From Pseudarthrobacter sulfonivorans (lineage in GTDB: Bacteria; Actinomycetota; Actinomycetes; Actinomycetales; Micrococcaceae): 64,000 nt of DNA. This document shows, piece after piece, positions 1 through 64,000 of this stretch (positions are counted from its first letter, which is position 1; every line of letters begins with the position of its first letter). Position numbers and translations under genes: made by a program. The notes beneath the pieces are model-generated. The model saw nothing but the letters and a program-made list of their open reading frames with translations. It was not told the origin of the DNA and ran no database searches. Location of the stretch: positions 1,860,001-1,924,000 of the forward strand of contig NZ_CP013747.1 in NCBI RefSeq assembly GCF_001484605.1, in the 5' to 3' direction.

Positions 1-1
1 C

Positions 2-604
2 GCAGACGCTGCCCGGAACGTGGACAAGATCATCCTGGCCGCGCGCCAGTGCTTCCGTGAGCATGGGCCCGAGGTTCCCCTCCAGACCATCGCACTGACG
101 GCAGGCGTTGGCCCGGCCACCCTGTTCCGGAACTTCGCCGACAAGGAGGAGCTGGTCCTGGCCGCCCTCAACCGGCAGCTCCGGGAGTCGGTGGACCCTG
201 TCATGGCGGACGCGTTGGCGGACATCGACGCAACTGCGGGACTGCTGCGCGTCCTCGAGGCCATCATGGCCGCGGCCAGTGCTGATGCCAACCTGCTGGG
301 CGCCGTTGCGGGCCGCCGCGAACTCCTCACCGGCATCACCGGCTCGCTGATGGATTCCATGAGTGTCCTGCTGGGCCGCGGCCAAGGTCAAGGCACCCTG
401 CGTGCGGATATTTCCATGACTGACATGTTCCGCCTGCTCGCCATGCTGATCGGCGTCGTGGACACCATGGAGCCCGGTTCCGACGCCTGGCGCCGCCCGC
501 TGGCACTGATCGAGGACGCCATCCGCACTGAACGGCCCCACCGCCCGTTGCCCGCGCATGTGCCGCTGCCCGCCCCGCAGCTACAGGGTCCACAGTTCAC
601 CTGA
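2..604 (+). CDS. TetR-family transcriptional regulator (5' end cut by window)
   Basis: The reading frame is open from the first codon of the window and runs to a TGA at 602-604. The first visible residues (ADAARN, then VDKIILAARQCF) match the basic segment that precedes the helix-turn-helix of TetR proteins, so the true start lies upstream of the window; the GTG at 20 is probably internal. The DNA-binding domain covers about the first 55 visible residues (LQTIALTAGVGPATLFRNFADKEEL), followed by a helical ligand-binding domain. The effector and targets cannot be read from the sequence, because the likely partner gene lies outside the window. The family call is secure; the role is unknown. Confidence 0.85.
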   Translation, partial: ADAARNVDKIILAARQCFREHGPEVPLQTIALTAGVGPATLFRNFADKEELVLAALNRQLRESVDPVMADALADIDATAGLLRVLEAIMAAASADANLLGAVAGRRELLTGITGSLMDSMSVLLGRGQGQGTLRADISMTDMFRLLAMLIGVVDTMEPGSDAWRRPLALIEDAIRTERPHRPLPAHVPLPAPQLQGPQFT

Positions 605-717
605 CACCCGCGCCCTCCCGCCGGACCACCACCACGGCCGCCCCATTGTTGGTGTCCAAACGTTGGATTAGACTCAGGTAAGGTTACGCAGCCAGCCTCT
701 GAATCTTCTGAGGGAGT

Positions 718-984
718 ATGAGTGAAACACCTCCAGCGCAGCCAGTCCAACGCCATCGTCCGCCGATGAACCAGACACACTTGTCCCGGGTTATCCACGA
801 CCCCCGCGGCCCCGAGGAGATCCTGCCGTCGCTGGCGGCGGAGGATCTGGCCAATCTGCTGGACGCCCTCTATCAAAACCTCGACACTCCCACCCCGGTG
901 TTCGGTGCGCAGGTGTGGTACGAGCTGGCCGTCGAGGAAAGCGCCCGCCGGACCGGGTCGCCAGAGGATGAACAAACGGCCTAA
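718..984 (+). CDS. small acidic hypothetical protein
   Basis: An 88-aa soluble protein with no recognised domain. The conserved-looking core is the helical segment EEILPSLAAEDLANLLDALYQNL followed by an acidic tail. The GAGGGAG sequence at 709-715 almost abuts the ATG at 718, which is tight for a ribosome-binding site; an in-frame ATG at 763 is the alternative start but has no obvious Shine-Dalgarno. The gene stands alone between the TetR gene and oppositely oriented small genes. GC-rich third positions and a complementary strand without a sensible product favour it being real. Confidence 0.5.
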   Translation: MSETPPAQPVQRHRPPMNQTHLSRVIHDPRGPEEILPSLAAEDLANLLDALYQNLDTPTPVFGAQVWYELAVEESARRTGSPEDEQTA

Positions 985-1039
985 CCGGCCTACGGCCCGG
1001 ACCGAGAGGGTGGCACTGCCGGGCTGACGATGAACCCAA

Positions 1040-1378
1040 TCAGCCGGCGTCGCCCCCGGGGTTCCTTTGTTGAGGTTTGGTTTCTTCGGGCGTGTTCTCC
1101 TGCGGCCCGGCGCTGCCTTTCTCCTCCGCCGTGGGAGGCTCCTGGCCGTGCTTGTGAGGCTCATGATCGTAGTGATGGGGCACGTGCTCCTTGGCCTCCA
1201 ACAGGTGCTGCTGCAGCTTCTCCTCCGCATCGCGGCGGCGCCGGGAAGTATCCCGCAGTTCCCGCGTCGATTCGGAGACAGTGGTGTCATAGACCGGCCG
1301 TGGCTTCGGGTCCGAAGCCTGGGGGTTGTCGGTTCCGCTATCCGGATCCGGGGTGTTGGGCTCTGGCTGTTCGTTCAT
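1040..1378 (-). CDS. hydrophilic hypothetical protein, low complexity
   Basis: A 112-aa protein that is almost entirely charged or polar (Pro, Asp, Glu, His, Lys) with one predicted helix (STRELRDTSRRRRDAEEKLQQHLLEAKEHV, about residues 37-66). It has no signal peptide or membrane segment and looks intrinsically disordered. The start is supported by an AAAGGAG Shine-Dalgarno about 8 nt upstream of the ATG. Proteins of this style are common in Micrococcaceae next to other small stress-related proteins, but no function can be assigned. Confidence 0.65.
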   Translation of the reverse strand: MNEQPEPNTPDPDSGTDNPQASDPKPRPVYDTTVSESTRELRDTSRRRRDAEEKLQQHLLEAKEHVPHHYDHEPHKHGQEPPTAEEKGSAGPQENTPEETKPQQRNPGGDAG

Positions 1379-1435
1379 CTTGTGTGACTCCTTTAGGCCG
1401 TAGCGACAGCCTCACGCCGATACACCGGCCGGCCA

Positions 1436-1696
1436 TCAATCGTCCGGTTCCGTTTCCCGGTTTCGGAGTTCGGCCCGTACCGCCGCGTGCAGGGCGGCGA
1501 TGTTTGCTTCCTGGCTGACGTCCAGCGCCAGTCTCATCCGCTCGGACAGTACGTCCAGGTCCTCCGGCGGCAGGTCTGCCAGGGACCGGAACCGGGTAAA
1601 GAAGCGCTTGACCGGAAGCCCGGCGCGCCAACCGTCACGTGCTGGACGGCGGGTTTTGCCGGGTCTCGCACCGGCTGGGTGCAGCCTTATTTCCAT
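1436..1696 (-). CDS. hypothetical protein
   Basis: The frame is open from 1771, but the first 25 residues there are an implausible Trp/Cys-rich run, so I place the start at the internal ATG at 1696 (MEIRLHPAGARPGKTRR), giving 86 aa. The C-terminal half is a clean amphipathic helix region (DLDVLSERMRLALDVSQEANIAALHAAVRAEL). No domain is recognised and there is only a weak GAGAG upstream of the chosen start. It lies between two other minus-strand genes. Moderate confidence that it is coding, low confidence in the start. Confidence 0.45.
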   Translation of the reverse strand: MEIRLHPAGARPGKTRRPARDGWRAGLPVKRFFTRFRSLADLPPEDLDVLSERMRLALDVSQEANIAALHAAVRAELRNRETEPDD

Positions 1697-1801
1697 GGTC
1701 AGCGCTCTCATGAGAGTCCACGGCCAACTGCATAGCCAGGCCCATGCTATAACGCATATGAGCCGCACCACCAGTGTTCCGGCGTCGGTTTCACCTGGCG
1801 G

Positions 1802-2113
1802 TCAGTTCCATCCGATGAGCCGCAGCAGGGCTGCGGCACCGGCTCCCACCACCACCACCAGCAGGAAGGGCGCCCGGAAAGCCAACGCGACGGCGGCGGC
1901 GGCGAGGGCTCCCAGCCGCGCGTCGGCGGCCAGCGTCTGGCCGGACGCCACAGTGTTGACAATGGTCAGGGATGCCAGAAGTCCGATGGTCAAGGTGCCG
2001 GCAATACGCGACATCCGGGGGTCCTTCAGCAGCTTTGCCGGGACGAAATAGCCCACCAGCTTCCACGCGTAGGCAAGGACGCACGCCAGCAACAACCAGA
2101 ACCAGAGATTCAT
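1802..2113 (-). CDS. azlD: AzlD-family branched-chain amino acid export subunit
   Basis: A 103-aa protein with four hydrophobic segments and a Pro-containing motif near the first loop (VPAKLLKDPRMSRIAG), typical of the AzlD family. AzlD is the small partner of AzlC; together they form an exporter for branched-chain amino acids or their analogues in the cytoplasmic membrane. Its ATG overlaps the stop of the azlC-like gene in an ATGA (2110-2113), so the two subunits are translationally coupled, as expected for a stoichiometric complex. The family call is firm; the substrate is inferred from the family. Confidence 0.85.
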   Translation of the reverse strand: MNLWFWLLLACVLAYAWKLVGYFVPAKLLKDPRMSRIAGTLTIGLLASLTIVNTVASGQTLAADARLGALAAAAVALAFRAPFLLVVVVGAGAAALLRLIGWN

Positions 2114-2913
2114 GCGCCCGCCTGCCCCGTCTGCCCGTGGCCGTCCCCGTGGCTGTCCCTCTGATTGTCCAGGTGCGCGTCCCGGTTTTTGTCCCTGCGC
2201 CCGTGGTGCTCGTCGTACGGATCCACGTCCGGCTCCAGGCCTTCGTCACTGCGTCCGTGGCTGAACCAGCCGATCAGTGCAGCCACCACGGCGGCGATCA
2301 GGATGGGCACGCCTGCGGGAACGAACGGCACGGCTACAACCGTGGCGAGTGCGCACACCACGGCAATCGCCGCCGGTTCCCGCCCCTTGAGCCGCGGCCA
2401 CAGCAGGGCCAGGAATGCGGCCACTGCCGCACCGTCCAGGCCCCACTGTTTGGGATCACCCAATCCGCTTCCGGCGAGGGCCCCCACGGCGGTGAAAAGG
2501 TTCCAGAGTACGTAGATGCCAATGCCGGCCGTCCAGAAACCACGGCGTTGCTCGTCGGGGTCGGTCTGCCCGCTGCTGGTGGCGGTCGACTCGTCAATGG
2601 TGACTTGTGCGGCAACATACTTCCGCCAGCCCGTCGGATGCAGGAGGGCGTTGAGCTGCATGCCGTAGATGCCGTTCCGCATGCCCAGCAACGTGGCTGC
2701 GCTCATGGCGGCAATTCCGGAGCCTCCGCCCGCCACCACACCGATGAACGCGAACTGGGAACCGCCGCTGAAAAGCAGCAGGCTGAGCGCCATGGTCTGC
2801 CAGAAATCAAGTCCTGAGGTGACTGACAGCGCGCCGAAAGACACTCCGTAGAGGCCGGTGGCAATGCTGATCGAGATTCCCACGCGCACGGCGGGCGAGG
2901 CGAGCAGCTTCAC
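2110..2913 (-). CDS. azlC: AzlC-family branched-chain amino acid exporter, large subunit
   Basis: Multi-spanning membrane protein with the AzlC signature region (SGGSQFAFIG, then GMRNGIYGMQLNALL). The frame extends further upstream, but that part is the shadow of the DoxX gene. I chose the GTG at 2913, which overlaps the TGA of the upstream gene (GTGA), giving 267 aa. The last 45 or so residues form an unusual hydrophilic tail very rich in Asp, His, Gly and Arg (HHGRRDKNRDAHLDNQRD) that is not part of the AzlC fold; it may be cytoplasmic and metal-binding or simply disordered. Coupled to azlD downstream. Confidence 0.85.
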   Translation of the reverse strand: MKLLASPAVRVGISISIATGLYGVSFGALSVTSGLDFWQTMALSLLLFSGGSQFAFIGVVAGGGSGIAAMSAATLLGMRNGIYGMQLNALLHPTGWRKYVAAQVTIDESTATSSGQTDPDEQRRGFWTAGIGIYVLWNLFTAVGALAGSGLGDPKQWGLDGAAVAAFLALLWPRLKGREPAAIAVVCALATVVAVPFVPAGVPILIAAVVAALIGWFSHGRSDEGLEPDVDPYDEHHGRRDKNRDAHLDNQRDSHGDGHGQTGQAGA

Positions 2914-3398
2914 CGCCGTCGTCCCGGGTTCCGCAGGCTCCAAGCCCACAGGATGAGCGGCAGCTGAAGCGGAAACCGGACGGTATGTACCTTGCGCTGC
3001 GTCGGGGACCCGGCGGAGCCATAGGCGCGGCGAAGTGCGTCCACGTGGCCGGCCAGGAATACCGTGAACATTCCAGTCACGGCGGTGGCGGTAGCCCGCC
3101 GTGTCACCGGGATCAGGAGGCCGACGGCGGCACCCGCCTCCAGCAGTCCGCTCACCGCGATCCATTCCTCCCGTGACATCACCGCCAGGGGCCGCCTACC
3201 GCCGTCGGGCGCTGGCACTTCGCGCCCCTCCGGCGACTCGCCGCCGGCACCTGGAGTCTCGCGGCACAGATAATCCGGGACCACCTGTTCGAAGAACCGT
3301 GGCTCGCGGAAGTGCTTCATGGCGCTGGTCATCAGCAGCGCGCTCATGGCCGCCGCGGAGACTGTTTGGGTGGCCCGGGCGGACCAGCGAAAAGGCAT
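2910..3398 (-). CDS. DoxX-like small membrane protein
   Basis: About 163 aa with four hydrophobic segments. The arrangement (WIAVSGLLEAGAAVGLLIPVTRRATATAVTGMFTVFLAGHVDAL) resembles the DoxX/DoxD superfamily of quinone-associated or stress-related membrane proteins. A hydrophilic loop of about 40 residues separates the first and second segments. I chose the ATG at 3398 over the upstream TTG at 3410 because a GTGGA lies directly before it. It overlaps the azlC start by 4 nt, so the three membrane genes form one coupled operon. The functional link to AzlCD is unknown. Confidence 0.7.
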   Translation of the reverse strand: MPFRWSARATQTVSAAAMSALLMTSAMKHFREPRFFEQVVPDYLCRETPGAGGESPEGREVPAPDGGRRPLAVMSREEWIAVSGLLEAGAAVGLLIPVTRRATATAVTGMFTVFLAGHVDALRRAYGSAGSPTQRKVHTVRFPLQLPLILWAWSLRNPGRRR

Positions 3399-3474
3399 GG
3401 GTCCACTCAATCACAGCGCCGCCCCGGGGGCTAAACAGCAGCGGCTGAACAGCAAACGACTGAACAGCAGCGGC

Positions 3475-4383
3475 TCAGGACGGCAGCTGGACCTGTTGCC
3501 CGCTCGATTGCAGCTGCGCCAGCACCCTGGCCGGTTTGTTCGTGGTGATCTCGTGGATTCCCAGCCCTTGGCAGAGCGCCACATCCCGCTCCGAATCAAC
3601 GGTCCACACGCGGAAGCGGCGGCCGGACTCCAGCCAGCGCTGCACGGTCCGGGCGTGCTCGCGGACGTACATGATTCCGGGCCCCGCGAGTCCCACGTCG
3701 CACTCGTCCAGGATGCGTTCGCCTTCCAGCTGCGCCGCCTTCATCAGGTTGGCGATGGCGCCGCCAGCCAGGGGGCCGAGGCTCAGTTCGTCGCGGAGTT
3801 CGTCGACGTCGATGTCGTCCACCAGTTGGCAGAGGAATTCGGCCGGCACACTCCGGAGCAGGTGCTTCACCGAATCCGGGCTGAAGCTCATGAACGTCAC
3901 CTGGATGTTGTCCACCGAGGAAGTTCCGGCGTCCCAGCCTTCGCCCCGGAGCACGTCCAGCACACGGTCTTCCAGTTTCAGCTGGTAAGGACTGGGATGC
4001 TTGAGCTCGATTGCCAGGCCGATCGGCCGGCCGGCGCCGCGCAGGATGTCCAGGAGTTGAGGGAGCGTGAGGAACTGCTCTGACTTTGCGCCGTATTCCT
4101 CCGGGATCCGGGCGCCTTTCCAGGACGAGAAGTCCAGCAGCCGCAACTCCGCCAGTGTTCGGTCAGCAACAGGTCCGGTTCCGTCCGAGGTCCGGTCCAG
4201 GTTGGCGTCATGGAGCAGCACGGCGTGCTGGTCCCGCGTCAAGTGGACGTCGCACTCCACCCCGTCCGCGCCGTCCGCAATGGCCTGGAGGTAAGCGGCG
4301 CGCGTGTGTTCGGCAAATGCCGCGCTGGCGCCCCGGTGGGCAAACACCAGCGGCCGTTCCGGCTCAGGCTCCTCGAATGTCAT
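3475..4383 (-). CDS. glpQ: glycerophosphodiester phosphodiesterase
   Basis: A 302-aa GDPD-family TIM-barrel enzyme that hydrolyses glycerophosphodiesters to glycerol 3-phosphate and an alcohol. The catalytic signature is present: HRGAS (His about residue 16), ECDVHLTRD (metal-binding Glu/Asp about 43-45) and LLHDANLDRTSDG (second His). There is no signal peptide, so the enzyme is cytoplasmic, as in many actinobacteria. No Shine-Dalgarno is seen; instead TAGCGT ends exactly 6 nt before the ATG, suggesting a leaderless transcript. It is transcribed divergently from the DUF445 gene, with only 50 bp between the two starts. Confidence 0.93.
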   Translation of the reverse strand: MTFEEPEPERPLVFAHRGASAAFAEHTRAAYLQAIADGADGVECDVHLTRDQHAVLLHDANLDRTSDGTGPVADRTLAELRLLDFSSWKGARIPEEYGAKSEQFLTLPQLLDILRGAGRPIGLAIELKHPSPYQLKLEDRVLDVLRGEGWDAGTSSVDNIQVTFMSFSPDSVKHLLRSVPAEFLCQLVDDIDVDELRDELSLGPLAGGAIANLMKAAQLEGERILDECDVGLAGPGIMYVREHARTVQRWLESGRRFRVWTVDSERDVALCQGLGIHEITTNKPARVLAQLQSSGQQVQLPS

Positions 4384-4433
4384 GAGGACACGCTAGCGGA
4401 CGCGGCCCGGGGGAGCGGGGCTAGGCTGGGCAC
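4384..4433. promoter_or_regulatory. back-to-back leaderless promoters
   Basis: The 50-bp gap between two divergent start codons holds a TANNNT box on each strand: TAGCGT ending 6 nt before the GDPD ATG and TAGGCT ending 6 nt before the DUF445 ATG. With the usual 6-7 nt from the -10 box to the transcription start, both transcripts would begin at or next to the A of the ATG. Neither gene has a visible Shine-Dalgarno. Confidence 0.65.
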
Positions 4434-5783
4434 ATGCAGGTGAACTCTCAGCCAACTACCCGCCAGGACCCGCCCCGGCCCGCAGGTCCGGCGCCGCGGC
4501 CACCGAAGGCGGGCGCCGCCGTCGTCGGTCATCAACTCAGTGCCGGGGACGCTGAAAAGGCGGCAGCGCTGCGGAAAATGAAGCTGGTGGCACTGGGACT
4601 CCTCATTGCCATGGCCGTCATTTTTGTGTTCGCGTTCGCGCTGCAGAAGGAGTATCCGTGGCTGCAGTACGTCCGCGCCGCGGCTGAGGGCGGCATGGTG
4701 GGCGCGCTGGCCGACTGGTTCGCCGTGACCGCGCTGTTCAAGTACCCCATGGGCATCAAGATCCCGCACACCGCCATTATCCCGCGCCGCAAGGACCAGA
4801 TCGGGGCGTCGCTGGGCGAGTTTGTGGAGACCAACTTCCTGTCCGAGCAGGTGGTCCAGGAGAAGCTCGCTTCGGTGGACGTGGCGCGGAAGGCCGGCCA
4901 ATGGCTCGCCGGTCCGGGCGGCGCCGAGCGCGTGGCGAAGGAGGGTGCCGCCGTTATCCGCGGTGCGTTCAAGGTATTGAACGACGACGACGTCCAGGCG
5001 GTCATCGAGGGAATGGTGCGTAAGCACTTGCTGGCTCCGCCGTGGGGACCGCCGGTGGGCAGGATGGCGGAACGGATTTTTGCCGAAGGGCACCACCATA
5101 AGCTCGTGGACCTGCTGGTTGACCGCGCCGCGGACTGGGTGGACGACAATCACGAAACCGTCAGCCGGCTGGTCTCGGACCGGTCCCCCACCTGGGTCCC
5201 GCAGTTTGTGGACGGGCTGGTGGGCGACAAGGTGTACGTGGAGATCCTCAAGTTCACGCGCGCCGTCCAGTCCGATCCGAACCACCAGGTCCGGCAGCAA
5301 ATCGACAAGTACCTGAACGACCTCGCGCAGGACCTTCAGCATGATCCCGCGATGATCGCCCGGGCCGAGGACATCAAGGCACAGGTTCTGGGAGATCCAG
5401 AGGTCCGCGAGCTGGCCTCCCGCACCTGGGGAACCGTGAAGAGCGCCCTGTTGTCTGCGGTGGATGATCCGGACAGTGAACTGACGGTTCGCTTCAAGGC
5501 GGCGGTGCGCGATTTCGGCTCACGCCTGGTGAACGACGCCGAACTGGCCGGCAAGGTCAATGCTTGGATCGGCGACGCCGCCGGTTACCTGGTGCGGACC
5601 TACCGCTCCGACATCGCCGGCGTGATCACCGATACCGTGGCCCGCTGGGATGCCGAGGAAACGTCGCAGAAGATCGAACTCCAGGTGGGCAAGGACCTGC
5701 AGTTCATCCGGATCAACGGCACCGTGGTGGGCTCGCTGGCCGGGCTGGTCATCTTCAGCGCGGCGCACCTGGTCTTCGGCTGA
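4434..5783 (+). CDS. DUF445-family membrane-anchored protein
   Basis: A 449-aa protein with a Pro/Ala-rich cytoplasmic N-terminus, one transmembrane helix at about residues 50-70, the DUF445 signature (AAAEGGMVGALADWFAVTALFKYPMGIKIPHTAIIPRRKDQIG), a long helical soluble middle, and a second transmembrane helix at the extreme C-terminus. This double-anchor arrangement is typical of the family, whose biochemical role is not established. A leaderless-type TAGGCT box lies 6 nt before the ATG. It is monocistronic, with a large palindrome directly after its stop. Confidence 0.88.
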   Translation: MQVNSQPTTRQDPPRPAGPAPRPPKAGAAVVGHQLSAGDAEKAAALRKMKLVALGLLIAMAVIFVFAFALQKEYPWLQYVRAAAEGGMVGALADWFAVTALFKYPMGIKIPHTAIIPRRKDQIGASLGEFVETNFLSEQVVQEKLASVDVARKAGQWLAGPGGAERVAKEGAAVIRGAFKVLNDDDVQAVIEGMVRKHLLAPPWGPPVGRMAERIFAEGHHHKLVDLLVDRAADWVDDNHETVSRLVSDRSPTWVPQFVDGLVGDKVYVEILKFTRAVQSDPNHQVRQQIDKYLNDLAQDLQHDPAMIARAEDIKAQVLGDPEVRELASRTWGTVKSALLSAVDDPDSELTVRFKAAVRDFGSRLVNDAELAGKVNAWIGDAAGYLVRTYRSDIAGVITDTVARWDAEETSQKIELQVGKDLQFIRINGTVVGSLAGLVIFSAAHLVFG

Positions 5784-5799
5784 CCTGGCCCTTCTAGGC

Positions 5800-5860
5800 A
5801 ACGCGGGGTCACTTAACGCCCGATAAACGGCCCCGCATGGGCAATAAGTGACCCCGCGTT
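5800..5860. repeat. intergenic palindrome, 16-bp perfect arms
   Basis: Perfect inverted arms of 16 bp (5800-5815 and 5845-5860, AACGCGGGGTCACTTA) enclose a 29-nt loop that contains a further short GCCC/GGGC pair. It lies between the convergent DUF445 and pxpA genes and could act as a bidirectional transcription barrier. Its core GGTCACTTAACGCCC resembles the palindromes at 32696 and 38569, suggesting a dispersed repeat family rather than only a terminator. Confidence 0.85.
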
Positions 5861-5873
5861 GCAGTAGGCGGGG

Positions 5874-6623
5874 CTACGCGAAGGACTCCAGCTGCACGCC
5901 GGCCGCTTCGAGCCCGGCGCGAACACCGGCGGCCATTTCCACGGCCCCGGGGGCGTCGCCATGGATGCACAGGGAGTCGGGCCGGACCTGAACCACCGTT
6001 CCGTCCACGGCCACCACTTCGCCCTTCGTCGCCAGGCGCACGGCCCGCTCAACGATCGAGTCGACGTCGTGCAGGACAGCCCCAGCCTGGGAGCGCGGCA
6101 CCAACGTCCCGTCCGCCTGGTAGGCGCGGTCCACAAAAGCCTCAACAAACACCGGGTGGCCGGCTTCCTTGGCCTGGATCAGCAGCTGTGAGCCCGGCAG
6201 GCCGAGGATCGGCAGGCCGGGGTCGTAGGCCTGGATGGCGGCAACTACGGCGGACGCCTGCTCGGCGTCGTGGACCAGGCGGTTGTACAGGGCGCCATGG
6301 GGTTTGACGTAGTCAACGGAGGCCCCGACGGCGTGCGCCACGCCGTCGAGCGCGCCCAGCTGGTACAGGACATCGCCGAACAGCTCATCGAACGACATGT
6401 CCAGTGACCGGCGGCCGAAGCCGGCCAGGTCCCGGTACCCCACGTGCGCACCAACGGTGACGTCGAGCTCGAAGGCGGCGCGGCAGCTGTCCAGCATGGT
6501 GACCGGATCCCCCGCGTGGAAGCCGCAGGCGACGTTCGCGCTGGTCACCAGCCGGAACATGGCGGCGTCGTCCCCCATGTTCCACGAGCCGAACGATTCG
6601 CCGAGGTCAGCGTTAAGATCCAA
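5874..6623 (-). CDS. pxpA: 5-oxoprolinase subunit A (LamB/YcsF family)
   Basis: LamB/YcsF proteins are the PxpA subunit of ATP-dependent 5-oxoprolinase, which opens 5-oxo-L-proline to glutamate together with PxpB and PxpC. The family start (LDLNADLGESFG), ANVACGFHAGDP and DYVKPHGALYN motifs are all present, and the 249-aa length is normal. I chose a TTG start at 6623 because a strong GGAAGG lies 8 nt upstream and the family N-terminus begins there; this makes the gene overlap the EcsC-like gene by 11 nt. PxpB and PxpC are not in the window, so they must be encoded elsewhere if the enzyme is functional. Confidence 0.9.
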   Translation of the reverse strand: MDLNADLGESFGSWNMGDDAAMFRLVTSANVACGFHAGDPVTMLDSCRAAFELDVTVGAHVGYRDLAGFGRRSLDMSFDELFGDVLYQLGALDGVAHAVGASVDYVKPHGALYNRLVHDAEQASAVVAAIQAYDPGLPILGLPGSQLLIQAKEAGHPVFVEAFVDRAYQADGTLVPRSQAGAVLHDVDSIVERAVRLATKGEVVAVDGTVVQVRPDSLCIHGDAPGAVEMAAGVRAGLEAAGVQLESFA

Positions 6624-7416
6624 GGTTGTTGCCTTCCAGAGTAAGTTTTTCCGGTTCCGCCGCCACGGCCTTGAGCTCCCCCGGGATGGTGTCCGGCATG
6701 GGGCCAAAGGCTTCCTTGGCGTTCGCCACCACGGCGCGGCCCATTATGAGGTTACCGGCACCGCCCACCACCGCGCCGATACCGAACGGAAGCGCCCGGC
6801 CAAGCAGCGCCGTGCCTTGTCGTTTGAGCAAGTTTTTGAGGAAGGCCTTCTGGATCTTGTTCCGAATGGCGCCGAAGCCCGATGGCATGGACTTGGTCAG
6901 CACGTTGCCCCATGCCTGGGTGGCGCTCGCTCCCTTGCCCATGGCCTGGCCGCTCAGCGTTCCCAGCAGTGAAGTCCCCTCCTCGCCCAGCATGATGGCC
7001 ATGACCATGGTGCTGGCCTTTTCCGGGTTGGTCAGCCGGATGCCATGAAGTTCCGCCAGCGACGTGGCAAAAAGTGCCGTGGCCTCGAGGAAGCCAACGG
7101 TAGCCACGGCGGAGAGGCCCAGGGAGGCCACAGTTCCGACGCCGGGCACAACGGCGGTTGCCCCGACGATGGCACCGCCGCCGGTCACCGCCCGCAGGTA
7201 GTCGCGTTCCAGGATCTCCGCGAGCCTGGCGGCGCTGGCGCGCGGGTGTTTGCGTTGCAGCCGCCGGACGTAGGCGAGCACCAGCGGCCGCTGGATTTCG
7301 ACTGCCCGGAGGAGCATGTTGTGGACTCCGGGTTTCGGCTTGCCGTCGGCGTCGAACACCGCGTTGTGGGCGGTCTCCTGAGCGATGCGTACTGCGGGAT
7401 TGCTGCGCTTGGCCAT
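6613..7416 (-). CDS. EcsC-family protein
   Basis: A 267-aa protein with a Gly/Ala-rich central region (GGAIVGATAVVPGVGTVASLGLSAVATVGFLEATALFATSLAELHG) characteristic of the EcsC superfamily. These proteins probably associate with membranes, but their role is unproven. The ATG at 7416 has a GAGGTG Shine-Dalgarno. The frame is open far upstream, but that extension is antisense to the MFS gene and was excluded. Its end overlaps the TTG start of pxpA, so the two are co-transcribed; a link to oxoproline metabolism is not obvious. Confidence 0.8.
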   Translation of the reverse strand: MAKRSNPAVRIAQETAHNAVFDADGKPKPGVHNMLLRAVEIQRPLVLAYVRRLQRKHPRASAARLAEILERDYLRAVTGGGAIVGATAVVPGVGTVASLGLSAVATVGFLEATALFATSLAELHGIRLTNPEKASTMVMAIMLGEEGTSLLGTLSGQAMGKGASATQAWGNVLTKSMPSGFGAIRNKIQKAFLKNLLKRQGTALLGRALPFGIGAVVGGAGNLIMGRAVVANAKEAFGPMPDTIPGELKAVAAEPEKLTLEGNNLGS

Positions 7417-7569
7417 GGTCACCTCTGCTTCTGTGCTGCTTGTCTCCGCCGGCAGTTTTGGCTGCGGCCCTGCCTTAACACTAAGGGTGCTTAAGAATAA
7501 GCGGTCCCGGCGCCCACCGGACCACGTCGTTGAGTTCCGCCAAAAACCAGCCCCGCCTAGACTTGCCCT

Positions 7570-8925
7570 ATGCCCACACTCCAAGCCCTGCGGCCCTTTG
7601 CGCACCGCGAGTACCGGGTCCTCATAGCGGCGCTGGCCATCTCCATTTTCGGATCCGGAATGTGGGCTGTCGCCATGGTCTACCAGGTGATCCACCTCGG
7701 CGGCGGCCCGCTGGAACTGTCCCTGGTGGCCACTGCCGGCAGCATCGGCCTGGTGGCCTTCGTCCTCGCGGGCGGGATCGCCGCTGACCGCGTGCCGCAG
7801 CGGCTCCTGATCATTGCCGTTGAAGGCGCCAACCTCGCCGTTATCGCGGCGATCAGCGGGCTGGCCATGGCAGGATGGCTGCAGCTGTGGCATCTCGCCG
7901 TGGGCAGCTTTGTGCTGGGCGTGGGCGCCGCGTTCTTCTTCCCTGCCTACTCCGCGATCCTGCCGCGCATCCTGCCGCCCGAGGACCTGCTGGCCGCGAA
8001 TGGCATGGAGGGGACCATGCGGCCCATCCTCCAGCAGGCGGCCGGACCCGCCGTCGCGGGCGTGGTGGTGGCGGCGCTCTCGCCGTCGCACGCCGTGACC
8101 GGAGTGGCCACCTGCCATCTGCTGGCGTTCATCGTCCTGAACTTCCTGGGGCGCCATGCCCTGGACGCGCCCCACAACGGGGCCGACGGCGGGGCTCACG
8201 GCAGGAGCGCCGCGGCCAAGGCGCACGCCGGGGCAGACGCCGGGGCAACGCGCCACGCGAAAACGTCCTTCTTCCACGACCTCCGCGAGGGCATCAGCTA
8301 CACCATCCGCACACCGTGGCTGCTGTGGACCTTGCTGTGGGCCTGCGTTTCCGTGCTCTTCCTGATCGGCCCCATCGAAGTGCTGATGCCGTTTGTGGTC
8401 CGCGACCAGCTCGGCGGCGACTCGAGGATGTTCGGCTTCCTGCTGGCCGTGATGGGCGTGGGCGGGGCCGTCGGCTCCCTGGTGACCGCATCCCTGAAAC
8501 TGCCGCGCCGCTACCTCACGGTCATGATGGTGTCCTGGGGTGCGGGCAGCCTGCCGCTCGCCGCCGTCGGCATTCTGGACAGCTTCTGGACCGTGGCCGC
8601 CGCAATGTTCGTCTGGGGCGCCACCGGCAGCGTGGGCATGGTCATCTGGGGCACCCTGCTGCAGCGACGGGTGCCCAGCCACCTGCTGGGACGCGTCTCC
8701 AGCCTGGACTTCTTTGTGTCCCTCGCGCTGATGCCCATCTCCATGGCACTTGCCGGACCGGCAGCCGCGGTCTTCCCCATCTGGGCAATTTTCCTTGCCG
8801 CCGGCGTCGTCTGCCCGGTCCTGGCGGTGATCGCCATGATCGCCGCCCGGATGCCCGCCGACGAACTGGCCCACCCGCTGGACAGGCAAGTTGAAGTGGA
8901 ACGCACGACGGCGGCAGGAGACTGA
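7570..8925 (+). CDS. MFS transporter, exporter-like
   Basis: A 451-aa protein with 12 predicted transmembrane segments. The opening FAHREYRVLIAALAISIFGSGMWAVAMVYQV and the cytoplasmic GGIAADRVPQRLL loop place it in the MFS group that includes enterobactin and macrolide exporters. A hydrophilic Ala/Gly/His-rich loop at about residues 195-235 joins the two six-helix halves. No Shine-Dalgarno is visible; TAGACT ends 6 nt before the ATG, indicating a leaderless transcript. It is divergent from the EcsC/pxpA operon. The substrate is unknown. Confidence 0.85.
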   Translation: MPTLQALRPFAHREYRVLIAALAISIFGSGMWAVAMVYQVIHLGGGPLELSLVATAGSIGLVAFVLAGGIAADRVPQRLLIIAVEGANLAVIAAISGLAMAGWLQLWHLAVGSFVLGVGAAFFFPAYSAILPRILPPEDLLAANGMEGTMRPILQQAAGPAVAGVVVAALSPSHAVTGVATCHLLAFIVLNFLGRHALDAPHNGADGGAHGRSAAAKAHAGADAGATRHAKTSFFHDLREGISYTIRTPWLLWTLLWACVSVLFLIGPIEVLMPFVVRDQLGGDSRMFGFLLAVMGVGGAVGSLVTASLKLPRRYLTVMMVSWGAGSLPLAAVGILDSFWTVAAAMFVWGATGSVGMVIWGTLLQRRVPSHLLGRVSSLDFFVSLALMPISMALAGPAAAVFPIWAIFLAAGVVCPVLAVIAMIAARMPADELAHPLDRQVEVERTTAAGD

Positions 8926-8934
8926 CGCGCCCCG

Positions 8935-8985
8935 TCACCTGAGGCGCGTAATCACCTCAGGCGCGCAGTCACCTCAGGCGCGAAA
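8935..8985. repeat. three tandem 17-bp direct repeats at a gene end
   Basis: Three adjacent copies of a 17-bp unit, TCACCTSAGGCGCGNAR, occupy 8935-8951, 8952-8968 and 8969-8985. The last copy encodes the final residues and stop of the GH65 gene on the minus strand, so the array appears to have grown by duplication of that gene's 3' end. It lies between convergent genes. Confidence 0.8.
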
Positions 8986-11316
8986 CCCCACAATGGGGAG
9001 GCTCGCCGTCGGGGGCCCGCTGGGGAAGACAGTACGCTCCGGAACCTCAAAGGGATCCAGGGCAACCCGGACCGCTTCTTCACCAATGCTGTGCACCTGG
9101 CCGCGGACATCGACGTCCAGGGGTCCGCCGCTGCGGACGCTGAGCGTGAGTGCCCCGGCGTCGAGCTCCACCAGCAGGAGCCGGCCCTGGATCTTCAGGT
9201 GGAAGGACAGCGCCTCCCACTCGGCCGGAAGCCGCGGATCGAAGAACGGCAGGTGGCCCTGGTCCCGAAGCCCGGCAAAACCGGAGACCAGCGAGCTCCA
9301 GACTCCCCCGGCGGAGGCGATGTGCACGCCGTCGATCGTGTTGCCATGGGTGTCGTCCAGGTCGATGAAAACGGCGTTCGTGAAGTGCCCCAGGGCGGCC
9401 TCAGGGTGCCCCACCTCGGCAGCCATGATCCCCTGCACGCAGGCGGACAGGGTGGAATCGCCGGTGGTGATGGGGTCGTAAAAATCGAACGCGCGGCGCT
9501 TCTCCTCGGCAGAGAAATCCTGCCACTGCAGGAACATGGCCAGCACTGTGTCTGCCTGCTTCAGCACCTGGTGCCGGTAGATCACCAGCGGGTGGAAGTT
9601 CAGCAGCAGCGGGTACTTCGACCTGGGAGTGGTCCAGTCCCACGGCTCCAGGGTCATGAAGTCGTTGTCCTGCGAGTAGACCTGCAGGTCTTCGTCGAAG
9701 GGCAGGTGGATGCGTGCCGCGGCCTGCTCCCACAGCTCGCGTTCGGCGTCGTCGATCTCCGGGTGGTCCAGCGCCGCAGCGGCACGCAGGTTAAAGCGGG
9801 CCATCACGTTGGTGTAGAGGTTGTCATTGACAACCGCCGTGTACTCATCAGGGCCGGTAACGCCGTGGATGTGGAAGGCCCCGTCCTTGCCGAAGAAGCC
9901 CAAGGCGGCCCACATGCGGGCGGTTTCGATCAGGAGTTCGGCACCCATGCCCTCGCGGAAGGTTTCGTCGCCGCTGGCCCACAGGTAGCGGTGGGTGGCG
10001 AAGGCGATGGCCGCAGCGATGTGGAACTGCGCCGTGCCGGCGGCGTAATAAGCGCTGGCTTCCAGGCCGTTGATGGTGCGCCACGGGAACAGTGCGCCCT
10101 CCACGCTGAGCTCCTTGGCCCGGATCTTGGCGGCCGGCAGCATGTCGTGCCGGAACTCCAGGACCTGGCGGGCGCCGCCGGGGTTCGTGTAGGTGAGGTA
10201 GGGCAGGAGGTAGACCTCCTGGTCCCAGAAATAGTGCCCCTCATAGCCTGAGCCCGTGACGCCCTTGGCGGGGATGCCGGCGATGTCGGCCCGCGCGGTG
10301 GCCTGGGCCAGCTGGAACAGGTTCCAACGGATGGCCTGCTGGAGCTCGGGCTGGCCGCCCACCACGATGTCCGAGGTGTCCCAGTACGCGCGGTAATGCT
10401 CGCGGCTCTCGGTGAAGATGTCCTCCACAGACCGGAGCCCGGCTTCGGCGGCCTCCGCCGCGTCCCGATCCGAGTCCTGGACGCCGCGGCCGGCGGCATA
10501 GCTGACGCTCTTTTCGAGCCGGAACGGCTCGTCGGAGCGGACGGCAAGGACGTACCGGACGCTGCTGTCGTCTTCGCCTGCCACGGTCTCAAAGGGCTGG
10601 TGGCCGGCGGAAGTCCAGTGGTCCACGGCGATTCCCACGCGCTGCCCGGATTCCGCCGCTTCCCAGGAGAGACGGAGCGAGCCGTCGCCGCCGTCGGTCC
10701 TTACCGGCAGCAGGACCCGGCCTGCGTGCCGGCCTGCCCGGCGCGGGTCATGCGCCGAGTGGTCCTCCACAGGCTGGTCCTGGCGGTTGATGACGGAGGA
10801 CGTCACGTCGGCGGAAACCTCGCGGTCCGAAGCTACTTCGAGCGAGATGCCCAGGCTGCCGCGCGAGGCGAAGCCCACGGCGCGGCGTTCTGTGGTGGTC
10901 ACCGTGGCGCCGGACCGGCACAGCCAGGTGATCCGGCATTCGTAGATGCCGGTGGCGAAGTCGACGGAGCGGCGGTAGTCCAGCACGACTGATTCGGCGA
11001 GGGTGAGGCTCTCGCCGTCGATGATCACCGTGAAGTTGTTCGCATCCGGGATGTAGATGATCCGCTGCCCGGTCCGGGCAAAGCCGAATGCGTTCTCCGC
11101 ATGCTTGATGTCCCAGATCTCGTGCAGGCCGTTGATGAAGCTGCCCGGAAGGTCTGCGTCCGAGGCCGCCCAGTGGGCACCGCGGATACCCAGGTGCCCG
11201 TTGCCCAGGGCAAAGAGCGTCTCAAGGGTGCCCGCGCTGCCCGGCTGGTGGCGTGTTTCCACAAGCTGCCAGGGGGTGTTGGGGAACCGTTCACGGTCCG
11301 CGGTGATAAGTGCCAT
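8974..11316 (-). CDS. glycoside hydrolase family 65 phosphorylase (maltose/trehalose type)
   Basis: A 780-aa GH65 enzyme with an N-terminal beta-sandwich, an (alpha/alpha)6 barrel (YEGHYFWDQEVYLLPYL, then GVTGPDEYTAVVNDNLYTN) and a C-terminal beta domain. The general acid is the Glu of GPDEYT, near residue 490. GH65 phosphorylases split maltose, trehalose or kojibiose with phosphate into glucose and beta-glucose 1-phosphate. The beta-phosphoglucomutase just upstream in the operon would convert that product to glucose 6-phosphate, so the pair forms a complete energy-saving disaccharide pathway. An AAAGGA motif precedes the ATG. The exact disaccharide cannot be read from the sequence; maltose is the default guess. 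Confidence 0.9.
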   Translation of the reverse strand: MALITADRERFPNTPWQLVETRHQPGSAGTLETLFALGNGHLGIRGAHWAASDADLPGSFINGLHEIWDIKHAENAFGFARTGQRIIYIPDANNFTVIIDGESLTLAESVVLDYRRSVDFATGIYECRITWLCRSGATVTTTERRAVGFASRGSLGISLEVASDREVSADVTSSVINRQDQPVEDHSAHDPRRAGRHAGRVLLPVRTDGGDGSLRLSWEAAESGQRVGIAVDHWTSAGHQPFETVAGEDDSSVRYVLAVRSDEPFRLEKSVSYAAGRGVQDSDRDAAEAAEAGLRSVEDIFTESREHYRAYWDTSDIVVGGQPELQQAIRWNLFQLAQATARADIAGIPAKGVTGSGYEGHYFWDQEVYLLPYLTYTNPGGARQVLEFRHDMLPAAKIRAKELSVEGALFPWRTINGLEASAYYAAGTAQFHIAAAIAFATHRYLWASGDETFREGMGAELLIETARMWAALGFFGKDGAFHIHGVTGPDEYTAVVNDNLYTNVMARFNLRAAAALDHPEIDDAERELWEQAAARIHLPFDEDLQVYSQDNDFMTLEPWDWTTPRSKYPLLLNFHPLVIYRHQVLKQADTVLAMFLQWQDFSAEEKRRAFDFYDPITTGDSTLSACVQGIMAAEVGHPEAALGHFTNAVFIDLDDTHGNTIDGVHIASAGGVWSSLVSGFAGLRDQGHLPFFDPRLPAEWEALSFHLKIQGRLLLVELDAGALTLSVRSGGPLDVDVRGQVHSIGEEAVRVALDPFEVPERTVFPSGPPTASLPIVGFRA

Positions 11317-11397
11317 GGTGTTGGGGTCCTTTGGCGTTGTGCGTTGCGGGGAAGTGCTTCGTGTCTGAGGCCGGGGAGCGTCAGGCGGCGATGGCTG

Positions 11398-12201
11398 TTA
11401 GAGCAGCTCGTCGAGGTCGTTGACCACGCTCGTGGCTCCGGCATCGAGCAGGGTCTGCCGGCCGGCGCCGCGGTCCACGCCGATCACCGAGTGGAACTGC
11501 CCCGCGTGTCCGGCCTGGACACCCGAGACGGCGTCCTCAACCACCACGCATTCTTCGCTGGGCAGGCCCAGCAGTTCCGCGGCGTACTGGTACGTGGCAG
11601 GACTCGGTTTGCCGGGCAGGCCCTGGGCCGCAGCAACCACACCGTCAACCACTATTTCGAAGTGCCCATTCAGGCCGGCGGCCTTCAGGACAGCCGGAGC
11701 GTTCCGGGATGAGGAGACGACGGCGACCTTGAGTCCGCGGTCCACGGCGGCTTCCAGGAATCGCACCGAGCCTTCAAACGGCTCGACGCCGGCGCTGACG
11801 ATGTCGTTGAAAACCTTGTTCTTCCGGTTGCCCAGTCCCTGGACGGTAGCGTTGGCGGCGTCCTGCTGGGTGGCGTCCTGCTGGGTGGCGTCCTGCCCGG
11901 AGTCCTCGGTGGAACCCTGACCGGCGGTGCCGTCACTGGGCGCGCCTTCGGGGAGCACGATGCCGCGGGACGCCAGGAAGTCCCGGACGCCGTCGAACCT
12001 GGGCTTGCCGTCGATGTGATCGAAGTAATCGTCCTCGCGGTAGCCGGGCACATCCGGACGGGACGCCAGGAAGCCCTCGAAGAGTTCCTTCCACGCCTGT
12101 TCGTGGACAGTGGCCGTGGGGGTCAGCACGCCGTCGAGGTCGAACAGGATGGCGGAGGCAGTGGTCCAGCTGGTGCTTTGGGTTTTCAGAACGTCAGTCA
12201 T
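11398..12201 (-). CDS. pgmB: beta-phosphoglucomutase family HAD protein
   Basis: HAD-superfamily protein of 267 aa with the nucleophile motif FDLDGVLTP (Asp21 and Asp23), SSSRNAPAVL (motif II) and VVEDAVSGVQAG (metal-binding Asp). It interconverts beta-glucose 1-phosphate and glucose 6-phosphate. The gene is first in the operon and 81 bp ahead of the GH65 phosphorylase, whose product it uses. A hydrophilic insertion at about residues 87-117 contains three QDATQ-like repeats encoded by a 15-bp tandem array. The start is supported by AAAGGA 9-10 nt before the ATG. Confidence 0.9.
   Translation of the reverse strand: MTDVLKTQSTSWTTASAILFDLDGVLTPTATVHEQAWKELFEGFLASRPDVPGYREDDYFDHIDGKPRFDGVRDFLASRGIVLPEGAPSDGTAGQGSTEDSGQDATQQDATQQDAANATVQGLGNRKNKVFNDIVSAGVEPFEGSVRFLEAAVDRGLKVAVVSSSRNAPAVLKAAGLNGHFEIVVDGVVAAAQGLPGKPSPATYQYAAELLGLPSEECVVVEDAVSGVQAGHAGQFHSVIGVDRGAGRQTLLDAGATSVVNDLDELL
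11857..11896. repeat. 15-bp in-frame tandem repeat inside pgmB
   Basis: Two full copies and one partial copy of GGCGTCCTGCTGGGT (11857-11871, 11872-11886, 11887-11896) encode repeated QDATQ on the minus strand. The 15-bp unit keeps the frame, so copy number can change without destroying the enzyme; it lies in a surface-like hydrophilic insertion. Confidence 0.85.
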
Positions 12202-12734
12202 GCGCGGTGTCCTTTCAGACGGCGGGCAACAGGCGGGATGTCACGGGCGGGATGTCACGGGGCGGTAAGTAATGGGGCTATGTAAGGGGGCTGTGCAAAC
12301 AGGCGGAACGTGGAAGAGCTGGCAGAAAAGCGGCGGGCAGCAAGGAGGGGTCCAAGCAAGGAGCGGAGAGGGGCGGCCACGATGCCGCCGGGGTCAGCAG
12401 GGTCGGCTAAAGGCCACGGTAAAACCACGGCGGGCCGACGGGCTGCTGTTTAACGTCTTCTTCCATCATGAGTGCCTCGGCACGGCCTGACAACTTGGCG
12501 GAGCAGGCATCGCGGCGCAAGTCGGGCAGGAGGCTTGGATGGAGGCCTGGCACATGGCATCTGTCCGGCTGCCCTTTCCGACGGTTTCAACGGCCCGCAA
12601 AGAGCCGGTCACCGACGAGTGTAAGCGCTTACAAATTTCGCGCGCAACTGTTTTTTCTCATATGGCGATACGGGGCACACGCCCGGACGGGGCACAGAGC
12701 CCAGCCGATCACGCGCTTGAACCGATGACGCAGA
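12202..12734. promoter_or_regulatory. 533-bp leader and control region of the disaccharide phosphorylase operon
   Basis: No convincing gene of normal size lies here. The key element is a perfect 14-bp palindrome TGTAAGCGCTTACA at 12620-12633, the classic form of a LacI-family operator. On the minus strand it sits inside a plausible sigma-A promoter: TTGCGC (12642-12647) and TACACT (12618-12623) with an 18-bp spacer, so a bound repressor would block the pgmB-GH65 operon. The transcript would then have a leader of roughly 400 nt before pgmB, which contains a possible 20-codon ORF (12407-12469). No regulator gene is in the window. Confidence 0.7.
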
Positions 12735-13352
12735 TCAGCCGAGCACGTAGTGGCGCAGGAACGCGCTGACGTCCACCATCTCCGTCTTGCTCATGGCGTG
12801 GCCCATGCCCGGATAGGTCCTGGCGGTCAACCGGGTGTTTTCGTTCAGCCATTGTCCGGTGTAGGCCGTGGCGTCCTCATTGATCACCAGGTCCGCCTTG
12901 TCCCGCCCCCAGAAGAAGGGCGGCGGGACCGTGAAGGATTCGGTCAAGGACAGCAGCTCGTTTTCCAGCACAAAACCGGAAAGCCCAACCGTGGCCCTGT
13001 AATCCGCGGGATGGAGCCGGAGCAGCGTGCTGGCCATGGCCATTCCCTGCGAGTAACCCAACAGACTCACGCTGCTGTGCTGGCCCCTGACAGAGTTAAT
13101 CCACGCCTGGACCGTGTTGGTGGCAGCGATGACATCCGCGAAATCGTTGGCCAGGAAGTAGTCCAGCAGGAACCAGCCGTAGTGGTCGCCGATCACCATG
13201 GGTGCGCGCAGTGCAACACAAGTGAACTCGGCCGGCAGGTATTCAAACAGCCGCACCATCCGCGACTCATCGGTGCCGTAGCCATGCATCATGACCAGCA
13301 GCGGCGTGCCGTCCCGTTCGCTTTCCGGCTTGGACCACATAACTGTTTCCAT
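12735..13352 (-). CDS. alpha/beta hydrolase, phospholipase/carboxylesterase family
   Basis: A 205-aa cytoplasmic esterase. The catalytic triad is visible: Ser101 in GYSQG, an Asp in the DKADLVI stretch near residue 154, and His185 in GMGHA. The oxyanion region MMHGYG is near residue 21-26. The length and motifs match the small carboxylesterase/phospholipase (YpfH/Est-like) family, which hydrolyses short acyl esters. There is no Shine-Dalgarno; TACGCT ends 6 nt before the ATG, suggesting leaderless transcription. It lies downstream of the MarR gene on the same strand but has its own promoter signal. Confidence 0.88.
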   Translation of the reverse strand: METVMWSKPESERDGTPLLVMMHGYGTDESRMVRLFEYLPAEFTCVALRAPMVIGDHYGWFLLDYFLANDFADVIAATNTVQAWINSVRGQHSSVSLLGYSQGMAMASTLLRLHPADYRATVGLSGFVLENELLSLTESFTVPPPFFWGRDKADLVINEDATAYTGQWLNENTRLTARTYPGMGHAMSKTEMVDVSAFLRHYVLG

Positions 13353-13442
13353 CGGATCAGCGTAGCCAGTCCAGCGAGCCAGCGGCTCGCATCGACTCCT
13401 GCCGCGAATGTGCCGGAAAAGCCGCCCGCCCTGCTTGGCTCT

Positions 13443-13910
13443 CTATTCTGCCCGAGACCCGAGGCGCCCGGCCGCATCCTGCTGGACCGCAGCAGCCTTG
13501 GATGAGAAGTCGGCGATGGTCCGCAACTGCTCGTCGCTGTAGCCCTCCAGCAGGGCCGCCAGCCCGCCCATGAAATGAAGGAAATAGGGCGCCGCGGCAG
13601 AGGCCTGGTCCCCCACCAGTTCGATCAGCACCTTGCGCCTGTCCTCCTCATGCCGGACGCGCCGGGCCACACCCTTGGCCTCGAGCCGCTGCATCAGGCC
13701 GGTCACGGAGGCGGGGGCCAAGCCTGACCGCTCGCCGAACTCCCCCGCCGTCAGGGGGCCGAAGCGCATCAGAATGTCGATCGCCTTGCCCTCGGTGGCT
13801 GAGAGTCCCCGCAGTTCAGAGAGTTTCGTATGGAACATAACCGCCGCCGTCGACAGTTCCCGTCCTGACTCGTAGACCGCCTGAAGCAGGTCCTCACGCT
13901 GTGTCCGCAT
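13443..13910 (-). CDS. MarR-family transcriptional regulator
   Basis: A 155-aa winged-helix protein. The recognition region LTAGEFGERSGLAPASVTGLMQRLEAKGVARRVRHEEDRRKV contains the conserved Asp-Arg wing. MarR proteins usually repress a divergent enzyme or efflux gene and release DNA on binding a phenolic or aromatic ligand. Here the divergent neighbour is an FAD monooxygenase, its likely target. TAGCCT ends 6 nt before the ATG, so the mRNA is probably leaderless, and TATTTCGT half-sites in the intergenic region would let the protein control both genes. Confidence 0.9.
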   Translation of the reverse strand: MRTQREDLLQAVYESGRELSTAAVMFHTKLSELRGLSATEGKAIDILMRFGPLTAGEFGERSGLAPASVTGLMQRLEAKGVARRVRHEEDRRKVLIELVGDQASAAAPYFLHFMGGLAALLEGYSDEQLRTIADFSSKAAAVQQDAAGRLGSRAE

Positions 13911-13928
13911 GCTCAGAGGCTAACAAAC

Positions 13929-13998
13929 TATTTCGTACCACCGAAAGGATTGCCCTGGATCCCTTTTGCGAATATATTTCTTTTGGACGAACGAAATA
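13929..13998. promoter_or_regulatory. candidate MarR operator half-sites
   Basis: The MarR/monooxygenase gap holds TATTTCGT at 13929-13936 and its exact inverse ACGAAATA at 13991-13998. An additional CCGAAA faces the first half-site, and a TATTTC faces the second. The sites flank the start of the MarR gene on one side and the monooxygenase ribosome-binding site on the other, a normal layout for autoregulation plus divergent repression. Confidence 0.55.
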
Positions 13999-14018
13999 AA
14001 TTCAGAAGGAGAACAGCC

Positions 14019-15290
14019 ATGTTGAACTGCCTCATCATCGGGTCCGGCGTCGCGGGGCTGGCGACGGCCCTGTCACTGCAAAAGGCGGGGCACACCCCCG
14101 TTGTCTTCGAAGCGTACGGCGGCCAATCAGACGGCGTCGGAGGCTTCCTTACTGTCGCCGTCAACGGCTTCGACGCCCTGGACACCCTGGGGCTGAAGCA
14201 CGCCGCGGCAGGGCTGGGGTTCAGCACGCCGCGGATGTCCACGTACCTGGGCTCCACGGGACGCCACCTGATCGACTTCGAGTACGGTGGCGCCCTGCCG
14301 GACGGGACCACCGCCCGCACACTGACCCGTTCCGAGCTCTACGGCCTGCTCCGCACGGAGGCGACGCGTCGGGGCATCCGCATCCTGTACGGAAAGAGGC
14401 TCAGGTCCGTGACGGAAACCCCCGACGGCGTGACCGCAGCATTCGACGACGGCACCTCCGCCGAAGGCCACCTGCTGATCGGCGCGGACGGGCTGCGGTC
14501 CACCGTCCGGACGCTGATCGAACCCCAATCTCCCCCACCGCGCAGCATCCCGCTGCTCAATACGGGCGGCATCGTTCCGGCCGGAACGATGCCCGCCGGC
14601 ATCGCGGACACATTGCCGGGGCAGATGAAAATGATCTTCGGCAAACGCTGCTTCTACTGCTACATGCAGGACCCGGACGGCCGGATCTGGTGGTTCGCCA
14701 ATCCCTTACAGCGGGCCTCGGAGGATCCATCGAGGCTCGCTCCCGCGGCGCTGAAGGACTGGTTGGCAGGCCTGATGTCCGCCGACAGGACACCCATGGC
14801 GGCCATCGTCACCGCCACACCCGACATCATCAGGCCTTACTCCACCTTCGATTTCCCGAGCATCCCCAGATGGCACCAGGGCCGGATGGTCCTGGTTGGC
14901 GACGCCGCCCACGCCGCCTCGCCGTCGTCCGGACAGGGCGCCTCGATGGCCTTCGAGGACGCCGTCACCCTGGGCCGCGCATTGCAGGGCATCAGCCCCG
15001 AAACCCCCACCGCAGGCGTCATCGAGGCCGCATTCACACGCTACGAGGGCGAGCGCCGCGAACGCGCCGAGGCCGTGGTGGAGTGGGGCCGGCGCAACGC
15101 GGCGCCAAAGATCCGCGGGCAGTTCAAGCGCGTGTTCGAGGACCTGATCCTGAAATCCGTGTTCCGCTCGCTCTCCCGGAAGGCTGCGGAGAACTTCGAC
15201 TGGGTCTACCGGCACCACATCGACTGGGGTGCCGGGCGCGGCTCGGGATTTGAAGCCAGCGTTCCGCCCAACACCGGACACATGATGTAG
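14019..15290 (+). CDS. FAD-dependent monooxygenase
   Basis: A 423-aa group A flavin monooxygenase. It has the N-terminal dinucleotide motif GSGVAGLATALSLQKAGH, an internal GADGLRSTVR (the DG motif), and the C-terminal FAD motif LVGDAAHAASPSSGQGASMAFEDA. It would hydroxylate an aromatic or related small molecule using NAD(P)H and oxygen. The start is the ATG at 14019, preceded by AGAAGGAG; an upstream in-frame ATG at 13950 lies in the operator region and has no ribosome-binding site. The divergent MarR regulator suggests induction by a phenolic compound or xenobiotic. The substrate is unknown. Confidence 0.9.
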   Translation: MLNCLIIGSGVAGLATALSLQKAGHTPVVFEAYGGQSDGVGGFLTVAVNGFDALDTLGLKHAAAGLGFSTPRMSTYLGSTGRHLIDFEYGGALPDGTTARTLTRSELYGLLRTEATRRGIRILYGKRLRSVTETPDGVTAAFDDGTSAEGHLLIGADGLRSTVRTLIEPQSPPPRSIPLLNTGGIVPAGTMPAGIADTLPGQMKMIFGKRCFYCYMQDPDGRIWWFANPLQRASEDPSRLAPAALKDWLAGLMSADRTPMAAIVTATPDIIRPYSTFDFPSIPRWHQGRMVLVGDAAHAASPSSGQGASMAFEDAVTLGRALQGISPETPTAGVIEAAFTRYEGERRERAEAVVEWGRRNAAPKIRGQFKRVFEDLILKSVFRSLSRKAAENFDWVYRHHIDWGAGRGSGFEASVPPNTGHMM

Positions 15291-15386
15291 CCTGACGCTG
15301 GAAAGCATGCTTAGCAAGTGCGGCGCACAGAACACTGCCGCACACAGTACCGCCCTACACGATCAGCGGACAACAAGGAGCAAGTC

Positions 15387-15644
15387 ATGAGAATCGGTTC
15401 CTCCATCTTCCTTATTGCACTCGGCGCCATCCTGGCCTGGGCCGTCGCCCCAGGACTGATCCCCTTCATAGACCAGGTCATGGTGGGCTACATCCTGATG
15501 GCTGTTGGCGTGATCGGGCTGATCGCCTCCCTCATCCTGGCCTCACCGGGCCGCAGTCGCCGGGTCAGCGAAACCCGTTCAGTGGTTGATCCCAACACCG
15601 GCGAGCGCATCACCCGCAACGAAAGCCGCGACGGCGGCATCTAG
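15387..15644 (+). CDS. DUF6458-like small membrane protein
   Basis: An 85-aa protein with two transmembrane helices (about residues 4-22 and 33-52) followed by a polar tail (RRVSETRSVVDPNTGERITRNESRD). The architecture matches DUF6458-type proteins common in Micrococcaceae, with no known function. AAGGAG lies before the ATG. It is monocistronic and ends in a strong terminator. Confidence 0.75.
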   Translation: MRIGSSIFLIALGAILAWAVAPGLIPFIDQVMVGYILMAVGVIGLIASLILASPGRSRRVSETRSVVDPNTGERITRNESRDGGI

Positions 15645-15663
15645 GCTCCACAACCACCCGGAC

Positions 15664-15698
15664 GCCGGGCCGGACCACACAGGTCCGGCCCGGCTTTT
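15664..15698 (+). terminator. intrinsic terminator after the small membrane protein
   Basis: Perfect 13-bp GC-rich arms (15664-15676 and 15682-15694) with a 5-nt loop are followed by TTTT. It is correctly placed 20 nt after the stop codon at 15644. Confidence 0.85.
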
Positions 15699-15761
15699 CC
15701 GTCCTCCGGACCGTCTTACTCATAAGACCGGCCGGCAGACTTTGTTTCATGTGGGTTTCCA

Positions 15762-15791
15762 TTGACAAACCAACATAAGCGAAGATAAAGT
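15762..15791 (+). promoter_or_regulatory. sigma-A promoter of the fructose operon
   Basis: TTGACA (15762-15767) and TAAAGT (15786-15791) are separated by 18 bp, in an AT-richer stretch 80 bp before the DeoR-family start. A short near-palindrome CATCATGTGATG lies downstream and could be part of a repressor site. This is the best-looking -35/-10 pair in the window. Confidence 0.7.
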
Positions 15792-15871
15792 CAAGTAATT
15801 CAACATCATGTGATGCCAGTCACTGAAGTTCGCAGCCGCTGGGATTCAGCACTTTACGCAATGGAGGGTAC

Positions 15872-16675
15872 GTGTTCGCCGAGGAGCGCCAGCAGAAGAT
15901 TGCCGAGCTAGTCGCCGGCACCGGCCGGGTCAGTGTGACCATGCTGGCGGAGCGCTTCCGCATCACCACCGAAACCGTCCGCCGCGACCTCGCCACCCTC
16001 GAAACCACCGGCACCGTGCGCCGGGTCCACGGCGGAGCAGTGGCGGCCGACCGCTTCAGCACCACCGAGGAAAGCATCAACGAACGGACCATCCAGCGTC
16101 CGGACCAGAAGATGCGCATCGCGCAGGCGGCCCTGGCCCTGATCCCCCAGGCAACGTCCGGCAGCATCCTGCTCGACGCCGGTTCCACCACCGAAGCGCT
16201 GGCCGACCTCCTCTCCCGGCGCGCCGCCGTCGAGCCTTTCGCAGCGGAACCCCGGCCCGAACTGGTGGTCATCACGCACGCCGTTCCCATTGCAGCGAAG
16301 CTGTCCAGCGCTTCCGGCATCGCCCTGCAGATCCTCGGCGGCCGGGTGCGCGGCCTCACCCAGGCCGCCGTGGGGCAGTCAACAGTGGAGGCCGCGCAGC
16401 GGATGCGCCCGGACATCGCCTTCATCGGCACCAATGGCATCCACCCCACCTTTGGCCTCAGCACACCCGATCCTGAAGAAGCCGCCGTCAAGGCAGCCTT
16501 CGTCCATTCGGCACGCCGCATCGTGGTGCTGGCCGATTCCTCCAAGCTGGACGCAGAAACCCTGGTCCAGTTCGCCTCCCTGAAAGATCTGGACACCTTG
16601 ATTACAGACAGCGAGCCCAACCCCGAACTGGCGGCAGCCCTGACCGAGGCCGGCGTCGACGTGGTGATCGCGTGA
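15872..16675 (+). CDS. fruR: DeoR-family regulator of the fructose PTS operon
   Basis: A 267-aa DeoR/GlpR-type repressor. It has an N-terminal HTH (MLAERFRITTETVRRDLATLETTGTVRRVHGGAV) and a sugar-phosphate-binding domain with the DAGSTTEALA and GTNGIHPTFGLSTPDPEEAAVKAAF motifs. In actinobacteria such proteins repress fruK-fruA and are released by fructose 1-phosphate or a related ester. The GTG at 15872 has GGAGGG upstream. Its stop overlaps the GTG of fruK (GTGA), so regulator and enzymes are made from one coupled transcript and the operon is autoregulated. Confidence 0.9.
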   Translation: MFAEERQQKIAELVAGTGRVSVTMLAERFRITTETVRRDLATLETTGTVRRVHGGAVAADRFSTTEESINERTIQRPDQKMRIAQAALALIPQATSGSILLDAGSTTEALADLLSRRAAVEPFAAEPRPELVVITHAVPIAAKLSSASGIALQILGGRVRGLTQAAVGQSTVEAAQRMRPDIAFIGTNGIHPTFGLSTPDPEEAAVKAAFVHSARRIVVLADSSKLDAETLVQFASLKDLDTLITDSEPNPELAAALTEAGVDVVIA

Positions 16676-17667
16676 TCGTCACCTTCACGGCCAACCCCAG
16701 CCTGGACCGCACGGTGGCCCTGCCCGGACCCCTGGAACGCGGCGAAGTCCAGCGCGCCGTCTCGGTCAGCCAGGAATCCGGCGGCAAGGGCGTCAATGTC
16801 TCCCGCGCCCTGGTTGCCTCCGGCCTGGAGACCATTGCGGTGCTCCCGGGCGCCGACGCTGATCCCGTGCTCGCCGGGCTGCGCCACGATGGCGTGCCGT
16901 TCGCGGCCCTCCCCATCGACGAGCCGCTGCGCACCAACGTGGCGCTCACCGAGCCGGGCGGCGTGACCACCAAGATCAACGAGCCCGGACCGGTGCTGAG
17001 CGAGGACCAGCAGGAAGCCCTGATCAAGCTACTCCTCGAGCGCGCCCGCGGCGCCAGCTGGGTGGTCCTGGCAGGTTCCCTGCCTCCCGGCTTCCCGGCC
17101 GACTTCTACGCCACTGTCACCCGGCGGTTACGGACTGCAGCCGACGGCGGCGCGCCGCTGATCGCCGTCGATTCGTCCGGCGCCCCGCTCGTCGCCGCCG
17201 TAGCTGATGCTTCGGCGGACGGTGTGTCCGGGACACCGGACCTCCTCAAACCCAACGCCGAGGAACTGGCGGAACTGGCTGCTGCAGCCGGGTTCGCCAC
17301 GGCGTCCACCGCAGACGAACTGGAAGCGGATCCGGAGGCTGCCGCAGCGGCCGCCGCCGCCGTCGTGCGTTCCGGTGTGGGTGCTGTGCTGGCAACTCTC
17401 GGATCCAAGGGAGCTGTCCTGGTAACGGCCGACGGCGCGTGGCTGGCCACGCATCCGCCGGTCGCCGCGGTCAGTACTGTCGGCGCGGGCGATTCATCGC
17501 TGGCTGGCTATCTGCTCGCCCACGGCCAGGGCGCCGCCCCGGCCGATTGCCTCCGTCAGGCTGTGGCACATGGTGCCGCCGCCGCTTCGCTGCCGGGTTC
17601 CACTGTTCCGGCAGTCCACCAAACCACCCCGGAAGCCGTAACCATCACGGCCCTTCGAAAGGATTGA
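16672..17667 (+). CDS. fruK: 1-phosphofructokinase
   Basis: A 331-aa PfkB-family kinase that phosphorylates fructose 1-phosphate to fructose 1,6-bisphosphate. It shows TANPSLDRTV at the N-terminus, the GGKGVNVSRAL substrate motif, and the STVGAGDSSLAGYL signature with the catalytic Asp at the C-terminal end. An internal Ala-rich stretch (residues 219-228) extends one helix. It overlaps the regulator upstream and is followed 3 nt later by fruA, whose product supplies its substrate. Confidence 0.94.
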   Translation: MIVTFTANPSLDRTVALPGPLERGEVQRAVSVSQESGGKGVNVSRALVASGLETIAVLPGADADPVLAGLRHDGVPFAALPIDEPLRTNVALTEPGGVTTKINEPGPVLSEDQQEALIKLLLERARGASWVVLAGSLPPGFPADFYATVTRRLRTAADGGAPLIAVDSSGAPLVAAVADASADGVSGTPDLLKPNAEELAELAAAAGFATASTADELEADPEAAAAAAAAVVRSGVGAVLATLGSKGAVLVTADGAWLATHPPVAAVSTVGAGDSSLAGYLLAHGQGAAPADCLRQAVAHGAAAASLPGSTVPAVHQTTPEAVTITALRKD

Positions 17668-17669
17668 CA

Positions 17670-19697
17670 GTGACTCAGCTCATCACCACCGAACTGGTCG
17701 AGCTCGACCAGAACCTGGGCACCTCGCCCGAGGACGTGATCCGGCACCTGGCCAGCAAAGTTGCTGCCACCGGCCGCGCGTCAGAAGTTGAAGGCCTCTT
17801 CGCCGACGCCTTCGCCCGCGAGCAGAAGACAGCGACCGGCATCCCGGGCGGCATTGCCATCCCGCACTGCCGCTCAGCCGCCGTCCTCGAACCCACGCTG
17901 GCCATGGCCCGCCTTAACCCCAAGGTGGACTTCGGCGCCAAGGACGGCCCGGCGGACCTGATCTTCTTCATCGCCGCCCCCGAAGGCGCGGACCAGGAGC
18001 ACCTGAAGCTGCTGTCCAAGCTGGCCCGGTCCCTGATCAAAAAGGACTTCACTGCCGCGCTACGTGCGGCGTCTTCCCGCGAGGAAATCGTGGAACTCGT
18101 GGACGGCGCTTTGGCGGACAAGCCGGCAGCCCACGCGTCTGCTGCATCTGTCGATGCGACTGCAGCTGGCGCCGCTGCTGCCGCCAGTGGGTCTGCAGCC
18201 CGGCCGAAGCGCCTGGTGGCCGTAACCGCGTGCCCCACAGGCATCGCCCACACGTACATGGCGGCCGATTCACTGGTTGCCGCTGCCCAGGAAATGGGTG
18301 TGGACCTGCAGGTGGAAACCCAGGGTTCCTCCGGCGCCAAGCCGCTGGACCCGGCCGTCATTGCTGCCGCTGACGCCGTGATTTTCGCGGTGGACGTGGA
18401 CGTCCGCGGCAAGGAGCGCTTTGCCGGCAAGCCCGTCATCAATGCGCCCGTCAAGCGCGGCATCGACGAGCCCGCCAAGATGGTCCAGGAGGCTCTCGCT
18501 GCCGCTGACAATCCGAATGCGCGCCGCGTCCCCCACTTCGGGGCGGAGGAACAGGCTGAGAACGAGGCCACCGAAAAGGGCGAGCACATCGGCCAGAAGC
18601 TGAAGAAAGCGTTGCTCACCGGTGTCAGCTACATGATTCCGTTTGTGGCCGGTGGCGGTCTGCTGATCGCCCTGGGCTTCCTGCTGGGCGGTTACGACAT
18701 CACGGGCGTCGCTGACAAGGTGGTGGTGGAGAACAACTTCGGCAACCTGCCCGAGGGCGGACTCGCGATCTACCTCGGCGCGGTCATGTTCAAGATCGGT
18801 GCCCTGTCCATGGGCTTCCTAGTGCCCGCCCTGGCCGGCTACATCGCCTACGCGATTGCCGACCGTCCGGGCATTGCGCCCGGTTTTGTTGCCGGCGCCG
18901 TAGCGGGGTTCATGGGTGCAGGCTTCCTCGGCGGCATCGTCGGCGGCCTGCTGGCGGGCTACATGGCCCACTTGATCGGGACCTGGCAGGTTCCGCGGTG
19001 GCTCCGTGGCCTGATGCCTGTGGTGATCATCCCGCTGCTGGCCTCCATCTTTGCGTCCGGCCTGATGTTCCTGGTCCTCGGCGGTCCCATCGCCGGTCTT
19101 ACGGCAGCGCTCAACGGCTGGCTCTCGGGCATGACCGGCGCCTCAGCCGTTGTCCTCGGAATCATCCTTGGCCTCATGATGTGCTTTGACCTCGGCGGCC
19201 CTGTCAACAAGGTTGCGTACGCGTTTGCTGTTGCCGGTCTGAGCGCCGGCAGCGCCACCAACCAGGCACCGTGGCAGATCATGGCGACCGTGATGGCTGC
19301 CGGCATGGTGCCGCCGCTGGCGATGGCCCTCGCCACCGTGCTCGACAAGAAGCTATTCAGCCTGGCCGAGCGTGAAAACGGCAAAGCAGCCTGGCTGCTG
19401 GGCGCGTCCTTCATCTCCGAAGGGGCCATCCCCTTCGCCGCGGCCGACCCGCTGCGCGTCATCCCCGCCAGCATGGTGGGCGGTGCCCTCACCGGCGCTC
19501 TCTGCATGGCCACCGGCGTCACCTCGCAGGCACCCCACGGCGGTATCTTCGTATTCTTCGCCATCGGCAACCTGGTGATGTTCGTCGTCGCCATCCTGGC
19601 CGGAACCGTGGTCAGCGCGCTGGCAGTCATCGCCCTCAAACGCTGGGCCGCCGCCAAGCCCGCTGCTACCGTGGAGTCCGTTCCCGCAACGGTCTGA
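17670..19697 (+). CDS. fruA: fructose-specific PTS enzyme IIABC
   Basis: A 675-aa fused permease that imports fructose with phosphorylation to fructose 1-phosphate. Domain order is EIIA (about 1-145, phosphoryl His near residue 66 in GIAIPHCRS), an Ala-rich linker, EIIB (about 175-275, Cys in ACPTGIAHTY), then the membrane EIIC domain starting at GEHIGQKLKKALLTGVSYMIPFV. The GTG at 17670 has GAAAGGA ahead of it; the longer in-frame extension upstream is antisense-like noise inside fruK. HPr, its phosphate donor, is encoded next. Confidence 0.95.
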   Translation: MTQLITTELVELDQNLGTSPEDVIRHLASKVAATGRASEVEGLFADAFAREQKTATGIPGGIAIPHCRSAAVLEPTLAMARLNPKVDFGAKDGPADLIFFIAAPEGADQEHLKLLSKLARSLIKKDFTAALRAASSREEIVELVDGALADKPAAHASAASVDATAAGAAAAASGSAARPKRLVAVTACPTGIAHTYMAADSLVAAAQEMGVDLQVETQGSSGAKPLDPAVIAAADAVIFAVDVDVRGKERFAGKPVINAPVKRGIDEPAKMVQEALAAADNPNARRVPHFGAEEQAENEATEKGEHIGQKLKKALLTGVSYMIPFVAGGGLLIALGFLLGGYDITGVADKVVVENNFGNLPEGGLAIYLGAVMFKIGALSMGFLVPALAGYIAYAIADRPGIAPGFVAGAVAGFMGAGFLGGIVGGLLAGYMAHLIGTWQVPRWLRGLMPVVIIPLLASIFASGLMFLVLGGPIAGLTAALNGWLSGMTGASAVVLGIILGLMMCFDLGGPVNKVAYAFAVAGLSAGSATNQAPWQIMATVMAAGMVPPLAMALATVLDKKLFSLAERENGKAAWLLGASFISEGAIPFAAADPLRVIPASMVGGALTGALCMATGVTSQAPHGGIFVFFAIGNLVMFVVAILAGTVVSALAVIALKRWAAAKPAATVESVPATV

Positions 19698-19763
19698 CCC
19701 GGCCTTACCAAACAACGATTCACGGCGCTGAACCTACTGGCGCCGAAAGAAAAAGGAGCAAGA

Positions 19764-20042
19764 ATGTCAGAACGCACCGCAACCGTCGCCAGCCGAGTAG
19801 GCCTGCACGCCCGCCCCGCCGCCATCTTTGCGGAGGCCGCCGGCGAGTTCGACCTGGACATCACCATCGCCCGCGAAGGCGAGCCGGTCGATGAGGCAAT
19901 GGACGCCGCGAGCATCCTGTCCCTCATGAGCCTGGGTGCCGCCCACGGCGACGTTGTGGTGCTCCGCGCCGAAGGTACCGGCGCGGATGACGCCCTGGCG
20001 CGTCTGGTCCAGATCCTGGAAACGGATCACGACGCCGAGTAA
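19764..20042 (+). CDS. ptsH: phosphocarrier protein HPr
   Basis: A 92-aa HPr with the phosphorylation site GLHARPA (His15) and the region around DAASILSLMSLGA that corresponds to the regulatory serine helix of HPr proteins. It relays phosphate from enzyme I to the EIIA domain of FruA. The AAAAAGGAG before the ATG is strong. It is the last gene of the fructose operon, followed by a large terminator. Enzyme I is not in the window. Confidence 0.95.
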   Translation: MSERTATVASRVGLHARPAAIFAEAAGEFDLDITIAREGEPVDEAMDAASILSLMSLGAAHGDVVVLRAEGTGADDALARLVQILETDHDAE

Positions 20043-20053
20043 ACACCTTGACG

Positions 20054-20111
20054 CCAGCGGCCGCCGTCGCGCCTGTCCCCTCTTTGGGGAAGGTACGACG
20101 GCGGCCGCTGG
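20054..20111. terminator. bidirectional terminator between ptsH and the convergent SRPBCC gene
   Basis: Sixteen-bp perfect arms (20054-20069 and 20096-20111) enclose a loop with a smaller CCCC/GGGG hairpin. It lies between convergent genes and ends 3 nt before the stop codon of the minus-strand gene, so it can serve both directions. Confidence 0.75.
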
Positions 20112-20114
20112 TTC

Positions 20115-20546
20115 TTAAGCGCGTTCGGCGATCTTCTTGACGTCCGCCACGAGCATGTCCCACATGCCCTTGGAGTGCTCCGCCGCGTCTTCGTTGGCGT
20201 TGTTGTCCTGCGAGAGCGTGAGCGTTGTTGCACCGTCCTGGTCCTCGAGGGTCCAGGTGAGCGTGTGGTAATTTTCCGGCTTGTCCTCTTCGCCGCCCAG
20301 CGGACTGAAGTGCGTGTGGACCAGCTTGCGGCCGGGATCTACCTCGAGGATCTTGCCCTTGTCTTCGTAGGGTTTGCCTTCCCACTCGCCGCGCCACGCG
20401 ATGGGGCTACCCTCCGTCCAATCCGTCTCCAGGTCTGCGCCGAACATAAATTCCTTCACGGCGGCTGGATCGGTGATGACCTTCCAGACGCGGTCCGCCG
20501 GAGCATCAATGGTGATGGTGGATGTGGCTACGAGGTTCACGGGCAC
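20115..20546 (-). CDS. SRPBCC (AHSA1-like) domain protein
   Basis: A 143-aa START/SRPBCC-fold protein (ATSTITIDAPADRVWKVITDPAAVKEFMFGADLETDWTEG, then WTLEDQDGATTLTLSQDNN). These proteins form a deep cavity for a hydrophobic ligand; the AHSA1-like subgroup is often of unknown function. The start is the GTG at 20546, which shares its G with the TAG of the upstream methyltransferase and has AAGGAGG 7 nt ahead. The coupled pair suggests that the methyltransferase and the binding protein act on the same small molecule, but this is inference. Confidence 0.82.
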   Translation of the reverse strand: MPVNLVATSTITIDAPADRVWKVITDPAAVKEFMFGADLETDWTEGSPIAWRGEWEGKPYEDKGKILEVDPGRKLVHTHFSPLGGEEDKPENYHTLTWTLEDQDGATTLTLSQDNNANEDAAEHSKGMWDMLVADVKKIAERA

Positions 20547-21391
20547 TACCGGGCCTCCTTGGCCGTCAAGAGCAGATATTCCCATTCCATTTGCCATACG
20601 GCATCACCGTGGGCCTCGCCAAACGAATCGGCCAGTTCGGTGAGGGCTTTGTCCAGGGCCTGTGCCTTGTCCTGGTCGTCGCCGATGAACTTGTAGACCG
20701 AGATGGTGGGACCGTAGTGGGACTTGAAGTACCGCAGGAAGTCCTCCGGCTGGTGGAAACTGCGGATGGCCAGCGTGCGCTTTTTCGCCTGGATATCGGT
20801 GATCCTGTCGCCGAAGAGTTCCCGCACGTGGTCTTCGCTGCCCCACAGCGGGGGCGGCTGGGCTCCGGGCGGGGGCGGCGGCGCGAACGGCTTCATGGTG
20901 GCAAACATCCTTCCGATGAACCCTTCGGGCGTCCAGTTGAGCAGGCCGATGGTGCCGCCGGGTTTGCACACCCGCACAATTTCGTCCGCGCCGGCCTGAT
21001 GGTGCGGAGCGAACATCACGCCCAGGCAGGACGTGACCACGTCAAATGAATCGTCCTCGAACGGCAGCGCCTCGGCGTCACCTTCCACCCATTCAAGCCC
21101 GACGCCGCGATCGGCAGCCTGCCGGCGGCCGGCGTCGAACAACTCCGGCGTGAGGTCGCTGGCCACCACATGGGCACCCATCATGGCCGCAGGGATGGCC
21201 GCGTTGCCGGCACCGGCAGCCACGTCCAAAACGTGCTGCTTCGGCTTGATTCCGCAGGCATCAACCAGAATGGCCCCGAGATCCTGTACCAGCTCACTGG
21301 CCAGTGCAGGGTAGTCCCCCGAGGCCCACATGGCCCGGTGCTTTTGCTTCAATGCCCGGTCTGCCTCGTCTACGTCCGCTTTGTCATTCAT
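20546..21391 (-). CDS. class I SAM-dependent methyltransferase (UbiE-like)
   Basis: A 281-aa methyltransferase. The SAM-binding motif I is VLDVAAGAGNAAIPAA, motif II region is HVVASDLTPELFDAGRRQA, and EGDAEALPFEDDSFDVVTSCLGVMF is the post-I/II stretch typical of UbiE/COQ5-type enzymes. A Pro-rich loop (PFAPPPPPGAQPPPLWG) is a distinctive insertion. The ATG at 21391 is preceded by AGAGGGG. It ends in a 1-nt overlap with the SRPBCC gene. The substrate is unknown, and menaquinone methylation is only a loose analogy. Confidence 0.82.
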   Translation of the reverse strand: MNDKADVDEADRALKQKHRAMWASGDYPALASELVQDLGAILVDACGIKPKQHVLDVAAGAGNAAIPAAMMGAHVVASDLTPELFDAGRRQAADRGVGLEWVEGDAEALPFEDDSFDVVTSCLGVMFAPHHQAGADEIVRVCKPGGTIGLLNWTPEGFIGRMFATMKPFAPPPPPGAQPPPLWGSEDHVRELFGDRITDIQAKKRTLAIRSFHQPEDFLRYFKSHYGPTISVYKFIGDDQDKAQALDKALTELADSFGEAHGDAVWQMEWEYLLLTAKEAR

Positions 21392-21651
21392 GGTGGCACC
21401 CCTCTTCTTTGACAGGCTTTTTCCTTGACAGGTTTCGAGTGACAGCATGCTGTTGCACAGGGCTGCAATGCGACCCATTGTGGCCGCAGCGGGGCGGGCT
21501 GTAAAGCGTCTGGGGCTAGGGCTCGGCGCGGAAGCAAGCAAACTTAGGGTTTCCTTGTGTTTCCCCAACCCCGGAATTAGCGTGGAAGCCTGACCAGCCA
21601 TTACGGCGCTACGGCATCCAGGATTTCCCGGTCCCGGTGAAGGAGGACGAC

Positions 21652-21918
21652 ATGCCCGGCAAAAAGAACCCGAGCCTGAAAGATCCTGAACTCTACGAGG
21701 AACTGCGCGAGGACGGCGCGTCCAAGCAGAAAGCCGCCCGTATCTCGAACGCGGCCGCCAAGAAAGGCCGCTCCGCGGTGGGCCGCAAGGGCGGGAAATC
21801 CGGCGACTACGACGACTGGACCGTCGCGCAACTCAAGGCCAAAGCCAAGGAAATAGGCCTCACCGGCTACTCAGCCAAAAAGAAGAGCGAGCTTATCTCC
21901 GCCCTGCGGAACTCCTAG
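21652..21918 (+). CDS. small basic protein with SAP/Rho-N-like C-terminus (DUF7218-like)
   Basis: An 88-aa lysine-rich protein. Residues about 1-50 ([33 protein letters not shown]) resemble a small domain common in actinobacteria. The C-terminal 35 residues ([35 protein letters not shown]) have the helix-turn-helix pattern of SAP or Rho N-terminal motifs, which bind nucleic acids. The start is the ATG at 21652 with GAAGGAGG 5 nt ahead. It lies next to the Ku gene, so a DNA-related role is plausible but not shown. Confidence 0.75.
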
Positions 21919-21990
21919 GCGGCTGCCATCCCCACCAACACAGCGTGTTCGCGGCCTACGCATTCCAGGTCCGGTTTTGCGCGGACGGCC

Positions 21991-23025
21991 TCAAGCACCC
22001 TTTCGCGCCCGCGTGGTGGTGGCCTTCGCCGCAGGCTTCGCGGCGGCGGTTTTGGTTTCGGAGGACTTCGCAGCAGCCGTCTTGGCATTCGTTGTCCTCG
22101 TCCCCGCAGTCTTGGCACCGGCTTTGGCGGGAGTCTTCCCGCCGGAACTGTCGGCACTTTCTCCTGTGCCGGCGTCGTCCGCGTCCCCGGAGGCCGCGTC
22201 CTCAGCGTCCGCATCCTCAGAGGCGGCAGGCTTCCCGCCGCCGCGCTTCCGCTCCAGGCTGCGCTTCAGCGCCTCCATCAGGTCGATGACCTCGCCGTTG
22301 CCGCCCTCACCCGCTTCCGCGCCGAACGTTTCGTCGGTATCGAGCGAATCGCCCTTCTCCAGCTTGGCCTCGATGAGCTTCCGGAGCTGCATCTGGTAGT
22401 CATCGGTGAAGTGCTCGGGTTCGAAATCCGCGGCCATGGATTCCACGAGGGCGGCGGACATTTCGCGTTCCTGGGCGGAAATCCGGATGGACGTGTCCAG
22501 CGCAGGGAAGCTGGCCTCCCGGACCTCGTCGGGCCACAGCAGGGACTGCAGCACGAGCACCTCGTCCTTGATGCGCAGCGCCCCCAGCCGGGTCTTCTCG
22601 CGCAGGGCGAACTGGACGATGGCCACACGGTCCGTATCCTCGAGCGCCCGGCGCAGCAGGACGTAGGCCTTGGGCGACTTGGAATCCGGCTCGAGGTAGT
22701 AGCTCTTCTCGAACATCATCGGTTCCAGCTGCTCCGACGGGACAAACTGGACCACCTCGATCTCGTGGCTGTTCTCCGCCGGGATGGATTTGAGCTCATC
22801 CTTGGACAGGACCACCGTCCGGCCCTCGTCCTCAAACGCCTTGTCGATGTCCGAATAGTCGATGATTTTGCTGCACACCTCACAGCGTCGCTGGTACCGG
22901 ATCCGGCCGCCGTCGGCGCTGTGGACCTGGTGGAGGCTGATGTCGTGGTCCTCGGTGGCGCTGTAGACCTTCACGGGCACGTTGACCAGGCCGAACGCGA
23001 TGGCACCTTTCCAGATGGCTCTCAT
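21991..23025 (-). CDS. ku: Ku protein for non-homologous end joining
   Basis: A 344-aa bacterial Ku with the typical start MRAIWKGAIAFGLVNVPVKVY and a full Ku core to about residue 250 (including RCEVCSKIIDYSDI and PDEVREASFPALD). A long C-terminal tail of Ala/Lys/Thr/Ser repeats follows (KTAAAKSSETKTAAAKPAAK), like the basic tails that help Ku thread along DNA. It forms a ring on double-strand ends and recruits LigD. The gene is divergent from ligD, 40 bp apart, a compact two-gene repair locus. Confidence 0.95.
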   Translation of the reverse strand: MRAIWKGAIAFGLVNVPVKVYSATEDHDISLHQVHSADGGRIRYQRRCEVCSKIIDYSDIDKAFEDEGRTVVLSKDELKSIPAENSHEIEVVQFVPSEQLEPMMFEKSYYLEPDSKSPKAYVLLRRALEDTDRVAIVQFALREKTRLGALRIKDEVLVLQSLLWPDEVREASFPALDTSIRISAQEREMSAALVESMAADFEPEHFTDDYQMQLRKLIEAKLEKGDSLDTDETFGAEAGEGGNGEVIDLMEALKRSLERKRGGGKPAASEDADAEDAASGDADDAGTGESADSSGGKTPAKAGAKTAGTRTTNAKTAAAKSSETKTAAAKPAAKATTTRARKGA

Positions 23026-23065
23026 CCCTCAAGTGAACATCACCCGGGGCCGGAGGTGAAGACCC

Positions 23066-25591
23066 ATGGCCGGGCCTAAAGAGCGCGTCAGGGTCGCGGG
23101 GCGGGAACTGACCCTCACCAACCTGGACAAAATCATCTACCCGGAGACCGGCACCACCAAGGCCGATGTCCTGGCCTATTACGCCGCCGTGGCCCATTTT
23201 CTGATTCCCGCCGCGGCCAACCGGCCCGCCACCCGCAAGCGTTGGGTCAACGGCGTGGGCACCGCCGGGCATCCCGGCGAGGTGTTTTTCCAGAAGAACC
23301 TGGAGGATTCAGCGCCGGGCTGGCTCCCCCGCGCCGCCATCACGCACAAGGACCGGACCATCTACTACCCGATGGTGAACGATCCCGCCACGCTCACCTG
23401 GTTCGGCCAGATCAATTCGCTGGAAATCCATGTCCCCCAGTGGCAGGTGGACTCCCACGGCAAGCAGCTGAACCCGGACCGCCTGGTCCTGGACCTCGAT
23501 CCCGGCGACGGTGCCGGACTTGAGGAATGCGCCGAGGTTGCCCTTCTGGCTCGCGCCATCCTGCAGGACGTGGGCCTGGAACCGGTGCCGGTGACCAGCG
23601 GCAGCAAGGGCATCCACCTCTACGCGGGCCTGGATGGCACGCAGACCTCCGACCAGATCTCGGACTTTGCGCACGAACTGGCCCGGGCGCTGGAAGCGGA
23701 CCACCCGGATCTTGCCGTGAGCGACATGAAAAAGACGCTGCGCAAAGGCAAGGTGCTGGTGGACTGGAGCCAGAACAGCGCCGCAAAGACCACCATCGTG
23801 CCGTACTCCCTGCGCGGCCGCCTCACGCCCACGGTGGCCGCCCCGCGGACCTGGCAGGAGATCGGGTCTCCCAAACTGCAGCACCTCGACTACACAGCTG
23901 TGCTGCGCCGGGTCAAGGCGGGCAAGGACCCGTTCGCCGCCGTCGCCAGCGGTGCCGGGCACCCTGGGGACGCCGGGAACCCCAGGGCGAAGACGGACGA
24001 CGGCGGCGCGCACGCCCGACTGGAGCGGTACCGGTCGATGCGGGACCCTAACGCGACGCCTGAGCCGTTCTCCGGCGCCTCCGGAAATGGGGATACTTTC
24101 GTGATCCAGGAGCACCACGCGAGCAGGCTCCACTTCGACTTCCGGCTGGAGCACGAGGGGGTGCTGGTGTCGTGGGCCCTGCCGAAGGGCGTCCCGGAAT
24201 CCGGCGGGAAGAACCACCTGGCGGTCCAGACCGAGGACCACCCCTTGGACTACGCCACGTTTGAGGGCACCATTCCCAAAGGCCAGTACGGCGCCGGCGA
24301 AGTCACTATCTGGGACCACGGCACGTATGAACTGGAGAAATGGATCAACGGCCGGGAGGTCATCGCCACGCTGACCGGCGCCGAGGGCGGCGGCCTGGGC
24401 GGCACCAAAAAGTTCGCCCTCATCCACACCGGCCGCGGGCAGGGCAGGGATTCCGAAGGACAATGGCTCATCCACCTGATGGACAAGGACCACCACACCT
24501 TTCATCCGCGGCGGGCTCCGGTGGAGGATGAACCGGCGGAGGGTGAGCCGGCGGCGGATTCGGCGGCGGACGCTTCCGGGGCTGAGCCTGCCGCGGACGT
24601 TTCCCCGGCCGCTGCCGCGCCTTCCCCACTGCGTGCTGAAGATTTCGGCCCCATGATGGCAACGTCCGGGTCCGCCGCCGACCTGCACGGCAGCGACTGG
24701 CAGTTCGAACTGAAGTGGGACGGCGTGCGTGGCCTGCTGGTCGCGGACGAAAAGAAAATCCGGATCTTCAGCCGAAACGGCATCGACGTCACCACAACCT
24801 ACCCCGAACTGACGGACCGGACCTGCTGGCCGGCGGGCCCGTTCGTCGCCGACGGCGAGATTATCGCCGTCGGGCCTTCCGGCAAACCCGATTTCGGGCT
24901 GCTCCAGGGCCGCATGAAACTGACCCGGCCCGCCGACGTCGCCAAAGCCCGCGCAGCAATCCCTGTCCGGCTGATGCTTTTTGACCTGCTGTCCGACGGC
25001 GGAGAGGACCTTCGCCGGCTGCCTTTCGCGAAGCGGCGGCTGCGGCTGGAGGAGTTCCATCACCCGTCGGAGTGTCCCGTGGAGCTGTCCGCCGTCCTGG
25101 ACGAGAGGATCGAGCACATCCTGGAGAGCGCGCAGGAGCTGGGGCTCGAGGGCGTGATGGCCAAGCGGACCGACAGCCGCTACGTCAGCGGGCAGCGGAC
25201 CCGGACGTGGATCAAGATCAAGCTGGAACAGACCCAGGAAGTGGTGGTGGGCGGTTGGCGGCCAGGCAAGGGCGGGCGGCAAGGTTCGGTGGGTTCGTTG
25301 CTGGTGGGCATCCCCGACGGCAACAAGCTGCGGTACGTGGGCCGGGTGGGCAGCGGGTTCAGCATGCGCGAACTGGAGGAACTCCGCCAGAAGGTGGACG
25401 ATCTGGCGCGCAAGACGTCACCGTTCGATGACGTTCCCCGCGAGGATGCCTCGGACGCCCATTGGGTGACGCCACGGCTGGTCGGCGAGGTGACCTTCGG
25501 CCAGTGGACCGGGAGCGGGAAGCTCAGGCATCCGGTTTGGCGGGGCTGGCGGCTGGACAAGACCGCTGACGAAGTGGTGCCGGAGGGCTGA
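23066..25591 (+). CDS. ligD: multifunctional ATP-dependent DNA ligase LigD
   Basis: An 841-aa end-joining enzyme with domain order polymerase, phosphoesterase, ligase, as in mycobacteria. The primase-polymerase domain (about 1-300) has LDLDPGDG with the metal-binding Asp pair and SGSKGIHLY. The 3'-phosphoesterase domain begins near residue 344 (FVIQEHHASRLHFDFRLEHEG). The ligase domain has the adenylated Lys in ELKWDGVRG near residue 550 and ends with an OB fold. Ala/Glu-rich linkers join the domains. GGAGG precedes the ATG at 23066. It works with the divergent Ku. Confidence 0.95.
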   Translation: MAGPKERVRVAGRELTLTNLDKIIYPETGTTKADVLAYYAAVAHFLIPAAANRPATRKRWVNGVGTAGHPGEVFFQKNLEDSAPGWLPRAAITHKDRTIYYPMVNDPATLTWFGQINSLEIHVPQWQVDSHGKQLNPDRLVLDLDPGDGAGLEECAEVALLARAILQDVGLEPVPVTSGSKGIHLYAGLDGTQTSDQISDFAHELARALEADHPDLAVSDMKKTLRKGKVLVDWSQNSAAKTTIVPYSLRGRLTPTVAAPRTWQEIGSPKLQHLDYTAVLRRVKAGKDPFAAVASGAGHPGDAGNPRAKTDDGGAHARLERYRSMRDPNATPEPFSGASGNGDTFVIQEHHASRLHFDFRLEHEGVLVSWALPKGVPESGGKNHLAVQTEDHPLDYATFEGTIPKGQYGAGEVTIWDHGTYELEKWINGREVIATLTGAEGGGLGGTKKFALIHTGRGQGRDSEGQWLIHLMDKDHHTFHPRRAPVEDEPAEGEPAADSAADASGAEPAADVSPAAAAPSPLRAEDFGPMMATSGSAADLHGSDWQFELKWDGVRGLLVADEKKIRIFSRNGIDVTTTYPELTDRTCWPAGPFVADGEIIAVGPSGKPDFGLLQGRMKLTRPADVAKARAAIPVRLMLFDLLSDGGEDLRRLPFAKRRLRLEEFHHPSECPVELSAVLDERIEHILESAQELGLEGVMAKRTDSRYVSGQRTRTWIKIKLEQTQEVVVGGWRPGKGGRQGSVGSLLVGIPDGNKLRYVGRVGSGFSMRELEELRQKVDDLARKTSPFDDVPREDASDAHWVTPRLVGEVTFGQWTGSGKLRHPVWRGWRLDKTADEVVPEG

Positions 25592-25625
25592 TGACGCTGC
25601 GTTGGCGACGCGCAAATTTTCCCGG

Positions 25626-25682
25626 GACACGCAAAAGGCCTGGCGACACCGAATTCGGGTGTCGCCAGGCCTTTTGCGTGTC
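25626..25682. repeat. large intergenic palindrome, 25-bp perfect arms
   Basis: Perfect 25-bp arms (25626-25650 and 25658-25682) surround a 7-nt loop containing GAATTC. A weaker outer pair, GACGCGCA near 25607 and TGCGCGTC near 25694, nests it. It lies between convergent ligD and a small minus-strand gene, can fold as a terminator in both directions, and has a different arm sequence from the palindromes at 5800, 32696 and 38569. Confidence 0.85.
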
Positions 25683-25717
25683 GCCAGGTCAGATGCGCGT
25701 CGTCAGCGAGGGTGTTC

Positions 25718-25978
25718 CTAGGACGAGTGCGGCATCTGCGGGCGTCCGGTACGGTGCACGGCCGTCACTGCAGCTTCCTGGCCCACGCGGCCGTGGCCTG
25801 CACCCCGCTCTTTGGGGTGCCGGCGCTTGCCGTTTCCGTCCGGCCAGTGGCGTTCGCCAACCATCGCCGTAGTCACCGCAATGGTGGCCGGGTCCGGCAT
25901 GGACGGGGTGTCCATGGCTGCCGCGAGATGGTCCGCGACCTCCGGTTCGATCTTTGTTCCAGCATGTTTTTCAGCCAT
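25718..25978 (-). CDS. small hypothetical protein, His/Gly-rich tail
   Basis: An 86-aa protein (from the ATG at 25978, preceded by AAGGAAG) whose first 45 residues are ordered-looking (MAEKHAGTKIEPEVADHLAAAM, then DPATIAVTTAMVGERHW). The rest is a basic, Gly/His/Arg-rich tail. No domain is recognised. An in-frame ATG 18 nt further upstream overlaps the Shine-Dalgarno and was not used. Moderate confidence that it is translated. Confidence 0.5.
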   Translation of the reverse strand: MAEKHAGTKIEPEVADHLAAAMDTPSMPDPATIAVTTAMVGERHWPDGNGKRRHPKERGAGHGRVGQEAAVTAVHRTGRPQMPHSS

Positions 25979-26049
25979 TTTTTCTTCCTTCCGCAATGAA
26001 ATGAAGTGGTTACCAATAGTAGGTCTGGCGTGCTGTCCTGGCGCTTGAT

Positions 26050-26262
26050 TTACCAGCGGACCTTCTTCTCTGCCGGGCCCTGCTTGCCGCTGACATGCGT
26101 GGGCTTGTGGTTCTTGCCGACGCTCTGCAGCCCGGAGTCGCCGCCCCTGGATTTGCTGGCCAGCATGGCCCGCTGCGCTTCGGTCAGCCCGGCCCGGATG
26201 CCCTTGGCTTCGGCGTCGTCCTGCGCGGATTCGGGTTGGCTGGGAGTGTTGTTTTCAGTCAT
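26050..26262 (-). CDS. small hydrophilic hypothetical protein
   Basis: A 70-aa protein with an acidic N-terminus and a basic C-terminus (KNHKPTHVSGKQGPAEKKVRW) and no hydrophobic segment; it is probably disordered. AAAGG lies upstream of the ATG. Similar charged small proteins appear at 1040 and 25718 in this window and may be part of the general stress complement of these bacteria, which is inference. Confidence 0.55.
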   Translation of the reverse strand: MTENNTPSQPESAQDDAEAKGIRAGLTEAQRAMLASKSRGGDSGLQSVGKNHKPTHVSGKQGPAEKKVRW

Positions 26263-26753
26263 TTGGTGGAACCTTTCTGAGGAGAATCAGTGTGTCTGAC
26301 GAGATCAGCATGGACGGGGCCGGTGGTACCAGGCCGCAGGCGTCCGCCTACTCAAAAATCAGTGTTCCCATGAATCAACAATAGGCAGTTTCAGGCTCGG
26401 TTGTGAACCCCCGGTTTCCGGCCTGTACATGGGGCCGGGTGGCGGCCGGAACTGGCGCCCGGATGGCCGTGGCGGCTGTCACTTTTCCGCGCGAATCAGG
26501 GGAAAAATGGCGCAAAAAAGGGGTCGTGAACAAAAAGATTCCGTAACGATGGGCCCGAACCGCCCGAATCCCAATGATGACGGGGCGAGAGCAGCCAAAA
26601 GAAATCCTTGAAAACCGGTGGAAACCCTCTCTAAGGAAGGCACTTTACGGTATAAAACTCTCATTTGCCATGGAAACCGCGTAAAATTGAAGGCCTGCCC
26701 AGAGCGGGGCAGCTACAAGTCGCAAGCAAATGACCTCCATAGGAGTCGCCCAA
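26263..26753. promoter_or_regulatory. 491-bp gap upstream of the MHS transporter
   Basis: I see no convincing gene here. The last 150 bp before the transporter are richer in A/T than the surroundings, with possible -10 boxes TATAAA (26651-26656) and TAAAAT (26682-26687), but no -35 at good spacing for either. The part at 26500-26560 is also A-rich. No palindromic operator stood out. Confidence 0.35.
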
Positions 26754-28352
26754 ATGCCCACAGACCGAAGCACGACCGACTCTTCAGCAGGCGTGAACAA
26801 CGCCAGCCGACCCAACAACGCAGCACCAAATAACGCACTCCCAAGTGCGCGTAAACCGAAGATCCTTGCACGCCGCAGGCTCAAAGAGTCCGACGTGAAT
26901 GTTGTAAACCAGCCCATGCTGAAAAAAGCGCTCGGCGGAACCATCGTGGGTAACACCATGGAGTGGTTCGACGTCGGCGTATTCGGCTACCTGATCACCA
27001 CCATGGGACCTGTCTTCCTTCCCGAGGCCGACAAGTCCGTCCAGACGCTGTTCCTGCTTGGAACGTTCGCTGCCACCTTCATTGCCCGTCCACTCGGCGG
27101 TGTTGTGTTCGGCTGGCTCGGTGACAAGATCGGGCGGCAAAAAGTACTCGCCGCAACACTGATGATTATGGCTGCCAGTACGTTCGCCGTCGGGCTGTTG
27201 CCCGGATACGCCCAGATCGGCATCTGGGCCGCTGCGCTGCTGGTAATCCTGAAGCTTGTACAGGGCTTCTCCACCGGCGGTGAATACGCAGGCGCCACCA
27301 CGTTCGTGAGCGAATACGCCCCGGATAAGCGCCGTGGATTCTTTGCAAGCTTCCTGGACATGGGCAGCTACCTCGGCTTTGCCCTGGGTGCGGCGCTGGT
27401 TTCTGTCCTGCAGCTGACCCTTGGCCAGACAGCCATGGAGGAATGGGCCTGGCGCATACCCTTCCTCATTGCCGGCCCGCTGGGCCTCATCGCCATCTAC
27501 TTCCGGAACAAGATCGAGGAATCCCCTCAGTTCCAGGCCACCCTGGATGCCCAGGAATCCATCGGGCAGGCCGCCGCAGCAGCTGACGTGGACGCCGCCA
27601 AGAGTCCGGTCGGAATCGTCAAGGCCTACTGGCGCTCGCTCATCGTGGCCATGATCCTTGTGGCCGCTGCCAACACCGCCGGGTACGCCTTGACGTCCTA
27701 CATGCCGACGTACCTCACGGAGTCCAAGGGCTACGATCCCGTCCACGGCACACTGCTGACCATCCCCGTGCTGGTCATCATGGCCTTGTGCATCCCGCTG
27801 ACGGGCAAGCTGTCCGACCGCATCGGCCGCCGGCCGGTCCTCTGGATCGGCGCCATCAGCACTGTGGTGCTGGCTACGCCGGCGTTCCTGCTGATCGGCG
27901 TCGGTGACGTCTGGTCCACGCTGGCAGGCCTCTCGCTGATCGCGTTCCCAGTGACGTTCTATGTTGCGAACCTCGCCTCGGCATTGCCCGCACAGTTCCC
28001 GACAGCCAACAGGTACAGCGCCATGGGTATCGCCTACAACTTCGCAGTTGCCATCTTCGGCGGCACCACGCCGTTCATCGTGGCCGCGCTGATCACGGCG
28101 ACCGGCGATGACATGATGCCGGCCTACTACCTCATGGCGACCTCAGCCATCGGGGCTGTGGCCATCTACTTCCTGAAGGAATCAGCCAAGCGTCCGCTGC
28201 CCGGCTCCATGCCCAGCGTGGACACCCAGGCAGAGGCCAAGGAACTCGTGGCCACCCAGGACGAGAACCCGCTGATCGACCTGGCCGACATGCCGTTCGA
28301 ATCCCAGGACGTCACCGATGCCGCGGCTTCCAAAGTTCCGGCCGGAGTCTAA
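26754..28352 (+). CDS. MFS transporter, metabolite:H+ symporter (ProP-like)
   Basis: A 532-aa MHS-family symporter with 12 transmembrane segments. The signatures are GNTMEWFDVGVFGYL in helix 1, ARPLGGVVFGWLGDKIGRQKVL in the first cytoplasmic loop, and QGFSTGGEYAGATTFVSEYAP in helix 4. Relatives carry proline, betaine, citrate or alpha-ketoglutarate with protons. Both termini are long and polar (an Asn/Ala-rich start of about 45 residues and an acidic tail). The start is the ATG at 26754 with TAGGAG 9 nt upstream. The substrate is not determinable here; osmoprotectant uptake is the common role. Confidence 0.87.
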   Translation: MPTDRSTTDSSAGVNNASRPNNAAPNNALPSARKPKILARRRLKESDVNVVNQPMLKKALGGTIVGNTMEWFDVGVFGYLITTMGPVFLPEADKSVQTLFLLGTFAATFIARPLGGVVFGWLGDKIGRQKVLAATLMIMAASTFAVGLLPGYAQIGIWAAALLVILKLVQGFSTGGEYAGATTFVSEYAPDKRRGFFASFLDMGSYLGFALGAALVSVLQLTLGQTAMEEWAWRIPFLIAGPLGLIAIYFRNKIEESPQFQATLDAQESIGQAAAAADVDAAKSPVGIVKAYWRSLIVAMILVAAANTAGYALTSYMPTYLTESKGYDPVHGTLLTIPVLVIMALCIPLTGKLSDRIGRRPVLWIGAISTVVLATPAFLLIGVGDVWSTLAGLSLIAFPVTFYVANLASALPAQFPTANRYSAMGIAYNFAVAIFGGTTPFIVAALITATGDDMMPAYYLMATSAIGAVAIYFLKESAKRPLPGSMPSVDTQAEAKELVATQDENPLIDLADMPFESQDVTDAAASKVPAGV

Positions 28353-28408
28353 GCAACGCATCGGAACAACAAACCGGCCTGACCGGGCCGTCTTGTAGCC
28401 CGCGCTCA

Positions 28409-28458
28409 AAGGCCCGTCCCGCGCGCTTTCCTTGGGGGAAGCACGCAGGGCGGGCCTT
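28409..28458 (+). terminator. imperfect hairpin after the MHS transporter
   Basis: AAGGCCCG (from 28409) pairs with CGGGCCTT (to 28458) and the stem continues with mismatches towards a CCTTGGGG loop. It lies about 55 nt after the transporter stop; there is no clear T run. Confidence 0.55.
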
Positions 28459-28569
28459 AGCCGTGCCCGGCGCCGCCCTTCCGGCCGTGCCCACGCGACG
28501 CCCTGTGACCCAGCTAATGGTGGCCATTCCGGGGTTCTGCTAATTTTCGAACAAGGGCTTGATTGATAG

Positions 28570-29661
28570 GTGGTGTTGGCTGTGCGCAGAGTCATGGTGC
28601 ATGCCCGCACCCTGCACGCTCTGGGCCCGGCGAACAACGACCGGCTCTCGGCCGTTCGGGTTGCCCTCAGCGTGGCAGTGCCCTCCCTGGTGCTCCTGGC
28701 CATCGGCCGTCCCGAGCTGACCATGTACGCGGTATTCGGTGCCCTGACCGGCATGTATGGACGCTCGGAATCCCACCAGCTTCGCCTCAAGCATCAGGCG
28801 CAGGCTGCAGTGGTCCTGGTCAGCGGCATCACGGTAGGCGTGTTCCTGTCCGTCAACCACCTCCACTCCTGGTGGCTGGTGCTGGTTGAGGCCGTGCTGG
28901 CCGGTGCCGGTTCCCTGTTCTCGGACAAGGTGCGGCTCAAGCCGAACGGACCGTTCTTCGGCATCCTGGCACTGGGCGCCTGCGCCTCCGTCCCAACGAA
29001 CGTGCCGTTCCTGACGGCCGTGCTGATCGGTGCGGCCTCTGCCGCGTTCTCGATCCTGGTGGGCTTCGCCGGCTGGCTGCGGGTCCGGGCCTGGCAGGCC
29101 GGTGCCGTGCGGGATGCTCCGCGTCTCAGCGGTGAACTCCGGCAGGCCGCGCTGGTGCACGCCACCCGCTATGTCCTGGCCGTCGGTGTGGCCGGAATCT
29201 GCGGCGTCCTGAGCGGCAGCGGCCACCCGCACTGGGCCATGGCCGCGGCCGCCGTCCCGCTCGCGGGGGCCGACCTGCCCAGCCGCGTCCACCGCGGGAT
29301 CCACCGCATCGTGGGGACGTTCGTCGGTTTGGCGTTGGTCGCCGTCGTACTTTTCCCGGGGCCATTGTCCCCGCTGCAGTATTTCCCCGGCCACACCGCC
29401 GCCGTGCTGGCGCTGCTGGTGATCGCATTCCAGTTCCCCACCGAACTCTTCATGGCGCGGCACTACGGCTGGGCCATGGTCTTCTTCACGCCGGTGATCG
29501 TGCTCATGACGCAGCTTGCCGCGCCCGTGGACCCGGGCTTGCTGGTCACCGAACGCGCGGTGGAGACCTTTGTGGGCGCCGTGATCGGTATCGCCGTGGT
29601 GGTGGCCGTCCGTGCGCCGCGGAGGGCTACTGCTTCGGACGCCGCGGCGGTCCGGACGTAA
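28570..29661 (+). CDS. FUSC-family membrane protein
   Basis: About 363 aa with roughly nine to ten hydrophobic segments in two blocks (IGRPELTMYAVFGALTGMYGR in the first, HWAMAAAAVPLAGADLPSRVHRGIHRIVGTFVGLALVAVV in the second), the FUSC/aromatic-acid-exporter pattern. Relatives export small aromatic acids or fusaric acid. The start is uncertain among closely spaced GTG and TTG codons; 28570 follows a GGTG motif. Its 3' end overlaps the convergent dehydrogenase gene by 35 nt. Confidence 0.75.
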   Translation: MVLAVRRVMVHARTLHALGPANNDRLSAVRVALSVAVPSLVLLAIGRPELTMYAVFGALTGMYGRSESHQLRLKHQAQAAVVLVSGITVGVFLSVNHLHSWWLVLVEAVLAGAGSLFSDKVRLKPNGPFFGILALGACASVPTNVPFLTAVLIGAASAAFSILVGFAGWLRVRAWQAGAVRDAPRLSGELRQAALVHATRYVLAVGVAGICGVLSGSGHPHWAMAAAAVPLAGADLPSRVHRGIHRIVGTFVGLALVAVVLFPGPLSPLQYFPGHTAAVLALLVIAFQFPTELFMARHYGWAMVFFTPVIVLMTQLAAPVDPGLLVTERAVETFVGAVIGIAVVVAVRAPRRATASDAAAVRT

Positions 29662-30394
29662 ACCGCGCCGGCAGCACGCGCGAGATGGCGGCGACCAGTT
29701 TGTAGCGTTTGGTGGGGATCGAAACGCCCTTCCCGCGGGCGTTGTCGGCGAGGCCGTCCCGGACCACCAGGTCCGCCCGCAGCCACAGCCAGCGCGGGGC
29801 GACCGATTTGTCCATGCCCATGCGGTCGTGAAATTCGGTGTGCGTGAATCCGGGGCACAGCGCCGTGACGTGCACGCCTCTCGGTCCGTAGGCCAGGTTG
29901 GCCCAGCGGCTGAAGATGACCTGCCAGCCTTTCGCAGCCGAGTAGCTGCCGCGGTTGGCGAAAGCCGACACGCTGGCAACGTTGATGATCCGGCCGGAGC
30001 GCCGCTCCAGCATCCCCTGCAGGGCAGCATGGCAGAGCTCCATGGGGGTCTGTACGTGCAGGCGAAGGTGCCTTTTCTCGTCCTCCAAGGAATTTTTTTC
30101 GAACGAATGCAGCAGCCCGATCCCCGCATTGTTCACCAGGACTTCAACCGGCCGTGCAGCGTCCGTGAGGCGCCCGACGACGGCGGCCACACCGGCGTCG
30201 TCCGTCAGGTCGGCGGGCAGCACCTCAGTGGAAACGCTGTAATCACGCTCGAGTTCGTCAGCGATCTGCTGGAGCCGGGCGGCGTCGCGGGCCACCAGCA
30301 CCATGTGGTGGCCTTCCTGCGCGAGCTGGCGGGCGAACTCCGCTCCCAGCCCTGCGGTTGCCCCTGTTACGAGCGCCGTGGTGGGTGTTTCCAT
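29627..30394 (-). CDS. short-chain dehydrogenase/reductase
   Basis: A 255-aa classical SDR. The cofactor motif TGATAGLG is at residues 10-17, NNAG near 90, and the active site consists of Ser in NVASVSAF and YSAAK. The C-terminal 40 residues are basic and may cap the substrate pocket. The family includes ketone, sterol and acyl-reductive enzymes, so the substrate is open. No Shine-Dalgarno is seen, but TAGTCT ends 6 nt before the ATG, suggesting a leaderless message. It overlaps the FUSC gene end by 35 nt in convergent orientation. Confidence 0.87.
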   Translation of the reverse strand: METPTTALVTGATAGLGAEFARQLAQEGHHMVLVARDAARLQQIADELERDYSVSTEVLPADLTDDAGVAAVVGRLTDAARPVEVLVNNAGIGLLHSFEKNSLEDEKRHLRLHVQTPMELCHAALQGMLERRSGRIINVASVSAFANRGSYSAAKGWQVIFSRWANLAYGPRGVHVTALCPGFTHTEFHDRMGMDKSVAPRWLWLRADLVVRDGLADNARGKGVSIPTKRYKLVAAISRVLPARFTSGPPRRPKQ

Positions 30395-30412
30395 GCGCCC
30401 AGACTAGCCGTG

Positions 30413-30769
30413 TTACGGCGCCGGCGGCTGGTGCAGGCCGAAGGTTGAGCCCTGATCGTCCTTGCAGAGCTTGAATCTTCCGTACTCCGCCGGGTCCTCG
30501 TCGCCCAGTTCCGCTCTTTCCGTCGAGCCGCCAAGTTCACGCACCCGGGCCAGGGCGGCGTCCATGTCGTCCACCCGGAAGAACAGGTAAGGCACCGCGC
30601 CCTTGTCTCCGCCGTGCAGCCCGCCGGGGATGCCGGGGGTGCCGATTATGGACCCGCCCTCGTCGGACGGTCCGGGGCTGAAGTCCCAGCCGAAGAGCGC
30701 GCCGTAGAACGCCCTGCCCCGTTCGGGATCTTCGACGCCGATTTCAAAGAACGCTGGTTCGCCGGCCAT
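30413..30769 (-). CDS. VOC-family (glyoxalase/bleomycin resistance-like) protein
   Basis: A 118-aa vicinal-oxygen-chelate protein (FFEIGVEDPERGRAFYGALFGWDF, then FRVDDMDAALARVRELGG and YGRFKLCKDDQGSTFGL) with the two beta-alpha-beta-beta-beta halves of the fold. Members bind a metal and act on or sequester small molecules. AAGGAG lies before the ATG. It is upstream of the SDR gene on the same strand, 18 nt from its start; that gene has its own promoter signal. Confidence 0.8.
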   Translation of the reverse strand: MAGEPAFFEIGVEDPERGRAFYGALFGWDFSPGPSDEGGSIIGTPGIPGGLHGGDKGAVPYLFFRVDDMDAALARVRELGGSTERAELGDEDPAEYGRFKLCKDDQGSTFGLHQPPAP

Positions 30770-30899
30770 GGCTTCTCCTTGTCTCGTGGGGTCAGGCGGG
30801 TCGAGTGCGGTCCATCGGACGACCCCACCCTAGACCTGCCCGGCACCCCGGTCCAGAGCCAGCCTGCCGTTCAGAGTTCGGAAAAAAGTCCTGGGTTTG

Positions 30900-30926
30900 T
30901 GTCGATCCGGTCTCGCGCCGTTCGAC
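30900..30926 (+). promoter_or_regulatory. ECF42-type promoter upstream of the DGPF gene
   Basis: TGTCGA (30900-30905) and CGAC (30923-30926) are separated by 17 bp, about 50 nt before the DGPF start. Published work on the ECF42 sigma factor group describes TGTCGA at -35 and a CGA/TC-type -10, so this site would be read by the sigma factor encoded two genes downstream, closing an autoregulatory loop. Confidence 0.7.
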
Positions 30927-30977
30927 CTATGGATGAGAAGGTCGAAGGGCGACCTTCCACAAACCAAGGAGTACGTG

Positions 30978-31397
30978 ATGGCCAAGTACATGTTGATTAT
31001 GCGGGAAACCGAAGAGTCCCTCGCGAAGTTCACGGACGTCGACTTCGACGAGGCGATGAACGCCATGGGCAAGTTCAATGACGAACTGATCCACGCCGGC
31101 GTCCTGCTGGCGGCCGAGGGCCTGGAGGATCCGAAGGAGGGCGTTGTGGTCGACTTCACCGGCGAAACACCGGTGGTCACCGACGGCCCCTACGGAGAAA
31201 CCAAGGAACTGTTCGGCGGCTTCTACATCCTCGATGTGGCGTCGAAGCAGGAAGCCATCGAGTGGGCGAAGCGGGCGCCGCTCACGGCCGGCCGCAAGAC
31301 CGAAATCCGCCGCGTGCCCACCATCGACGAGTTCCCGCAGGACAACGAATGGATCCAGAAGGAACGCGCCTGGCGCGAGCAGACCGGGCAGCTGTGA
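30978..31397 (+). CDS. DGPF/YCII-domain protein, partner of the ECF42 sigma factor
   Basis: A 139-aa protein with the hallmark GPYGETKELFGGFYILDVASKQEAIEWAKRAP of the DGPF (YCII-related) family. These proteins are encoded next to ECF42 sigma factors and are usually their main target. The role is not known; they may be small-molecule-binding enzymes. The start is the ATG at 30978, with AAGGAG before it. It is followed 21 nt later by the sigma factor gene and preceded by an ECF42-type promoter. Confidence 0.9.
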   Translation: MAKYMLIMRETEESLAKFTDVDFDEAMNAMGKFNDELIHAGVLLAAEGLEDPKEGVVVDFTGETPVVTDGPYGETKELFGGFYILDVASKQEAIEWAKRAPLTAGRKTEIRRVPTIDEFPQDNEWIQKERAWREQTGQL

Positions 31398-31418
31398 CCG
31401 GGTAGCGCTGACCCGACG

Positions 31419-32666
31419 GTGAGTGGTGCTGAGGCGCGGGGCGCCGTCGAGGCGGTGTGGCGGATGGAGTCTGCCCGCATCGTCGGCGCCCTGGCCCGCT
31501 ATACAGGCGACTTCCCGCTGGCCGAGGATCTCGCCCAGGAGGCCCTCGCCGAGGCACTCGTCTCGTGGTCCGTCAACGGTGTACCCGCCGAACCCGCCGG
31601 CTGGCTCCTCACCACAGGCCGCCGTCGTGCGATTGATACGTTCCGGCGGCGGGCGGCGCGGGACGAAAAGTACGCCCTGCTGGCCAGCGACCTCGCGGCG
31701 GAGGAGCCAGGAGCGGACGCCTTGTTCGACCCCGAGGCGATCGACGACGACGTGCTCGCCCTGATGTTCATCTCCTGCCATCCGGTGCTGGCCAAGGAAG
31801 CCCGGATCGCGTTGACGCTGCGCGTAGTGGGCGGCCTGGGCAGCGACGAGATTGCCAAGGCTTTCCTGGTCCCGGTGGCGACGATCCAGGCACGCATCAC
31901 CCGTGCCAAGAAGACGCTGGCCGCCGCGCAGGTGCCTTTCGCGGTGCCTGAGCCGCACGAGCGGGCTGAACGGCTCGGCTCGGTGCTCAACGTCATCTAC
32001 CTGATCTTCACGGAGGGCTCGTTTGCCTCGGGCGGCGCGGAGTGGATCCGCACGGACCTGGCCGGCGAAGCCCGCCGCCTTGCCCGGGTGCTGGTGCAGA
32101 TCTCGCCGGAGCCCGAGGTGTTCGGGCTGATTGCGCTGATGGAACTTACCGCTGCGCGGTTCCCGGCCCGGCTCGACGCGTCGGGCCGCCCGGTGCTTCT
32201 GGAAGACCAGGACCGACGGCGGTGGGACCAGGCCGCGATCCGGCGCGGACGTGCGGCGCTGGCGCGGGCCGCGGGATCCGGACGCGGGTTGGGTGCGTAC
32301 GGTCTCCAGGCTTCCATCGCTGAGTGCCACGCGGTGGCTCATTCGGTTGCCGAGACGGACTGGCAGCGGATCGTCATCCTCTACGAAGCCCTCGGCCGGC
32401 TGGCCCCGTCCCCCGTCATCGAACTCAACCGAGCGGTCGCCGTCGCGATGGCCTCCGGCCCGGCGGACGGACTGGAGCTGGTGGAGGCGATCGCCGCACG
32501 CGGAGAACTGGCGGGCTCGCACCTTCTTCCCGCGGTCCGTGGCGAGATGCTCACCCGGCTCGGCAGGCGCGACGACGCACGGTCCGCACTCCTGCAGGCC
32601 GTGGCGCTGTGCGGGAACGCCGCCGAGCGCGCGGTGCTGCAGCGCAAGGTGGACGAGCTCAGCTGA
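31419..32666 (+). CDS. ECF42-group RNA polymerase sigma factor
   Basis: A 415-aa protein. The N-terminal third holds sigma regions 2 (ESARIVGALARYTGDFPLAEDLAQEALAEAL and AIDTFRRRAARDEK) and 4 (ALTLRVVGGLGSDEIAKAFLVPVATIQARITRAKKTL). The remaining 230 residues form the long TPR-like C-terminal extension of the ECF42 group (LDASGRPVLLEDQDRRRWDQ, then SPVIELNRAVAVAMASGP). ECF42 factors have no anti-sigma factor and are thought to be controlled through this extension. GTG start. It is co-transcribed with the DGPF gene. Confidence 0.9.
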   Translation: MSGAEARGAVEAVWRMESARIVGALARYTGDFPLAEDLAQEALAEALVSWSVNGVPAEPAGWLLTTGRRRAIDTFRRRAARDEKYALLASDLAAEEPGADALFDPEAIDDDVLALMFISCHPVLAKEARIALTLRVVGGLGSDEIAKAFLVPVATIQARITRAKKTLAAAQVPFAVPEPHERAERLGSVLNVIYLIFTEGSFASGGAEWIRTDLAGEARRLARVLVQISPEPEVFGLIALMELTAARFPARLDASGRPVLLEDQDRRRWDQAAIRRGRAALARAAGSGRGLGAYGLQASIAECHAVAHSVAETDWQRIVILYEALGRLAPSPVIELNRAVAVAMASGPADGLELVEAIAARGELAGSHLLPAVRGEMLTRLGRRDDARSALLQAVALCGNAAERAVLQRKVDELS

Positions 32667-32695
32667 CCCGGGGGTGGGCCGCGGTCCAGCACCGA

Positions 32696-32750
32696 GCGCG
32701 AACGGACACTTGAGGCCCCGCCGCGCAGGGCCTCAAGTGTCCGTTCGCGC
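32696..32750. repeat. intergenic palindrome, 23-bp perfect arms (family copy 1)
   Basis: Perfect 23-bp arms (32696-32718 and 32728-32750) with a 9-nt loop lie between the convergent ECF42 and desD genes. The left arm, which begins GCGCGAACGGACACTTGAGG, is identical over all 23 bases to the left arm of the element at 38569. It may terminate transcription from both sides, but the repeated sequence indicates a mobile or selected repeat family. Confidence 0.9.
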
Positions 32751-32768
32751 CAGATCAACTGCGTTGGA

Positions 32769-34718
32769 TCAACAGCCGGCAGCGAACCTGGCGAGCGGGT
32801 TGGCGAGCCGGCCGGCCATCTGCAACCCGCCGGACGGGTCCGTGAGGTCAAGCATCTGCTGGTTGTTCCGCAGCTGCAGCCGGTTCAGGCACGACAGTTC
32901 AAAGTCAGGGGCGAACAGGTCGTGGCGGGCGAACTGGTCCGCCAGCTCCGGGTGTTCAGCCTGGTAGTCCTGGATGACCCGCGCGGCCGTGCCCCAGAAC
33001 TCCTCCTCGCCGAGTTTCCCGTCCTCCACCAGCAGGGCACCGAGGAAGCGGAAGATGCAGTCGAATACATCCGTATAGATGGCCAGCACCTTTTCGCCGT
33101 CAGGGATATCAACCTGGATCCTCGATACCTCCTCGGGCAGGTCCAGCCGGCGCCCCATCACCACGATTTCCTCGGCGATGTCCTTCATCACCGCACGGAC
33201 GGGCACACCGTTATCCAGCACGAGGATCACGTTCTCGCCATGCGGCATAAAGGCGAGTTCGTACCGGTAGAGGCAGTGGACCAACGGGACGAGGTAGGCC
33301 TCGAAGTAGCGGCGCAGCCATTCGGAAGGCTCCAGTCCGGAGCGCTCAATCAGGGCAGACACCATCGGTTTGCCGGTCGAATCGACGTGCAGCAGGGACG
33401 CCATGGTGGCAAGCTGCTGGCCGTCCTCCAGCAGCGGGAGCGGACTTTCCCTCCACAGCGCGGACAGCATCTTCCGGTACGGCGAGCCCTTGGCGGACGC
33501 GGCCTCGTAGTAGCCGTTGTGGTAGCCGATGGCAGCGATCTCGCTGATCATGGCCAGTCCGCGTTTCTGCAGGGCTTCGTCTGACCTGATCAGGTCCTGC
33601 AGCCAGTCGTTGATGGCGGGGGTTGCCTTCATGTACTGCGGCGAGAGTCCCCGCATAAAGCCCATGTTCAGTACGGACATCGCCGTCTTGACGTAGCTCT
33701 TGGCGGGCGCGGCCGTGTTGAAGAACGTGCGGATCGACTGCTGGGCCTGGTAACTGTCTGCGCCGGTCCCCAGATGGATGATGTGCTGCTGGGCGATTTC
33801 GGCAGCGAACGTGACAGTGAGCTTGTTCTCCCACTGCCACGGATGCACCGGCATCAGGAAGTACTGGGCGGGGTCCACACCCTGGGCGGTGAATTCGGTG
33901 TCAAAGGACTGCAGCGCGGCGGCGCCGAGCTCGGCCTCCAGGTGGGCGCGGTAGTCCAGTCCGGCGCTGGCGGTGAAGACAGCCTTGCTGCGGTGGACCC
34001 CGATCCATTCCAGGCGGACGGGGGCTCCGGTCTCCGGCGCGAACGCCCGGTAGTCACTGATGCCGAACCCCAGCCTGCCGTTGTTGGCCACAAAACAGGG
34101 GTGGCCCTCCGTCATGCTGCGTTCGATGGCCTGGAAATCGGCGGCGGGGTCCGTGCCGCCGGTGACTCCTGCCGCGAGTTCCTCGGCGGACGGCTGTCCC
34201 AGCCACTGCTTGTAGGAGTGGCTGGCCAGGGTGCTGCTGATCTCTTCAAGGTAGACCGGGAGCATCTCCTCGCGGATGCCCAGAGTGCCCCTGAACTCGG
34301 TGATGAAACGCAGGGCGTCCGGGGCCGCATCCTCGCCGCTGCGTGTGCAGTGGATGGAAGCGGCGTCCACCGACCAGTGCTCCAGCTCAAGCACGCGGGC
34401 CGTGAACGAGTACGCCGTGAGGCCGTCGTCGCTGCGGACCACGTACACCGCGGGCTCGTCCGGACCCGTGGCACCCCTGCCGGAGCCCAGGCGCTGCGGC
34501 TCCAGGATGCGTTCGTGCAGGAATTCTGCAAGCGCCTTGCGAACCAGGTGGCGGTTGGCCGCCGCCCAGCGTTCGGGTGCGAGGTGGGGAACGGTGTTGG
34601 CGGTGCTGTCCGGCCTGTCGGCGGCGACGCCAATGACAGAGGCAGTGTCAATGTCGGCGGGGTCAATAACGGGGGCGGATTCCCGCACGACGGCGGGGTC
34701 CAGCTCGATGATGGTCAC
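32769..34718 (-). CDS. desD: siderophore synthetase, IucA/IucC family
   Basis: A 649-aa NRPS-independent siderophore synthetase. DesD-type enzymes use ATP to join and cyclise N-hydroxy-N-succinyl (or acetyl) cadaverine units into desferrioxamines. Family motifs include the ATP-binding HPWQWENKL region and NGYYEAASAKGSPYRKM, with a ferric-reductase-like transporter-associated C-terminal part (MPHGENVILVLDNGVPVRAVMKDI). Last gene of a four-gene operon, it starts in an ATGA overlap with desC. The desABCD order strongly supports a desferrioxamine-type hydroxamate. Confidence 0.93.
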   Translation of the reverse strand: MTIIELDPAVVRESAPVIDPADIDTASVIGVAADRPDSTANTVPHLAPERWAAANRHLVRKALAEFLHERILEPQRLGSGRGATGPDEPAVYVVRSDDGLTAYSFTARVLELEHWSVDAASIHCTRSGEDAAPDALRFITEFRGTLGIREEMLPVYLEEISSTLASHSYKQWLGQPSAEELAAGVTGGTDPAADFQAIERSMTEGHPCFVANNGRLGFGISDYRAFAPETGAPVRLEWIGVHRSKAVFTASAGLDYRAHLEAELGAAALQSFDTEFTAQGVDPAQYFLMPVHPWQWENKLTVTFAAEIAQQHIIHLGTGADSYQAQQSIRTFFNTAAPAKSYVKTAMSVLNMGFMRGLSPQYMKATPAINDWLQDLIRSDEALQKRGLAMISEIAAIGYHNGYYEAASAKGSPYRKMLSALWRESPLPLLEDGQQLATMASLLHVDSTGKPMVSALIERSGLEPSEWLRRYFEAYLVPLVHCLYRYELAFMPHGENVILVLDNGVPVRAVMKDIAEEIVVMGRRLDLPEEVSRIQVDIPDGEKVLAIYTDVFDCIFRFLGALLVEDGKLGEEEFWGTAARVIQDYQAEHPELADQFARHDLFAPDFELSCLNRLQLRNNQQMLDLTDPSGGLQMAGRLANPLARFAAGC

Positions 34719-35308
34719 AGTGATGCTCCCTGGAGGATCGGGGTGGAAAGGTCATGGGAATGGACTCGAGGGTGGCCCAGGGCTGCGCGGGCGGCGAGGT
34801 AGTCCTGGCGTGTGCAGAAGCTGAGCAGCGCTTCCTTGTCCGGCAGGGTGACAACCCCCGCCGGCTGGAAGCCCAGCCGCTCGTTGAGCACATGGATCTT
34901 GGAGTTCCTGGCGTCTGGTTCAACCACCACGCGTTCCACGCCCGGTTTTTCGAACAACCGCTCCAGCACGGCATCCATCACCGCGGCCGTGTACCCCGGT
35001 TGGGGATCTCCCGACGGCGGCGCCACCAGCAGGTGCATGCCGATGTCGCCCTCCTGCACGGCATAGATCGCGGCCAGCGGCGAGGCGGCTGGCAGGTATT
35101 CCTCCATCAGGAAGGCGGGGACGCCGTCGTCGTTGATCCCCAGCAAGGCGTGGTGATGCCCCGTTGCCTGGATTTTCGAGTACTCCTCCACAACGCCGTC
35201 AACTGTGGAGGACAGCATCCCCCAGAACGACGCGTACGGCTGGGTGACCCAGCTGTGGAGGAGGGGTGCATCGGCCGCGGCGTCAACACAGCGGAACGTG
35301 AAACTCAT
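34715..35308 (-). CDS. desC: siderophore biosynthesis acyltransferase (GNAT fold)
   Basis: A 197-aa acyl-CoA transferase of the IucB/MbtK/DesC type. It acylates the N-hydroxylated diamine using acetyl- or succinyl-CoA. The characteristic stretch is [35 protein letters not shown], with [27 protein letters not shown] at the N-terminus. It overlaps desB upstream and desD downstream by 4 nt each (ATGA), so its level is tied to theirs. The acyl donor cannot be decided from sequence. Confidence 0.9.
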
Positions 35309-36720
35309 GCGGACACCTCCACCGTCTGGGTGGGAGCCGGCTCGGCGCTGCGTCCGGCCGGACCGGAGACTGAAGCGGAGACCGGGCCGGCAGCAGTCGG
35401 AACACTATCCGGCGCGCCGAACTGCTGGAACGCGATGCTGCGCTCCACGGGATAAACCTCGCGGCCGGTGATCTCACGCAGGATGCACGAGTTGCGGTAG
35501 GCGGCCATGCCCAGGTCCGGGGTGACAAAGCCGTGCGTGTGCAGCTCGGCGTTCTGGACGAAAAGTTCGCCAGGTTCGACGCCGGTGCTGTAGTTGCGCG
35601 CCACGGCGAACCGGCCGGCGGAGTCCCTGGCAATCCGGTCCTGGATGCCCGCCAGGAAGTCCGGCTCCCGGTAGGTGTAACCGGTGGCCAGGACCACGGC
35701 GTCGCTGTCCAGCACATAATCCGAGCCCTGTTCCTCGTGCCGGAGCTGCAGCGTGTGGGAACCGGTGGCCTGATCCCAAGCGCCGCCGGTGAGCGACGAA
35801 TGGGTCAGGAGCTGGGTGTCCACCATGCCGGAGAGGCTCTTCGTGTACAGGAGGTCGTAGATGGCGTCGATCAGCTCGGAGTTGATGCCTTTGTACAGGT
35901 TCTTCTGGCTCTTGATGAGTCCGTCGCGTTGGTCCTGGGGCAGCCCATGGAAGTAGTCCACGTACTCCGGCGAGGTCATCTCCAGGGTGAGCTTGGTGTA
36001 CTCCAGCGGGAAGAACCGCCCGGACCGGGTGACCCAGTTCAGCTGGTAACCGTAGGTGTCCATGTCTTGCAGGAGATCGTTGTAGATTTCCGCGGCGCTC
36101 TGGCCGCTGCCCACGATGGTGATGCTCCGCTTGGCCTGCAGCTCACTCTTCCTCGACAGGTAGTCGGCGTTGTGGAGGACGAGTCCCCCGCCGCCGTTCG
36201 CAGCCGCCTCGACTATTCCGTCACAGGACGCCGGCACGTATGGCGAGGTGCCCGTGCCAAGCACGAGCCGCCGCGCCAGCAGCACCTCAGGCCCGTCCGG
36301 ACCTTCCACTGAAAGGCGGTACACGCCGGCGTCGTACGTTACATCCAGCACAGCCGTGCTAAAACGGACGGACCGCAGCTGGCCGGCCACCCACTGGCAG
36401 TACTGGTTGTACTCCGCGCGCAGCGGATAGAAGTTTTCGCGGATGTAGAAGCGGTAGAGGCGGCCGGTCTGCTTGAGGAAATTCAGGAACGAATACGGCG
36501 AGGTGGGATCGGCCAGCGTCACCAGATCCGCCATGAACGGCACCTGGAGGTGGGCCGGCTCCAGCATCATGCCAGGGTGCCAGTCAAAGGATTCCCGTTG
36601 CTCCAGGAAGACGCCATCCAGCCCGTCCACCGGCTCGCTGAGGGCGGCGAGGCCCAGGTTGAAGGGTCCGACGCCGATCCCGGCGAAGTCGAAAATGCGC
36701 GGTTCGGTGGAGGTGCTCAT
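35305..36720 (-). CDS. desB: lysine/ornithine-type N-hydroxylase of the siderophore operon
   Basis: A 471-aa flavin-dependent N-monooxygenase (IucD/SidA/DesB family) that hydroxylates the primary amine of cadaverine or a related diamine using NADPH and oxygen. It has the FAD motif [14 protein letters not shown], the NADPH motif [15 protein letters not shown], and [12 protein letters not shown] near the C-terminus. A 40-residue Pro/Ala/Ser tail follows the folded part. It overlaps desA and desC by 4 nt. Confidence 0.93.
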
Positions 36721-38399
36721 GCGGACACCTCGCTGGTGCTGGCGCTGGCACTGTCGCTGGCCAGCAGCTGCACGCCGGTGCGGCGCAGCAGCTCGATGAT
36801 CTCGCTGATGTCCTCCAGGGTTGCTTCGGCGTTGAGGAGCGTGAACTTCAGATAGTGCCTGCCGGCCACCTTCGTGCCGGCCACGACGGCCTGCCCGGAC
36901 GCGAAAACCGCTGCGCGGATGGCCGGGTTGAGCGTGTCGGCCGCATCCTCGGAAAGCCGGCCGTGAGCGTCGGTGAGGCCGACATCGGCAAAACCGACGC
37001 CGGCAAGGGCAGCGGCAGTTCCGGGCACACGGGGCCGGTACCGGAAGACCAGTGTGCTGAGCTGCGGAGCGGCGGCGAGCTCAAAGTCGTCGTCGGCAGC
37101 CAGCACTGATCCCACCCGGGCGGCGAGATCGATCGCTTCATCAAACAGGGCGCCAATGGCATCCGCGCCCATGATGCGCAGGGTCAGCCACAGCTTGAGC
37201 GCGTCAAACCGCCGGGTGGTCTGGATGCTTTTGTCCACCTGGTTGGGGATCTCGGCCAGGGCGGCGCTTTCCGGGTTCAGGTAGTCGGCGTAGTAGGTGA
37301 CGTGCTGGAGCATGGCGCGGTCGCGGACCAGCAGGGCGCTGGAGCTGACGGGCTGGAAGAACGTTTTGTGGAAGTCCACGGTGACGGAGTCTGCCAGGCG
37401 GGTCCCGTCCAGCAGGTGGCGGTAGCGGCCGGAAACCATCAGCCCGCCGCCGTAAGCCGCATCAACGTGGAACCAGGCACCGTAGGCGCGGGTCAGGGCG
37501 GCGAGGTCCGCGAGCGGGTCCACCGCACCGAAATCGGTGGTCCCGGCGGTGGCCACAACCGCCATCGGCACCAGCCCGGCGTCGTGCGTTTCCGCCATGG
37601 CCTCAGCGAGCGCAGCTGGGTCCATCTTGTGGTCCGCCGCGCACGGGACGGAGATGACGGCGTCGAAACCCATGCCCAGCATGGACGCGGACTTCTGGAT
37701 GCTGAAGTGGCTGTCTGCTGACGTGAAAATCCGGAGCTTTTCCATCAGAGCGGGCAGCCGGAGTCCAGCGTTGGCCGGCTCCTGCCGCAGCCCGGCAACG
37801 GCGTGGTTGCGCGCGATCAGCAGCGCCTGCAGGTTGGACTGGCTGCCGCCGGAGGTGAACACGCCGTCGGCTGCCGCCCCCAGCTGCAGCCGTTCCGCGC
37901 TCCAGTCGATGAGCCGGCGTTCGATCATGGTGGCCCCGGCGCTCTGGTCCCAGGTGTCCATCGAGGAGTTCACCGCGGACAGGATGGCCTCCCCTACCAG
38001 CGCCGGGATCACCACCGGGCAGTTCAGGTGTGCCGCGTACTTCGCATCGTGGAAGTAGATGGCGTCCCGGAGGTAGACGGTCTCCAGCTCCTCCAGGGCC
38101 GCGGCGGTGTCCGGGAGCGGCTGGTCCAGGTCAACGGCGCCGATGCGCGCCTTCATTTCGTCGGGCCCGACGCCGGTAAAGGGCCGGGTGGTGCGGTCGA
38201 TTTTGGTGGCCACGGCGTTGACGCCCTGCAGCACCTGCGCCACGTACCGGGTGGAGTTCCTGGTGTTGAACAGATGGTTGGTGGCAGCGAGGGCCAGCTC
38301 CACGCGGGAGCCGAAATCCTGCCCGGGCAGGGTTTCGCCCACCCGATTTTCATCCACGTACATCTCTTCAACACGGGGCAGCAGCGGCACAGTGGTCAT
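36717..38399 (-). CDS. desA: PLP-dependent decarboxylase (lysine decarboxylase of siderophore operon)
   Basis: A 560-aa group II (glutamate/aromatic/diaminobutyrate-type) PLP decarboxylase. The cofactor pocket includes HVDAAYGGG, and the Schiff-base Lys lies in TVDFHKTFF. As the first gene of a desABCD operon it most likely decarboxylates lysine to cadaverine, the diamine backbone of desferrioxamines; ornithine to putrescine is the alternative. The ATG at 38399 follows a short CTAAGG. An iron box about 30 nt upstream would repress the whole operon when iron is plentiful. Confidence 0.9.
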
Positions 38400-38428
38400 C
38401 CTTAGTTCGACGTTGAGGTTGTCTTTAG

Positions 38429-38447
38429 CAAGGTAAGCCTTACTTAG
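38429..38447. promoter_or_regulatory. DtxR/IdeR-type iron box of the siderophore operon
   Basis: The 19-mer CAAGGTAAGCCTTACTTAG matches the DtxR/IdeR consensus TTAGGTTAGCCTAACCTAA at 13 of 19 positions, with the central AGCCT intact; a further TTAGGTGAACC half-site follows directly. It lies 30 bp upstream of desA. On the minus strand a TTGACG (38459-38464) just outside it could be the -35, placing the box over the promoter. Confidence 0.8.
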
Positions 38448-38568
38448 GTGAACCTTTTCGTCAAACTTTAGTGACTTATTTATCTTAAGCCGCGGGAATA
38501 CGGGCGTTCTTCAGGTCGCGGGCGCGTCATTGACTGGCCCCGATCGCGAAACGGGTGCAAAATACTCC

Positions 38569-38631
38569 GCGCGAACGGACACTTGAGGCCCTCCGGAGGG
38601 AGATTCCGGGGGCTTAAATGACCGTTCGCGC
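38569..38631. repeat. intergenic palindrome (family copy 2, right arm decayed)
   Basis: The left arm (38569-38591) is identical over 23 bases to the arm of the element at 32696. The right arm, ending at 38631, still pairs over its outer CCGTTCGCGC and inner TCCGG but carries several substitutions between. It lies directly downstream of the GNAT gene stop and upstream of the des operon control region. Confidence 0.85.
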
Positions 38632-38960
38632 TAGTTGTCCGGCCAGTCGATGTGCTGTTCGTAGCCCTCGTGGGCACGGAGGTAGCCGGCAATGAACGGG
38701 CAATGCGGGATGATCCGTTTACCCGAAGCCACCACGTCGTCGAGCGCGAAGTGAGCCAGCACCTTGCCCAGGCCCTGGCCCTTGAAGTCCTCGACGGTGT
38801 CGGTGTGGAGGAAATCCACGTGTCCGGGCAGGTCCCGGAAGAAGGACTGGACGGCGACCTTTCCGCCCACCCGCAGCTCGTAGCGGTGATGCTCGTCATC
38901 TCTGGACAGCGAGACGTCGGGGCTGAACTTGTCCTCTGTGGAAATCATGTTCTCAGTCAT
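38631..38960 (-). CDS. GNAT-like N-acetyltransferase (YjdJ type)
   Basis: A 109-aa short GNAT-fold protein. The acetyl-CoA-binding stretch is DTVEDFKGQGLGKVLAHFALDDVVASGKRIIPHCPFIAGYL, as in the YjdJ/CG-type small acetyltransferases, whose substrates are unknown. It starts in an ATGA overlap with the membrane acyltransferase gene (38957-38960), so the two are translationally coupled. The overlap of its stop region with the palindrome at 38569-38631 is minimal (one base). Confidence 0.85.
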   Translation of the reverse strand: MTENMISTEDKFSPDVSLSRDDEHHRYELRVGGKVAVQSFFRDLPGHVDFLHTDTVEDFKGQGLGKVLAHFALDDVVASGKRIIPHCPFIAGYLRAHEGYEQHIDWPDN

Positions 38961-40321
38961 GGTTCGACATTGGCACTACTTGGCCCCGCTGGCAATGGCC
39001 CGTCAGACTGGCTGCCATCGTGGGCGGCGCGTTCGGCACCGACATCGCCGGGGACACGTTCGGGCATCCGGCCCAGCAGCAGGACGGCCAACACAAAGCA
39101 TGCTGCGCCGCCTCCGAGCAGGCCCAGCGTCAGGCCGTTGAGGGCAGCGTCCGCCACCGGAATGAAGACGACGACGGCGGCCGTCACCACCGCGGCGGCG
39201 GGCCGGCCGCGGGTGTGGACAGACGCCGTCGGACGTTCCTCAAGGTGGCCGAACGCGGCCAGCACCGGGAGCAGGAGGGCCACAACCCCCAGGAGGACCA
39301 GCGGCCGCGCCCACCACCATTCGGCGGTGCCTGCCGCGGGCTTGGGGAAGTCGGTGAGGAGCAGGAGCCCGGACATGGCCGCGAGCAACGGCAGGTGCCA
39401 CAGGTACACGGTCATGGAGCGGCTGCCGGCAACCATGACCACCGCGCGGATCCAGCGCACCCCGGAAACCCAGCCGAGCCCCGGCCGGAAAAGCTGGAGC
39501 GCGGCAGCCTGGGACACGCCCAGGAGCAGCAGGCAGAGGTTGGGCGGGTTGAGGTTGACCAGCATATTTCCGGAGTAGAGACCCAGGCCGGTGACCAGCC
39601 CGAGCACCAGGTTGGCTGCCAGCATGAGCCCCACCAGGCCGGAGCGCGTGAGCCTGGCGAAGTAACCGTCGGCCATCAGGAAACCAAGCTGCTGCACGGC
39701 GCACCACAGGAAAACAAGATTTGCGTAGGCGAGCATGGGCAGGGCTCCGCGGAAGCAGTCGACGGCCACCACGAGTGCGGCCAGGACGGTCATGGTCAGC
39801 CAGGGCGCGCGCTCGTGGAACCGGGCCAGGAGCGGGATGTTGAGCTGGGCTGCCAGGTAGGCGGCGAGGAACCACAGGGGCATGCCGGCCCCGGTGGCCA
39901 TCAACTGGACCACCTGGGGGTCCACGCCGAGCAGGAGCGCCGCCGAAAAACCCAGGAACATCACCGCCAGGAGTGCCGCCGCCGGGCGGACCAGCCGCAG
40001 CAGCCGGGCCTGGGCAAACTCTATGCCGGTGCCGCCGCGGGCCTTCAGCCGCTGCCACGACTGCAGCCCGGTGGTGCCGCCGGTTACGAAGAACAGCGGC
40101 ATCACCATAAAGATCCAGATGACGGGCACAAACCAGGGCTGCTCGCCCAGCGTATTTTCCGAGGTCACGGTGCCGTCCCCTTGCAGGACGGGGCTGACCA
40201 TCATGCAGTGGCCCACCACCACCAGGGCCAGGCAGACGAACCGGACAAGGTCGATCACGAGGTCGCGCTGGACCGCCTGTTCACCATGCGGGGCCGGCCC
40301 CGGCTCCTTCACACCACTCAC
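38957..40321 (-). CDS. membrane acyltransferase, acyltransferase-3 family
   Basis: A 454-aa integral membrane protein with about ten helices. It starts with the family pattern RDLVIDLVRFVCLALVVVGHCMM (the conserved His of acyltransferase-3 proteins) and then MPLFFVTGG. These enzymes O-acylate sugars, lipids or cell-wall components. The C-terminal 45 residues are polar. GTG start at 40321; a second GTG is 9 nt downstream. It is coupled to the GNAT gene, suggesting related acyl transfer, but the acceptor is unknown. Confidence 0.83.
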   Translation of the reverse strand: MSGVKEPGPAPHGEQAVQRDLVIDLVRFVCLALVVVGHCMMVSPVLQGDGTVTSENTLGEQPWFVPVIWIFMVMPLFFVTGGTTGLQSWQRLKARGGTGIEFAQARLLRLVRPAAALLAVMFLGFSAALLLGVDPQVVQLMATGAGMPLWFLAAYLAAQLNIPLLARFHERAPWLTMTVLAALVVAVDCFRGALPMLAYANLVFLWCAVQQLGFLMADGYFARLTRSGLVGLMLAANLVLGLVTGLGLYSGNMLVNLNPPNLCLLLLGVSQAAALQLFRPGLGWVSGVRWIRAVVMVAGSRSMTVYLWHLPLLAAMSGLLLLTDFPKPAAGTAEWWWARPLVLLGVVALLLPVLAAFGHLEERPTASVHTRGRPAAAVVTAAVVVFIPVADAALNGLTLGLLGGGAACFVLAVLLLGRMPERVPGDVGAERAAHDGSQSDGPLPAGPSSANVEP

Positions 40322-40456
40322 GTGCAGTCCCTACATGCGCCGATGCTGTTGTTCACTCAATTGTCCGCCCGCGATGCGCTCCCGGCCAGAAAAGCGTGCT
40401 CCCGGCCAGAAACGGGCACAACGTCAACTCAGCAGTGGTCGCCTCAGGAGCGTCAG

Positions 40457-40861
40457 TCAGCCAGCAACGGCCAGCAACCCAAGCACGACGGCGAGCAACG
40501 GCGTCGTGCCTTGCAGAACCGCGGCGCGGAGGTACTTCTTCCCGCTAAGCGCCAGCACCGCTGCGGCTAGCAGCATGGAGCCGCAGCAGCTCAAGATCAG
40601 CGTCCAGCCCACCACGTGCTGCGCCGAACCGTCAGGGCCAAGCGCCACGCAGCCCACCCCGATAAACCCGCCGATGGCCAGGAACAGGTTGTAGAAACCC
40701 TGGTTGTAGGCGAGGGGTTTGGTGGTCTCGGCGTCGGCCTGGGAGGCGAGGCCGAAGCGCTTCCACGTGGCCGGCGTGGTCCAGGTGAGGGATTCCATGG
40801 TGAAGATGTACACGTGGAGCGCGGCGGCGAGGAAGGCAAAAAGCAGGGAGGCCAGGATCAT
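40457..40861 (-). CDS. DUF1304-family membrane protein
   Basis: A 134-aa protein with four transmembrane helices and the DUF1304 signature (AALHVYIFTMESLTWTTPATWKRFGL, then AYNQGFYNLFLAIG). Its function is unknown. No Shine-Dalgarno is visible; TAGGAT ends exactly 6 nt before the ATG, fitting leaderless transcription. It lies downstream of the acid-sugar operon but has this separate promoter signal. Confidence 0.88.
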   Translation of the reverse strand: MILASLLFAFLAAALHVYIFTMESLTWTTPATWKRFGLASQADAETTKPLAYNQGFYNLFLAIGGFIGVGCVALGPDGSAQHVVGWTLILSCCGSMLLAAAVLALSGKKYLRAAVLQGTTPLLAVVLGLLAVAG

Positions 40862-40896
40862 GTGCTGATCCTAGCCTCCCCAAAGCTCAAGGAGCG

Positions 40897-41748
40897 TCAG
40901 CGGGTGAGCATGCCCAACGCCGACGTGGCGAATTCCCTGGCCGAGGTGTTCCAGTGGCCCAGCAAGCCCTGGAGGTTCTCGCCGTCGGCCCGGTGCGCCG
41001 GAAGCTGTTCCTGGAGCGTGGACAGCACGCCGGTGCGGAGCTCGGTATTGAAGTTCACTTTGCCCACGTTCATGGCGGAGGCCTTGACCAGCTCGCCCGC
41101 CGGAATGCCGGACGCGCCGTGGAGCACCAGCGGGATGTGGGTCCGCACGGCAATGTCCTGCAGTACGTCCCAGCGCAGCTGCGGCTCGCCCTTGTACTTG
41201 CCATGGACGTTGCCCACCGCAACAGCCAGCAGTTCCGCACCGGTCCGGGCCACAAAGTCTTCCACCTGCGCGGAGTCCGTCAGGCCGGCCACGGCCACAC
41301 CGGCTTCGTCGGCACCGAAGGCCCGGTCTTCGTCGCCGGCCAGTCCCCCGAGTTCCGCTTCAAGCACGACGCCGGCACCCAGGGCGGCGCGGGCCGCCCG
41401 GACCAGCGCGATGTTGTCCTCATACGGAAGGGACGAACCGTCCGCGAGGACGGAATCCGCCCCCGCGGCGACGGCGTCGACCATCACCTGGAGGTCAACC
41501 GCGTGGTCAAGCTGCACCGCCACCGGAACGGACGCGCTGTCCGCCAAACCGCGGAGCGCGGCGATCAGCCGGAGTCCGTTGGGCGTAGCGGCCGTCCTGG
41601 GTGCAACCAGCAGGATGACCCCATGGCCGGCGTTTTCGGCCGCGCCCACAACAGCCAGGGCGGTGGTGAAGTCGTAGCAGGTGAATGCCGGGACGGCGGA
41701 GCCCTGCTGCAGGGCGGAGGTGACCAGGTGGTCGAGTCCGGTGCGCAT
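40897..41748 (-). CDS. class II fructose-bisphosphate aldolase family protein
   Basis: A 283-aa zinc aldolase of the FbaA/GatY/KbaY family. Metal ligands are in QLDHAVD (His about 81), GNVHGKYKG (His) and LVLHGASGIP (His), and the phosphate loop is NVGKVNFNTELR. It is the last gene of an operon for a four-carbon acid sugar and starts in a 1-nt overlap with the permease stop. In the described DUF1537 pathways the final step is a decarboxylation by a different aldolase family (OtnC), so this enzyme may cleave or decarboxylate the phosphorylated intermediate instead. That role is inference. Confidence 0.85.
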   Translation of the reverse strand: MRTGLDHLVTSALQQGSAVPAFTCYDFTTALAVVGAAENAGHGVILLVAPRTAATPNGLRLIAALRGLADSASVPVAVQLDHAVDLQVMVDAVAAGADSVLADGSSLPYEDNIALVRAARAALGAGVVLEAELGGLAGDEDRAFGADEAGVAVAGLTDSAQVEDFVARTGAELLAVAVGNVHGKYKGEPQLRWDVLQDIAVRTHIPLVLHGASGIPAGELVKASAMNVGKVNFNTELRTGVLSTLQEQLPAHRADGENLQGLLGHWNTSAREFATSALGMLTR

Positions 41749-43214
41749 CAGACGCCCAGGCCTCCCACCAGGATCCAGGCCACGTAGGTCAGGAGGAAGC
41801 CCGCCAGACCCAGGACGGTGGTCAGGACGGTCCAGGTCTTCAGGCCGTCGGACACGGTCAGGCCGTAGTAGCGCACCACGGTCCAGAAACCTGCGTCGGT
41901 CACGTGGGACAGGCCCAGGGAGCCGAAGCCGATGGCGATCACGATGACGGCGATCTGTGCCGGTGAGTAGCCGCCTTCCATCACGGCGGAGGTGAGCAGG
42001 CCGGTGGTGGTGACGATGGCGACGGTGGCCGACCCCTGGGCCGCACGCAGGGCGAGGGAGATCACGAAGCCGAGCACGATGACCGGCAGGCCAAGCTGGT
42101 CCAGCGTCTGGGACAGTGCGGCACCGATTCCGGAGGTCCGCAGCACCTCGCCGAACACGCCGCCGGCGGCAACCACCAGCAGGATGGACGCGATGGGAGG
42201 CAGGGCGCCTTCGAAGATCTCGCCGGTTTCCTTCAGCGACCAGTTGCGGCGGACCGCCAGGAGGAAGAAGGACAGGCCAACGGCCACCAGGAGGGCGAAG
42301 AACGGGTTGCCGATGAAAGCAGCCAGGCCGTACCAGGAGTTGTCCTTGGGGATGGTGAGCGTGCCCAGGGTGCCTATAAGAATCTGGAGGATGGGCGCGG
42401 CGATGAGGAAGATGATCAGGGCCGGTCGCGGCGGGGCAATGCCGACGGCACCGGGGCCCTGGTGGCCAACCTTGACCAGCGAGTCGGAACCGAATTCGTC
42501 CACTTGGGCCTTGACGCCGGGGAGGAGCTCGTACTCCTTGCGGTTCATGATGCTGGCAACCCAGTAGGAGAGGAAGCCCAGCGGGATGCAGATCAGCAGT
42601 GAAATCAGGGTGATGAGGCCGATGTCGGCACCGAATACACCGGCGCCGGCCACGATGCCCGGGTGCGGCGGAACCGCGACGTGGATGGCGAGCATGATGC
42701 CGGCCATGGGAAGTCCGAACTTGACCGGATGCACATTGGCGATCTTTGCGAAGGCGTAGACGATCGGGACGAGCACAATGATGCCCACCTCGAAGAACAC
42801 CGGGATGGCCACCAGGAAGCCGACGGCGGTGAGGGCCACGGCCACTCGCTTGGCGCCGAGCTTCTCGGTGAAGTGCGCCGCGAGCGACTGGACGCCGCCG
42901 GAAACCTCGATCATCCGGCCCAGGACGGCGCCGAGCGCGATGAGCAGGGCCACCTTGCCCATGGTTCCGCCCACGCCGCTGGCGACAACGGTGAAGACGT
43001 CCTTCAGCGGGATCTGCGAGGCCACGGCCACGGCGATGCTCACGGTCAGCAGGGCCACAAACGCCTGGATTTTGAAGCGGATGATCATCACCAGCAGGAC
43101 GGCGATGCCGATCGCCGCGATGGTAAGCAGCAGCGGAGTACCCAGCTCCACCGCGGGTTTGATGGCGGGGGCGTCAGCCGCCCGCACCATCAGTGAGTTC
43201 ATCAGGGGGTTCAT
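41748..43214 (-). CDS. GntP-family gluconate/acid-sugar:H+ symporter
   Basis: A 488-aa permease with about 12-14 membrane segments. Signatures include FFEVGIIVLVPIVYAFAK, AGIMLAIHVAVPPHPGIVAGA and SHVTDAGFWTVVRYYGLTVSDGLKTW. Relatives carry gluconate, glycerate and related sugar acids; here the neighbours point to threonate or erythronate. AAAGGAG lies before the ATG. It is preceded by a hairpin at 43303-43334 and coupled to the aldolase gene. Confidence 0.92.
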   Translation of the reverse strand: MNPLMNSLMVRAADAPAIKPAVELGTPLLLTIAAIGIAVLLVMIIRFKIQAFVALLTVSIAVAVASQIPLKDVFTVVASGVGGTMGKVALLIALGAVLGRMIEVSGGVQSLAAHFTEKLGAKRVAVALTAVGFLVAIPVFFEVGIIVLVPIVYAFAKIANVHPVKFGLPMAGIMLAIHVAVPPHPGIVAGAGVFGADIGLITLISLLICIPLGFLSYWVASIMNRKEYELLPGVKAQVDEFGSDSLVKVGHQGPGAVGIAPPRPALIIFLIAAPILQILIGTLGTLTIPKDNSWYGLAAFIGNPFFALLVAVGLSFFLLAVRRNWSLKETGEIFEGALPPIASILLVVAAGGVFGEVLRTSGIGAALSQTLDQLGLPVIVLGFVISLALRAAQGSATVAIVTTTGLLTSAVMEGGYSPAQIAVIVIAIGFGSLGLSHVTDAGFWTVVRYYGLTVSDGLKTWTVLTTVLGLAGFLLTYVAWILVGGLGV

Positions 43215-43302
43215 TTTGGAGTGTCTCCTTTGACAAGCCAGTCTTCCAGAAGACGGGCAATCGGGCGGTTATTTTTTCTGCTTGGGGACTTCAGGTGAGG
43301 TA

Positions 43303-43334
43303 CGACGACGGCGGAGGGGGGACCGCCGTCGTCG
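43303..43334 (-). terminator. hairpin between dehydrogenase and permease genes
   Basis: Perfect 12-bp arms CGACGACGGCGG (43303-43314) and its inverse (43323-43334) with an 8-nt loop lie 20 nt after the dehydrogenase stop. There is no T run, so it may be a partial terminator or an mRNA-stabilising structure that sets different expression of the catabolic enzymes and the permease. Confidence 0.6.
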
Positions 43335-43354
43335 GGTCTGGTGGGTGGAACTGA

Positions 43355-44257
43355 CTAGCTCGCAGTGCGCTTCGTGGGCGCTACAACCTTGATGACGGCG
43401 GAGTCGTCAGAGGCGGCGAGGCCCTGGGCCTGGCCCAGGAGGTAAAGCTGTTCGGCAGCGGCGGCAACGGGGGCAGCGAGACCGGCAGCACGGGTGGCCT
43501 TGCCTACGATTCCCATGTCCTTGACGAAGATGTCCAGGCGGCTGAGGACTTCAGCGCCTTCCTCCGTGTAGGCCTCGAGGATGCGCGGGCCGCGGTTGGA
43601 GAGCATGAACGAACCTGCCGCGCCGGCTTCGAGGGCTGCGAGGGTCTTGGCCTGGTCCAGTCCGAGCGCGTCGGCAAGGGCCATGGCCTCAGCGGCGGCG
43701 GCGATGTGGATGCCGCACAGGAGCTGGTTGACGGTTTTGAGGGCCTGGCCGTCGCCGGGCTTGTCGCCCACGATGGTCAGGGTGGAGGCCAGCAGTTCCA
43801 GCACGGGGCGGGCCTTTTCCTGGGCTCCGGGTGAGGCGCCCACCACGATCAGCAGGTCGCCCTCGCCGGCGCGCTTGGGGCCGCCTGACAAAGGAGCGTC
43901 AACAAGCTCGACGCCGTATTCCGCCAGCCGGTCCACCGTGGCGGGAATGGCTTCCGTGCCGACGGTGCTGCCGAGGATCACCACGGCGCCCGGCTCAAGC
44001 ACGGAGGCCACGCCGTTCTCGCCGAAGAGAACGTCGATAAGCTGTTCGCCGTTACGGACGGCGAGGAGCAGGGCGTCGGCGCCTTTCGACGCTTCCCGGG
44101 CGGAGCTAAAGGTGTGGATTCCGGCTTCCGCGGCGAGCGCCAGGCGCGGCTCGGCGATGTCGAAGCCGTGGACGGTGAGCTGGCTGGCCAGGCGCGTGGC
44201 CATGGGAAGGCCCATGGCGCCAAGGCCGAGAACTGTGACTTTGTAGTTTGCAGACAT
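43355..44257 (-). CDS. 3-hydroxyisobutyrate-dehydrogenase family oxidoreductase (L-threonate dehydrogenase-like)
   Basis: A 300-aa NAD(P)-dependent dehydrogenase with the Rossmann motif GLGAMGLPMATRL, the substrate motif DAPLSGGPKRAGEGDL and the catalytic Lys in KTVNQLLCG. Enzymes of this family paired with DUF1537 kinases (LtnD type) oxidise L-threonate or D-erythronate at C2. GGAG precedes the ATG; the gene is 39 nt after the kinase. Its place in the operon makes it the probable first step of the pathway. Confidence 0.88.
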   Translation of the reverse strand: MSANYKVTVLGLGAMGLPMATRLASQLTVHGFDIAEPRLALAAEAGIHTFSSAREASKGADALLLAVRNGEQLIDVLFGENGVASVLEPGAVVILGSTVGTEAIPATVDRLAEYGVELVDAPLSGGPKRAGEGDLLIVVGASPGAQEKARPVLELLASTLTIVGDKPGDGQALKTVNQLLCGIHIAAAAEAMALADALGLDQAKTLAALEAGAAGSFMLSNRGPRILEAYTEEGAEVLSRLDIFVKDMGIVGKATRAAGLAAPVAAAAEQLYLLGQAQGLAASDDSAVIKVVAPTKRTAS

Positions 44258-44296
44258 TGTTTTCTCCGTTGAATACGTGTTGTTGAGGTTGGAGTC

Positions 44297-45766
44297 TTAG
44301 AAGGTGTTGCTGAGCTTGCGGGTGACCTGGGCGAGGGAGTCGTCGTCGCCTACGTTGCCGGCGAACACGATGTAGGGAATGCCCTTAGCCGGGCCGTCCA
44401 CCGGTTCCCAGAGGGAGACGATGCCCGGCAGCATGGGACCGCGGACAATGGCGTGGCGAATTTCCAAACCGTGGGCGGCGACGTCGGAGGACGTGATGCC
44501 GCCCTTGGCGATGACAAACCGCGGCGGGAAGGTCTTGAGGGTGCGGTTCACCACGGCGACGACGGCGGCGGACACCGTACGTGCGATCCGCAGGCTTTCG
44601 ACCGGGTCTTCGGTCTTGATGAGCAGGCGGCTGGTATGGACGATGGCGTCGCCGCCGTGGAGCGCGTCCACTACGGTTCCCACCATTTGGTCGAGGTACG
44701 CATCCGCGTTGTCACCCAGCAGCTTTTCGACGTCGATCTCCACAATGCGCGCGGCGCTGTGCTGTTCGGTGAGGGCCTTGAGCTGGCGGGTGGTGACGCC
44801 CACGTGGGAGCCCACCACGATCAGGCCGCCGGCCTCGGACGGGGTGTTGCCGGCGTAGGCTTCGGCGCCAGTGAGCTCGGTGCGGATTTCCTGGCCGATC
44901 CGGGCGCGGACAAACGGCGGTCCCACGCGGTAGAGGAGCTTCTTGCCGCGCCGTTCGGCTTCTTCCAGGCCCAGGGACAGTGCACGGAGATCGTTCTCCG
45001 TGACGATGTCAGCGACGATCGGCGTGGAGTTGGTGGCAGGCTCGATGGCGTCGGCAATGGCCTTGGCGGTGATCTGCGGATCGGCAGAGGCGCGGATGAT
45101 GTTCAGGTCCAGGACAATCACGGATTCCGCGGCGAAGCGGCCCCGCGACTTCTCTTCCACGTATTTGGTCATGTCCGAGCTGGCGAAGCCGAAGCTGGCG
45201 TCCTTGGCGAATTCGGTCTCGGCCACGGGGGTGAGCTTGCCGGCGTCGTCCCCGGTGCCGCGCATGTAGTGCACGCCGCCGATGGTCACGCGGCCGGCGT
45301 CGGGGAATGCCGGCACCAGCACAACGCCGTCGGTGGCTTCTCCGCTGACGTCAGCAACAGTGGCCGCAATGACGTCGGGCTCCAGCGGGTAGTGGCCACG
45401 GAGGGTGGAGTCGCTGCGGCTCACGAACCCCAGCCGCAGGGCATCTGAGGAGCCGGCGGCGGCCAGTGCGTTGCGGACCACTTCCTCGTTGCGGGCTGCG
45501 GCTTCTGCGGGGTCCAGGCTGCGGGTATTGGTCAGCACGTACACGGCGGGCTTCGCCTGGCCAAAGGCCCAGATGAAGTCCTCCACTTCCCAGCGGGTGA
45601 GCACGGGCAGATCCGCAACGGACTGCGTTCCCGTGGGGTCGTCGTCGAGCACTACGAGCATCCGGGGGGTCTCCGCGCTGGACGCGGCGACGGCGTCGGC
45701 AACAAGGCGGGCGGGAATCCGGACTTCGGCCGGGAAGGCGGCCAGGATGTCTGCTTCAAGCGTCAC
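44297..45766 (-). CDS. four-carbon acid sugar kinase (DUF1537 family)
   Basis: A 489-aa two-domain kinase. The N-terminal sugar-binding domain has VVLDDDPTGTQSVADLPVLT and RSDSTLRGHYPLE. The C-terminal nucleotide-binding domain has VVGSHVG and FVIAKGGITSSDVA, then GNVGDDDSL at the end. DUF1537 proteins phosphorylate 3-oxo-tetronate, D-threonate or D-erythronate. The frame is open to an ATG at 45823, but that codon lies inside a dyad operator. I chose the GTG at 45766, which has CGGAG just upstream. First gene of the operon. Confidence 0.9.
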   Translation of the reverse strand: MTLEADILAAFPAEVRIPARLVADAVAASSAETPRMLVVLDDDPTGTQSVADLPVLTRWEVEDFIWAFGQAKPAVYVLTNTRSLDPAEAAARNEEVVRNALAAAGSSDALRLGFVSRSDSTLRGHYPLEPDVIAATVADVSGEATDGVVLVPAFPDAGRVTIGGVHYMRGTGDDAGKLTPVAETEFAKDASFGFASSDMTKYVEEKSRGRFAAESVIVLDLNIIRASADPQITAKAIADAIEPATNSTPIVADIVTENDLRALSLGLEEAERRGKKLLYRVGPPFVRARIGQEIRTELTGAEAYAGNTPSEAGGLIVVGSHVGVTTRQLKALTEQHSAARIVEIDVEKLLGDNADAYLDQMVGTVVDALHGGDAIVHTSRLLIKTEDPVESLRIARTVSAAVVAVVNRTLKTFPPRFVIAKGGITSSDVAAHGLEIRHAIVRGPMLPGIVSLWEPVDGPAKGIPYIVFAGNVGDDDSLAQVTRKLSNTF

Positions 45767-45806
45767 AGTGCACTCCGTTGTGTGGAAATCTCTAAGTATT
45801 GGTAAC

Positions 45807-45829
45807 TGTAAGATGTCTGACATCTAACA
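45807..45829. promoter_or_regulatory. GntR/FadR operator 1, acid-sugar operon side
   Basis: A 23-bp near-perfect dyad with the perfect core AGATGTCTGACATCT (45811-45825). It fits the TNGTNNNACNA-like pattern of FadR-subfamily sites (TGTCTGACA). It lies 41 nt upstream of the chosen kinase start. A related site is at 45869-45887, so the regulator could bind both sides of the divergent promoter. Confidence 0.75.
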
Positions 45830-45868
45830 TTTCAAATAGTGTGGCACAGGACATAGAAACGCGCAAGT

Positions 45869-45887
45869 AGACTTGTCAGACATATCT
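45869..45887. promoter_or_regulatory. GntR/FadR operator 2, regulator side
   Basis: AGACTTGTCAGACATATCT is a dyad (AGANNTGTC-A-GACANNTCT) sharing the TGTCNGACA core with operator 1. Its centre is 60 bp from that of operator 1, and it ends 23 nt before the regulator ATG, consistent with autoregulation. Confidence 0.7.
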
Positions 45888-45910
45888 GGCGACGGCGGCA
45901 AGGGGGACAT

Positions 45911-46615
45911 ATGGCACGGAAATCACTGGTGGGCGTTGTTGCAGACGAGCTCCTGGACCGGATCATTGCCGGGGAGTTTCCGGCAGGATCCAGCGTGCCC
46001 GGAGAGCTTGAACTCAGCGCCAGGCACGAGGTCAGCCGGATGACCGTGCGCGAGGCCATGAAAACCCTGGAAGCGCAGCGGATCCTTAGCGTGGAACGCG
46101 GCCGCGGCACGTTCGTAAACCCGCTGAACCGCTGGGCTTCGCTGGAAGCTGTCCTTAGGGCCGCGTCTGAGGGCCAGAACGAAGCCGCCGCCTCCGTTCA
46201 GCTCATTGAACTGCGCCGAATGCTGGAAACCGGGGCGTGCGAACTCGCGGCCGCCCGGATCAGTGACGCCGACATCCAGGCGCTGTTCGGCCATGTAGCG
46301 GCGATGCGGGCCGCCCATGAGGTCAATGACGTGGCCGCCTTTGTGGAGGCTGACCTGGCATTCCATGACCTGATCCTGCTCGCCTCGGAGAACGTTTTTG
46401 TGGCGGTCCTTTTCGCGCCGCTGCACCGGGTGCTCGAAAAGCGCCGGGCCGAGACATCGGCTGTGCCGACCATCCAGGAGCACGCCATCGGGCACCACCA
46501 GAACATCGCCGAGGCACTGGAATCGCGCGATCCGAGCCGTTCGCGGGAAGCCATGGACCTGCACATGCAGCAGACCCTGGATGACCTCAAGAACCTGGTC
46601 CTCGAAGCGCCCTGA
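45911..46615 (+). CDS. GntR-family regulator, FadR subfamily
   Basis: A 234-aa regulator. The winged helix is at about residues 5-70 (AGSSVPGELELSARHEVSRMTVREAMKTLEAQRILSVERGRGTFV), followed by an all-helical FCD ligand domain with the metal-binding residues (ADLAFHDLIL and EHAIGHHQNIAEAL). It is divergent from the four-carbon acid-sugar operon and flanked by two matching dyad sites, so it most likely represses that operon until an acid sugar or its phosphate binds. AAGGGGA lies before the ATG. Confidence 0.92.
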   Translation: MARKSLVGVVADELLDRIIAGEFPAGSSVPGELELSARHEVSRMTVREAMKTLEAQRILSVERGRGTFVNPLNRWASLEAVLRAASEGQNEAAASVQLIELRRMLETGACELAAARISDADIQALFGHVAAMRAAHEVNDVAAFVEADLAFHDLILLASENVFVAVLFAPLHRVLEKRRAETSAVPTIQEHAIGHHQNIAEALESRDPSRSREAMDLHMQQTLDDLKNLVLEAP

Positions 46616-46720
46616 CCTGCGTCCATTCCGCAGTATTGGGTCTGGCCACGCCTGAGAACTGCCACTAGTGTTCAAGGACGGCCCGCAACCGGGAATCGAA
46701 GGCGATCACGAGGAGCGAAG

Positions 46721-46930
46721 TTGTCCAACCACACGTACAGCATTACTGAAATTGTCGGCACCTCCGAAGAGGGTGTGGACGCGGCCGTCCGGAACGGGAT
46801 CGCCGAGGCCGCCAAGACCTTGCGCAACCTTGACTGGTTCGAGGTCAAGGAAATCCGCGGTCACCTCGAAGACGGCAAGGTTGCCGACTGGCAGGTACGG
46901 ATCAAGCTCGGTTTCCGCCACGAAGGCTGA
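46721..46930 (+). CDS. dodecin, flavin-storage protein
   Basis: A 69-aa dodecin that forms hollow dodecamers binding FMN, riboflavin or CoA. The sequence shows the full pattern: SITEIVGTSEEGVDAAVRNGIAEAAKTLRNLDWFEVKEIRGHLEDGKVADWQVRIKLGF, with the flavin-stacking Trp and the Gln of WQVRIKLGF. The TTG start has GAGGAG 5-6 nt upstream. It is monocistronic with a strong terminator. Confidence 0.93.
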   Translation: MSNHTYSITEIVGTSEEGVDAAVRNGIAEAAKTLRNLDWFEVKEIRGHLEDGKVADWQVRIKLGFRHEG

Positions 46931-46945
46931 CCCCTCCAAGGTCTG

Positions 46946-46986
46946 AACAGTGATGGCCGCGTCCTTTGGGCGCGGCCATCACTGTT
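46946..46986 (+). terminator. terminator after dodecin, with a duplicated arm
   Basis: Perfect 16-bp arms (46946-46961 and 46971-46986) enclose a TCCTTTGGG loop. Directly after, a second copy of the right arm's end, CGGCCATCACTGTT (ending about 47000), is repeated, so an alternative stem could form. Confidence 0.8.
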
Positions 46987-47197
46987 CGGCCATCACTGTT
47001 CAGCCATTCGGCACGGCCCTGCCAGGCACTTCCTACAACGAAGGTAGGACTGCCGGTCCTAGGAAAAACAGGGACACGGTCAAGGACTGACTATCGGCGC
47101 GAAAGTGCATAGGCTCGTACCGGAGCAGTTCCCGAAAGCGGTTTCCTGCCGGACATCCCGAGCCAGGAACCATCCTTCAGCACTACGAGGAGTACCC

Positions 47198-48019
47198 ATG
47201 TCAGAAATCTCGCTGAACAACGGCGTCACTATCCCCCAGCTCGGCTTCGGCGTTTTCCAGGTTCCGCCGGAAGACACCCAGCGGATCGTTGAGGATGCCC
47301 TGGCAGCCGGCTACCGCCACATCGACACCGCCGCCGGATACCGCAACGAAGCAGGTGTGGGCGCTGCCATCGCAGCCTCGGGCATTCCGCGCGAGGAAAT
47401 CTTCGTGACCACCAAGCTCCGCAACGGCGATCAGGGCCGGGCCTGGGACGCATTCCAGGACACCCGCGAGGCGCTGGGTCTTGACTTCGTGGACCTCTAC
47501 CTCATCCACTGGCCGGTCCCGTCACAGGGCCTCTACGTCCAGGCTTGGAAGGAACTGGAGGCCCTGTATGCCGCCAAGGCGATCCGTGCCATCGGCGTCT
47601 CGAACTTCCTCTCCGACCATCTGGACACCCTGCTCGATTCCACGGACGTCGTACCCGCCGTGAACCAGATTGAACTGCACCCCAGCTACCAGCAGGCCAA
47701 ACTAGCCGCCAAAAGCCGTGCCCTCGGGATTGCGGTGGAGGCCTACAGCCCGCTGGGCCAGGGTGGGGACCTCAACGGAAACGCCGTCACCGCCGTTGCG
47801 AAGGCACACGACGCCACCACGGCGCAGGTGGTCCTGGCCTGGCACCTGGCCGCCGGCACCATCGTCATCCCCAAGTCGGTTAACCCGTCCCGTATCCGCG
47901 AAAACTTCGCGGCCGCTTCCCTAACCCTGACCGACGACGAGCTCGCCTCCATCACCGCCCTCGAGCGGGGCGCGCGCATCGGTTCCGATCCCGCCGTCGC
48001 CGCTTTCACACAGCTGTAG
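47198..48019 (+). CDS. aldo/keto reductase (2,5-diketo-gluconate reductase-like)
   Basis: A 273-aa AKR of the AKR5-like prokaryotic group. It has GYRHIDTAAGYRNEAGVG (catalytic Asp and Tyr), TTKLRNGDQG (catalytic Lys) and LYLIHWPVP (His), and the NADPH-binding IPKSVNPSRIRENF. It reduces small aldehydes or keto sugars. The ATG at 47198 follows GAGGAG; the longer upstream extension is not needed. It shares an arrangement with the second AKR downstream, separated by a hairpin. Confidence 0.92.
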   Translation: MSEISLNNGVTIPQLGFGVFQVPPEDTQRIVEDALAAGYRHIDTAAGYRNEAGVGAAIAASGIPREEIFVTTKLRNGDQGRAWDAFQDTREALGLDFVDLYLIHWPVPSQGLYVQAWKELEALYAAKAIRAIGVSNFLSDHLDTLLDSTDVVPAVNQIELHPSYQQAKLAAKSRALGIAVEAYSPLGQGGDLNGNAVTAVAKAHDATTAQVVLAWHLAAGTIVIPKSVNPSRIRENFAAASLTLTDDELASITALERGARIGSDPAVAAFTQL

Positions 48020-48026
48020 CCAACGC

Positions 48027-48066
48027 TGACCGAGCCTGCCGGCACCGATTACGGCGGGCTCGGTCA
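48027..48066 (+). terminator. stem-loop after the first aldo/keto reductase
   Basis: TGACCGAGCC (48027-48036) pairs with its inverse at 48057-48066, with an inner CCG/CGG pair. No T run follows, so it may be a weak terminator or a processing site between the two reductase genes. Confidence 0.5.
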
Positions 48067-48109
48067 CCGGGTTCCGCCACGTCCAACCACCAGCGAAGGA
48101 TCCCTCCCT

Positions 48110-49081
48110 ATGCAGTACACGCACCTGGGCCGTTCGGGCCTGAAAGTTTCCCGGCTTTGCCTGGGCACCATGAACTTCGGCCCGCACACCGACGAGGCTG
48201 ACGCGCACCGCATCATGGATTCCGCACTGGACGCCGGCATCAACTTCTTCGACACAGCCAACGTCTATGGCGGCAGCGGGCACCGGGGCTGGACCGAGGA
48301 AATCATTGGCCGCTGGTTCGCGAAGGGCGGCGAGCGCCGCGAACGGACCGTCCTGGCCACCAAGCTGTACGGCACCATGACGGACCGCCCCAACGAGTCC
48401 AAGCTTTCCGCGCTGAACATCCGGCGCGCCCTGGATGCCAGCCTGAAGCGCCTCCAGACGGACTACATCGATGTGTACCAGTTCCATCACATTGACCGGG
48501 ATACGCCGTGGGACGAGATCTGGCAGGCCATCGAAGTGGCCGTCCAGCAGGGCAAGATCCTCTACTCGGGCAGCAGCAACTTCGCGGGCTGGCACATCGC
48601 CCAGGCACAGGAAGCCGCCCGCCGCCGGAACTACACCGGGCTGGTCAGCGAGCAGTCCATCTACAACCTGTTCCGCCGCGAGGTGGAGCTGGAGGTCATC
48701 CCCGCCGCACAGCAGTACGGCCTGGGCCTGATCCCGTGGTCGCCGCTCCAGGGCGGGCTGCTGGGCGGCGTCCTGAAGAAGGAACGCGCGGGCGTCCGGC
48801 GCACCGAAGGGCGCGCCGCAGAAACGCTCAAGCAGCACCGGGACCAGATCCAGCAGTTCGAGGATCTCGCGAACGGGCTGGGGCATGAACCCGGCGACAT
48901 CGCGCTCGCCTGGCTGCTGCACCAGCCTGCTGTCACCGCACCGATCGTGGGGCCGCGCACGCAGGAACAGCTCGACGCCGGCATCCGGGCGTTGGAGGTC
49001 ACGCTTGACGCCGACGCGCTCAAGCGGCTCGACGACATCTTCCCGGGCCACCGTCCGGCACCGGAGGACTACGCATGGTGA
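48110..49081 (+). CDS. aldo/keto reductase, YajO/Kv-beta-like group
   Basis: A 323-aa AKR with the longer barrel of the aryl-alcohol dehydrogenase/YajO type. It has GTMNFGPHTDEADAHRIMDSALDAGINFFDTANVYGG (catalytic Asp/Tyr), LATKLYGTM (Lys), FHHID (His) and PIVGPRTQEQLD (cofactor). It overlaps the next gene by 7 nt, so both are co-translated, suggesting successive reductive steps on a sugar-like substrate. The substrate is unknown. Confidence 0.9.
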   Translation: MQYTHLGRSGLKVSRLCLGTMNFGPHTDEADAHRIMDSALDAGINFFDTANVYGGSGHRGWTEEIIGRWFAKGGERRERTVLATKLYGTMTDRPNESKLSALNIRRALDASLKRLQTDYIDVYQFHHIDRDTPWDEIWQAIEVAVQQGKILYSGSSNFAGWHIAQAQEAARRRNYTGLVSEQSIYNLFRREVELEVIPAAQQYGLGLIPWSPLQGGLLGGVLKKERAGVRRTEGRAAETLKQHRDQIQQFEDLANGLGHEPGDIALAWLLHQPAVTAPIVGPRTQEQLDAGIRALEVTLDADALKRLDDIFPGHRPAPEDYAW

Positions 49082-50133
49082 CTCTGTTTGATCCGGCCGC
49101 GTTGGATTCCGCGGCCGACACCGTGGCACCACGGAGCCTCCTCTTCCTGGGCGGCACCGGCGTGATCAGCGCCGCAGCGGCGGAACGCGCCGTCGTACTG
49201 GGACACCGGGTGACCATCCTCAACCGCGGCCAATCCGGCAAGCCGGCACCGGACGGCGCAGAGGTCCTGCACGCGGACATCCGCGACCAGGCCGCTGTGC
49301 GGGAGGTGCTGCAGGGCAGGGAGTTCGACGCCGTAGCGGACTTTATTGCCTTCACTCCGGACCAGGCGCGGTCCAGTATGGAACTGTTCCGCGGCCGGAC
49401 CGGCCAGTACGTGTTCATCAGCACAGCGTCGGCCTACCAGAAGCCGCCCACCCGGCTGCCGATCCTGGAATCCACTCCGCTGAAAAATCCGTTCTGGCAG
49501 TATTCACGGGACAAGATCGCGTGCGAGGACCTGTTGTTCGAGGCGTACCGGTCGGACGATTTCCCGGTGACCGTGGTGCGCCCCTCCCATACCTACGACC
49601 GCACGCGAGTGGGCCTGGTGGGCGGCTGGACAGATATTCACCGGATGCGCACCGGCCAGCCCGTCATGGTGCATGGTGATGGCACGTCGCTCTGGACGGT
49701 GACCCACGCCAGGGACTTCGCGAAGGCCTTCGTGGGGCTGCTTGGCCGGCCGCAGGCGGTGGGCGAGAGCTACACCATCACCTCCGACGAATACCTGCCC
49801 TGGAACCAGATCTACGGCCTGTTTGCCCGGGCGGCGGGGGTTCCCGATCCCGAGTTGGTCCATGTGCCCTCGGAGACCATCGCCGCACACGGTGCCGGGC
49901 ACAGCCCCCATCTAGGGCCAAGCCTCCTGGGCGACCGCGCCCACTCGGTGGTGTTCGACAATGCCAAGATCAAAGCCCTGGTGCCTGGCTTTGCCGCCAC
50001 CATCCCTTTCGCTGACGGGACCCGGGAGATCGTTCAGTGGCATGACAGGCACCCCGAGCTGCAGGTGGTGGACCAATCGTTCATGGATCTGAGTGATCGG
50101 CTGATCAGGTGGGCGCGAAGGGCGGCTGACTGA
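49075..50133 (+). CDS. NAD-dependent epimerase/reductase-like protein
   Basis: A 352-aa extended-SDR protein. The cofactor motif is the short LFLGGTGVISAAAAERA, followed by VADFIAFTPDQARSSMELFRGR and a YSRDKIACE stretch in place of the usual YxxxK. Relatives include the CSP41/isoflavone-reductase-like proteins in bacteria with sugar or polyol catabolic roles. The ATG at 49075 overlaps the AKR stop by 7 nt. The substrate is unknown. Confidence 0.82.
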   Translation: MVTLFDPAALDSAADTVAPRSLLFLGGTGVISAAAAERAVVLGHRVTILNRGQSGKPAPDGAEVLHADIRDQAAVREVLQGREFDAVADFIAFTPDQARSSMELFRGRTGQYVFISTASAYQKPPTRLPILESTPLKNPFWQYSRDKIACEDLLFEAYRSDDFPVTVVRPSHTYDRTRVGLVGGWTDIHRMRTGQPVMVHGDGTSLWTVTHARDFAKAFVGLLGRPQAVGESYTITSDEYLPWNQIYGLFARAAGVPDPELVHVPSETIAAHGAGHSPHLGPSLLGDRAHSVVFDNAKIKALVPGFAATIPFADGTREIVQWHDRHPELQVVDQSFMDLSDRLIRWARRAAD

Positions 50134-50191
50134 CGGCAGCGCCGGGGCGCATCCTGTGGCGCCCCGGCACTAGGCCGGCCGCGGCGCGGTG

Positions 50192-50572
50192 CTAGGCCTT
50201 TTCAACCCACCGGGCCCGCCACTCGGGCGCCTCGAAGGCCTCGCTCCAGTAGGCCGTCTCCTTGGCGATCCTGCCGTCCCGGAATTCGAAGATGAACACC
50301 GTTTCGTACCGCGGCCCGTTGTAGTCCAGCAGGGCTTCGGCCACCACCAGGTTCCCGCCGCTCAGCATCCGGCGTGGCGTGATGGTGGGCAGTTGCGGGA
50401 AGGCGTTGTAGATTCCCCGCCGGTTTTCCGCCCCGCGCACAAGCTCCCCGGATTGCGGCCAGTGCATCACCGCGTCGTGGTGAAACAGTTCGTCCATGAC
50501 CTCAATGCGGCGGTCGTTGATGCACTCGATCAGCCGGTTGACCACGTTCTCATTAGCGTTTGCTTCAACCAC
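50192..50572 (-). CDS. SnoaL-like/NTF2-fold protein
   Basis: A 126-aa NTF2-like protein (NVVNRLIECINDRRIEVMDELFHHDAVMHWPQSGELVRGAENRRGIYNAFPQLPTITPRR, then FEFRDGRIAKETAYWSEAFEAPEWR). These cone-shaped proteins act as isomerases, cyclases or ligand binders. A GTG start gives the best family N-terminus. It is convergent with the epimerase gene and divergent from the DUF2975 unit. Confidence 0.8.
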   Translation of the reverse strand: MVEANANENVVNRLIECINDRRIEVMDELFHHDAVMHWPQSGELVRGAENRRGIYNAFPQLPTITPRRMLSGGNLVVAEALLDYNGPRYETVFIFEFRDGRIAKETAYWSEAFEAPEWRARWVEKA

Positions 50573-50907
50573 GATGTTGACCTGATTCCTCGACGATGCT
50601 GGGGACGGCTAACTCTTGCATTGTGCTCCTGAAATCCAACATGCACCACGGTGGGCGGCTCCTCTCCCCGCAGGCCTGTGCGCTCCTGCCCAGTTGCTTG
50701 TGGCCAACCTGCCGACATGCCGTGGCGCGGAGCGGTTTTGCCGGCCTCGTCCCGGAGCAACCGGGCGGGAACGCACTCAGGGCCGCGGTCTTGAGCCGAG
50801 GCCCCTTGCTCCCTTGCCAAGGTCCTTGCCTGGCTCTTGCCAAGTACTTGCCGGATCAATCGAATATCGATAGCCTTACGTTGTTATTCGATACCCTAGG
50901 AGATCCA
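50573..50907. promoter_or_regulatory. control region of the DUF2975/Xre pair with phased repeats
   Basis: This 335-bp gap has no convincing gene. Four CTTGCC hexamers at 50813, 50825, 50836 and 50847 are spaced 11-12 bp apart, one helical turn. The last overlaps a promoter TTGCCG (50848-50853) with TAGCCT (50871-50876) at 17-bp spacing. An inverted repeat ATCGAATA (50859-50866) and TATTCGAT (50885-50892) brackets the -10 box and is a likely operator for the Xre protein encoded downstream. Confidence 0.65.
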
Positions 50908-51399
50908 TTGGGAAAGCTGCTCACCCTCGCCCTGCGCGCCGTGCTGGCGATTGCGCTTGCCGGTTCACTCTTTGTCCAGGTCTGGATGGTGCCGCTGCTG
51001 TCCATCGACCTGGAGGAATCCGGCACCGACGCAGGCGTGCGCATGCTGACCCTCGCGATCGTGGTCCTGGGCATCGCCGCCGTCCAGGTCACCCTGGTGT
51101 GCGTCTGGCGCCTGCTGACGATGGTGCGGCGCGGAACAGTGTTCTCGCACGCCGCTTTCCGCTACGTGGATGTCATCTTCTGGGCCGTTGCGGCCGCGTC
51201 CGTGTTGGTGTTCGCGCTCGCCGTGATGCTCGCGCCGGGTGACGCCGCCCCCGGCGCTGTGCTGCTGATCTGCGGTGCGTCGCTGCTGATCGCAGGAGTG
51301 GCCCTCATAGTGCTCGTACTCCGGGCGCTGCTGGCCCAGGCGGTGGCCCGCGACGCCGAGGCGAACACCCTGCGCGCCGAGCTGGGCGAGGTGATCTGA
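50908..51399 (+). CDS. DUF2975-family membrane protein
   Basis: A 163-aa protein with four transmembrane helices (about residues 5-25, 45-68, 88-112, 117-140) in the DUF2975 pattern, including RMLTLAIVVLGIAAVQVTLVCVWRLLTMVRRGTVFSHAAFRYVDV. It resembles Bacillus YoaS. I chose the TTG at 50908 because AGGAGA lies 5-6 nt upstream and the family N-terminus begins there. It shares one base with the downstream regulator. Such DUF2975-Xre pairs are thought to sense membrane or envelope status. Confidence 0.85.
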   Translation: MGKLLTLALRAVLAIALAGSLFVQVWMVPLLSIDLEESGTDAGVRMLTLAIVVLGIAAVQVTLVCVWRLLTMVRRGTVFSHAAFRYVDVIFWAVAAASVLVFALAVMLAPGDAAPGAVLLICGASLLIAGVALIVLVLRALLAQAVARDAEANTLRAELGEVI

Positions 51400-51626
51400 T
51401 GCCGATCGTCGTTGACATCGATGTGATGCTGGCCAGGCGAAAGATGCCCGTGGGTGAGCTGGCCGACCGGATCGGGATCACTCCGGCCAACCTGGCGGTC
51501 CTCAAGAATGGCCGCGCCAAAGCCGTGCGCTTCACCACGCTTGAGGCGCTGTGCGACGTCCTCGACTGCCAACCCGGGGACCTGCTGCGCTGGGAGCCCG
51601 GGGAAGCGGACGACGTGACGGCCTAA
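51399..51626 (+). CDS. Xre/Cro-type regulator (YozG-like)
   Basis: A 75-aa helix-turn-helix protein (DIDVMLARRKMPVGELADRIGITPANLAVLKNGRAKAVRFTTLEALCDVLDCQPGDLLRWEP) of the YozG/HTH_26 type, which accompanies DUF2975 membrane proteins. The ATG overlaps the DUF2975 stop (TGATG). It is the probable repressor of its own operon through the inverted repeat at 50859-50892. Confidence 0.9.
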   Translation: MPIVVDIDVMLARRKMPVGELADRIGITPANLAVLKNGRAKAVRFTTLEALCDVLDCQPGDLLRWEPGEADDVTA

Positions 51627-51734
51627 CTGGGGGGCAGACCCGAGGCCGCCCCCCTGAACAGGTCATCCGGAAATCCGCCCGGCCATGCCATTTACAACGT
51701 TCTAAATACTCGGGATTCCCACTGGGCGCAAGGG

Positions 51735-51784
51735 TTGATTTCTGGTGCACACCCCCACTAAGTTACTGGGGAAGCGTTTTCCCA
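51735..51784 (+). promoter_or_regulatory. promoter and LacI-type operator of the PL11 lyase
   Basis: TTGATT (51735-51740) and TAAGTT (51759-51764) at 18-bp spacing form a promoter. A LacI-family type dyad TGGGGAAGCGTTTTCCCA (51767-51784) overlaps the expected transcription start at about 51771, an arrangement for repression in the absence of pectin fragments. No LacI gene is in the window. Confidence 0.7.
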
Positions 51785-51808
51785 ATCCAAAATTGAAAGG
51801 ATTCACTG

Positions 51809-54361
51809 ATGAATCCGAACAGGATATCCGTGCGCCGTTTTTCGGTGGCCACAGCTGCGGGCCTTGCCCTGACCGTGGGGTGCCTCACCACCCCGGCAGT
51901 CGCCGTCGAGCCTTCCACGATGCCCGCTACGGGCGTACAGCTGGATTATCTGGACCGCGGGCTGGTTGCCGCCGGCACATCCGAGGGCGTCTTCCTGAGC
52001 TGGCGCCTCTTGGGCCACGAGGCAACGGGCTCGTCCGCCACAGGCCTCACCGGCACCGACTTCAATGTGTACCGCGACGGCCAGAAGCTCGCATCCGTCA
52101 CGGACAGCACGAATTACCTTGACGCCGGCGGAACTGCGTCGTCGGCATATGACGTGCGTGCCGTCGTCGGCGGCGTTGAACTGGACCGGAGCGCCACTGC
52201 CACCTCGTGGGGCGGCAACTTCAAGGACATCCCGCTGAAGAAGCCGGCAGACGGCGTGACGCCCGCCGGCCAGGCGTACACCTACTCGGCGAACGATGCT
52301 TCGGTGGGAGATGTCGACGGCGATGGCCAGTACGAGTTCGTGGTCAAGTGGGATCCGAACAACTCCAAGGACGTCTCCCAGGCCGGCTACACGGGCAACA
52401 CCTACGTGGACACCTACAAGGCCGACGGCACGCTGCTGCACCGCATCGATCTGGGCGTCAACATCCGGTCCGGCGCCCACTATACGCAGATGCTGGTGAA
52501 CGATTTCGACGGCGACGGACGTTCGGAAATGATGTTCAAAACAGCCCCGGGCACCAAGTCCATCTCCTACAATCCGGACGGCTCCGTGGGCGCAGAGTCC
52601 TTCATCTCGCTGCTGCAGAAGGACCTCGACGCCGGCTATTCCAACTCCGACGATTACCGGATGAGCGCCGCCGACTACTACCAGCACATGATGGACACGT
52701 TCCTGGGCTGGAGGGACCACCCCGAGGTCAAGGCCGGCAACTGGCCCGCCACCCTGGAAGAAGCCTTCGGCATCGCCCCGCAGTACCAGTACCCGCTGTC
52801 CCGGACTGATGCAGAAGCGGTGACGGACTACTTCATGGATGTCTACGCGCCCGCCCGCAGCGCCCGGAACGCCCTGCGCGCCTTTGAGGGCTTCATCGTT
52901 TCCGGCCCGGAATACCTCACCGTCTTTGAGGGCGCCACGGGCAAGGAACTGAAGACGGTCGCGTATGAGCCAGGCAGGCACGACGACGGCCTGATGTGGG
53001 GCGACTACGCAATGGCCCGGATCGAGCCCGGCAACCGCGTGGACAGGTTCCTGGCTGGCGTCGCGTATTTGGACGGCAAAAAGCCCGCCGCCGTGTTTGC
53101 CCGCGGCTATTACACCCGCAGCACGCTGGCTGCGTACACGTGGGACGGCGCCGACCTCTCCCCGGTCTGGAACGTCGACTCGGGCTGGACGCCCATGACC
53201 AACCCCTTCAACGACAGCCCGCACGGCCGGGACGGCACGGACCCCGAGTTCGGCACCCTCACCACGCAGGGCTTCCACTCCCTCAGCGCCTCCGACGTGG
53301 ACGGTGATGGCAAGCAGGAAATTGTGTACGGCTCGGCCACCATCGACGACGACGGTTCGCTGCTGTACAGCTCGTCCGACACCATGCCGGCCGGCAGCGC
53401 CACCCCGGGTGAGGAGGCCCGTCTGGGTCACGGCGATGCCATGCATGTGACGGACATTGATCCCGCCCGCCCCGGCAAGGAGATCTTTACGGTGCACGAA
53501 GGCGGCACCTACGCCCCGTACGGCTACGCCATGCGCGACGCCGCCACCGGCGAGGTACTGTTTGGCGCCTACTCCGGGAAGGACACCGGCCGCGGCATGA
53601 TCGGCGACGTGGATCCGGCTGTCCCCGGCATCGAAAACTGGGCCATTGGCATGCAGTCGGCCGACGGCGACAAGCTTTCCGCGACCTCCCCGGGCACCAA
53701 CATGAGCATCAAATGGGCTGCCGACATGACAACCCAGATCATCAACGGCTCCGGCGACCAGACCCCCTCCATTGACGACTGGAAGCGCGGCAGGCTGATC
53801 ACCGCCACGGACACCCGGACCAACAACGGCACCAAAGGCACACCGAGCCTCGTTGCAGACGTAGTGGGTGACTGGCGCGAGGAAATGCTGGTCCGGACGG
53901 CGGACAGCTCAGCGCTCCGAATGTACCTGAGCACTGAAGTGACCAACCACGAGCTCTACACACTCATGCACGACCCGCAGTACCGAGCTGAAGTTGCCCG
54001 GCAGAACACCACGTACAACCAGCCGTCCTACACGGACTTCTACTTCGCTTCGGACATGCACTTCGATGATGTGCCGCTGCGGGCCGCCTGGCTCCCGGGC
54101 AGTGTGAAAGCCCTCCAGCAGGCTGTGGAGGACCTGATTGAGTCCGGCGACGTGGCGGGCCCGGTCGCGAGGCAGCTGGCAGCGGGTGTGCAGGAGGCGG
54201 CAAAGGCAGTGGACGACGGCGATGCCTCCCAGGCGGCACAGGCCATCCAGCGCTTTGTGGAGTTCCTGGACCAGCAAAAGAAGCCCGATCAGGTATCCGA
54301 CGTGGCACGAACAGTACTCGACTACCAGGCCGGAAATATTCTCCGGGCATTGGAAGGCTAG
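51809..54361 (+). CDS. secreted rhamnogalacturonan lyase, polysaccharide lyase family 11
   Basis: An 850-aa exported enzyme. A signal peptide covers about residues 1-33 (RRFSVATAAGLALTVGCLTTPAVA). The catalytic beta-propeller shows repeated Ca-binding loops (VGDVDGDGQYEFVVKWDPNNSKD, NDFDGDGRSEMMFKT, SDVDGDGKQEIVYGS) typical of PL11 lyases, which cut rhamnogalacturonan I by beta-elimination. The last 95 residues are a helical FIVAR-like module (KALQQAVEDLIESGDVAGPV) often used for cell-surface or carbohydrate contact. GAAAGGA lies before the ATG. A LacI operator is upstream. Confidence 0.92.
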   Translation: MNPNRISVRRFSVATAAGLALTVGCLTTPAVAVEPSTMPATGVQLDYLDRGLVAAGTSEGVFLSWRLLGHEATGSSATGLTGTDFNVYRDGQKLASVTDSTNYLDAGGTASSAYDVRAVVGGVELDRSATATSWGGNFKDIPLKKPADGVTPAGQAYTYSANDASVGDVDGDGQYEFVVKWDPNNSKDVSQAGYTGNTYVDTYKADGTLLHRIDLGVNIRSGAHYTQMLVNDFDGDGRSEMMFKTAPGTKSISYNPDGSVGAESFISLLQKDLDAGYSNSDDYRMSAADYYQHMMDTFLGWRDHPEVKAGNWPATLEEAFGIAPQYQYPLSRTDAEAVTDYFMDVYAPARSARNALRAFEGFIVSGPEYLTVFEGATGKELKTVAYEPGRHDDGLMWGDYAMARIEPGNRVDRFLAGVAYLDGKKPAAVFARGYYTRSTLAAYTWDGADLSPVWNVDSGWTPMTNPFNDSPHGRDGTDPEFGTLTTQGFHSLSASDVDGDGKQEIVYGSATIDDDGSLLYSSSDTMPAGSATPGEEARLGHGDAMHVTDIDPARPGKEIFTVHEGGTYAPYGYAMRDAATGEVLFGAYSGKDTGRGMIGDVDPAVPGIENWAIGMQSADGDKLSATSPGTNMSIKWAADMTTQIINGSGDQTPSIDDWKRGRLITATDTRTNNGTKGTPSLVADVVGDWREEMLVRTADSSALRMYLSTEVTNHELYTLMHDPQYRAEVARQNTTYNQPSYTDFYFASDMHFDDVPLRAAWLPGSVKALQQAVEDLIESGDVAGPVARQLAAGVQEAAKAVDDGDASQAAQAIQRFVEFLDQQKKPDQVSDVARTVLDYQAGNILRALEG

Positions 54362-54389
54362 GAACGCGAAAGCACGGCAGACTGTTGAA

Positions 54390-55223
54390 ATGACTCTCTC
54401 ACCGCTCATCACGCTCAATGACGGCCACGGCATCCCGCAACTGGGGCTCGGCACCTGGCCGCTGGACGACGAACAGGTGACTGCCGCCGTCGTACATGCC
54501 CTGGAAGCCGGTTACCGGCACATCGATACGGCAGTGAAATACGGCAATGAGGAAGGTGTTGGGAACGGCATCCGCGCCAGCGGGGTGAACCGGAGCAAAA
54601 TCTTCGTCACTACCAAGCTGGACGGCGAATTCCAGGGCCAGGACCGCGCGGTGGCGGGCTTGGAGGGGTCGCTGACCCGTCTGGGGCTGGACTACGTGGA
54701 CCTGCTGCTGATCCACTGGCCGCTCCCTGGACGTGATGATTTCGTCTCGACGTGGAAAACGTTTGAGCGGCTGCAGGCGCAGGGCAAAGTCCGGTCCATC
54801 GGCGTCTCCAACTTCAAGCCGGCACACCTGGAACGGCTGCTGGCCGAAACCGACGTTGTGCCTGCGGTAAACCAGATCCAGCTGAGCCCAGCGATTACGC
54901 GCGAGGCGGAACGGGAGTTCAACGCCGGGCATGGAATTGTCACGGAATCGTACAGCCCTCTGGGCGGGTCGGGGGCCAGCCTGCTGACCGCTCCCCTCCT
55001 TGCGCAGCTCGGCGAAAAATACGACAAGACCCCGGCTCAACTGGTGCTGCGCTGGCATATTGAAAAGGGACTTGTAGTCATTCCAAAATCGGGAAATCCC
55101 GAGCGGATGCGGGAGAACCTGGACATCTTCGATTTCTCCCTGGATCGGCAGGATCTCGCGGAACTTGCCATCCTGGACGAGGGGCCCGGCGCCGGCAACG
55201 ATTCAGACGCGACAGGCCACTGA
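54390..55223 (+). CDS. aldo/keto reductase
   Basis: A 277-aa AKR closely similar in layout to the enzyme at 47198: GYRHIDTAVKYGNEEGVG (Asp, Tyr), TTKLDGEFQG (Lys), LLLIHWPLP (His), and VVIPKSGNPERMRENL for NADPH. It lies 28 nt after the PL11 lyase stop and is likely co-transcribed, so it may reduce an unsaturated or keto-sugar product of pectin breakdown; that is inference. A TTGAAATG context surrounds the ATG, with no strong Shine-Dalgarno. Confidence 0.9.
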   Translation: MTLSPLITLNDGHGIPQLGLGTWPLDDEQVTAAVVHALEAGYRHIDTAVKYGNEEGVGNGIRASGVNRSKIFVTTKLDGEFQGQDRAVAGLEGSLTRLGLDYVDLLLIHWPLPGRDDFVSTWKTFERLQAQGKVRSIGVSNFKPAHLERLLAETDVVPAVNQIQLSPAITREAEREFNAGHGIVTESYSPLGGSGASLLTAPLLAQLGEKYDKTPAQLVLRWHIEKGLVVIPKSGNPERMRENLDIFDFSLDRQDLAELAILDEGPGAGNDSDATGH

Positions 55224-55357
55224 GAGGGCCCCAACAGGCTTTCCGCGGAGATTTAGAGTGGCGAAAAGAAAGTAAGCATGATTAGTATTGGGGCAGAGGG
55301 ATGAAGCGCGCCCGGGATCCGGGCGCCTCCCTGATGTAGGAAAGAAGGAACGACAAA

Positions 55358-55624
55358 ATGGGTTTCTTTGCATTTTTGATTCTTGGCCTTATTGCCGGCG
55401 CGATCGCTAAGGCGATCCTTCCGGGCAAGCAGGGTGGCGGCTGGATCATCACCCTCATCCTGGGCGTCGTCGGTGCGTTCCTCGGCGGCTGGCTTGGCGG
55501 GCTGCTCTTCAACGCGCCGCTGCAGGAGTTCTTCTCGCTGCAGACCTGGCTGCTCGCGATCGCCGGCTCGATCATCGTGCTGCTGGTTTACAGCATGGTC
55601 ACCAAGCGGAGCGTTCGCAGCTAG
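55358..55624 (+). CDS. GlsB/YeaQ/YmgE-family membrane protein
   Basis: An 88-aa transglycosylase-associated family protein with three transmembrane helices (FLILGLIAGAIAKAILPGKQGGGWIITLILGVVGAFLGGWLGGLLF, then WLLAIAGSIIVLLVYSMV). These are general stress proteins of unknown mechanism. AAGAAGGA lies upstream of the ATG, and a strong terminator follows. Confidence 0.9.
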   Translation: MGFFAFLILGLIAGAIAKAILPGKQGGGWIITLILGVVGAFLGGWLGGLLFNAPLQEFFSLQTWLLAIAGSIIVLLVYSMVTKRSVRS

Positions 55625-55643
55625 CGTCGTCACCGGCATGAAT

Positions 55644-55680
55644 ACCGGCCCCGGGACCAACATCCCGGGGCCGGTTCTTC
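55644..55680 (+). terminator. intrinsic terminator after the GlsB-like gene
   Basis: Perfect 13-bp arms (55644-55656 and 55663-55675) with a 6-nt loop, then a T-rich TCTTCTTT tract. It lies 20 nt after the stop. Confidence 0.88.
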
Positions 55681-55737
55681 TTTCCCCCGGCCAAGCGGAT
55701 CGGGGACTGACACCTTCTCAACGAGCAGGAGTTCACT

Positions 55738-56256
55738 ATGAAATCCAAACTTCTTTTAGGTATTGGCATCGCGGCAGGCTACGTCCTGGGATCGCGGTCC
55801 GGCCGGGCAGCGTACGACAAGCTCAAGGCCAGGGCGGCGAGCATCTGGGACAGTAAGCCGGTCCAGGACAAGGTCAGTGCCGCCACTTCGGCCATCAAGG
55901 AGAAGGCTCCCGAGGTGGCGGACCAGCTCGGTGAGGCCGCGCGCCGGGCGGGCACCGTCATCGGCTCGGCCGTCCACCACGACGCCGCGTCCGGTGCCAG
56001 CAAATCCAAAACGTCCGACGCCGGCGCCTCGGTGGGTGCCTACGGCACCGCTGCGGCTGGCAGCGCTGCGGCCGGCAGTACTGCGGTGGGCGATCACGTT
56101 CCCGCCCACAGCACGCGCCCGGAAACGGTGAACCTGGGGACATCGGACGTTGAGTCAGACCCCGCGTTCAATGACAACCAGGGCCAGGACTGGTCCGGTG
56201 AAGGCGGCGCCACTGCTGCCGGCGCAGCCACGAACGTTGACCCCCGACGGGAATGA
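55738..56256 (+). CDS. YtxH-like envelope/stress protein
   Basis: A 172-aa protein beginning with a glycine-zipper hydrophobic helix (MKSKLLLGIGIAAGYVLGSRSGRAAYDKLKARAASIW), the mark of YtxH-like proteins. A long helical and then disordered region follows (Ala/Ser/Gly rich, acidic end). It is likely anchored to the membrane by the N-terminal helix. GAGCAGGAG is before the ATG. It is flanked by terminators on both sides, so monocistronic. The function is unknown. Confidence 0.78.
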   Translation: MKSKLLLGIGIAAGYVLGSRSGRAAYDKLKARAASIWDSKPVQDKVSAATSAIKEKAPEVADQLGEAARRAGTVIGSAVHHDAASGASKSKTSDAGASVGAYGTAAAGSAAAGSTAVGDHVPAHSTRPETVNLGTSDVESDPAFNDNQGQDWSGEGGATAAGAATNVDPRRE

Positions 56257-56338
56257 TCGGGGATCGTTGCCGGGACGTTACGCGGGATTCGCCGTGTGAC
56301 ACGGAAGCCACGTTGAAATTGTGCTAAAAATGGTCGTT

Positions 56339-56376
56339 GCTGGCCGCCGCGCTCCTTGGGGGACGCGGCGGCCAGC
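56339..56376. terminator. terminator between convergent genes
   Basis: Perfect 13-bp arms GCTGGCCGCCGCG (56339-56351) and inverse (56364-56376) with a CTCCTTGGGGGA loop lie between the convergent YtxH-like and DM13 genes; useful in both directions although T runs are weak. Confidence 0.75.
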
Positions 56377-56405
56377 CACGTCTCAGGTCATGGCCAGATG
56401 CCGTC

Positions 56406-56996
56406 TCAGGTGACCAGCTCGGCAGCACCGAACGACACGCTGAACTGAACGCACCACAGGTCAACTGACGGGTACTTCGACAGGTCAACGTCGGCGGGAA
56501 TCCGGTAAACCTGATTGCCCTGATTTCCTTTGATCAGGCCGAGGTCGTAGTAATCTGCGGAGCCAGCGGTGAACCAGCCGGCCGTCCCTTCCACCACGTG
56601 AGCGGCACTCAGCCAGACGTGCACATCCGGACCATTGGACGTATCCAGGTTTTCGAGCGTGAGCAGCCTGGCGCCGTCAGGCTGCTGTACGATCCGGACA
56701 GTTCCCGTGGTGGCGTGTTCATGGCTGATCAGCGGACCCACAGCAAGCTGCACCGGGCCTGCAGGCATGGGTGCCGGAGTCGGCGCCAGGGGTGTAGGCG
56801 GAGTCGGTTGTGCTTGCGCTGGACTGCTGGCCACGATGGGGAGCTGTTCATCCACTCTCACGTCCACAAAGAGAAGCCAGGGCTTGAACAGCACAAGTCC
56901 AATCACCAGACCCACCGCTGCAACGGCCGCCGCAGCGATCATCCAGGTCCGGCGTCGGTTTGGACTCTGCTTTCGGCTCATGGACTTTCCGCTCAT
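56406..56996 (-). CDS. membrane-anchored DM13-domain protein
   Basis: A 196-aa protein with a basic N-terminus, one transmembrane helix (about 19-37), a Pro/Ala-rich extracellular linker, and a DM13 domain from about residue 85 (GPLISHEHATTGTVRIVQQPDGARLLTLENLDTSNGPDVHVWLS, then YSVDLWCVQFSVSFGAAEL-like end with a single Cys). DM13 domains are proposed to be redox-active or adhesion modules at the cell surface. An alternative ATG lies 15 nt downstream of the first. It is divergent from the HNH gene. Confidence 0.82.
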   Translation of the reverse strand: MSGKSMSRKQSPNRRRTWMIAAAAVAAVGLVIGLVLFKPWLLFVDVRVDEQLPIVASSPAQAQPTPPTPLAPTPAPMPAGPVQLAVGPLISHEHATTGTVRIVQQPDGARLLTLENLDTSNGPDVHVWLSAAHVVEGTAGWFTAGSADYYDLGLIKGNQGNQVYRIPADVDLSKYPSVDLWCVQFSVSFGAAELVT

Positions 56997-57119
56997 GGAA
57001 TCATCGTCCGCGTATCCGGCGACTGGCGCAACGGATCAGCCGTAGCCGGAATTTGTTGCTTTTTGGAGCTCAACCGCAGGACTGGCTTAAATGTCGTACC
57101 CCCTTGGCAGAGTATTCCC

Positions 57120-58766
57120 ATGGAAGCTTTCGGGGATCAGCTCGCGGACGACGGCGGCACCGCCGTACTGACGGCCGACGCCGGACTGGCTCCGGTGATC
57201 GCCTCGGTGAACGCTGCCGCCGCTTCTGCTCCCGGGACGCTGGCGATGGCCAGCTACGTCGAAGCCGCCGACCTCGCCGGACTGGTTGAGGAGCTCTCCC
57301 GGACCGTGGACTACCTCCAGATCCTCGCCGCGGACGCCGTGGACCGCACCCGCACGCAGGCCATCACCGCCGCCGCAACCACACGCACCACCCGGGACTG
57401 GGTCACCGGGTGGGACAACGGCGTTGAAACCCTGAACGAAACCGACGCCGCCTGGCCCGCCGGTACCACGGGGACAGCCACCGGGAGCACCCGGACTGTT
57501 CCGCGGTCCCCGGCCGATGACGGCTGCAAAAACACCGCCGAATTCCTGCGCCTCCGGCTCCGGATCGGGCGCAGCGAAGCCCACCGCCGCATCCACCTCG
57601 CCCACACCATCCTGCCCGCCACCACCCTCACCGGAGACCCCGCACGCCCATTGAGGGAACACCTCGCCGCAGCCCTCACCCCGACCGCCGGCGCCACGAG
57701 CAGCCCGGCAGAGACCAGCGCCGACGACGACGCCGATGTAACCCCGTGTCAGGCCGTGACAGGGTCGGGGCCCGTGGTCTCCTCCCGCGCCGGGACCATC
57801 ATCAGCGCCACCCTGGACCGCCTCAAACACCACACCACCCCGGAGAACCTGGACCGGATCGAACACGACCTCACCCACACCGCCGCCACCGCGGACCCCG
57901 ACTTCCTCGCCCGCGTCGCCCGCCGCTGGGCCGACACCCTCGACGCCGACGGCACCGAACCCACCGAAGAAGCCCTCCGCCACACCCAAGGCGCGTTCAT
58001 CCGCAAACCCCGCCACGGCCTGCACCACCTCGAAATCTTCGCGACCACCGACCAATACGAACACCTCGCCACCGTCATGAACGCCGCCACCAACCCCCGC
58101 ACCACCACAGCCACAGAGACCGGCACAGGGACCGGCGCAGCCACCGGTACAGAAGCCGGGTCCGACACCGGGCAGGGCGACAACGTCTGGCAGGACAACG
58201 ACCTCGACCTGGACCGACGCACCCGCTCCCAGAAACAACTCGACGGCATCATCGGCGCCCTCAAAGCCGCCCTCAGCACCAACCAACTGCCCACCACCGG
58301 CGGGAACCGCCCCCAAATCCTCGCCACCATCAACTACCAAGACCTCCTCCCCCACCTTCCGGCCCCGGACACCAGCGCCGGCGCAGGCGCAGGCGCAGGC
58401 GCAGCCACGGAGACGGGTACTGGGGCAGGGAATCTGTCTGGGACCGCGAGCAGCAGTACCGCTTCGGAACCCAGCACAGGTTCGGGCAGCTTCACGTTCA
58501 CCGGGCCCGTCGCAGCCACCACCCTTCGCAAACTCGCCTGCGACGCCGACATCATCCCCGTCCTCCTCGGCACCAGCGGCGAAATCCTGGACCAAGGCCG
58601 CAAAACCCGGCTCTTCACCCCCGCCCAACGCCTGGCCCTGAGCGCCCGCGACCAAGGCTGCACCTTCCCCAACTGCACCATCCCAGCCCCCTGGTGCGAA
58701 GCCCACCACATCACCTACTGGTCACAACAAGGCCCCACCAACGTCGGCAACGGCACAAGTTGTTAA
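57120..58766 (+). pseudogene. 5' part of a DUF222/HNH (13E12-type) nuclease gene, split by an integrative element
   Basis: The open frame encodes the DUF222 domain (VDYLQILAADAVDRTRTQAITAAATTRTTRDWVTG, then RLRIGRSEAHRRIHLAHTIL), a variable Thr/Gly/Ala linker with GA repeats near 58378, and the first half of the HNH motif (LSARDQGCTFPNC, PWCEAHHITYW). After GPTNVGNG the native sequence stops and four foreign codons end in TAA at 58764-58766. The remaining half lies at 63532-63711. I start at the ATG at 57120; the frame is open further upstream, but that extension is antisense to the DM13 gene. As it stands, the nuclease lacks its metal-binding His residues and is probably inactive. Confidence 0.9.
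58743..58753. repeat. left attachment site (attL) core
   Basis: GTCGGCAACGG here matches GTCAGCAACGG at 63532-63542 in 10 of 11 positions, with an identical GCAACGG (58747-58753). To its left is uninterrupted nuclease code; to its right the element begins with CACAAG and TTGTTAATCT. Confidence 0.85.
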
Positions 58767-58786
58767 TCTAACCCCCCTTACCTCGG

Positions 58787-60403
58787 TCAGGAATCCTGTT
58801 TCGGCTCGGGGAGACCACAGAGGGAGCGTGCGTAGGTTGCCAGTCGGGACGCTCGAGCCTTGCGGAACGTGTCGAAGTCAGACGCAAAATCCTCGTCCTC
58901 AAGAAATGCCGAGGTCAGAATTTCTCCCAGAATCTCTTCGTCGTCCGGCATGAGCTGCCTGTATACGTCAGGCGCCTTGCGACGAATCTTGTTGTTGTCG
59001 TCGCGCGACAGGAAACAGAAGTTCGCAAAGCTGTTTATTTCGTATGCACTAACATCAAGGTCCTCCAGGTGCGCCTTAGGGAAAATGTGGTGAAATTCGC
59101 TTTTGTTGTAGGCCTGCAGAACGGCTTTGAGGTCTACCTTGTTGCCCGACAAGAAGCTGCGGGGGTTTTGACTAGCGAGCATATTCACAAAGGTTGCCGT
59201 TCTCGCAGAATTCATCCTGAAATTACTGGTGAGAAAAAAGTCGTCAGACACTGAAACCGAGAATTTAGCAATGTCGGCAGAACCGTCGTCGCGTAGTGCT
59301 GCCATTTCGATAATATCGGCTTTGGCTGCTCGAATTGTTTGTCCGCTATAGCGTTCAGAAAAACAAGCCCTCCAGAACCACTTCTTCAATTGCGCAGTCT
59401 GGGCCGAAGTGTGGCGGGGTAGCTGTCCCGAGTCAACCGCAAAGAAAACTGCAAGAGGAACAAGCATCAACGGGTAGGGAAGGGTCTTCACAGTCTCGAC
59501 GTTGAGCTGCTTACTTAGGAACTCAACTGCTCCCTTTATCCCGTTGACCACACGGTCGTAGGCCGCCCGTATTTCGTCGCCATCGGCACTCATCAGTGCC
59601 TCCACCGTCGGGTCGCCCTTCAAGACGGCAGCGCATGCGCGCAGTACTAGATCCCCGCCGGTAACTGCATCGCCGAAGGCGAACAGTTCTAGTTCATCCT
59701 CCAGGTCCAAGAATTTCTGACGAAGGTCGAAGTCTTCACTCCACGTCCATGCCGACAGTAGCTCCAGGGGGCTCAGCTCGACTCCGAGTCGGTTTATTCG
59801 TTCGAACACGATGGCGACAGTCGCCCTATCCTCCGTCTCGATCGCTTGAACGGGAATCATTGCCTCTTTGAAGCGGCTGTGTAGGTCATCAAGCAGATTG
59901 AGCTTGTCCTCATCGGAGCTGAAAGGGTCCGTTGCCCGCCGGTATGCTGCCGAATCAAAAAGTGCCTTTAGTGGAAAATGAGCTTGTGGATCGACTTCGC
60001 TTTCAGCGAGTGCGAGGAATTGTGATTGCTGCGCACTAGCCTCGGCCGTGAGGTCAAAATAAACATCTGGATATTCGTCGCCTGCAGGCCTGGTGAGTTC
60101 GGTTTGAAAGGTCATAAATAATGATGTGACACGCTGTTGTCCATCGAGGACATATGTAACAGGATTAGTGCCCTCCGGCTCGGGCAGGGCATATGGTCCA
60201 ATTTGCCGATCGGCGTCCAACTGCTGTTGGGTCGTCCAGAAAAGCATTGAACCATAGGGATATCCTTTGTAAATTGAATCCATAAAATGAGCAATTCGTT
60301 CTGAATCCCACACAAATGCACGCTGAAACGCTGGAATTCTAATCTGTCCGCTGTGCACGTGAGCGAGAAGCGTTCTGATGGGCATGCTCTTAAGTTCGGC
60401 CAC
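58787..60403 (-). CDS. DUF262/HNH (GmrSD/SspE-like) probable defence nuclease
   Basis: A 538-aa protein. The DUF262 domain has IRIPAFQRAFVWD (residues 21-33) and the ParB-like nucleotide motif DGQQR (87-91). The C-terminal DUF1524/HNH-like nuclease has EFHHIFPKAHLED near residue 436 and then SFANFCFLSRDDNNKIRRKAPDVY. GmrSD-type IV restriction enzymes and SspE share this two-part design and act against phage DNA using nucleotide hydrolysis. The GTG at 60403 has GGAGG 4 nt upstream. It is the only large cargo gene of the element. The defence role is inferred from the family. Confidence 0.85.
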   Translation of the reverse strand: MAELKSMPIRTLLAHVHSGQIRIPAFQRAFVWDSERIAHFMDSIYKGYPYGSMLFWTTQQQLDADRQIGPYALPEPEGTNPVTYVLDGQQRVTSLFMTFQTELTRPAGDEYPDVYFDLTAEASAQQSQFLALAESEVDPQAHFPLKALFDSAAYRRATDPFSSDEDKLNLLDDLHSRFKEAMIPVQAIETEDRATVAIVFERINRLGVELSPLELLSAWTWSEDFDLRQKFLDLEDELELFAFGDAVTGGDLVLRACAAVLKGDPTVEALMSADGDEIRAAYDRVVNGIKGAVEFLSKQLNVETVKTLPYPLMLVPLAVFFAVDSGQLPRHTSAQTAQLKKWFWRACFSERYSGQTIRAAKADIIEMAALRDDGSADIAKFSVSVSDDFFLTSNFRMNSARTATFVNMLASQNPRSFLSGNKVDLKAVLQAYNKSEFHHIFPKAHLEDLDVSAYEINSFANFCFLSRDDNNKIRRKAPDVYRQLMPDDEEILGEILTSAFLEDEDFASDFDTFRKARASRLATYARSLCGLPEPKQDS

Positions 60404-60454
60404 AAATCCTCCATAAATTGATAGCTACCATGAGGATAAGGTGTGAGACGCAGT

Positions 60455-60471
60455 CCGCGCCGAAGGCGCGG
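60455..60471. terminator. short GC hairpin upstream of the DUF262 gene
   Basis: CCGCGCC-GAA-GGCGCGG is a perfect 7-bp stem with a GAA loop in the 140-bp gap between the 80-aa membrane protein and DUF262. On the plus strand it is followed by CTTTACTT. It could terminate plus-strand read-through or tune expression of DUF262 from the upstream gene. Confidence 0.5.
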
Positions 60472-60543
60472 CTTTACTTGAAATAGCAACATAACTCGGA
60501 GTGATTGGATCTGGCGCTGAACCACCAGCCGTGGTGCTGCGAG

Positions 60544-60786
60544 CTAGCCCAGACGCGAAACCCACCCAATAAACCCACCCAGGATCGCTACGACTCCAGC
60601 GGCCAGGAAGATTTTCGCGTAGAGACGGATTCGGCGACGCTTCTTCGTTCTGTATGTAGCCATATCTTCAGTCCGCAGAAATAGATTCCAGTTCGTCGCC
60701 CAACTGGACAGGGGGCCGGACATGGCCAAAGCAAACATGCCCATAAGCACCAAAAGTGAACCCGCCAACAGCGCTTGGCCAGCCAT
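60544..60786 (-). CDS. small two-helix membrane protein
   Basis: An 80-aa protein with two hydrophobic helices (about residues 3-23 and 56-76) joined by a basic loop (TYRTKKRRRIRLYAK). No family is recognised. AGGGGGG lies 6-7 nt before the ATG. It lies 140 nt upstream of the DUF262 gene on the same strand, within the element. It could be a partner of the defence protein, a membrane effector, or an unrelated passenger; the sequence does not decide. Confidence 0.7.
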   Translation of the reverse strand: MAGQALLAGSLLVLMGMFALAMSGPLSSWATNWNLFLRTEDMATYRTKKRRRIRLYAKIFLAAGVVAILGGFIGWVSRLG

Positions 60787-61170
60787 GTATGCCCCCCTAA
60801 AGCCACGAATTGGTACTTGCCACGTTAGCGGGCAGACGGTGGCAAGGGACGCAGCGCCCGCAGGACGCTCCGCGTCCGAGGACGAACGGTCGCGCGGCAG
60901 CTAGTGACAGCCATGTAATTCATATGGCAAGATGGGCGCATTGCAGCCGGCAGAACCAACTCAGGGCCGGAATAGATACTTAGCAGGTGGCCTTCCTGAG
61001 GGGTCGAGCAGCGTGGTAGGCCCGCGTCCAGAGAATGCTCACGGTTAAACGACAGAGTTGGGCCCACCGGAGCGAGACCGGATGCTGAGGCCCCTGTCAT
61101 ATCAATTGCTGCTTTTCCTTTTGTCAGTGGACCTTGGCGATTCCTGTCGGTTTCGTTCTCTTGGGGTCCC
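60787..61170. other. 384-bp gap between divergent element genes, candidate replication origin
   Basis: No convincing gene lies here; a minus-strand open frame at 60825-61211 has no coding-like features. A hairpin GGACGC-TCC-GCGTCC is at 60863-60877. As the region directly upstream of an HUH replication gene, it is the best place for a double-strand origin, but no nick site can be named. It must also hold the promoters of the two divergent units. Confidence 0.4.
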
Positions 61171-61947
61171 ATGTCCACGTCTGCTGTCAACAGGTCACTT
61201 GGGCGGCTCATCGCTGCCGATGCCGGCTGGTTTTTCTCGCTCTATCTGGACGCCGGCGAGGGCGGCGGCGGGTTCCGCTCGTCGTACAAGCCCAACCGTG
61301 CGTTTGTCGCCAAAGGCTCGGCCGCCGATCCTCAACGCGCTGCTGCCGAAGCCGGGAGGCGCGCGAGGTCCAAGCTGCGCCGCTACTGTGCCGCGAACAG
61401 GCTGAACCGTCTCGGAACGCTGACCTATGCCGAGTCCTGCCATGACCCGCAGGAACTACGCTCCCATCTCGGCGCTTTTTTCCGGGATCTCAGGGCGGGC
61501 TTAGGCGGTGCCCCATTGCCGTATGCCTGGGTTCCGGAGTGGCACAAAACGGACCACGGACTGCACGCTCACTTCGCGGTCGGACGTTACATCAAGCAGC
61601 GTCTCATCAAAGAGGCTTGGGGCCGCGGGCACGTCCATATCAAGCTGCTGGGTGACTTACCTGTCGGGTCGGGGGCGTTGTTCGAGGCACGCACGGCAGC
61701 CGGGTATCTGTCAAAGTACGTCTCGAAGACTTTCACGGACCCAGGGTCCCAAGTATTGGGGCTTCACCGCTACGACGTCGCTCAGGGCTTCCAGCCGATC
61801 AAGCTCGCGCTCAGCGGTCACTCCCCCGGTGATGTTCTGGCGCAGGCCTCCGACTACTTGAACGGGCCTCCGGTGACCCAGTGGTCGTCCGCTTCCGTGG
61901 AGGACTGGGCTGGTGCTCCCGCAATCTGGGCGCAGTGGGGTGCATGA
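61171..61947 (+). CDS. rep: HUH-type rolling-circle replication protein (ORF2/G2P-like)
   Basis: A 258-aa Rep. The HUH metal motif lies in DHGLHAHFAVG (His132 and His134 approximately), preceded by the LTYAESCHD motif I and the APLPYAWVPEWHKT stretch seen in replication-associated ORF2/G2P-like proteins. The catalytic Tyr region is GYLSKYVSKTF near residues 178-186. Such enzymes nick one DNA strand and start rolling-circle replication. It has no helicase domain, as in small plasmids and phage-like elements. The ATG follows TTGGGG. It overlaps the next gene by 4 nt. Confidence 0.82.
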   Translation: MSTSAVNRSLGRLIAADAGWFFSLYLDAGEGGGGFRSSYKPNRAFVAKGSAADPQRAAAEAGRRARSKLRRYCAANRLNRLGTLTYAESCHDPQELRSHLGAFFRDLRAGLGGAPLPYAWVPEWHKTDHGLHAHFAVGRYIKQRLIKEAWGRGHVHIKLLGDLPVGSGALFEARTAAGYLSKYVSKTFTDPGSQVLGLHRYDVAQGFQPIKLALSGHSPGDVLAQASDYLNGPPVTQWSSASVEDWAGAPAIWAQWGA

Positions 61948-62117
61948 TGCTGGATCAACGGGTGCTTGCTGCATGGGTGGAGGCCAGTTGTGGTGCCCAG
62001 GGCGTTCCGGTCCGTGTGACCGATCCCGGTGTTCTTGCCCGGGTTGGCGTGCTCATGGGTGCCGCGCCCGGAACGGACGGACGCGGCAGCGGCCGGAGTA
62101 CCGCCGCGGCGTCATAG
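61944..62117 (+). CDS. 57-aa protein coupled to Rep
   Basis: Starts at an ATG overlapping the Rep stop (ATGA, 61944-61947) and encodes 57 residues with one helix (LDQRVLAAWVEASCG) and a Gly/Ser/Ala-rich tail. Its end overlaps the recombinase gene end by 6 nt in convergent orientation. The coupling to Rep suggests it is real and may help replication or act as an excision or copy-control factor, but there is no recognised domain. Confidence 0.5.
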   Translation: MMLDQRVLAAWVEASCGAQGVPVRVTDPGVLARVGVLMGAAPGTDGRGSGRSTAAAS

Positions 62118-63512
62118 CTGCCAAACGGGCTGAATCCGTGCCGGGTCCAGCGATCGCGCTCCCGGTGTCCCCGGCAGAATGGTCGCGTAGTCCAGGACCG
62201 CCTTGATGATCGCAGCCTGCCTGTCCAGGTTCAGCGTCTTCCAGGTGTCCTTCAATTGCCCGCCGGTGCCCACGAGTCCGTCCAGGGCTGTAGAGTTCGA
62301 CGCCATTGCCATCTGTCGCTCCGTGGCCTTTATCCTTGCCTCAATGGGGCCGCGGGCCGCTTTCCACTCCGCGGACGAAATTACCTTGTCTGCCCACAGT
62401 TCGGACAGTTCTTTCATCTGGCTCCGGTCTGCCTCCAACTCCGTCAGCAGGCTGCTTTGCCGCTGATCCGCCGCCCGGCGCCCTGTGAGAGCATCCGACA
62501 TCTCCGTGGTGTCCAGTCGCATGAGCACCGCAGCGGCGAGAAACTCTTCCAGCGGAGGGGCCACGACCGTGATGCCTCCGCAGCCGCCATGGTCTGGCCC
62601 GGAAAGGCAGACGTATCGGCGGGTGTTCACTCGGACGGCGGAGAACAGCTTGTTTCCGCATTTGCCGCACCGCAAAAGGCCGGACAGCACGTACCGCCTC
62701 GGCGCGCGGGTATTGGTCCGTTTCTTGGTTTCGAAGTGGCCAAGTATCTGCTGCCGCTGCTCCGGTGTGATGATCCCGGACCATTGAGCATCCGCCACCA
62801 CAACGCCTTTGTGCTCGCGCAGCCCTGCGATGCGGGCTGATTTCAGGAGGGTGTTTAGGGTCATGGTCTGCCAGGGGCCGCCCGCCGTGGTCTGCACGCC
62901 TTCGCTATTGAGCCAGACACAGATGGACCGCGAGGATTCCCCGGCCAGGAATCGGGCCACGGCCTGACGCAAAATCTCAGCCTCGGCCTCGTTTACAGTC
63001 ATGCGGTCCTGCTCGTATCCAAAGGGGCGGTGGTGGCCCCCGTTAGGTAGTCCCTGCTCGGCCGTCTGCCGGGCCTTGCGCTGAAGACGCTGCGACTTCC
63101 GCCCGGACTCCTTGGATGCGATGGCTGCCAAAATGCGGGCCATAAACAGCCCGTCATCGTTACCGAGATCAATGTCGGCCGTTACCGACTTCACCTGCGT
63201 CACCCCGGCCTGCTCGCACAATCGGGTGAACTGTTCCAACTCCATCGGCTGCCGGGTCAGCCTATCCATGTTGTAAACAATTACTGCGTCGCGGTAGCCT
63301 CCGGCCAAATCGTCAAGCATCCGCTGGTACTGGGGTCTAGGCTTCCCCTTGTAGGCGCTGATGTCGTTGTCGACGTACTCCTCGCCCACCGTCCAGCCGT
63401 GATCGGCGGCGAGCTTGTGGCAGTCTTCCAGCTGGCGTGTCACGCCCAACGCCTCGCCAGATTGATCAGAGGAGATGCGGGCGTAGATCGCGGCGGAGCG
63501 GGGTTGCTTCAT
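62112..63512 (-). CDS. int: large serine recombinase (integrase)
   Basis: A 466-aa serine integrase. The resolvase domain (1-145) has the catalytic Ser14 in IYARISS, VDNDISAYKGKPRPQYQRML and VYNMDRLTRQP, and helix E ARILAAIASKESGRKSQRLQRKAR. The recombinase domain (about 160-265, GHHRPFGYEQDRMTVNEAEAEILRQAVARFL) is followed by a zinc ribbon (LRCGKCGNKLF, CGGITVV) and a coiled-coil. The start ATG is 24 bp from the right attachment core. TAGTCT ends 6 nt before the ATG, and this -10-like box lies inside the attP arm. It should catalyse integration alone; excision usually needs a directionality factor. Confidence 0.94.
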   Translation of the reverse strand: MKQPRSAAIYARISSDQSGEALGVTRQLEDCHKLAADHGWTVGEEYVDNDISAYKGKPRPQYQRMLDDLAGGYRDAVIVYNMDRLTRQPMELEQFTRLCEQAGVTQVKSVTADIDLGNDDGLFMARILAAIASKESGRKSQRLQRKARQTAEQGLPNGGHHRPFGYEQDRMTVNEAEAEILRQAVARFLAGESSRSICVWLNSEGVQTTAGGPWQTMTLNTLLKSARIAGLREHKGVVVADAQWSGIITPEQRQQILGHFETKKRTNTRAPRRYVLSGLLRCGKCGNKLFSAVRVNTRRYVCLSGPDHGGCGGITVVAPPLEEFLAAAVLMRLDTTEMSDALTGRRAADQRQSSLLTELEADRSQMKELSELWADKVISSAEWKAARGPIEARIKATERQMAMASNSTALDGLVGTGGQLKDTWKTLNLDRQAAIIKAVLDYATILPGTPGARSLDPARIQPVWQL

Positions 63513-63518
63513 GGGGTC

Positions 63519-63542
63519 AGACTAACAAATGGTCAGCAACGG
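63519..63542. repeat. right attachment site (attR) core and attP arm
   Basis: The core GCAACGG is at 63536-63542. To its left on the element side is AGACTAACAA (63519-63528), the inverse, with one mismatch, of TTGTTAATCT at 58760-58769 beside the left core. Joining the ends recreates an attP with 10-bp arms and a 20-nt centre whose midpoint is the AA of GCAACGG. Confidence 0.8.
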
Positions 63543-63711
63543 AGCCCTCCTCTGCTCCCATCACCACCACCTCATCCACAAAGAACAATGGACCATCCAC
63601 ACCCGCAACGGCGTCCCCTGGTTCACACCCCCACGCCACATCGACCCCACCCAAAAAACCCAACAAAACCACTACTTCAAACCACCACCCCCACCACCCA
63701 AACGCGAATAA
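63532..63711 (+). pseudogene. 3' part of the split DUF222/HNH nuclease gene
   Basis: Continues the nuclease after the element: V-S-NGALLCSHHHHLIHKEQ, then WTIHTRNGVPWFTPPRHIDPTQK, ending in TAA at 63709-63711. It carries the Asn and the HH...H cluster that complete the HNH metal site begun at 58640-58720. The reading phase matches that of the 5' part exactly across the GCAACGG core. By itself it has no ribosome-binding site or start of its own. Confidence 0.9.
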
Positions 63712-63780
63712 ACGCTGCAGCAACGCGAATAGACACTGCCACAGCGCGATAAGGCAGCCACAACGCGAATGGGCAGCCAC
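63701..63780. repeat. degenerate 19-21-bp tandem repeats after the nuclease gene
   Basis: Four successive units starting AACGCGAAT or AGCGCGAT lie at 63701-63721, 63722-63742, 63743-63761 and 63762-63780, each ending in a GCAGC/GCCAC-like tail. The first overlaps the last codons and stop of the nuclease gene. They sit between convergent genes. Confidence 0.7.
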
Positions 63781-63815
63781 CCCCGCAGGAAGAGGTACCT
63801 GCCGGCGCACCCTTA

Positions 63816-64000
63816 CTAAGGCCGGGCGCGTCCGACTACAACGGTGCCGTCCAGTTCTTCCGAGCGGACCGTCCTCACCGCGAAGCCCGCATGCGCCAGG
63901 ATCGACGACGTCCCTCCGGCCTGCCGCTCGCTGGTTTCGATGATGAGATGCCCGCCCGGCCGCAGCCATTCGCTGGCCTCCGCAGCGACGCGGCGGTGGA
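63816..64000 (-). CDS. PrmC/HemK-like protein glutamine methyltransferase, C-terminal part
   Basis: The minus-strand frame is open from the window edge to a TAG at 63816-63818. The visible 60 residues (AAEASEWLRPGGHLIIETSERQAGGTSSILAHAGFAVRTVRSEELDGTVVVGRAR) match the C-terminal end of SAM-dependent N5-glutamine methyltransferases (LRPGG...IE.SE.Q, then VVGR). The catalytic NPPY motif would lie outside the window, so the assignment rests on the tail only. It is convergent with the nuclease remnant. Confidence 0.6.
   Translation of the reverse strand, partial: HRRVAAEASEWLRPGGHLIIETSERQAGGTSSILAHAGFAVRTVRSEELDGTVVVGRARP

Follow-up and report, generated by a model that had tools for sequence, protein, structure and literature searches.

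The stretch of DNA analyzed here (the window) comprises 64,000 nucleotides of Pseudarthrobacter sulfonivorans (NZ_CP013747.1, positions 1,860,001 to 1,924,000, forward strand), and all coordinates below are window based. At 58747 to 63542, a gene with Pfam matches to DUF222 and, weakly, HNH is interrupted by a 4,789-bp insertion bounded by two GCAACGG repeats (Table 1). Read left to right, the insertion holds genes for a DUF262 protein (−), an 80-amino-acid (aa) open reading frame (ORF) (−), an HUH Rep (+), a 56-aa protein (+), and a serine integrase (−), which starts 24 bp from the right-hand repeat. All ORFs of the first-pass annotation, made from the sequence alone, were found where it had placed them. 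Its report of no transfer, packaging, or partition genes also held, as none of these families was matched among the proteins of the element (Pfam and further profile searches), and an FtsK/SpoIIIE-type Tra domain was absent from them (profile searches). The 80-aa membrane protein that it had counted as a component is there as an ORF but does not stand as part of a family: nearly private to this copy, it recovered itself and two others only in a search of 5.8 billion proteins.

Table 1 Features of the insertion and of the gene that it interrupts (window coordinates)
Feature	Position	Strand	Basis or remark
5′ part of interrupted DUF222/HNH gene	57120..58753	+	Pfam; start codon by eye
attL-side direct repeat GCAACGG	58747..58753	.	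Minimal common core AA
Left arm TTGTTAATCTAACCCC	58760-58775		Imperfect inverted-repeat partner of right-end arm
BrxU/GmrSD-like cargo protein of 538 aa with DUF262 (GmrSD N-terminal domain)	58787..60403	−	Pfam; HNH-like motif at C terminus seen by eye
Hairpin CCGCGCC(GAA)GGCGCGG, then CTTTACTTGAAATAGCAACATAACTCG; predicted double-strand origin	60455..60498	+	Putative role
Predicted membrane ORF of 80 aa, lying between origin motif and rep	60544..60786	−	Not conserved in family
Second repeat-rich stretch and possible rep promoter	60841..60935	+	Putative role
HUH Rep, 258 aa, PF23343	61171..61947	+	TLTY, H132-x-H134, Y179/K182
56-aa protein, candidate excision factor, conserved integrase neighbor	61947..62117	+	Overlaps Rep stop codon; putative role
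Large serine integrase, 466 aa	62112..63512	−	Pfam domains; catalytic S14 by motif
Right-end arm GGGGTCAGACTAACAA, just outside integrase start	Right end		Imperfect inverted repeat of left arm
attR-side direct repeat GCAACGG	63536..63542	.	Sequence
3′ (HNH) part of interrupted gene	63536..63711	+	Pfam: weak HNH

Thirty loci with the left flank were fetched from the same genome and its relatives, and 17 of these, including the window, were inspected at the junction; the own-genome paralogue (C1:3249466) and the copies of relatives (15/15) read uninterrupted through it. The right-hand neighbor of the window lies downstream of the intact copy in seven relatives (L094, L095, L096, L098, L099, L113, and L116; at most 0.4 kb away in six, 1.1 kb in L099), which are therefore syntenic empty sites. 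The first-pass annotation had proposed a self-contained element and had named, as grounds for dropping it, ends that fail to coincide with the GCAACGG repeats in empty-site relatives; the ends fit the empty sites, and the self-contained element was borne out by their verification against intact target copies. Arthrobacter sp. 9AX carries an element in a 5,928-bp contig and an intact target copy elsewhere in the same genome, and comparison by eye shrinks the core common to the occupied and empty copies to as little as AA. The end arms form an imperfect inverted repeat, with a 12-mer match of at least 9 in 14/27 elements versus 4% of shuffles.

DUF222/HNH pieces were found by tblastn at the junction, or near it in the case of L069, in 23 of 44 integrase-bearing loci of the family described below. 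In L036, L047, L053, and L066, the flanking sequence resembles, by eye, a CpaF-like secretion ATPase. Elements in these four and in L180 appear, again by eye, to be inserted at the GKTTLL motif of the CpaF-like gene, not in DUF222, and in L038 and L178 the orientation relative to the DUF222 gene seems reversed. REP13E12 encodes a DUF222/HNH-type protein. PMC9317374 describes phiRv1, whose serine recombinase likewise inserts in a repeated sequence (REP13E12); it differs as a prophage-like element with other genes, and the likeness is one of description.

When genome contigs were searched with Rep, 51 loci were recovered, two of which (L059 and L064) are the halves of one element. Next to rep, and convergent with it, lies an integrase of the same kind, whole or partial, in 44 of them, so the arrangement of integrase, Rep, and variable cargo suggested by the first-pass annotation recurs in many actinobacteria. 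Among the seven loci lacking the integrase, four (L064, L067, L070, and L075) are cut by contig ends and L074 is a Rep fragment 0.85 kb from one; L065 and L071 are real exceptions, with no contig end to explain the absence. The small protein was recognizable in 39/44 integrase-bearing loci. Hosts include Arthrobacter, Kocuria, Sinomonas, Microbacteriaceae, Cellulomonas, Nocardioides, and metagenome-assembled genomes labelled as other phyla. Whole-genome searches, each counting the own genome, matched Rep in 10/395 genomes at the family level (E ≤ 1e-3) and in 11/394 at the class level (E ≤ 1e-30). The ten other class-level matches comprise seven full-length Reps, all with the integrase (7/7), two of them being L033 and L055 again and five new, and three broken loci (L182 to L184). 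Both ends could be placed for 28 elements, some left ends by eye, giving sizes of 2,926 to 5,797 bp (median, 4,196 bp); these relatives are thus delimited small elements and not, as the annotation had allowed, fragments of a larger prophage or integrative conjugative element (ICE). The constant core is rep and int, accompanied in most cases by the small protein and, ahead of rep, by an origin-like motif. Overlapping ends, a sign of a circle, were seen in none of eight small contigs tested.

Rep matched Pfam REP_ORF2-G2P (PF23343) at 52 bits (cutoff, 28) and also phrog_3419. Its TLTY, HxH, and Y..K motifs are present, and its predicted model is nearest to HUH enzymes, so that it combines the HxH motif, catalytic tyrosine, and HUH fold of a rolling-circle initiator. 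On the question of RepSA, RepAM, or Prim-Pol, PF23343 was the only match among the Pfam profiles compared. The pattern CTTKACTTGAANTWGCAACRTAACTCG lies upstream of rep with at most 5 mismatches in 39/43 loci (best opposite-strand match per locus, 10 to 13); it was derived from those same loci, and in the separate set of five new loci it occurs in four (0 to 2 mismatches) and is absent from L179. The hairpin before the motif has a stem of at least 6 bp in 21/40 loci versus 5.8% of shuffles, and 14 of these 21 stems are closed by a GNA loop; the hairpin of the window showed no stability gain over shuffles (z, 0.27). In the window, 699 bp, including the 80-aa ORF, separate the motif from rep. Since the CTTG/A step of the motif is like the nick site of pC194-type replicons, we read the motif as a double-strand origin and infer that the hairpin plus CTTTACTTGAAATAGCAAC form the predicted origin nicked by Rep. 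Between this motif and rep lies the second repeat-rich stretch, GGCAAGGGACGCAGCGCCCGCAG, possibly a single-strand origin; its first 23 nucleotides recur unchanged in L045 and L047 and with 2 mismatches in L026.

The DUF262 protein matched GmrSD_N (PF03235) at 107 bits (cutoff, 33), and its best PADLOC profiles were PDC-M55C and HEC-05, the latter spanning residues 1 to 523. By sequence, only 7p9k/7p9m, which we take to be BrxU, were matched in the PDB, with weak colinear matches beyond the N-terminal domain. The first-pass label of DUF262-HNH nuclease was upheld for DUF262; for HNH, the C terminus gave no Pfam match at E ≤ 1, and an HNH-like HHIFPK motif was recognized by eye. The protein shares the DUF262 N-terminal domain with GmrSD/BrxU type IV restriction enzymes, differs in its low overall similarity to them, and most likely acts in type IV-like restriction or as an abortive antiphage factor.

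What lies between left end and origin motif, the cargo, differs among elements. Of 378 element pairs compared, the 22 whose Reps are most alike (74 to 90%) share no cargo, and all 10 cargo-sharing pairs have a Rep identity of ≤70.4% (sharing taken as BLASTP E ≤ 1e-3 between ORFs of ≥170 aa; L049, in one pair, has a doubtful ORF only). PADLOC at 1e-4 matched 13/41 cargo proteins, from 12/35 elements, leaving 23/35 elements without a match (left end not fixed in nine of the 35). Pfam and PADLOC identified GmrSD (window), TIR (L030), CAP12/Pycsar-type TIR (L041), SIR2/ThsA-like (L053 and L055), AIPR/AbiU (L034 and L058), AbiL with DUF3226 (L051), NsnB-like ATPase (L032 and L061), PDC-S59 (L037), and RelA/SpoT with PDC-S33 (L072) cargos; matches to Pfam only were PIN_8 (L033), DUF4062 (L062), and DUF6414 (L073). 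A control of 75 flanking genes gave PADLOC matches too, to 95 families with at most three members each; as this count is of families, not of distinct matching genes, no enrichment figure for defense cargo follows from it. The cargo of these 12/35 elements thus matches known or candidate defense families, and the cargo appears to be often defense-like. The earlier description as a mini defense element accordingly suits the elements with a database match and does not extend to the rest, whose cargos are unclassified or matched by general families only; one candidate cargo looks like a metal transporter. Tn7-like transposons differ in recombination, size, and hosts. What they have in common with these elements is a mobile backbone with diverse defense cargo (PMC8649781).

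Several cargos fall outside the named families. One with four members (L027, L031, L038, and L042) had no Pfam match above the cutoff in the three scanned (L027, L031, and L042) and has a weakly CorA-like predicted fold. Four cargos of about 350 aa (L043 3899-4972, L048 8059-9105, L177 8617-9672, and L180 8816-9871) have in common, by eye, an N-terminal GDNSTQxQAGGD-like stretch and gave no PADLOC match. A candidate cargo of L181 (6839-7429; left end not fixed) reads by eye as a cadmium-resistance transporter, so cargo may not be defense only.

The integrase has the Pfam domains Resolvase, Recombinase, and Zn_ribbon and the features of a large serine recombinase, including the catalytic serine. 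Among plasmids and phages in the collections searched, its nearest relatives (55 to 58% identity) are on two actinobacterial plasmids (L122 and L123), inside elements resembling actinomycete ICEs (AICEs) with FtsK/SpoIIIE genes. These elements carry an AICE-type initiator, annotated on one and found by tblastn on the other, and, between rep and int, a weakly similar small protein (33 to 38% identity); the 56-aa protein is a candidate directionality factor. Two AICE-type initiators used as tblastn queries matched no family Rep in the loci tested, the five new ones included. PMC3218068 describes Faln2929 of Frankia, in which a serine recombinase is convergent with tra and rep, the insertion is in a putative endonuclease gene, and excision was detected with no identifiable directionality factor. 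Serine-recombinase AICEs of this kind (PMC3218068) resemble our family in a serine recombinase convergent with rep, an endonuclease-gene target, and a rolling-circle initiator, whereas the family lacks an FtsK/SpoIIIE gene, has a PF23343-type Rep, measures about 4 kb, and carries swappable cargo; the comparison with Faln2929 is one of description. By descent, the family and the serine-integrase AICEs have their integration module in common; the initiator seems to belong to another family. Because integration is AICE-like, tra is missing, and Rep is seemingly different, we regard the family as a tra-less relative of serine-integrase AICEs. The distinct class claimed in the first-pass annotation therefore survives as a separate small element, but one nearer to AICEs than had been claimed, with a different HUH Rep.

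Such kinship raises the question of whether these are degenerate AICE/ICE remnants, already stripped of transfer genes and heading for loss. Decayed copies do exist, and the integrase and small protein have their relatives in elements with FtsK-type genes; yet the compact plan is repeated across many genera, where rep and int are mostly intact, the origin-like motif is conserved, and the cargo is swapped, and the AICE-type initiators match no family Rep in the loci tested, so we give decay little credence. Chance capture of a small rolling-circle plasmid by the chromosome, next to an integrase gene, would account for the plasmid-like replication module, and one distantly related Rep is indeed found on a 10-kb Brevibacterium plasmid. 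That record is the sole Rep match in 72,556 plasmids, however, and the tight Rep-integrase linkage (44/51 loci) argues so strongly against chance capture that we consider it very improbable.

An unlikely alternative life is that of a phage satellite, in which a helper phage, perhaps a filamentous one or another single-stranded DNA (ssDNA) phage, would package the circle replicated by Rep. The assignment of Rep to REP_ORF2-G2P and phrog_3419, the narrow range of small sizes, and a hairpin beside the origin motif, as in ssDNA replicons, would suit it. Against it, Rep relatives number zero in 50,697 phage records, IMG/VR holds no close Rep and only two distant ones (33 to 35%) with an alignment, and phage integrases are ≤37% identical among the 20 listed of 1,187, with all below 60%. 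Packaging and morphogenesis families are absent from the element, and Zot is unmatched in both the element and its own genome. With no Rep in phage records, none close in IMG/VR, and one distant plasmid match, a phage-satellite life is less likely than mobilization by conjugative elements.

With good confidence, then, we assign the segment to an actinobacterial family of minimal integrating rolling-circle replicons with an exchangeable cargo slot, filled here by a GmrSD/BrxU-like DUF262 gene. The basis at the sequence level is a serine integrase at one end, ends that fit attL/attR in a DUF222/HNH gene, the rep-int core with conserved catalytic residues, and cargo that differs even between close backbones. 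In the proposed cycle, a circle would be excised by the integrase, probably with the 56-aa protein acting as directionality factor; Rep would nick the CTTKACTTGAA..GCAAC motif and copy the circle by rolling-circle replication; transfer between cells would probably use a borrowed, helper-borne route; and the circle would reinsert into one of the several DUF222/HNH genes of the host or another site with the core. The stretch from the left end to the origin motif would accommodate one or two exchangeable genes. Like integrative mobilizable elements (IMEs), which have their own integration/excision genes, the element has an integrase and fitting ends; an AICE Tra query in the own genome gave weak matches (best E, 1.7e-9), in frames of >1,000 aa. 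Streptococcal IMEs with Rep-like relaxases (PMC5704250) similarly combine an integrase with a rolling-circle-type initiator, a possible relaxase, and depend on others for transfer; their hosts differ, and no helper or oriT is known for the present family.

We found no description of such an element family in the open-license papers searched, and it is apparently undescribed, in the AICE/IME neighborhood and notable for minimal size and differing, often defense-like cargo. More tentatively, these may form a distinct self-standing class of 3- to 6-kb integrating rolling-circle replicons carrying exchangeable immune genes, in which Rep would serve both replication and as a handle for transfer by the machines of other elements and the unclassified cargos (L027/L031/L038/L042 and L043/L048/L177/L180) would be new defense systems. 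If the assignment of the segment to such a family is right, actinobacteria pass immune genes among themselves in near-minimal packages built on one constant core; rep, int, and the origin motif become a searchable handle for unknown defense genes by slot position; a replicon that is tiny by nature and integrates at a defined site is usable for tool building; and the wide spread of an element without transfer genes becomes directly testable.

Relatives of the integrase also occur without the family Rep in L146 and L153, which suggests module exchange; L153 has an AICE-type initiator, and a DUF222 gene lies close by. An IMG/VR contig (L161, 1040-3621) has a distant Rep (33%) directly before another serine recombinase, and the pairing of Rep and integrase may thus be older and broader.
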